From the IMG/VR virus record IMGVR_UViG_3300025669_000194, positions 1-23,779 of that record: 23,779 bases of DNA; one strand, written 5' to 3'. Below are positions 1-23,779 of this stretch, piece by piece. Under the pieces are notes generated by a model. That model was not told where the DNA came from. It saw only the letters and a program-made list of their open reading frames with translations, and ran no database searches. The translations under genes and the position numbers were made by a program. This DNA comes from a virus. Numbering within the stretch: position 1 is the stretch's first letter; each line of letters opens with the position of its first letter.

Positions 1-170
1 GCAGATGCAAGAACTCCTATGACGACAGCAGATGCTTTCACGTCCCCCCACACCCTAGAGGCAGATGCAAGAACTCCAACGATAACCGCGCTTGCCCTCT
101 CCATGGCAGATAACCGACTTGCGGCTGTCTTTACTCCTATTATTACCGAACACGATTCGTCATAATCACT
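1..170 (-). repeat. 60-bp coding tandem repeat (20-residue units)
   Basis: Units begin at about 1, 61 and 121. Bases 1-17 and 61-77 are identical (gcagatgcaagaactcc), and the third copy at 121 keeps the frame and the residue pattern while diverging in DNA. The encoded units read xSVIIGVKTAASR, SAVIVGVLASASR and SAVVIGVLASA, each followed by a variable polar linker. The array continues off the left edge, so the copy number is unknown. Confidence 0.8.
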
Positions 171-752
171 TTTCTCATGCCAACTGAGGTTCTGGACATA
201 ACCATCCCACTCCCGAGTAGTACCGGATTTAATAGCTGCAAAAGCATAGCAATATCGCCACTTAGTTGTACCAAATCCAGATACAGACAGCGTATCCAAT
301 AGCGTAGTTCGTGCCGAATTGGAATAGATTAACAAGGATACAGTGTCGTTCCCAGCAGCCCTGGACAGTGTACAATAGTAAAGTGTATCCTTTGAGGCTA
401 TGTAGTCATCTTCGCCTGTATCATCACCTTTCATCAATCGAAAATAAACACTACCATTTGAGTGGTGGAACGTGGCAGCATAAGGGTCAGTGGCAGCCCA
501 ATCAGCAGTACCGCCTGGAGTCCCAACAGCATTAGCAAGACCAGGCCCACCAAAACCGAGGTCAACTACAGGGTCTTCGATGTAAATCTCATAATCTATA
601 TCAAGGGCATCGAAATGGTTAGCCGTAAAATCCTTGTATAAATAACAATCAACATTGCCTAACACGTCATTGGCATCAGCTTTAGAAGCAGTGACGGTAA
701 GGTCTGCGCCTGTGTCAACTTCTGTGTATCCGGTAAAGTTCTCAGTAGCCAT
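1..752 (-). CDS. Partial virion surface protein: beta-sandwich head followed by 20-residue repeats (C-terminus outside window)
   Basis: The reading frame opens with ATG at 752 and stays open for 250 codons to the left edge, so the C-terminus is missing. The start overlaps the stop of the upstream gene (TAATG), which suggests translational coupling. Residues about 1-195 alternate short hydrophobic and polar stretches and include KWRYCYAFAAIKSGTTREW, which looks like a LamG/concanavalin-type beta-sandwich as in phage tail and spike proteins. From about residue 195 the chain changes to a 20-residue repeat of the form SAVIVGVLASASR plus a variable linker. The repeat is rich in Val, Ile, Ala and Ser and may form a long fibre, beta-solenoid or membrane-active segment. 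From its position in the late structural block I infer a virion or host-binding role. The protein family is not recognised. Confidence 0.75.
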   Translation of the reverse strand, partial: MATENFTGYTEVDTGADLTVTASKADANDVLGNVDCYLYKDFTANHFDALDIDYEIYIEDPVVDLGFGGPGLANAVGTPGGTADWAATDPYAATFHHSNGSVYFRLMKGDDTGEDDYIASKDTLYYCTLSRAAGNDTVSLLIYSNSARTTLLDTLSVSGFGTTKWRYCYAFAAIKSGTTREWDGYVQNLSWHEKSDYDESCSVIIGVKTAASRLSAMERASAVIVGVLASASRVWGDVKASAVVIGVLAS

Positions 753-1042
753 TAGTTAAGAATGTCCTCAAGACTAATTTTATCCTTAAACTGTATAACG
801 TAATCCTTGATAGTCTGCCTTAACTCCACCAAATCGTCCGTTATAATCTGTCGTCTTGGGCTAAACCAGTCAGTCAGGAATGTTTGCCATTCGGCTTCTG
901 TTATGTCACCGTTGCGAAACTTAGCACCTTCTTCATTGTGCCTCAACCTTAGAAGTTCCTGGACAATATAAGTATAGGCATATTTGAGTGCGGTATTCTT
1001 AACCTTAGTTGGAACTATGTCAGGGTTTGGATATTCAATCAT
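752..1042 (-). CDS. Hypothetical small helical protein
   Basis: This 96-residue protein is not recognised. It looks mostly helical and charged, with Trp-rich residues in its centre (EAEWQTFLTDWFSPRR) and a C-terminal amphipathic stretch (VELRQTIKDYVIQFKDK). There is no signal peptide or membrane segment. Its ATG follows directly after the TAG of the upstream gene, and its TAA shares one base with the ATG of the next gene, so it sits inside a coupled unit. No strong Shine-Dalgarno precedes the start (only GGGTAG), in keeping with re-initiation after the upstream stop. A tail-fibre assembly or minor structural role is possible from position alone. Confidence 0.7.
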   Translation of the reverse strand: MIEYPNPDIVPTKVKNTALKYAYTYIVQELLRLRHNEEGAKFRNGDITEAEWQTFLTDWFSPRRQIITDDLVELRQTIKDYVIQFKDKISLEDILN

Positions 1043-1453
1043 CTAACTACCCAATTTGAATTGCATTTTGGCCTCGATGGTCAGGGTATCACTGGTTTCC
1101 ATAGCCAATGCATCGGCGAAGCAGCACTCCATAAACACCACATCATCATCGTCATTCTCGATGGCAAAGCCAGTGACGGACTGTGCGCCGGAAGCGGTAA
1201 AGACGTGGTCTACCTGTACGGTGTCATCGGCCACAGTTGTCTGTACGGAAGCTACGGTATCTGCGTTTACCAGTACAAATCCGTTGGCTGCAAGTTTAGT
1301 CGCGCCTCCTGGGTTGGCAAAGGTAGATGCCTCGGCTGCGGTACACGCGCCGGTCAGCCCCACAATGGACTTGACGCAGGTAGCGGCTTCACCGGCTACG
1401 AACCTTCCAAGTTCTCCGTACCCTAAGTTTGTTGGTTTTTGCGTTTGCGCCAT
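1043..1453 (-). CDS. Hypothetical small virion protein, Ala/Thr/Val-rich
   Basis: The protein has 136 residues and begins MAQTQKPTNLGYGELGRF. It is rich in Ala, Thr and Val, with alternating beta-type patterns and an acidic run (ENDDDDVV), and resembles in composition the small decoration or minor structural proteins of phages. AAGGAGG lies seven bases before the ATG, which fixes the start. The start lies within the last 31 bases of the upstream gene in another frame. The family is not recognised; position in the structural block supports a virion component. Confidence 0.75.
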   Translation of the reverse strand: MAQTQKPTNLGYGELGRFVAGEAATCVKSIVGLTGACTAAEASTFANPGGATKLAANGFVLVNADTVASVQTTVADDTVQVDHVFTASGAQSVTGFAIENDDDDVVFMECCFADALAMETSDTLTIEAKMQFKLGS

Positions 1454-1800
1454 GATAACCTCCTTAATGGGTCTACATTATACTTCCTGCACACCGGGCA
1501 GGTAAGTTTAATATTAGCGTGTATTGCCTGCCAGATAGTTTTTGGGAAGAACTCTCCTGTTCTGTATCTGTCCAGTATCTTTTTGTGGCGGTTCTCCTCC
1601 GCATAGGCTACTCTCCGCTCCTCATAGTTTGCCACTAAAGCATAGAGCAGGGCACCCCTTAAATACCACAATAAACAGTTCAGTCTCAAGCAAGTGGGAG
1701 CCTCTGGAGGTAGTAGGTGAATCTGGCGTGAGATAAGAACACCATTCTTGTCCGAGTGTTCGGCTCCCCACGTTATTCTCAGTCCTGATTGTGACTCCAT
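1423..1800 (-). CDS. Hypothetical protein with a C-terminal CPVC motif
   Basis: The protein has 125 residues and the family is not recognised. AAGGAG precedes the ATG at a suitable distance (AAGGAGTTAAATATG), supporting this start. The middle holds a hydrophobic, leucine-rich stretch (LRLNCLLWYLRGALLYALVA) that could be a membrane or buried helix. A strongly charged helix follows (EERRVAYAEENRHKK). The C-terminus has a CxxC (CPVC) and a basic tail (SWRKRKNQQT), compatible with a metal- or nucleic-acid-binding end, although only one clear CxxC is present. The end overlaps the following gene by 31 bases, a larger overlap than elsewhere in the window. Confidence 0.65.
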   Translation of the reverse strand: MESQSGLRITWGAEHSDKNGVLISRQIHLLPPEAPTCLRLNCLLWYLRGALLYALVANYEERRVAYAEENRHKKILDRYRTGEFFPKTIWQAIHANIKLTCPVCRKYNVDPLRRLSWRKRKNQQT

Positions 1801-1802
1801 AT

Positions 1803-4193
1803 TTAACTCCTTGAGTAAGTCGTCGTTATCTTTCTTTTAACTATAGTCTTAAGTGCCGAGCGATACTCCGCGTTCTGCCTGTCAATGCTATTCGACATCG
1901 CGGTGATAGCCCTACTGATATTAATCTGGGACGATATCTCTCTGGAATAACCACCAGCTTGGTTGAGATACGCAGTGGCGTTTGATAGCTCCCTGCCAGC
2001 ATAGACACCGTACTCGGTAGCTGGCCGAGACAATTCCATGTACCCTTTGGCCTGGGATAACATCGAACCCGCCGTCTGTAGCTGTCGAGCTGCGTACCCG
2101 CTATGCTCTGCGGTCTCCTGGTCCAGCGCCATGTAGCCTCTTGCCTGATTGAGATATGTACCAGCCGTTTGTAATTCCCTGGCCGCAAAGGCCGAATGCT
2201 CTGCTGTTACGGCATCCAGAAACATATACCCACGGGCCTGATTGAGCAAGCCTGACGCATTCTGTAATTCCCTTGCGGCGACGGCTCCGTGTTCAGCAGT
2301 GACGCCTTCAAGAGCGAGATACCCACGGGCCTGATTCAGCAGAGCCGAAGCGGCCTGTAGTTCCCTTGCAGCAAACCCACTGTGCTCAGCAGTCTCTTGG
2401 TCCAGTGCCATAAACCCCTTGGCTTCATTAATGGCCGTACCAGCAGCTTGAAACTCTCGAGCTGCAAGATTACCGTGAGTATTCACTTCCTGGTCCAAGC
2501 TGAGATACCCGCGAGCCTCTTCAATGTAGCCTCTTGCGGCCTGTAAGTCCCTTGCGGAGTATTCCCCGTATCGGCCTGACGTGGTTGACAGGTTCAGGTA
2601 ACTGCTTGCCTGCTGCAAACTATTATTGGCGGCCTGTAACTCTCGCGCAGCCGTACCGCTGTAATCGCTCTGTGGCTTGCCGCCGATATTAATCTTATTG
2701 ATAAATGACCTGGCTGAATCAAGGTCAGACAATGCCTGTCCTATTCTGGGAGAGACATCGTCCACCGCTGAAAGAGCGGTAGCACGTTCATCATCAATCT
2801 GTGTCCGCCCGCTATCCAAGTCTGCGACTGCCTGGTCAATCTCTGCCTCAACCTTGGCGAGTGCCGCGATGGCTTCCGTTCGCTTATCACCGACTAACGC
2901 CCGCCCGGCAGCAATGTCACTAACTGCCAGGGTGTATTCTGCCCCAACTTTCGTCACAGCGGCGATTGCCTCAGTCCGCTTATCTCCTATTAAGGCTCGT
3001 CCGGTACTTAGGTCGGAAATGGCGAGAGTGATTTCTGCCGACATCGCATCAATAGATGCCACGGTTTCCGTGCGCTTATCGCCTATCAGGGCTCGACCCG
3101 CTGCCACATCACTGACTGCCAGCGTTAGCTGTGCCGACATCGCATCAATGGAAGCGATGGACTCGGTTCTCTTATCACCTATCAGGGCGGCGCCGGTACT
3201 CAATTCAGCTACCGCCAGATTAATCATCGTGGTCATGTTATCGACGGCGGTAATCGATTCGGTGCGCTTGGCACCTATCAGAGCTCGGCCAGTAGTGAGG
3301 TCCGACACAGCCGTCTCAATTTCACTGGCCATACGGTCAACAGATGCGACTGCCTGGTCGTACTTGGCTACGATATATTCGCGCCCAGAGGCAAGGTCGG
3401 CCATAGCCTGGGTTAACCGTGCGCCCATATTATCTACAGCCGTATTGATATCGTCGACGCGGTCAATGGCCCCACTGAGCCGATTGCGTCCTTCATTCAG
3501 CCACTGATAAGATGCCCTGACTACGACACCGAGGACAAGGACCCGTATCTCTTTGGGGTTGAGGGTCGTGGTTTCATCGGTAAGAGTGTGCACCTTATTA
3601 CAATAGATACGCGCCACGTAATCGCGGTACTGGGTAGCGTCCACGGTATCAACGCCAGCATCAATGCTCTTTACCGTTTCTTCCAGCACTAGGGTGGTGT
3701 CATCGGTAATGGAAAAGACACGATACCACCGACTGGTGCCCGATGGTTTAATGAAATACTCGGTAGCCAGTTCTCCGTCAAAGTCAGTGCCAGACCCTGT
3801 TACCGTGGCAGAGCCTGAGACGAATGTTACAGTGCCGGTAAGCGTACCGTCCGACCCCGTATCCCCGAAGGCTCCACCCATGTCAACCTCGATGGTCTCG
3901 TTGTCCAAGACATTGAAGTTATGATAGTTCCTCGGAGTCCCACCTACCGGATACTCAACCCGGTCAATTTCCAGTAACCCATCAATCTCGCTTATGTCAA
4001 GCATCTTCGACCCGTATGTTACCAGCGCCGTCTCCACAGCCTGAAGGGGGGATACGCTGGAAATGTCAACTACAACGTCGCCGATGATGGTCCTCATCTG
4101 GTTATCCGTGAAGTCGTTGGTTACATCAATGGCCACAGAGTCTCGAAGGGCCTGCCGTGCGTCGGCGATGATGGCATCAATATTACTCGCCAT
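1803..4193 (-). CDS. Repeat-rich virion protein: connector-like N-terminus plus two coiled-coil repeat arrays
   Basis: This is a 796-residue protein in three zones. Residues 1-250 resemble the small head-tail adaptor proteins of phages at the extreme N-terminus (DARQALRDS..TDNQMRTII). They also include a beta domain at about 115-172 (GTVTFVSGSATVTGSGTDF ... TTLVLEE) of a type often found in phage connector and tail proteins. Residues 265-488 are seven 32-residue repeats around GRALIGDKRTEAIA. Residues 512-728 are seven 31-residue repeats around AARELQAAxxLLNQARGYL, with an eighth partial copy. Both arrays look helical and should give long coiled-coil rods or a bundle. The short C-terminal tail is basic (IVKRKITTTYSRS). 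I infer a neck-anchored fibre or an elongated connector; a tape-measure-like role is an alternative. An ATG preceded by a weak GGGGG supports the start. Confidence 0.85.
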   Translation of the reverse strand: MASNIDAIIADARQALRDSVAIDVTNDFTDNQMRTIIGDVVVDISSVSPLQAVETALVTYGSKMLDISEIDGLLEIDRVEYPVGGTPRNYHNFNVLDNETIEVDMGGAFGDTGSDGTLTGTVTFVSGSATVTGSGTDFDGELATEYFIKPSGTSRWYRVFSITDDTTLVLEETVKSIDAGVDTVDATQYRDYVARIYCNKVHTLTDETTTLNPKEIRVLVLGVVVRASYQWLNEGRNRLSGAIDRVDDINTAVDNMGARLTQAMADLASGREYIVAKYDQAVASVDRMASEIETAVSDLTTGRALIGAKRTESITAVDNMTTMINLAVAELSTGAALIGDKRTESIASIDAMSAQLTLAVSDVAAGRALIGDKRTETVASIDAMSAEITLAISDLSTGRALIGDKRTEAIAAVTKVGAEYTLAVSDIAAGRALVGDKRTEAIAALAKVEAEIDQAVADLDSGRTQIDDERATALSAVDDVSPRIGQALSDLDSARSFINKINIGGKPQSDYSGTAARELQAANNSLQQASSYLNLSTTSGRYGEYSARDLQAARGYIEEARGYLSLDQEVNTHGNLAAREFQAAGTAINEAKGFMALDQETAEHSGFAARELQAASALLNQARGYLALEGVTAEHGAVAARELQNASGLLNQARGYMFLDAVTAEHSAFAARELQTAGTYLNQARGYMALDQETAEHSGYAARQLQTAGSMLSQAKGYMELSRPATEYGVYAGRELSNATAYLNQAGGYSREISSQINISRAITAMSNSIDRQNAEYRSALKTIVKRKITTTYSRS
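2010..2660 (-). repeat. 93-bp coding repeat, seven full units (31 residues each)
   Basis: The array encodes residues 512-728 of the 796-residue protein. Units begin at residues 512, 543, 574, 605, 636, 667 and 698, and an eighth degenerate unit starts at 729. The consensus is about SGFAARELQAAxxxLNQARGY followed by LALDQETAEH. The units agree better in protein than in DNA, so the array is old or under selection for the residues. Confidence 0.9.
2730..3401 (-). repeat. 96-bp coding repeat, seven full units (32 residues each)
   Basis: The array encodes residues 265-488 of the 796-residue protein. Each unit follows the pattern SDLSTGRALIGDKRTEAIA then a 13-residue helical segment ending TLAV. 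The central four units are most alike and the outer ones drift, as expected of an array that grows and homogenises in the middle. An eighth partial copy (SDLDSARSFINK) closes the array before the second repeat family begins. Confidence 0.9.
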
Positions 4194-4204
4194 AACGGCC
4201 CCCT

Positions 4205-4558
4205 TTACAGCTCAACTATGATGTACTCTACGTTGCAGGTTGCGGTGTCAGCTATTGCGAAGATAGCCGCCGCCGCCGGGAACATGGCAACTTGACCTGG
4301 TAGCAACTTGATGGTGTAACTTCCAGTTATACCTACCCTTACAAAATAATCGTCCGATAGATTCTTAATCCAGACGTACCCCGGCGTACCAATAGCCGCG
4401 CCCTCAACAATGGCGGCCTCTTCAGTGTGAAGTATCGCCTGAACCTGATGAGTGTAGGCATCTCCGGTGACATCGACGGTAATATTGACGGCTCGCGTCA
4501 CACTCGCGCCGCCTTTGTTGAAACTGAGTCTCGCTGTTAAAGCCAGCTCATCGCTCAT
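4205..4558 (-). CDS. Small beta-rich virion protein
   Basis: The protein has 117 residues and begins MSDELALTARLSFNKGG. It is almost entirely alternating beta pattern (SVTRAVNITVDVTGD, YVWIKNLSDDYFVRVGI) and ends with hydrophobic residues (VEYIIVEL), as small phage neck, stopper or decoration proteins do. A strong AAGGAGG stands before the ATG. That ATG overlaps the stop of the preceding 59-residue gene (ATGA), so the two are translationally coupled. The family is not certain. Confidence 0.8.
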   Translation of the reverse strand: MSDELALTARLSFNKGGASVTRAVNITVDVTGDAYTHQVQAILHTEEAAIVEGAAIGTPGYVWIKNLSDDYFVRVGITGSYTIKLLPGQVAMFPAAAAIFAIADTATCNVEYIIVEL

Positions 4559-4734
4559 AATTGACCTCCTTGGTCACTTTCCTGGGCAGGAGCCCCGCAC
4601 CACTTGGCCAGGGTCTCTTCGTCCGTTGAGGCGGCCATATCAGCAGCGTCAGGACTGTATTCCGCAGAGGTTTCCCCTCGCTTAATCGATAGCGCGGCGC
4701 AGGCCATATTTTGCTGTGCCTTCGATAACGTCAT
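4555..4734 (-). CDS. Small DUF3008-like protein (59 residues)
   Basis: The gene starts at ATG 4734, one base after the stop of the upstream LamG-like gene, and its TGA overlaps the next ATG. The first half reads MTLSKAQQNMACAALSIKRG, then YSPDAADMAAS, then a Glu-rich helix (TDEETLAKWC). From memory this resembles the small DUF3008 family, which has a KAQQ..MG.A...K.G start and a helix with MS...L near the end. The function of that family is unknown to me. The gene fills a gap that would otherwise be empty, and the perfect packing with both neighbours supports it as real. Only a weak Shine-Dalgarno precedes it. Confidence 0.7.
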   Translation of the reverse strand: MTLSKAQQNMACAALSIKRGETSAEYSPDAADMAASTDEETLAKWCGAPAQESDQGGQL

Positions 4735-4735
4735 A

Positions 4736-5290
4736 TTACATCCCGAAAAATCTTCGTTCAGATTCGAATAGGTCGGCTATCTCTTGGGGGGATAAAGCAC
4801 GATTGTAGATTTTCCAAATACCGGAGTCTCCATCAAAGAAAGAGGCTTCATCACCTAGCGTCACACTACTTCCAGCAAATGGAGTGGCGGTAGTGACAGC
4901 AATAAAGTTCCATGCTGACAATGTTATCGCTACTGCGGCGGCAACTGCATTAGTAAAGAATGTCGGTGTAGACCATCCGGTAGCCGTCATGTCACCACTA
5001 GCGTCCATCTCAATGCTATGGGTTCCCCCATCAAAGTCAGCTATACTCCGAGTAGTAATATCATCAGGATATACCCAAGCACAGACTGTCTGAATATCTT
5101 GGCCTAGGTCACCAATAGCAATCTCACTGGTACTCCCATTAAACCCGGCTACATACAACCCACTGGCCAGACGAGTATAAGTAATATTAGTATCGGTGCA
5201 GACGTTACCGAAGCGGCTACGGTCATAGCAATGGTCCGGCTCCACGAAGGTCTTTTCCTGTTCGAATACTAAACCGCGAGTTAATGACAT
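4736..5290 (-). CDS. LamG/concanavalin A-like virion protein, copy 2
   Basis: The protein has 184 residues and the pattern of LamG/concanavalin A-like lectin folds. It has a Pro/Asp N-terminus (CYDRSRFGN), a core strand pair with VCAWVYPDD, and the typical closing strand and helix IYNRALSPQEIADLFESERRFFG. Such domains in phages usually bind sugars or pack in spikes and capsid decorations. It starts two bases after the stop of the upstream paralogue, with GGAG nearby. The shared closing motif shows the two arose by duplication. I infer host-surface binding or virion decoration. Confidence 0.8.
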   Translation of the reverse strand: MSLTRGLVFEQEKTFVEPDHCYDRSRFGNVCTDTNITYTRLASGLYVAGFNGSTSEIAIGDLGQDIQTVCAWVYPDDITTRSIADFDGGTHSIEMDASGDMTATGWSTPTFFTNAVAAAVAITLSAWNFIAVTTATPFAGSSVTLGDEASFFDGDSGIWKIYNRALSPQEIADLFESERRFFGM

Positions 5291-5292
5291 AT

Positions 5293-5937
5293 CTAAACTC
5301 CGAAAAAAGCGCGTTCTTGAGTGAATATTGCCCGTATTTCAGCGGGGGATAAGGCTCGGTTGTAGATACGGTGGATAGCTTGCTGTCCAGTAAAGTACAT
5401 AGACAACCCCGCACCTATTCTATTTATTGCAAAATACTGCCCAGCCACACTGGGAAACGTGTCCGAGCCAACGGCCACACTATCTTGACAAAAATAAATA
5501 TTCAAACCAGCGATAGTAATATCATAAGAGTGCCATTCAGTATTACTAGTTATTATTGTACTGGTAGTAACATTACCATTAACACTACTCTCCGCAGTTA
5601 ATCTTGCACCAGATGTCAATACAATTGAAAGACCAGCATTTGTTGTTGAGAACCCAAAACAGTAATCCGTGTTTCCAGTATCGCTACGTTTTGCCCACCA
5701 ATGGATGGTAAGTTCTCTATTCATATAATAGATTGGAAACAACAGAAGACGCGTGCTTATATATGCGGTTCCGTCAAAACTGTTTACCCATAAGCCGCTA
5801 GGAAGCTGAACCGCAGTCACATTCGTCCAAACACCGTCATTACCCATCCGGCTTCGGTCAGTTAACTTCGTTGGTATGACACCACCAGTGTATGGCTTTT
5901 CACAGAGAACAAGTCCTGAGCTTTTACCGTCCATCAT
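5293..5937 (-). CDS. LamG/concanavalin A-like virion protein, copy 1
   Basis: The protein has 214 residues from the ATG-ATG pair at 5937/5934, where GGAG precedes the start. A longer reading to 5976 would need an extension inside the upstream gene and is less likely. It has the LamG-like order: opening DRSRMGNDG, strands with LTIHWWAKR and EWHSYDITIAGLNIYF, and the closing IYNRALSPAEIRAIFTQERAFFGV. It overlaps the upstream gene's end by 14 bases. The closing motif nearly matches that of the next gene, so the two are tandem paralogues. A lectin-like or structural decoration role is inferred. Confidence 0.8.
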   Translation of the reverse strand: MMDGKSSGLVLCEKPYTGGVIPTKLTDRSRMGNDGVWTNVTAVQLPSGLWVNSFDGTAYISTRLLLFPIYYMNRELTIHWWAKRSDTGNTDYCFGFSTTNAGLSIVLTSGARLTAESSVNGNVTTSTIITSNTEWHSYDITIAGLNIYFCQDSVAVGSDTFPSVAGQYFAINRIGAGLSMYFTGQQAIHRIYNRALSPAEIRAIFTQERAFFGV

Positions 5938-6133
5938 ATATCTCCATAACAGTAGGTTTAGGTACGTCTGCCTCAAGGGAAGCTATCTCTTTCAGGAGAG
6001 CATTCACCCTTGCTTTATCAGCCTCGTTCTGAGCCGTCCTCGTAGCGATATCAAGCTCCAGGCCAGATATGATTTGCTTGCGATTGCTTACGACTCCAGA
6101 GACTACCCCTTTGGTCGTTTCACTAATTGCCAT
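5924..6133 (-). CDS. Small coiled-coil protein (69 residues)
   Basis: The protein begins MAISETTKGVVSGVVSNRKQ and continues as one long amphipathic helix (LELDIATRTAQNEADKARV, then LLKEIASLEAD), ending in a short proline tail. This is a typical predicted coiled coil that would make a dimer or trimer. A strong AAGGAGG precedes the ATG. The end overlaps the start of the LamG-like gene. It may be a small trimerising or assembly protein for the neighbouring spike-like products, but that is inference from position. Confidence 0.75.
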   Translation of the reverse strand: MAISETTKGVVSGVVSNRKQIISGLELDIATRTAQNEADKARVNALLKEIASLEADVPKPTVMEIYDGR

Positions 6134-6144
6134 TTATGGCCTCC

Positions 6145-6651
6145 TTAATTTCCAGGTACGCCGTCAATGAATTTATGGCTGACAACGTGGAACCCTGCGC
6201 CCTCTGCATTTTGGATGATGCCAACTCTCAGGCCGCAATTAGCGGGAACCCAGAAGCCAACAGGAAGATTAAGTAATGCAGTCATTGAGTGGTGAGGAAT
6301 TGCGACCTCCAGCATAGCAGGAGCCGCAACCAGTTGGGTCATAGTCCATAGATTTGCCCAGTTAGTACCGTCAGCACTCGTTTGGATATTAACATCAACG
6401 GTTTCGCCACCGGCCCACGCTCCACTATCCCACGACAGGAAGCCACCGCCAAAGTAAAAAGGTCTGGCTGATGCTGCCCGTGAATAGATGTACTGGATGG
6501 CCGCTGTCAGCGTTACCGGCGAAGCGATAGTAGCGACGTTGGCGAAGTCCAGCATTGCCTGCTGATTATCATGGAGGCTCTGAACCGTCTGCGCTCCACC
6601 ACGGAGAGCTTTAACAAGAGCCTTTGCATTACTGCTTATAAAATTACTCAT
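6145..6651 (-). CDS. Small virion protein, beta-rich C-terminal domain
   Basis: The protein has 168 residues: a helical start (SSNAKALVKALRGGAQTVQSL) and then a beta-rich body with VDVNIQTSADGTNWANLWTM, a pattern common in carbohydrate-binding or discoidin-like beta-sandwich proteins. It ends HVVSHKFIDGVPGN. AGGAGAG before the ATG supports the start. Its place between two other beta proteins suggests a virion surface part. The exact family is not recognised. Confidence 0.75.
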   Translation of the reverse strand: MSNFISSNAKALVKALRGGAQTVQSLHDNQQAMLDFANVATIASPVTLTAAIQYIYSRAASARPFYFGGGFLSWDSGAWAGGETVDVNIQTSADGTNWANLWTMTQLVAAPAMLEVAIPHHSMTALLNLPVGFWVPANCGLRVGIIQNAEGAGFHVVSHKFIDGVPGN

Positions 6652-6659
6652 AATCTCTC

Positions 6660-7643
6660 CTATGTCACATAAGTGAATGTTATGCCATCGCCGGTAACCT
6701 CGGAATCGATGTAAATGTCATTAAGGTTATCGCAGTCCAGACCCATACTCTCACCAGCCTCCAGAGGGGTTCCTCTCCTCGTAGCTACAGCCGCCACGCA
6801 AGTTGACCCGCCAACGACTATAATGCCGGTGTTGTTTGTTTCTGCAGTAATGATAACGGACTTGGCTGCCGTAGAAGCGGCGATAACATTGGCTGTACCA
6901 GCAGTGGTCACCGCAGCCCTTGCATCTGCTACCCCGGTAACATTGTGACCAACCACTCCGATGTCAGCAGTACCAGCGAGCAGGGTAACATCACCGATAT
7001 CAATCTCGGCATTGGATAACACTACCTCTGTTCCAGGCTGAAGAGGAACCGCAACTCCATTCAACTTGATGTCGGCGACATAGGCCGCGTCAAATGTACC
7101 AGATGCTTCCCAACCGTATTCAATCGTGATACGGTAAATCGTCCAGCTCTTAAATAGCGCATCCGCCATGAACTGAGACCAGAGGTATTGAGTACCTGCC
7201 GTCAGGCCAGTGCCAGTGGTATTCTCTCCATAAAAGAACATCCCTCCGGTAGCTGGCGTGAACTTAAAAGCGTTCCAGCCCGAAGCCTTGGGCAAGTCTG
7301 CGTGGCCACCGAGCTGCGTAATCTCTGCCCGATTATCGTAATCATTGGGGTCATGCACCCAGATAACGATATTGATACCCATCGTTTCGGTTGCGGTCAT
7401 ATAGTACGACCAAAGTGCGGCGGTAAAAGTGGAAACGAAAATCTCATCAACGGGGATGTTGACCCTCGCCCAGTCATCGCCAGTCTGGACACCGCCCGTC
7501 AGCATGGCAAGCCATCCCGTGGAGCCCTTTTGGTCGAGTGGGGATGTTTCGCCTCTAACCCATGAAGCCAGTCCGTTGTTTCCAGCGGCCAGCGTGGTTT
7601 GTCCGAATAGTGGGTTTGCTACTCTCTGAATTGGAATCGACAT
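6660..7643 (-). CDS. Virion structural protein with two beta domains
   Basis: The protein has 327 residues. Residues about 25-200 form a jelly-roll-like region (WARVNIPVDEIFVSTFTAAL; MGINIVIWVHDPND; WTIYRITIEYGWE). The last 80 residues are a separate small beta domain ending GESMGLDCDNLNDIYIDSE then GDGITFTYV. I recognise this as a common C-terminal module of phage surface proteins: repeated hydrophobic strands, then NL.DIYI and GDGI. A central Ala/Thr/Val/Gly segment links the two. A strong AAGGAGG lies before the ATG. A capsid decoration or tail-surface role is likely; no enzyme motif is visible. Confidence 0.8.
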   Translation of the reverse strand: MSIPIQRVANPLFGQTTLAAGNNGLASWVRGETSPLDQKGSTGWLAMLTGGVQTGDDWARVNIPVDEIFVSTFTAALWSYYMTATETMGINIVIWVHDPNDYDNRAEITQLGGHADLPKASGWNAFKFTPATGGMFFYGENTTGTGLTAGTQYLWSQFMADALFKSWTIYRITIEYGWEASGTFDAAYVADIKLNGVAVPLQPGTEVVLSNAEIDIGDVTLLAGTADIGVVGHNVTGVADARAAVTTAGTANVIAASTAAKSVIITAETNNTGIIVVGGSTCVAAVATRRGTPLEAGESMGLDCDNLNDIYIDSEVTGDGITFTYVT

Positions 7644-7683
7644 GGTTTTCTTTCCTCCTTGCTATGATTCCCTTGCAGTTTAT

Positions 7684-8028
7684 TTATTTTTTGTGAGTTT
7701 TTCTGTGCGTCGAAAGACCACCCTTCGATAAACATATTTTACCACAGACGGAACACTTAAATTCCTCTGCGGTTACCGGCGCCTCTGTCGTGGTTTCCGT
7801 TTTGGTATCCGACTCAGTAGTAGTGGTGTCGGGCGGAGGCGCTGTCGTCTCTTCCTTGGCGGTCGTGGTGGCGTTCTCTGGGGCCAGCTCGACAACTACA
7901 TCAGCCTCTGGTTCCATTGAGACGAAATTCTTGGGAGATATTACCGTGCTCCCTACTATTTCGTATTCCTCGCCAGCAATCCTCATTCGGTCGCCGACAT
8001 AGCAATTTCTTAAACATCGATACTTCAT
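7684..8028 (-). CDS. Small protein with Thr/Pro-rich linker and C-terminal C2H2 zinc finger
   Basis: The protein has 114 residues in three parts. Residues 1-48 are a compact N-terminal domain (MKYRCLRNCYVGDRM, then AGEEYEIVG) like small phage proteins near capsid genes. Residues about 49-87 are a low-complexity linker of Thr, Glu, Pro and Ala. Residues 92-112 are a textbook C2H2 zinc finger: C92, C95, twelve residues, H108, three residues, H112, followed by a basic end (THKK). In phages this could bind DNA or RNA or serve as a protein-interaction knob; the linker suggests the finger is displayed away from the N-terminal domain. AAGGAG lies about 12 bases before the ATG, a longer spacing than elsewhere. 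Confidence 0.8.
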   Translation of the reverse strand: MKYRCLRNCYVGDRMRIAGEEYEIVGSTVISPKNFVSMEPEADVVVELAPENATTTAKEETTAPPPDTTTTESDTKTETTTEAPVTAEEFKCSVCGKICLSKGGLSTHRKTHKK

Positions 8029-8058
8029 ACTTCCTGCAAACTCCTTATTATTTTCCGA

Positions 8059-8087
8059 GGGTAGGGGGGAATTAACCCCCCATCCCC
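8059..8087 (-). other. RNA hairpin between beta-helix gene and zinc-finger gene
   Basis: The sequence has a six-base G run (8064-8069), the six-base loop AATTAA, and a six-base C run (8076-8081). Three more G-C pairs lie outside a small internal loop. In the transcript this would fold into a stable short stem-loop just ahead of the zinc-finger gene. There is no U run after it on either strand, so a simple intrinsic terminator is not shown. It may be an attenuator, a processing site or an mRNA stabiliser. Confidence 0.5.
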
Positions 8088-8090
8088 AGA

Positions 8091-8099
8091 ATTATACCA
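8091..8099 (-). promoter_or_regulatory. Possible extended -10 promoter (TGGTATAAT)
   Basis: The minus strand reads TGGTATAAT between the end of the beta-helix gene and the G/C hairpin. This is an extended -10 (TGnTATAAT), and the same nine bases recur at 11296-11304 before the scaffold gene. No good -35 is visible, which an extended -10 does not strictly need. It could start a short transcript for the zinc-finger gene and those after it. Confidence 0.35.
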
Positions 8100-8107
8100 C
8101 GATGGTA

Positions 8108-9037
8108 TTAAGTTTCAAAGGCATTGGCTGCGGTACAGCCGATTATCCTGGTAGCATCATCAACCAGGTCGAAGGAATCAGTCGCTCTCATAAAGCAACC
8201 GGCATAGATGATGTGCCCAGTGGTGGCATTGTCGTCGACACCGATGGAGCAGGCTTCGCTCAACTCGCCGATGTAGCAATTCTGGAACCTCGAGCCCCAG
8301 GCATTGACGCATCCAGCAGCAATGGCGATACCGACATCTCCGCCGATATGACAGTCTTTGATTACGCAACCGTGGAAGTGGGTTGACGTAATATTGAAGC
8401 CGACCGTGAACTGAGCAGCCGCAGCGCTCTGGTTATTCCACATGCAGTCGGTCATATTGACTCCGCCACAGATGCCCATCTCGAAGCCAGCAGCGGGAGT
8501 GCCACCGGGGTCGCCATTCGTGGCGAAGCAACAGTGAACAAAGTTACTTCGGAACAGGCTTGTCCCTTTAAAGGCATAGCCGCCAGTACCGGCCTGGAAC
8601 TGGAGGTTGTAGAAGTTAACGCCGCGTACCGTGGCCGTGGCGAGAACGCCCTCAGAGGTGCCGCTATCCGCGCCAATCCTTGCGATGCCAGCGCCGTTGC
8701 CGAACGGGTCCGCGCCGATACCTATGATGTCGCAGTAGCTCGGAAGCGCGACCAATGCGGTGTAGGCCGTGCCAGTCCCCTGGATGACGATGGTGTTGCG
8801 GATATAGTCATTGGTGGTAACGCTACCCCTGTCCTGGCGGTAAACCTCGGACGCCGTGATAGCGGTGCTCGGCTGGTCCATAGCCCTGTCCCAACGAAGG
8901 CCATCATTGGTCGCGCTGCCCGTGATGTTATTCACGAAGTAAGTGCGACCCAGGGTATTGTAGCTCCCGAAGCCGTAAGCGGCCCCACCGGGAACTATCT
9001 CAATGTTCTTGAACTTGTTTATGCCTCTCCAAAACAT
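8108..9037 (-). CDS. Predicted right-handed beta-helix virion protein
   Basis: The protein has 309 residues. After a short head, GRTYFVNNITGSATNDGLRW and the following AxxxPSTAI match the opening of phage beta-helix (pectate-lyase-like) proteins. The rest shows the regular N/C/G-rich turns of such folds (TVRGVNFYNLQFQAG, RSNFVHCCF, FHGCVIKDCHIGG, SRFQNCYIGE). Eight or so cysteines sit in the coil turns. A strong GAGGAGG precedes the ATG. Beta-helix proteins in phages are often spikes that bind or cut polysaccharides; no catalytic set is obvious. It lies just after the capsid genes, so a capsid-surface appendage is also possible. Confidence 0.75.
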   Translation of the reverse strand: MFWRGINKFKNIEIVPGGAAYGFGSYNTLGRTYFVNNITGSATNDGLRWDRAMDQPSTAITASEVYRQDRGSVTTNDYIRNTIVIQGTGTAYTALVALPSYCDIIGIGADPFGNGAGIARIGADSGTSEGVLATATVRGVNFYNLQFQAGTGGYAFKGTSLFRSNFVHCCFATNGDPGGTPAAGFEMGICGGVNMTDCMWNNQSAAAAQFTVGFNITSTHFHGCVIKDCHIGGDVGIAIAAGCVNAWGSRFQNCYIGELSEACSIGVDDNATTGHIIYAGCFMRATDSFDLVDDATRIIGCTAANAFET

Positions 9038-9048
9038 TATGAACCTCC

Positions 9049-9096
9049 TCAGTTCATTACGGTAGCAGGTTCGCCCTGATGACCGTATACGTTCAT
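9049..9096 (-). CDS. Possible 15-codon leader ORF before the beta-helix gene
   Basis: ATG at 9096 opens MNVYGHQGEPATVMN, and its TGA runs directly into the GAGGAGG Shine-Dalgarno of the beta-helix gene. It begins seven bases after a strong RNA hairpin. A weak GGGA precedes it. The geometry would let ribosomes on the leader affect the next start. So short an ORF can occur by chance, and I have no homology support. Confidence 0.2.
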   Translation of the reverse strand: MNVYGHQGEPATVMN

Positions 9097-9102
9097 TCTA
9101 TA

Positions 9103-9141
9103 AGTCCCAACCGAAAAGGCTTACCCCCTCCGGTTGGGACT
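9103..9141 (-). other. Strong RNA hairpin after the cement gene (11-bp perfect stem)
   Basis: The arms agtcccaaccg (9103-9113) and cggttgggact (9131-9141) are exact reverse complements around a 17-base loop. The stem begins six bases past the cement-protein stop codon. No U run follows it on either strand, so it is not a classical intrinsic terminator. Its place right after the most highly made capsid genes suggests partial termination or 3'-end protection of the capsid mRNA, which would lower expression of what follows. Confidence 0.65.
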
Positions 9142-9146
9142 GCGAG

Positions 9147-9566
9147 TTACGGATTCAGTACGGGCTGCGGAGACAGGAAGGCCGAAACCGTACCAGCCGT
9201 GGTAGTGGCACCGGCAATCGTGTAACTCGCTCCGATGTACTGTTGGGTAATCAGCCCTGCGGGCAGCGGAATGCAGATGGTCTTACCCTCGGTAAGAGTG
9301 GTATAGGCGATGGCCGCCGTCTGCAAAATGACTACCGAGCTGGCATCCAGGGTGGCATCTTCTTCGTCGATTATGGCAAAGACTACCGTGGCAGCACCCG
9401 TCGAAGCGAACGCCTCGTCGACTACGAAAACCATCCAGGTCGGGGCACCGTTGCCAATGTCGCCAACAACACTGCTGAGGTTGATGGCATTGGACGAGTA
9501 ATAAGTGTCAGCAGTCTGACTCAGGTCCTGACCGTCACTTAAGAGTAACTCTTTATCGACAAACAT
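9147..9566 (-). CDS. Capsid cement (decoration) protein, Bbp16-like
   Basis: The protein has 139 residues and starts MFVDKELLLSDGQDLSQTAD. The order SDAQ-like start, IGNGAPTWMVFVVDEAF, then GKTICIPLPAGLITQQYIG and a closing AFLSPQPVL matches what I remember of the Bbp16 family. Those proteins sit as cement on the outside of podovirus capsids such as Bordetella phage BPP-1. The position right after the major capsid gene is the same as in that family. A strong AAGGAGG supports the ATG. It should bind at capsomer junctions and stabilise the shell. No search was possible. Confidence 0.85.
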   Translation of the reverse strand: MFVDKELLLSDGQDLSQTADTYYSSNAINLSSVVGDIGNGAPTWMVFVVDEAFASTGAATVVFAIIDEEDATLDASSVVILQTAAIAYTTLTEGKTICIPLPAGLITQQYIGASYTIAGATTTAGTVSAFLSPQPVLNP

Positions 9567-9593
9567 TAATTTGCCTCCTTGTTATACGTTGGG

Positions 9594-10595
9594 TTAGCTC
9601 ACCGCTGATTCGGTGGAAAGCAGGTTATCGCAAACATGAATCGGGGCGCCCAGGAAACTGACCATCGGGTCGCCGGAAGGATTCGCCAGCGTCAGGTTCA
9701 CATTCGCTTTATTCTGCGCCTGCATATGCAGGTACATGGCAATGGTCTTGTTGGTGTACCAGTAGGTCTTACCAAGATTGGCAAGGCCATCGGACGGCCT
9801 GGCGTAGTAAGCCCTGAGCATCTTGTCCATCAGGTCAGTGCCAGCGCTGGCGTCAGCCATCAGGTCAGAAACATCGATGTTGCAGATGCGGATGTTGTAT
9901 CGGTAATCCAGTAATGCCATGCCGAGGTTCCACACGAAGTGGGTGCGGAATACCTGGTGCATATTACCACTGGAATCGACTGACGTGACTTCCCCGAGGT
10001 CCTGGGACGTGAGACCGGCCTTACTCGCCTTCGGGTAAATCATGGAACAGGTTTTCTCGCCCCAGGTAATCAGCCATACCGAGGTATTGTCGGAGCCGGA
10101 GCCACCGGCGTCGATTATCTGAGAACCGTAATCGCCGGTCGTGCTGTTGTACCGGGGGGACAGGCCGTGCATCTGCTCCGGGTCGGTGCCCTGGTTGCCA
10201 TAGAAGATGGCGGTGGCGCAGTCGGAGCTGAGACCGGCAATGTATGCGTCATCCTCGGAAGCGCGGAATGCGGCGGCATTACCACCGAGATTGGCGACAG
10301 CGGTATCCGCCTCGGAATACGCTTCGAGCAGGCCGCAAGCATCATCGCGCTGCACGGTGGTGCTTTTCGACGCGGCGACACCGTGGTTCAGCTTACGCCA
10401 GGTGCCCGAAGGCAACGTGGCTCGCTGAGTGCTCCGATGCCCAGTCGTCAGGTTGCCTTCCATGACATTGGCATCGTTTACGATGGGATTGGTGGCGGCC
10501 AGTACCTCAACGATACTGTCAATTCCACCTCCGGGTTTCTCTCGCTTGATGTAGTCAAGCAGGGTTAAGTACGAACTGCCTATTGCGGTAGCCAT
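9594..10595 (-). CDS. Major capsid protein
   Basis: The protein has 333 residues with strong resemblance, from memory, to the podovirus major capsid proteins related to Bbp17 of phage BPP-1. Shared patterns are NVMEGNLTTGHRSTQRATLP, GTWRKLNHGVAASKSTT, DDACGLLEAYSEAD, FRASEDDAYIAG, AIFYGNQGTDPEQMHGLSPR, and the late CNIDVSDLMADASAG. These proteins have the HK97 fold and build the icosahedral shell. The best ribosome binding site in the window, TAAGGAGGTG, stands eight bases or so before the ATG, as expected for the most abundant protein. It lies between the scaffold and the cement genes. Confidence 0.93.
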   Translation of the reverse strand: MATAIGSSYLTLLDYIKREKPGGGIDSIVEVLAATNPIVNDANVMEGNLTTGHRSTQRATLPSGTWRKLNHGVAASKSTTVQRDDACGLLEAYSEADTAVANLGGNAAAFRASEDDAYIAGLSSDCATAIFYGNQGTDPEQMHGLSPRYNSTTGDYGSQIIDAGGSGSDNTSVWLITWGEKTCSMIYPKASKAGLTSQDLGEVTSVDSSGNMHQVFRTHFVWNLGMALLDYRYNIRICNIDVSDLMADASAGTDLMDKMLRAYYARPSDGLANLGKTYWYTNKTIAMYLHMQAQNKANVNLTLANPSGDPMVSFLGAPIHVCDNLLSTESAVS

Positions 10596-10610
10596 TGGGC
10601 CACCTCCTTA

Positions 10611-11267
10611 TTAAAACATTGTTGGATATCGTTCCTTGAGCGCGTCGCTGGAGCTACCCCCCGTTGACTGACCGGAATCACCTTTGGGCGGGACGACCGG
10701 AGGATTGCCACTCTTAAATGCCTTGGCAAACTCTTCGATTTTAGCCGCTTCGGTAAGACCGAGGCTATTCACTTGGGCTTTGAACTTCTCGATGTCGATG
10801 TGATTCTTGACAGCAACGGTTACGATGCTGTTATCCAGTAATATCGTCTGCGCTGACGCCAATGCGGTCTCACCGGCCAGCTTGATGCGGTTCGCTTCAC
10901 GCAAGTCTGCATCTGCTTTATCGAGCTGCACTCTTGAGGCTTTTCTCTGCTGATATAAGGTACGGGCTTCGGGACTGGTACTGGCTTCAGCCTCTTCCTT
11001 CTCGTCGATTCGACGCTGGATGTCATTCAGCTTTGCCAACGCTCCGTCATAATCACTCTTAACGCCTGCGAGAGCAGAGGTCGCTGTAGCAGCCTCGTCC
11101 TTTGCAGCCTTAAGGTCCCGGCCCCACTCTGCCTTGCTGTCACTCAAGAACTTTTCGTGCTCTGCCCTGGTCAGTGTTTCGGGTACTGTTGAGGTCCCTT
11201 TGCCAGCATCAGAGGTCTGCCCATCGTTCTGGGGGTCGCCCTGTTCTGGATTTTCTAGGTCGCCCAT
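10611..11267 (-). CDS. Capsid scaffolding protein
   Basis: The protein has 218 residues. It is acidic and low-complexity at the N-terminus, then helical from about 34 to 140 with coiled-coil patterns (AALAGVKSDYDG-like; LNDIQRRIDEKEEAEAS). A small domain follows (IDIEKFKAQVNSLGLTEA), then a Pro/Gly/Ser linker and a short end LKERYPTMF. This is the usual design of scaffolding proteins that guide capsid assembly and then leave or are cut. The gene sits directly before the major capsid gene. GGAGG precedes its ATG, and a possible promoter lies in the gap upstream. Confidence 0.85.
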   Translation of the reverse strand: MGDLENPEQGDPQNDGQTSDAGKGTSTVPETLTRAEHEKFLSDSKAEWGRDLKAAKDEAATATSALAGVKSDYDGALAKLNDIQRRIDEKEEAEASTSPEARTLYQQRKASRVQLDKADADLREANRIKLAGETALASAQTILLDNSIVTVAVKNHIDIEKFKAQVNSLGLTEAAKIEEFAKAFKSGNPPVVPPKGDSGQSTGGSSSDALKERYPTMF

Positions 11268-11295
11268 GATTTGGTTCCTCCATTTAATCTTCTTA

Positions 11296-11314
11296 ATTAT
11301 ACCAGTTATGTCAA
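11296..11314 (-). promoter_or_regulatory. Possible promoter for the capsid operon
   Basis: In the 54-base gap between the giant gene and the scaffold gene, the minus strand has TTGACA (11309-11314) and TGGTATAAT (11296-11304). The two hexamers are only 7 bases apart, so they cannot be used together as a normal -35/-10 pair. The TGnTATAAT by itself is an extended -10. The same nine bases recur at 8091-8099. A promoter here would raise scaffold, capsid and cement expression above that of the giant gene. Confidence 0.5.
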
Positions 11315-11321
11315 GTAAAGA

Positions 11322-14300
11322 CTATTCGCCTGTGTATGGGCTCGTAGCCTCCCTGATTCCTGTGATTGTTTTCTCTGCGGTAGTAGGGGTAGCCTTTGTC
11401 CGTCTGTTCTCTATTGATGTCCATCCGAACGCTATCTGTCCCCACGTATCAAGTGGCCTGTTGTTCCACCTAATGCGTCGCTTTTCGGCTGCGGTGGCTG
11501 CCTTAAGATACTCTTCTACATAAGCGCTCCATACCTCCCTCGTTGGTACTCTTTCCCAATCATCCTTTGAATAGGGCGTACTATCCAGCAACCCGATGTA
11601 GACATTATCGTAGAAAGATGGGTGCTCTTGCAAGTACCAGTCATCCTCATACCAGGTTCGCTTCTTCCCAGTGGAATCCTCTGGCCAAGAAGCCGGTATC
11701 CCCTCAACAGATAAAACCTTGAAATCAGTATAGCGGCCTATGTACGTTTCTGGAACAAGCTCTTTATATCCAGTCCTCTTCACATCAGCAACCCCGAAGT
11801 CACTGAGTGTTCCATCCTTATTGAAGAGCATCGCCTGCCTGGCTATATCCCTGGGTGATTCGCCTGTTACAGTATTCAGCGGGTAGTCTGGCACGTAGTA
11901 CGCGGACTTCTCATCGGTCAGGCCGTCCAGTCGCTCGTAGTCATCTTGAAAATCATCGTAGATATTGTCGTATGCTACCACCGGCACAAGTTCTGGATGC
12001 GCCAATGCCTCACCGGCTCTACTGTGACCAATCGTCTCACTCATGAATGTGGCAAAGTGCTTATTCTCAGGAGCTGCAAGAAACCTGTCGCGGCGATGCC
12101 CGGCTAAAGGCAATTCCTCGTAGCTCATATAGGAATCAACAAATCCATCAGGGACATTACTCACCTGATGAGCGTGCTCGATACCATAAGCGTCGCGCTG
12201 TATCCTGGCGACACGGTAATCGTTATCTCTGTCCAGCATATCCTCACGGGCCAATGAAGCCAGCAGGTCCCTCTTCTTGCTCGCGGTAATCGTAGACCAC
12301 CACTGAGGATTATAACCGGCTGGAGGCTGTAAGGCGTCCACCTGGTCGTCGTCCATGTTGTTGAAGCGCTCAGATATCTCAGTCGTATATTTGGTGTCCT
12401 CATCACGGTACTCAATATCGATGCTAAGCGACGGTTCATTCCACTCAGTCATATTTGATGTTACCAGCTTGGCTGCCCTGGCTGTAGCAAATAGCTCTGG
12501 GTGCTCAAAGAAGAAGATCTTGACTTCAGCACTGTTACCGGACCCGGAGTCGATGGCAATCTGCTCTCGCTCCGCCCATAACTCCACGTCGTCAGCACTA
12601 TATTCCTTACTGATGGCCTGCATCTTCGCAAGACTTATTCGGTATCCGTTGTTAGGATACGCCTCATCGAATGCTGCCCACCTATCATCGATATCCTTTA
12701 TGTAAAGTTCACTGCTGTTATCTTTCAGTTTGTCATAATACTCTCGTTCGTCGCGGTACGTAGCCCCGAGCTGGTAATATTCTACCGCATACGAAGGCTT
12801 GGCAAATCCATACCAATCACGCAATGCTTCGTCGGACGCAAGGACCAGCAGCGATTCATGGCTCTGGGCGCCGTACATCGTAACCGCTTCCTCTCGCAGG
12901 AAATAATTACTTATAGACTCCTCATCAAGAGCCAGCATAGATTTACCGGCATCAGTGATAAGAGGGGCTGCTGTTTCCGGTATATCGTATTGCTGTATCA
13001 ATGATTTACTTTCATTATATGCCTCAATGGATAGCACCTTGGCCTGACCCCATACTGCTAGTTGCGCGTTTTCTTTAGGATGTGTCAATAAATAATCCGT
13101 CTTGGGATTGACCCCTATTTCTGGATTTTCCAAAAGGAATTGCGTTTGCTCCTCGGGACCTAACTTCCAATATTGGTCAAGCAACGCATATTGTTTTGAT
13201 GTCATATTGCCTAGTTCAGCCTGCGGGTATTTCCTGTCGAATGCTTTTACAGCATCTTCTCCGGTAACAGTCTTTGTCTTGTATCTCCCGCCCACTAATT
13301 CCTCAATAGTCCAAACAGCATCACCACCCTCGGCCACCAATACTTCCCTGTCCCCCCACTGGCGATAATAATCTTCATACTTTTCGGCATCCAAAGACGC
13401 AGGACTGTGATTAGGAAGCAAGTCGACTTCCCTCTTCAAATCCCTCGCCTCAATTATTACCTTGATTAGAGGGGGATACCCCTTCCTCTTATTTATCTCT
13501 TCGATTGTGACATCCGATAAAACACTCGTTACTTTCCCATAAAGGTTATTGGTTCTGAAATAGTCCACATCTTCGGAATAAAGCGGCGATAACTCACTGG
13601 TGGGTAATCCCAAATTCCTGACCAGTTTATGAAAATAAGTGTTATCCAGTTTCATCAGATTGACGCCAACAAACTGCGCAGCTACCTGCTGCGCTATCTC
13701 CTCTGGCCACTCATCTCTTCGAACTCCCCCTATGCCTTCGCCAATGGATAGAGGAACCGCACCCTCCAATTCATAGAGCAATCCCCTAATGATATTCTCA
13801 GGGAACTCGCCTTTGATTATTTTGGTCCCGTAATAATCTCTGTTCAATAGCAAGTTTATTTGTGTCTTAATCGCAGGCGTAATACGGTTGACGATAAACA
13901 TTGGCATTCCGGCAAATGGCACAGGGAACGGGATTCCCTCTACCTCCTGCGGGTATATTGCTCTAAAGATAGACCGATAGGAGCCGCCCAAGGGTATCCT
14001 GAAATCCCCAACAATGACACTGAGGAACTTCCCATTGTAAGGGTCGGGATTGACTGCATCCCAAACGGCCTTCCATATCTCATCATCATCTGCCCCTTGT
14101 GCTATTGCAGACGCAACGGCACTGGTAACAGAGGTAGCTACCACTGAACCCGCCAGCAGAGTCAAATGCCGAATGGCTAAACGCTCCTGATTAGAAAGTT
14201 TCTGCCCCGTGATTAACTTGGCATACCCCATACTGCCTTGAGATATCAAGCTGGCAGGTTGCCTTATAAAAGAATACGAGGTGGGGAACGCCCTCAACAG

Positions 14301-17300
14301 CGCACTTCTTTTTTGAGATTGCCCCAACTTGGCGGGAGCCACCAGCGGGTATACCTCTCGCGCTACCTCAATGGCAGCCACCTTCGCTTCTATCTCAGGC
14401 ACTCCGCTTTCAACTAATCGTGTCCATGTCCTGTTCCACAGATTGAAGGTGCCTCGCGTTACTGTAACATAAGTCGTCTCGGTAAATCGGTCAAACCCCG
14501 GTATCTTGCTCAGGAACCCCGCCGCATACTCAGCAGGAGTCCCGCTTAATTGCCGCCCCATCATGGAACTAAACTCCGCGAATTCTTCCGGGTGCGCGAT
14601 AATATCGTCCATTAACCCATCTACGGTGATGGAATGTTTGAAGTCCCTGTTCTCAAAAGCCTTTGATACTGCTCCGCCAAAAGCCTGGAGACTGCCAACC
14701 GGGTCGGCCTGGACACCTATCAATCCCTGAATAGCAAATGGCGAAAAGTCACCTGAGAACGCTCCGGCCCTCCATCTCTCTATAAACCGCAGAACAGGAT
14801 TGTTAGTTGTCTGCCGCGCGGCGACAATATATTTGGCCTCCTTCGCAGTAAAATACCGATACAATCCTTCCTGAACAAAGACAAAGGGCTTGAGATTTGC
14901 AACTTTCCACGCAGGTCTAATCTCCCGAATTTCATCTTTGACTTTCTCTATCTGCGCCTGAATATCAGCTAACTGTGTACCAGCCATAGCCTTTGAGACA
15001 TATCTCCCCGCCTGTAAATAGAAAGCATCATCTAGCTCTATCAAGTCTGCTTCTTCATGAGAAGATTTGAGGAAATTATTGAGAGCCTCGATTTGCTGGA
15101 CGGACAGAACACGCTTGTATCCTTGCAGCCTTTGGAGCCGCTTCCTTAATCCAATCATCTTTTCGTAAAGTTCTGGATGAGTTGTCTCCATGGCTTCGAG
15201 CTTGGTCAATCCACCAGCCACTTCCTTGAACGTCACTCCGGCAGCAGCCTTTGACTTAAACGAGTCCATCCCCTCAATAAGTTTCTTCACATCCAGTTCC
15301 GGGGTGAATGGAGTTTTGCCCCCCATCCTATCGCGGGCTGTTTTCCATACACGGGTCTTCCCGCGCCCTGATGCTACCGCCCTTGTCTCACTTCCAAGCC
15401 ACTCAATTACATCTTCGGACACATCCACATTCGACAGGAACGCCCCGCCAGGATTGGGTTCAAACTTGCCAATCTCTGCGCCGTATTCATTAACCACATA
15501 ATCCAGTGTAGTATTATTATGCTCATTGATTGCTTTAACGGCGGATTCTTGAGTCGGTGTTAATTTATATAGTTGCGGGTTTTGGACTATATCAAGGAGT
15601 GTGCCGGTTATCGGATTATCAGCCTCCTTAGTTGTGCCGATAAATTCTATATCAGATTTCTCTCCCCTTAATACATTCTCCCCGAATACCCCGTTTAATA
15701 TCTTGAACAGGGGGAGACGGGTAACAATCTGCTTGGTGTTAACCTCGGACAATGCTCCTACTTCTGCCACCTGAGCAACCAGCAAATGCTCCGCCTCTGT
15801 TCCTATTACTTCCAATGCCGGCCTTTCAAATCTTAAAGCCGCACCAAGACCAGGAATACGTTGCGCCAGCTTGTTTAACGCACCCGGCCTATCCTGTTTA
15901 ACAATCTCTCGTGACTGATGAATTATCTTGCCGCGCCTTTCTGGTTGAACAGGAACATCGGGTATTCCTACCGTCTGAGGGACAGGCTTTGACGGAACCG
16001 CCTTAACAGGCTCCCCGCGAAAGGCAATCAGCACATCCTTAAATACGGTCAGGTGGTCGCCGGTATTATAGGCGTCGTAGCCAAGGTATTTTGCCGTGGC
16101 ATACTGCACTTCGGCATAGGCTTGCGTCCCCTGGCTCCCGAAGTTGGCGCCGAACTCCTTGCGGAACTTGGCCATCAACCACTCTTCCGCATCACGAAAT
16201 CGTTCCTGCTCTTCCTGGGATGCAGTCTGCGGGTCATATACCGATAGATTTTCATTGATAATATAAGGAGTCCCCGATACTTTGGCATCCGCTTCCTGCC
16301 CCTGCGAGTAACCATACCAGCGTTTAGCAAACCATCCTTCCTTAAAATGCGGCTTATATTCCTGCGCGAATTGTAGTTCCGGCTGAGTTTGTCCGCCGCC
16401 AGCCATCTCTGGCTCTATATGGGTGAGATTAGATTGATTACTGTAATGTGATATCGCTGGTTTCGTTACAGCCGGAATGTGGATAATACGATTATTCGCC
16501 AGGTCATAGATGACATCCTTCCCCTGCGCCCGCCCGATATCAATGGCGGCAGTCTTATCGTCTACGGCAAACACTACATCCAGAGTTGTCTTCCCTTTCT
16601 CGTACCAAGTGCCGACACTAACGCCCTTGCGATTAAGTAAATCAAGATTGGCATTGATGAAATCAGTAATCTGCTGCGGAGTAACATCTCTTCCATCAAA
16701 ATGCTGGCTACGTTCTGCAAAACCTGCAACGGAATAAGCCTTGCGCCTGGCAAGATTCCCGTCATAAAGATTATAGGTAGACCCCACCTCATTTTCTTCA
16801 GCTTCTGGAGCGATCCCTTCTTCGCGAGTATTATGCATAGCTGTTATATCATTAGCTATGGCCGCAAGTTCTTCGGTAGGAGGGATAATCTGTACCTCAC
16901 CGGCCATTCCACGCTCTACCGCGAAGTCGAGCCTCTGCTGAAATGTCATTGAGCCCCACTCAGCCGTATCAACTTCTTTGGTTTCCGCTACTGCTGGAAC
17001 CGCAGTCTTTTCCTCAATATTTATATCCGTAATCTTTATCTCTGTCATCTTGGCAGGAATCTTGTCTGTAGTTATGATGCCCTTATCAACCAAACTACCT
17101 ACTATTGCAGCGCCTTCATCGGTTGCCAAGTCGACGTTAACAGATAATCCTTCAGACTTAGCTATACCGAGGACCTTAAGGTACATTTCAGTGCCCAAGC
17201 CTTGTTCCCTAAGCTCTTCGGATACATTCACTCCCTCAATCTTCATTGTGGTCTCGGTTATTCTGTACTGGATAAAGTTTCCAGTAGCGTCCCCATTGGC

Positions 17301-19472
17301 ATCGTAATCCCTGAGCACTGTGGCTCCTGACTCATGCTGTTCTTCTCTCAAGTTAAGCACTGGTTTACTTGCTGCTATTTCCGGCAGTGTAATCACTCCC
17401 GTTTTTTTATCAATAATACTTGGCAAAAACTCTTCAATCATATCGCGTAACTCAATGTCATCACTCAGATCACGATGCAACGACTTCTTTACCTTGTTGT
17501 AGGTATTCACACTGACGTGTCCGGAGCCAGCCGTAATTGTAACAAGGAGGAATGTTGGAGCGGCCACCTCTTTGAGCGCCTCAAAAGCATTAAGACTCCT
17601 ATCTCGCAAGCCAGCCTTAACCTCAACCCTCGACTGCCCCAATGAAGTAATAGTCTCAGTTCCAATCTCTGTACCATACAACTCAACAAGTTTCGTGATT
17701 ATTCCCTTGGCGATTTTCTTTGTAGCAGTCTTTGCGAGCGGGCGAAATAATACATCAGCGAATGCGAGATTGCTTATCGCCTCCGGGACTGCTTCCCACA
17801 TACCGTACTGAAACGCAAGAGTTCTGAAATCAGCCTTCAGAGTAGCCTCCTCCTCTATACTGATATTGCGACCCTCAGTCTTTTGCATCTCCTCATTCTT
17901 GAGGTCAAGGTATGATTGCATTATCTGATAGTTTGCCATCTGGTATGCAGCCCATCCTGACGCAGCACTGCCTGCAATCCAAGCACCTGCCCTGGTGAAA
18001 GGCGCTACCGCAGCCGCCGCAGCGCCACCAGCCCCCATCGACACAATGGAGAAACCGAGACTCGGTGGAATCTGCGCTATATCGGCGTAGGTTATTGGGA
18101 AAGTGGTCGGCCCTTGCTGCTTCATAGCTAACTCGACAAACTCCGTCGAACTATTATTCGCAGAATCAATCCACTCAGTCATCCAATTTGGATAATTTAT
18201 ATTAGCTCCGCCTTCGCCTCTTAACATTATGAGAGATGCAACGGCCTGCTCTGGAGTCCTAATCAGAGCTTCTCCAAATATCTTAAATGCAGTAACTCGA
18301 TGCTCTCTCCCAGTAGCGGTAAGAGTATACATTTCTTCAGGAGACTTCTCTTCAGCTGACCCGACAAATGGTTTCTGCTCACCGCTTATTACTTTCATCA
18401 AACTTTCAGTAAAAGAAGGTGGCGATTCATACTCGGCTATTTTCCTCTGATACTCAATATCAGTAATCTCTGCCCCAGTATTAACATTACGCCAGGCCAA
18501 TACCTCTTCCTGTGGAACCACCTCTGGATAGAACTCGTCAATCTGCTCTTCCGTGGCGCCGATGGCCAGCAGTAGCTCCTCGGTGTTCGAAGTCCTGCCG
18601 GTGTCAGTAAGTCTCTGAATAAATACCTGCTCGAAGTCCTCATCAGTGGCAAGCCGATTAACAAGGTCATCGACTATACCAGCTTTATCCTCGTCTGGAT
18701 GAGAATCAAGTATCTCGGGAAATACAGCATTCCATACCTTCACCGAGTTCTTCCGGCGCCCCTCCTGTTCTGCTATAAGGGTATCTAATTCTTCATTCGT
18801 AAGAGTCGCGGAGATACCTTCAGGCAGCAACTCGGGATGCTCTTGATAGAAATTCTTGGTGTTCTCCAGGTTCATCGACGCCGGGACGTAAGTGCCGTCA
18901 ACCCAAATATATCCGTAAGGATTGATGGGCTGAGACGCTTCAGACATCGCTTCCGCGTATGCCTCATTACCGATGACATCGCGAACCAACTGCTCCGGCA
19001 ATCCTGCGTCCAGGGCATCCTGTACCGGCATACCAACGAATGGAGCGAGGGCGTCGACCTTCTTGTTCCAGTCGTCAGTGGCCCACGTCTCGTAGTCCTG
19101 CCAGAAATTATCTTCACCCCATTTTACACGAAGTTCATCAGGGAGATTCGGGAGTTTCGTAGCCTCAAAGTCAGCTATTCCCTGGTCGTACTCCGCCTGT
19201 TTCTGGGCATTAGGCACGCGATAAATCGAGAGTTCTCCACCCTGTTTCCAAACCCCATAATCCTCAGGGCTAATCTCGCCTTCGAACCCATCATCGCCAC
19301 CGATGTTGATATCATATAAACCGGCGCTTGCTGTATCGATACGAAACGGTGCGTCCGGGGTCTCATCAAAATGGCTGGTGAGTTCCTCGTTAAATCTGCG
19401 GTCGAGTATTTGCTCGGCTGAATATCTCTTAACCGGGTCCTTAAAGGCTTTATCCAATGAAGATAATGGCAT
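11322..19472 (-). CDS. Giant polyvalent virion protein: GNAT-like, ART-like and LPD38-like regions (2716 residues)
   Basis: This is a single open frame of 2716 codons; AGAGAGG before the ATG fixes the start. Visible parts in order are as follows. A helical N-terminus. A Gly/Ala-rich hydrophobic segment (about 470-512). A GNAT-type motif, ELREQGLGTEMYLKVLGIA (753-771), with the acetyl-CoA loop pattern RxxGLG. A conserved phage domain (893-1000) with the cores KAYSVAGFAER and VSVGTWYEKGKTTLDVVF. An ADP-ribosyltransferase-like region (1006-1152) opening SHYSNQ and closing KYLGYDAY..LTVFKDVLIAF. A long helical region to about 1950 with the hydrophobic LLAGSVVATSVTSAVASAIA and then LLLNRDYYGTKI, as in LPD38 of polyvalent proteins. 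Last, a C-terminus with repeated HPEL-type units. Polyvalent proteins are known as virion cargo that enters the host with phage DNA. I infer an ejected inner-virion protein with effector enzymes; the activities are unproven. Confidence 0.85.
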   Translation of the reverse strand: MPLSSLDKAFKDPVKRYSAEQILDRRFNEELTSHFDETPDAPFRIDTASAGLYDINIGGDDGFEGEISPEDYGVWKQGGELSIYRVPNAQKQAEYDQGIADFEATKLPNLPDELRVKWGEDNFWQDYETWATDDWNKKVDALAPFVGMPVQDALDAGLPEQLVRDVIGNEAYAEAMSEASQPINPYGYIWVDGTYVPASMNLENTKNFYQEHPELLPEGISATLTNEELDTLIAEQEGRRKNSVKVWNAVFPEILDSHPDEDKAGIVDDLVNRLATDEDFEQVFIQRLTDTGRTSNTEELLLAIGATEEQIDEFYPEVVPQEEVLAWRNVNTGAEITDIEYQRKIAEYESPPSFTESLMKVISGEQKPFVGSAEEKSPEEMYTLTATGREHRVTAFKIFGEALIRTPEQAVASLIMLRGEGGANINYPNWMTEWIDSANNSSTEFVELAMKQQGPTTFPITYADIAQIPPSLGFSIVSMGAGGAAAAAVAPFTRAGAWIAGSAASGWAAYQMANYQIMQSYLDLKNEEMQKTEGRNISIEEEATLKADFRTLAFQYGMWEAVPEAISNLAFADVLFRPLAKTATKKIAKGIITKLVELYGTEIGTETITSLGQSRVEVKAGLRDRSLNAFEALKEVAAPTFLLVTITAGSGHVSVNTYNKVKKSLHRDLSDDIELRDMIEEFLPSIIDKKTGVITLPEIAASKPVLNLREEQHESGATVLRDYDANGDATGNFIQYRITETTMKIEGVNVSEELREQGLGTEMYLKVLGIAKSEGLSVNVDLATDEGAAIVGSLVDKGIITTDKIPAKMTEIKITDINIEEKTAVPAVAETKEVDTAEWGSMTFQQRLDFAVERGMAGEVQIIPPTEELAAIANDITAMHNTREEGIAPEAEENEVGSTYNLYDGNLARRKAYSVAGFAERSQHFDGRDVTPQQITDFINANLDLLNRKGVSVGTWYEKGKTTLDVVFAVDDKTAAIDIGRAQGKDVIYDLANNRIIHIPAVTKPAISHYSNQSNLTHIEPEMAGGGQTQPELQFAQEYKPHFKEGWFAKRWYGYSQGQEADAKVSGTPYIINENLSVYDPQTASQEEQERFRDAEEWLMAKFRKEFGANFGSQGTQAYAEVQYATAKYLGYDAYNTGDHLTVFKDVLIAFRGEPVKAVPSKPVPQTVGIPDVPVQPERRGKIIHQSREIVKQDRPGALNKLAQRIPGLGAALRFERPALEVIGTEAEHLLVAQVAEVGALSEVNTKQIVTRLPLFKILNGVFGENVLRGEKSDIEFIGTTKEADNPITGTLLDIVQNPQLYKLTPTQESAVKAINEHNNTTLDYVVNEYGAEIGKFEPNPGGAFLSNVDVSEDVIEWLGSETRAVASGRGKTRVWKTARDRMGGKTPFTPELDVKKLIEGMDSFKSKAAAGVTFKEVAGGLTKLEAMETTHPELYEKMIGLRKRLQRLQGYKRVLSVQQIEALNNFLKSSHEEADLIELDDAFYLQAGRYVSKAMAGTQLADIQAQIEKVKDEIREIRPAWKVANLKPFVFVQEGLYRYFTAKEAKYIVAARQTTNNPVLRFIERWRAGAFSGDFSPFAIQGLIGVQADPVGSLQAFGGAVSKAFENRDFKHSITVDGLMDDIIAHPEEFAEFSSMMGRQLSGTPAEYAAGFLSKIPGFDRFTETTYVTVTRGTFNLWNRTWTRLVESGVPEIEAKVAAIEVAREVYPLVAPAKLGQSQKRSALLRAFPTSYSFIRQPASLISQGSMGYAKLITGQKLSNQERLAIRHLTLLAGSVVATSVTSAVASAIAQGADDDEIWKAVWDAVNPDPYNGKFLSVIVGDFRIPLGGSYRSIFRAIYPQEVEGIPFPVPFAGMPMFIVNRITPAIKTQINLLLNRDYYGTKIIKGEFPENIIRGLLYELEGAVPLSIGEGIGGVRRDEWPEEIAQQVAAQFVGVNLMKLDNTYFHKLVRNLGLPTSELSPLYSEDVDYFRTNNLYGKVTSVLSDVTIEEINKRKGYPPLIKVIIEARDLKREVDLLPNHSPASLDAEKYEDYYRQWGDREVLVAEGGDAVWTIEELVGGRYKTKTVTGEDAVKAFDRKYPQAELGNMTSKQYALLDQYWKLGPEEQTQFLLENPEIGVNPKTDYLLTHPKENAQLAVWGQAKVLSIEAYNESKSLIQQYDIPETAAPLITDAGKSMLALDEESISNYFLREEAVTMYGAQSHESLLVLASDEALRDWYGFAKPSYAVEYYQLGATYRDEREYYDKLKDNSSELYIKDIDDRWAAFDEAYPNNGYRISLAKMQAISKEYSADDVELWAEREQIAIDSGSGNSAEVKIFFFEHPELFATARAAKLVTSNMTEWNEPSLSIDIEYRDEDTKYTTEISERFNNMDDDQVDALQPPAGYNPQWWSTITASKKRDLLASLAREDMLDRDNDYRVARIQRDAYGIEHAHQVSNVPDGFVDSYMSYEELPLAGHRRDRFLAAPENKHFATFMSETIGHSRAGEALAHPELVPVVAYDNIYDDFQDDYERLDGLTDEKSAYYVPDYPLNTVTGESPRDIARQAMLFNKDGTLSDFGVADVKRTGYKELVPETYIGRYTDFKVLSVEGIPASWPEDSTGKKRTWYEDDWYLQEHPSFYDNVYIGLLDSTPYSKDDWERVPTREVWSAYVEEYLKAATAAEKRRIRWNNRPLDTWGQIAFGWTSIENRRTKATPTTAEKTITGIREATSPYTGE
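16017..16457 (-). other. ADP-ribosyltransferase-like domain within the giant protein
   Basis: Residues 1006-1152 have the order of the ART domains of phage polyvalent proteins. They open with SHYSNQSNLTHIEP and a glycine turn (AGGGQTQPE, where GTG is usual). A middle part carries aromatic residues (WYGYSQGQEAD) and INENLSVYD. The end is YATAKYLGYDAYNTGDH followed by TVFKDVLIAF. Such domains move ADP-ribose from NAD to target proteins. H1009, Y1010 and S1011 fit the NAD-pocket start; the catalytic Glu cannot be assigned by eye. Confidence 0.6.
17073..17270 (-). other. GNAT acetyltransferase-like motif within the giant protein
   Basis: Residues 735-800 include the beta strand IQYRITETTMKIEGVNV, then EELREQGLGTEMYLKVLGIA, matching the GNAT motif A (R/Q-x-x-G-x-G/A, acetyl-CoA pyrophosphate loop). 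A later strand (LSVNVDLATDEGAA) and IVGSLVDKGI fit the rest of a short fold. The first strands of a full GNAT are poorly defined here, so it may be a reduced domain. Confidence 0.55.
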
Positions 19473-19476
19473 ACTG

Positions 19477-19647
19477 CTACCTCTCTGATGTTACATTCTG
19501 GGTAGGAGCCTGTCCGGGTTTGCCCCGCTCCTTCATCTTCTCGAGTAAACCACCGATAGTGGCCGGAGCCTTGGCCCCCGCTACCGCAGGTTGCATTGCT
19601 ATAAGCACGCGCTTGTCAAATTCCTTGTGAGTTAACTTGCTGGCCAT
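19477..19647 (-). CDS. Small hypothetical protein (56 residues) between HNH and the giant gene
   Basis: ATG at 19647 directly follows the TAA of the HNH gene. A strong GGAGGGG, which lies inside the last codons of the HNH gene, stands five bases ahead. The product begins MASKLTHKEFDKRV and continues with a short hydrophobic helix, a Pro/Ala segment (VAGAKAPATIGGLLEKMKER) and a polar tail ending TSER. It ends five bases before the ATG of the giant gene, and its last codons supply the AGAGAGG for that start. A small adaptor or assembly protein is possible; the family is not recognised. Confidence 0.7.
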   Translation of the reverse strand: MASKLTHKEFDKRVLIAMQPAVAGAKAPATIGGLLEKMKERGKPGQAPTQNVTSER

Positions 19648-20193
19648 TTACCCCTCCGCAATAGAAAAATCATAATTTTTGTACTCCTTGTTTTCCACTC
19701 TTTTAATTGTGTTACAATTAGCACATAGTACCTGCAATCCTTCTGTTTCTCCATTAATAATATGCTTGTAATAATCTGTTTGATTCTTAAATTGCTTTCT
19801 ATGAGAATTTCCACCGCCATTCTTATGGTCTACTTGCAAAGCCCTCTCATCAGAAAAACCGCACTTCGCACATCTACCACCCAAAACAGATAATGCAGCC
19901 AAGCGTATTTTGCGCCTTAGTCTCCTGCCTGTCAAAATTTTAGCAGCCCTTACCTTCAATTTATTCTTCTTTCCCCACGCTCTTCTGTATTCGAGTTGTT
20001 CTTCCCTATTATTCCAATAACGTTCTTTATCCTCCCTTCGCCTCTCCCCTCCATCAGTTAAACGTTTAATTTTTTGCTGGCTTCTTATCCTTTCCTTATT
20101 ATCTTGACGATATTGCTTCATGTAGGAACGAATACTTTCTTTGTGCTCCTTCCTGTATTTCCTCTTGTACTCTTTAAGCTGCTCTTTATCCAT
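19648..20193 (-). CDS. Free-standing HNH endonuclease
   Basis: The protein has 181 residues from ATG 20193; a TTG six codons earlier has no support. The N-terminal half is a basic, Lys/Arg/Glu-rich helical region with repeated short units (KEYKRKYRKEHKES, IRSYMKQYRQDNKER), probably for DNA contact. The HNH core is at the C-terminus: C108/C111 (CAKCG), D122-H123 (VDHKNGGG), and C157/C160-N161 (LCANCNTIKR). The two CxxC pairs bind a structural zinc ion in this class, and the His acts in metal-dependent DNA cutting. The gene is clearly more AT-rich than its neighbours: 38% and 37% GC in two 60-base samples against 58% in a portal sample, counted by hand. This fits a mobile, homing-type gene inserted between the portal and the next gene. 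Confidence 0.88.
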   Translation of the reverse strand: MDKEQLKEYKRKYRKEHKESIRSYMKQYRQDNKERIRSQQKIKRLTDGGERRREDKERYWNNREEQLEYRRAWGKKNKLKVRAAKILTGRRLRRKIRLAALSVLGGRCAKCGFSDERALQVDHKNGGGNSHRKQFKNQTDYYKHIINGETEGLQVLCANCNTIKRVENKEYKNYDFSIAEG

Positions 20194-20199
20194 TTGTAT

Positions 20200-20228
20200 A
20201 TTATAACGCAAGTGGAGTAGACAAACAA
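20200..20228 (-). promoter_or_regulatory. Possible own promoter of the HNH gene, leaderless start
   Basis: The minus strand has a perfect TATAAT (20200-20205) just six bases before the HNH ATG, with TTGTTT (20223-20228) 17 bases upstream as a weak -35. Transcription would begin at or next to the ATG, giving a leaderless mRNA. This agrees with the lack of any Shine-Dalgarno before that ATG. The local AT-richness makes a chance match possible. Confidence 0.45.
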
Positions 20229-20235
20229 GCGAAGT

Positions 20236-21972
20236 TTACTCTGCCGTTTGGCGCCGGACTGTAACAGCTCGGCTATCACTGCGTTCTTCCTGTTCTTCGG
20301 GTCCCATATCTTCCTCGCCACTTATGTTGGCATTGCCCCCACCACCACCAAATACCGGCATCGTCGGCGTGGCCGTTCCTGTCGGGGCACTGGCACCATC
20401 ACCAAACCCGATTGGATTACCGGACATTCGCTGCCGGAGGATTACCTCTAACTGCTGGAGGACGAACTCGGCCTCTATGTAGTATTTCTCTGCACCAGGT
20501 TCTCCGGCCAAATCAATGAGGTCGTGGCCTCTCTCGAAAAGGTTGATAGCCATATCGCTCTGCCTGGCGGCCTGGGCGTTAACCTTGGCATCCTCTTCTT
20601 CTGGGTTTTCCAGGTGAAGAATGTCGCGCCTGATAGTGTCGTCCGACAGAAGTCCGGGCCTTATCGAAGCAGCCATCGAGTGGTTGGCGGCATCCTGTTC
20701 CGGGGAGATGGAGTAGAACTTATATAGCATCGTGAACTTTTTATCCAGGTCTGCCGGGGCGTACTCTCTTTCCTCGCCCTCTTCGCCCAACTCAGCGGAG
20801 TAACCACCAGCGATGTACTGGTCGACAAACATCCTTGCGGTCTGCCGGTAATAAGAACCCTGGTCGTACATCCTTGACTGGATAATGGAGGCGCGTTGTG
20901 CCATCATCTTGGCGATTGCAACCGATGACAATGGCATACTCAAAGTACCGTACTCCATATTAGAGAACGTCGCCCTCTGAATGGCAGAGAGCAGCAGGTA
21001 CTGGAACAGGCGTGTAGCCTGCTTAACATCATTGATTGGGAATGGCTTATAGCCACCACCCTTTTCAACCGGCAATACAGTCTTTTCCCCATAGGGTGAC
21101 TGCTCTGGCTTCGCTGCCATCTCACCGAGCTCACTCTCGTACTGCATCGGCCCCAGGAATGACCAGACCGAAAGGGTCTGAACGATTGACGCCAGCCGAT
21201 TCAACTCTGGGTACAGTCCGCGCACCGTTGCGTAGATACTTTCTGCGCGATACACAAAGAAATCCTCGTCCGCGAGGGCAGGGCCGGCAGAACTTTCAAC
21301 GACAACCCACGGAGGATATCCATAGGTATTCGGCTGGTCAAATATCTTCTTACCGTCCGCATACACTTCGTTTATATCTTTGTCCCAGAAATCACGGACC
21401 TTGATTTTCTTTCCGTTCGGAATATTGGTTGCCTTTGGGTACTCAGACTTAAGCATCCGTTCGTTTCTGTGAGTTACAGCGTTAACCCACGCTAACCCAT
21501 TGGCGTCATACTCATACGTTGCGTACCTGGAATCAGCCTGAAGTACATCGGGATAGAACTTCCCTCCGGCTTCCATTAACATATTCCTGGTTACGATTGT
21601 GCCGCGCAAGCAGTTCTGTTCAGTGATGAACGGACGAAGCATGGTTCTGCCGCGCTTGATAAGCCGATTATCGATGGTCGTCAGCAGGTCGTCCATGAAA
21701 TTCTGGACGTTAACCTTGTCCGTCTCCGACAACTGGCGCCCCTTGGCGACCGCCTGCATGGTGGCACCGTTAATGATTGACATAACCTTCTCGGCGAAGA
21801 TACGTGGCTCGTTCATCGTGACGTTGGTCACCTTCGGGATAGGCTTGTTATCCGTGCCCTTAAGAACAAACGGGTCGAGGAGATACAGGGAGCGGTCGGC
21901 ATCCTGCCTGGCATTCCGTAGTCCGAACTCTTCTTCCTTTTCCTCTACCATCTGTAGATTGGTATCAACCAT
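20236..21972 (-). CDS. Portal protein
   Basis: The protein has 578 residues and lies directly after TerL, as portals do. Supporting patterns are the opening ARQDADRSLYLLDPF with PKVTNVTMNEPRIFAEKVMS, the wing and clip regions in the middle (ATYEYDANGLAWVNAVTHR; KKIKVRDFWD), and the crown end (AANHSMAASIRPGLLSDDTI and the ILHLENPEEED after it). The last 60 residues are Gly/Glu-rich and disordered. Twelve copies would form the ring at one capsid vertex through which DNA enters and leaves. AGGAGAG precedes the ATG. The subfamily is not certain. Confidence 0.88.
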   Translation of the reverse strand: MVDTNLQMVEEKEEEFGLRNARQDADRSLYLLDPFVLKGTDNKPIPKVTNVTMNEPRIFAEKVMSIINGATMQAVAKGRQLSETDKVNVQNFMDDLLTTIDNRLIKRGRTMLRPFITEQNCLRGTIVTRNMLMEAGGKFYPDVLQADSRYATYEYDANGLAWVNAVTHRNERMLKSEYPKATNIPNGKKIKVRDFWDKDINEVYADGKKIFDQPNTYGYPPWVVVESSAGPALADEDFFVYRAESIYATVRGLYPELNRLASIVQTLSVWSFLGPMQYESELGEMAAKPEQSPYGEKTVLPVEKGGGYKPFPINDVKQATRLFQYLLLSAIQRATFSNMEYGTLSMPLSSVAIAKMMAQRASIIQSRMYDQGSYYRQTARMFVDQYIAGGYSAELGEEGEEREYAPADLDKKFTMLYKFYSISPEQDAANHSMAASIRPGLLSDDTIRRDILHLENPEEEDAKVNAQAARQSDMAINLFERGHDLIDLAGEPGAEKYYIEAEFVLQQLEVILRQRMSGNPIGFGDGASAPTGTATPTMPVFGGGGGNANISGEEDMGPEEQEERSDSRAVTVRRQTAE

Positions 21973-21981
21973 GACTCTCTC

Positions 21982-23385
21982 CTAATATTCCCACGCTTGA
22001 GCGCCACCTTCTCGATGTACCTTATTGACGGCCAAAGCCGTAGCCAGGTAGCGGAAGCAGGCAAGGGCATGGTACTTTGCTTCATTCTTTATGGTGTTGA
22101 GTGGCTGCTTGGTCTCTGGGTCTATTACCCATAGGCAGTCGTGTATCTGCCGTAACAGCTCGCTCAAATCCTCAAACACATATATCTGACTGTTCCCCAT
22201 CAATGAGATGCCACGCTCCACCTGCAGGTTGACCTTGCTCATCTCAGGAGCCATAATTGGCCAACCGAGCCGACGATATAACTGCCTAGTCTCTTCCTCG
22301 GTATTAGCATTACCGCCAACCGCTCTGGCCAGCTTCCTGTCACCGAGGAACTCTTGGAACGTGTCAATATGCTGCGGTGCCGCGAACCCTGGTCCGGGGG
22401 CGTACTCCCTATATATGACATAGTCTCCGTACCGCAACCACGGGGATGCCTCTTTCGGGATGGGTAGCTTGACTTGTGCGAGAAACAAGGCTGCTGGATT
22501 GGCGGTGCCGAAGTCGTGGCCGGAGTAAACGGGCCAGCTCTTGGGAATCTCGAACCGCTTAATCTTGTTCAGACTGTCATTGAACTTGCCGTATACTAAC
22601 CAGGAGGACTCGAGCTCGTCGTCCTGTGCCAGAATCTCCCGGCGATAACTGTCCTCGGACATATCCGTGGATATCTCTGCCAAGGCATCGGTGCTCAATG
22701 TAGGATTGTCGTAGGAAGTAAAATGAAAGGCCACCCATCTGCCAGTCGTGTCGTCCATTGCTTTCTTATACAGCTTGGAGGCGTGGCGCGGGTCCTTGGC
22801 TTTCGATACACCCTCGCTCTTCAGTGATGGCGGGGTGAAAATAAATACTGCATCGCCGTTATTGTCAAGGAGCATCGGCTGGCCGACTTCTCCCCAGGCG
22901 TCCTCGTTCATCATCTGGAACTCTTCCAGAAACAGGAGGTCAGCGTAGTCACCGCGAAGGGTCGATGCATTCCAGGCGGTCTTTGCTTTGATACGAATCT
23001 CAGTGCCCGGCACCTCGATGGTATGTTCAGACTCATCCTTCTTAAAGTAGCCCGCGTCAATGCCTGGCTGCAATGTGGTGACAATCTCAAACCAGAACTT
23101 GCCGACCTGCTCTGCGGTGGGGGCAGCATAAAGGATACGCTTCTGACGAAGTGTGCCGGTGCCATCGCAGTGGGGACATCCGCTCCCGAGACAAGCGGGG
23201 CATACACCGAGGATTGCAAGACAGGCTTTAATGGCGGAGCCGTAGGTCTTGCCCCATCTACGCCCGGACTTACAGACCTGGCGCTTGGCTATCGATTGTA
23301 CGAAGGCCGCCTGCTTCTCGCTATGGGGCTTCGGTACTTGGATGCCAACCTTGAGGGTATCATTATCCTCGACTGCCGTCGTCAT
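21982..23385 (-). CDS. Terminase large subunit (TerL)
   Basis: The protein has 467 residues with an N-terminal ATPase and C-terminal nuclease. Walker A is SGRRWGKT (40-47), Walker B is DLLFLEE (149-155) with the catalytic Glu, and the coupling motif is TPPS (185-188). The nuclease opens with GHDFG (D291). It drives DNA into the capsid and cuts it. Just after the Walker A helix stands CPACLGSGCPHCDGTGT (62-78), a CxxC..CxxC insertion that most TerL proteins lack. The usual C-terminal nuclease motif with DH..D is here NEAKYHALACFRY, with the aspartates replaced. The stop is nine bases from the portal start. No small terminase is identified in the window. Confidence 0.92.
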   Translation of the reverse strand: MTTAVEDNDTLKVGIQVPKPHSEKQAAFVQSIAKRQVCKSGRRWGKTYGSAIKACLAILGVCPACLGSGCPHCDGTGTLRQKRILYAAPTAEQVGKFWFEIVTTLQPGIDAGYFKKDESEHTIEVPGTEIRIKAKTAWNASTLRGDYADLLFLEEFQMMNEDAWGEVGQPMLLDNNGDAVFIFTPPSLKSEGVSKAKDPRHASKLYKKAMDDTTGRWVAFHFTSYDNPTLSTDALAEISTDMSEDSYRREILAQDDELESSWLVYGKFNDSLNKIKRFEIPKSWPVYSGHDFGTANPAALFLAQVKLPIPKEASPWLRYGDYVIYREYAPGPGFAAPQHIDTFQEFLGDRKLARAVGGNANTEEETRQLYRRLGWPIMAPEMSKVNLQVERGISLMGNSQIYVFEDLSELLRQIHDCLWVIDPETKQPLNTIKNEAKYHALACFRYLATALAVNKVHREGGAQAWEY

Positions 23386-23450
23386 TACCTATCGTTCCTC
23401 TTTACCCTTGACTAATATCTTGGGTTGGTTATGAACCGCGCACTGAAGAA

Positions 23451-23552
23451 CTACGTCAAGTCCTTGGTCTGGAATATCCCAACGGACTTGACCCCGTCCT
23501 TCATAAGTTTACCGATGGCCGCGTTGAGTTCTATGGCATCCACTACAATCAA
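23451..23552 (-). CDS. Possible 33-residue protein upstream of TerL
   Basis: TTG at 23552 is preceded by AAGGTGG at seven bases, and the frame runs 33 codons: VVDAIELNAAIGKLMKDGVK, then a short polar end. The start lies just after the stop of the 56-residue gene. The helical sequence is protein-like, but the length and the TTG start leave doubt. A GTG three codons on is another start. The 65 bases from here to TerL hold nothing else that I can see. Confidence 0.4.
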   Translation of the reverse strand: MIVVDAIELNAAIGKLMKDGVKSVGIFQTKDLT

Positions 23553-23553
23553 T

Positions 23554-23724
23554 TCAATTCCACCTTATTATATTATCCCATACTTGACTTACATAACGTG
23601 ATACGTAAACATGGAAGCATCCACTACCGTTCTCGTCCCACGACTTAATTGCCTCGTCAGTGGCCCGCTGGTTGATATCTTGCAGCGACTCAAGGACGGC
23701 GGTATTGCCTGCTTGGATATTCAT
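23554..23724 (-). CDS. Small hypothetical protein (56 residues)
   Basis: The ATG overlaps the stop of the gene at the right edge (TAATG), so translation is probably coupled; no clear Shine-Dalgarno precedes it. The product opens with a helix (QAGNTAVLESLQDINQRATD) and ends with an aromatic-rich part (CFHVYVSRYVSQVWDNIIRW). The family is not recognised. Its place before TerL could suit a small packaging-associated protein, but it is much shorter than most small terminases. Confidence 0.6.
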   Translation of the reverse strand: MNIQAGNTAVLESLQDINQRATDEAIKSWDENGSGCFHVYVSRYVSQVWDNIIRWN

Positions 23725-23779
23725 TAGAAGGAACCGATGTCATCATCCAGGCCGGGGAGCTTGGGAAACGACAGTCCCA
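23724..23779 (-). CDS. C-terminal end of an upstream gene (partial)
   Basis: The frame enters at the right edge and ends TAA at 23724-23726 after GLSFPKLPGLDDDIGSF. Only 17 residues are visible. The stop shares one base with the ATG of the next gene, the same coupling seen elsewhere in the window, and this supports the frame. The product is unknown; a small terminase subunit would be usual at this place but cannot be shown. Confidence 0.5.
   Translation of the reverse strand, partial: GLSFPKLPGLDDDIGSF

Follow-up and report, generated by a model that had tools for sequence, protein, structure and literature searches.

A probable phage head-tail adaptor with two repeat arrays of equal copy number, proposed to form a matched-arm helical hairpin

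Two repeat arrays in one protein

Why does a single phage protein carry two consecutive, dissimilar repeat arrays, and why do both arrays have the same number of copies? The question is raised by a 796-residue open reading frame (ORF) of a 23.8-kb virus record, which was analysed over its whole length and is called the window here. The genes listed for the window all lie on the minus strand and encode the large terminase, a portal-like protein, an HNH endonuclease, a 2716-aa protein, a scaffold-like protein, the major capsid protein, a Bbp16-like cement protein (PF21190 match), several small and LamG-like proteins and the repeat protein. The major capsid protein is of the epsilon15/BPP-1 kind (PF20911, E = 4e-118). 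We consider it probable that the phage has a short tail and that the repeat gene encodes its head-tail adaptor, with the arrays as the two matched arms of a helical hairpin, and that twelve such hairpins probably point tailward and lengthen the tail. The features of the gene are as follows.

1803..4193, minus strand: whole gene (one ORF), putative head-tail adaptor with a repeat-built helical hairpin, 796 aa.
3528..4193, minus strand: adaptor domain, residues 1-222, with helices 1-2, a beta region resembling a fibre dock and the start of helix 3 (homology to the adaptor of relative L009; fold and Pfam match of an array-less relative).
3654..3848, minus strand: insert of the adaptor domain (residues ~116-180, TVTFVSGSATVTGSGTDF...), a beta module that phage tail-fibre proteins also have (PHROG matches).
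2685..3452, minus strand: array 1 (residues 248-503), eight 32-residue units that would form the outgoing arm and prolong helix 3 (autocorrelation, count from the turn, AF2 helices).
2661..2702, minus strand: predicted hairpin tip INKINIGGKPQSDY, residues 498-511 (conservation, AF2 non-helical stretch).
1941..2684, minus strand: array 2 (residues 504-751), eight 31-residue units that would form the returning arm, predicted as helices of ~30 residues with kinks between them (autocorrelation, count from the turn, AF2).
1803..1940, minus strand: helix 4 of the adaptor bundle and a basic C-terminal tail, portal-embracing by analogy with the T7 and SU10 adaptors (conserved Y...L and C-terminal Y in alignment A4).

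An earlier note on this sequence had described two consecutive, unrelated arrays with a sharp change near residue 500, and all three statements were borne out. Autocorrelation of residues 240-520 at lag 32 gave 47% identity and a mean BLOSUM score of 2.24 (best of 200 shuffles -0.07), and that of residues 500-796 at lag 31 gave 43% identity and a mean of 1.87 (best of 200 shuffles -0.18), both far above the shuffles. The switch occurs at about residue 500, and the local score between the two arrays (42) lies within the range of shuffled sequences (37.7 +/- 6.3). The equality of the copy numbers also stood; the count of seven full copies and a partial one was amended to eight and eight, since the units, counted outward from the turn GGKPQSDY (residues 504-511), are in register in both arrays and the end units are divergent, which accounts for the lower count. 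The repeats have diverged at the DNA level, where Tandem Repeats Finder detected none.

The AlphaFold2 (AF2) model of the protein consists of the adaptor part and of two helical arms joined by a turn. Helix 3 continues into array 1 (helices 213-370 and 375-498), the turn is at 499-506, and the last helix (723-784) connects array 2 with helix 4. The array 2 unit starts with a D-x-P motif, in accord with the kinks of the model. The arms were modelled with low confidence (pLDDT about 50-75; pTM 0.39), and the full-length model matched only generic long coiled coils in the PDB. The arms would pair antiparallel in space; their net charge gave no consistent signal of an inside and an outside.

Some further genes of the window deserve mention. 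Two adjoining LamG-like ORFs (4736-5928, minus strand; Laminin_G_3) may encode carbohydrate-binding virion proteins. A 114-aa ORF (7684-8028, minus strand) ends in a C2H2 zinc-finger-like motif (E = 4.5e-4, under the Pfam cut-off), which is unusual in a phage structural region. The HNH endonuclease gene (19648-20211, minus strand), possibly that of a homing endonuclease, has the portal gene on one side and on the other the giant gene for the 2716-aa protein (11322-19472, minus strand). The latter, located between portal and scaffold, is probably an internal or ejection protein, and a weak GNAT-like stretch at its residues 736-784 falls just below the Pfam cut-off. Relatives have proteins of variable length at the same place (1494 aa in L002, 2166 aa in L091), and that of L091 matches the window protein by BLAST.

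Adaptor domain and probable direction of the proposed hairpin

Direct searches (IMG/VR patterns, phage records, PDB by sequence, Pfam and PHROGs) yielded no homologues of the whole protein or its parts; weak coiled-coil matches, for example to Sec3_CC and Flagellin_C, were taken as compositional. Relatives were reached only via the capsid protein (26 related contigs, several of which carry a shorter homologue of the repeat ORF at the same place) and then via the adaptor alignment. A scan derived from this alignment gave 42 loci, and because its sole pattern lies in the adaptor domain and none in the arms, members were sampled without bias towards arms. Later scans brought more arm-bearing members, and a genome scan with alignment A5 gave one locus. 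The records of BPP-1, Caulobacter Jess A and zth2-2, which have a related capsid protein, did not match the adaptor profile. Family members range from about 190 to 796 aa, and those without arrays (0+0) are adaptors of about 200 to 290 aa. The contig of one 2+2 member, L070 (JAUXIH010000044.1), was binned with a Dehalococcoidia genome, which hints at the group to which the hosts belong. Adaptors of this one family accompany a P22-type coat protein in L091 (7844-8947) and one of the epsilon15/BPP-1 type in the window (9594-10595), so capsid genes have been exchanged next to the adaptor.

The connector-like N-terminus proposed in the earlier note is supported by fold and by Pfam, in both cases through relatives. 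The adaptor domain of the window protein is 54% identical to the 350-aa adaptor of L009. The AF2 model of the 0+0 relative L050 (pLDDT 88) has two helices, a beta domain of six strands, two helices and a tail, and each of its 18 PDB matches at E <= 1e-3 is to a connector or neck chain of a phage, including those of P1, KHP30, GP4, SU10, T4 and N4. L050 exceeds the cut-off of the Pfam family SU10_adaptor (PF24175; 30.3 vs 27 bits), and seven of the 28 aligned members match this family at E <= 0.1 (best 4.5e-07). The Pfam model does not detect the window protein, which was assigned to the adaptor class by fold class and by homology to L050-like members; the AF2 model of the window protein has the same order of elements, a helix bundle with the beta dock between helices 2 and 3. 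The adaptor gene lies among structural genes, between those for the capsid and the tail hub: in the window it comes after the TerL, portal, scaffold, MCP and Bbp16-like genes, and in L009, L089 and L093 a hub-like gene (697-897 aa) directly follows it. The related records that were examined showed no recognisable gene for a tail tube or tape measure, which together with the hub-like gene makes short tails likely.

The beta module of the window adaptor matches phrog_1980, phrog_17834 and phrog_2712 and is absent from L013, L040 and L050. The same VTGSGTxF module is found in phage tail-fibre families and in the hub-like gene adjoining the adaptor gene (L009, 16692-18785; L041, 7076-9778), as if copied between the structural genes of one phage. 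The adaptor domains of L012, L039, L043, L044 and L086 contain an insert of another kind (TATTASHLIDTANAHF... or similar), which is apparently duplicated in L044.

The adaptor fold class is already known. In T7 gp11, the helices form an up-down bundle with the helix 1-2 loop at the nozzle, helix 4 lining the channel and its C-terminus at the portal clip (PMC6702177), and SU10 gp11 is organised in the same way and has a C-terminal embracing loop (PMC9509320). The family shares with SU10 gp11 the fold and the order helix-helix-beta dock-helix-helix-C-terminal tail, and with T7 gp11 the four-helix up-down bundle, the dock domain and the C-terminal segment on the portal. The difference lies in the connection between helices 3 and 4, which is a short loop in T7 gp11 (about 196 residues vs 796 in the window protein) and for which no tandem-repeat hairpin has been described in SU10 gp11. 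According to the layout of these adaptors, the helix 3-4 loop, the site of the hairpin, should face the tail, and a rod that extends helices 3 and 4 does not have to stand out as a fibre. Such connectors assemble as rings of twelve, not as the trimers for which the earlier note had suggested a structure prediction, and by analogy the window protein would form a ring of twelve beneath the portal. In the proposed structure, array 1 would run outward as a prolongation of helix 3, the chain would turn at INKINIGG, and array 2 would lead back into helix 4. The twelve hairpins would then probably point towards the tail and build a helical barrel or cage, which lengthens or sheathes the short tail and carries a conserved tip interface (for the docking of nozzle or fibres) away from the neck. 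The nozzle of T7 and SU10 occupies the space into which the hairpins would project, which counts against this proposal.

The main rival, which we regard as less likely, keeps the same adaptor and hairpin but lets the twelve rods spread sideways like whiskers or a collar, binding the host surface, fibres or the capsid without extending the tail. Matched arms would make a self-supporting rod, no sign of contacts between hairpins was seen here, the conserved tip would serve as a binding site, and LamG-like ORFs are located near the adaptor gene. However, the arms prolong helices 3 and 4 unbroken in the AF2 model, no hinge or spacer was seen at their base, and in T7-type adaptors the deduced position of the helix 3-4 loop is on the tail side.

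Matched copy numbers in the two arms

The earlier note had suggested that equal copy numbers may mean matched lengths, as in an antiparallel hairpin, and had named independent variation of the two numbers in relatives as the observation that would refute it. Three landmarks delimited the arms in each member, namely the conserved base glycine of helix 3, the INKxNxGG tip (or the motif corresponding to it) and a conserved Tyr or Phe in the last helix, with anchors set by hand on aligned motifs. Among the 20 distinct array-bearing members, the counts in array 1 and array 2 are 1+1, 2+2, 4+4, 6+6 or 8+8, and not one member has unequal arms; independent variation was looked for and was absent. None of 100,000 permutations made all counts equal. 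Arm lengths correlate with r = 0.9994 in these 20 members and with r = 0.9997 in 35 members, at a slope of 0.959, near the ratio 31/32 = 0.969. Fifteen members of the family have no more than a short turn (0+0). Two further cases agree by inspection (L109/L110, 1+1; L115, 2+2). The tip INKINIGGKPQSDY is kept even in most array-less members. The equal counts support the matched arms of the proposed antiparallel hairpin.

The equality has persisted through repeated change. On a tree of the adaptor domain, with the arms left out, the copy number must have changed at least 14 times; the window protein (8+8) groups in this tree with two 1+1 members (support 99/99). Close relatives differ by paired indels, one block per arm: 67 and 62 aa between L074 and L072, 64 and 62 aa between L072 and both L043 and L076, and 32 and 31 aa between L017 and L040. 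Counted from the tip, the units that L074 has in excess of L072 are the fourth and the fifth of each arm. The cap units at tip and base are conserved by position between phages, and the middle units are more alike within one protein than between the two 8+8 proteins, which indicates that the middle was amplified separately in separate lineages. As the layout is A8-B8 and not (AB)8, no single contiguous duplication can lengthen both arms by a unit, and equality requires paired events or selection. Under the proposed explanation, one unit of array 1 would face one unit of array 2, so the same number would be required in both arms, and units would be gained or lost in both, often two at a time.

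Counts above two were always even (4, 6 or 8 in L043, L053, L076, L072, L052, L074 and the window adaptor). Among relatives that exceed two units the step is two units in each arm, and 3, 5 or 7 units were not seen in this small sample of array-bearing members. Recent duplication of two-unit blocks, considered as the cause of the even numbers, was not seen in the window protein, whose units resemble each other no more closely at lag 64 than they do at lag 32.

It is very improbable that the arrays are separate rods or spacers whose equal counts come from shared descent or from exchange of the whole hairpin as a cassette and not from a length constraint. Phage genes do recombine, and a swap would be possible at the conserved base and end, but the within-protein likeness of the middle units and the positional match of the cap units mean that the growth of the arms was separate, the single lineage of L072 and L074 shows a difference of two units in either arm, and equality was kept through all the changes counted above. 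A last alternative is a long tail fibre of the usual free-standing kind, or a trimeric coiled coil, whose N-terminus resembles a connector by coincidence. This reading, for which the fibre-like VTGSGT module and the frequency of long helical repeats in fibres might speak, is already disfavoured by the 0+0 members, plain adaptors of ~200 aa that match connector folds and SU10_adaptor, and is hardly credible given that the C-terminus returns to the conserved adaptor helix in every member.

Length constraint and possible tail extension

As regards the length constraint, the closest parallel is offered by the coiled-coil arms of SMC proteins, whose two arms, formed by one chain, pair antiparallel and must therefore match (PMC5344682). 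Equal arm length across homologues, which characterises such hairpins, was found in all 20 array-bearing members. Natural SMC arms fall into discrete length classes in steps of about 100 residues (PMC5344682); in contrast to the adaptor arms, which change by one or two units of 32/31 residues, they are not tandem repeats, and the SMC head and hinge are unrelated to the phage adaptor. In the literature searched, the coverage of which was incomplete, we found no description of a tandem-repeat hairpin with matched counts between adaptor helices 3 and 4. Hairpins of variable length or long helical barrels that extend a ring are familiar from periplasmic adaptors such as MexA/HlyD and from the P22 portal barrel, which have different folds from the adaptor hairpin and are not known to have two tandem-repeat arrays with matched counts.

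An eight-unit hairpin would measure ~40 nm (282 residues from base glycine to tip, x 0.15 nm), and each unit would add ~4.7 nm to the tail, for a total of up to ~40 nm. More tentatively, the twelve hairpins might assemble beneath the adaptor ring into a helical tube with a double wall, in which the paired unit number (0 to 8 seen) would set the length of an all-helical tail extension that replaces tail-tube rings and a tape measure, and growth by two units would reflect the structural period of the tube; we hold this to be possible but less likely than not.

Two dissimilar arrays that change copy number in step, at least 14 times and with no exception seen, represent a clean natural length-matching constraint that is readable from sequence alone. 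Natural versions with 0, 1, 2, 4, 6 and 8 units are available for structural work. If the hairpins do extend the tail, a single gene would adjust the tail length of these short-tailed phages.
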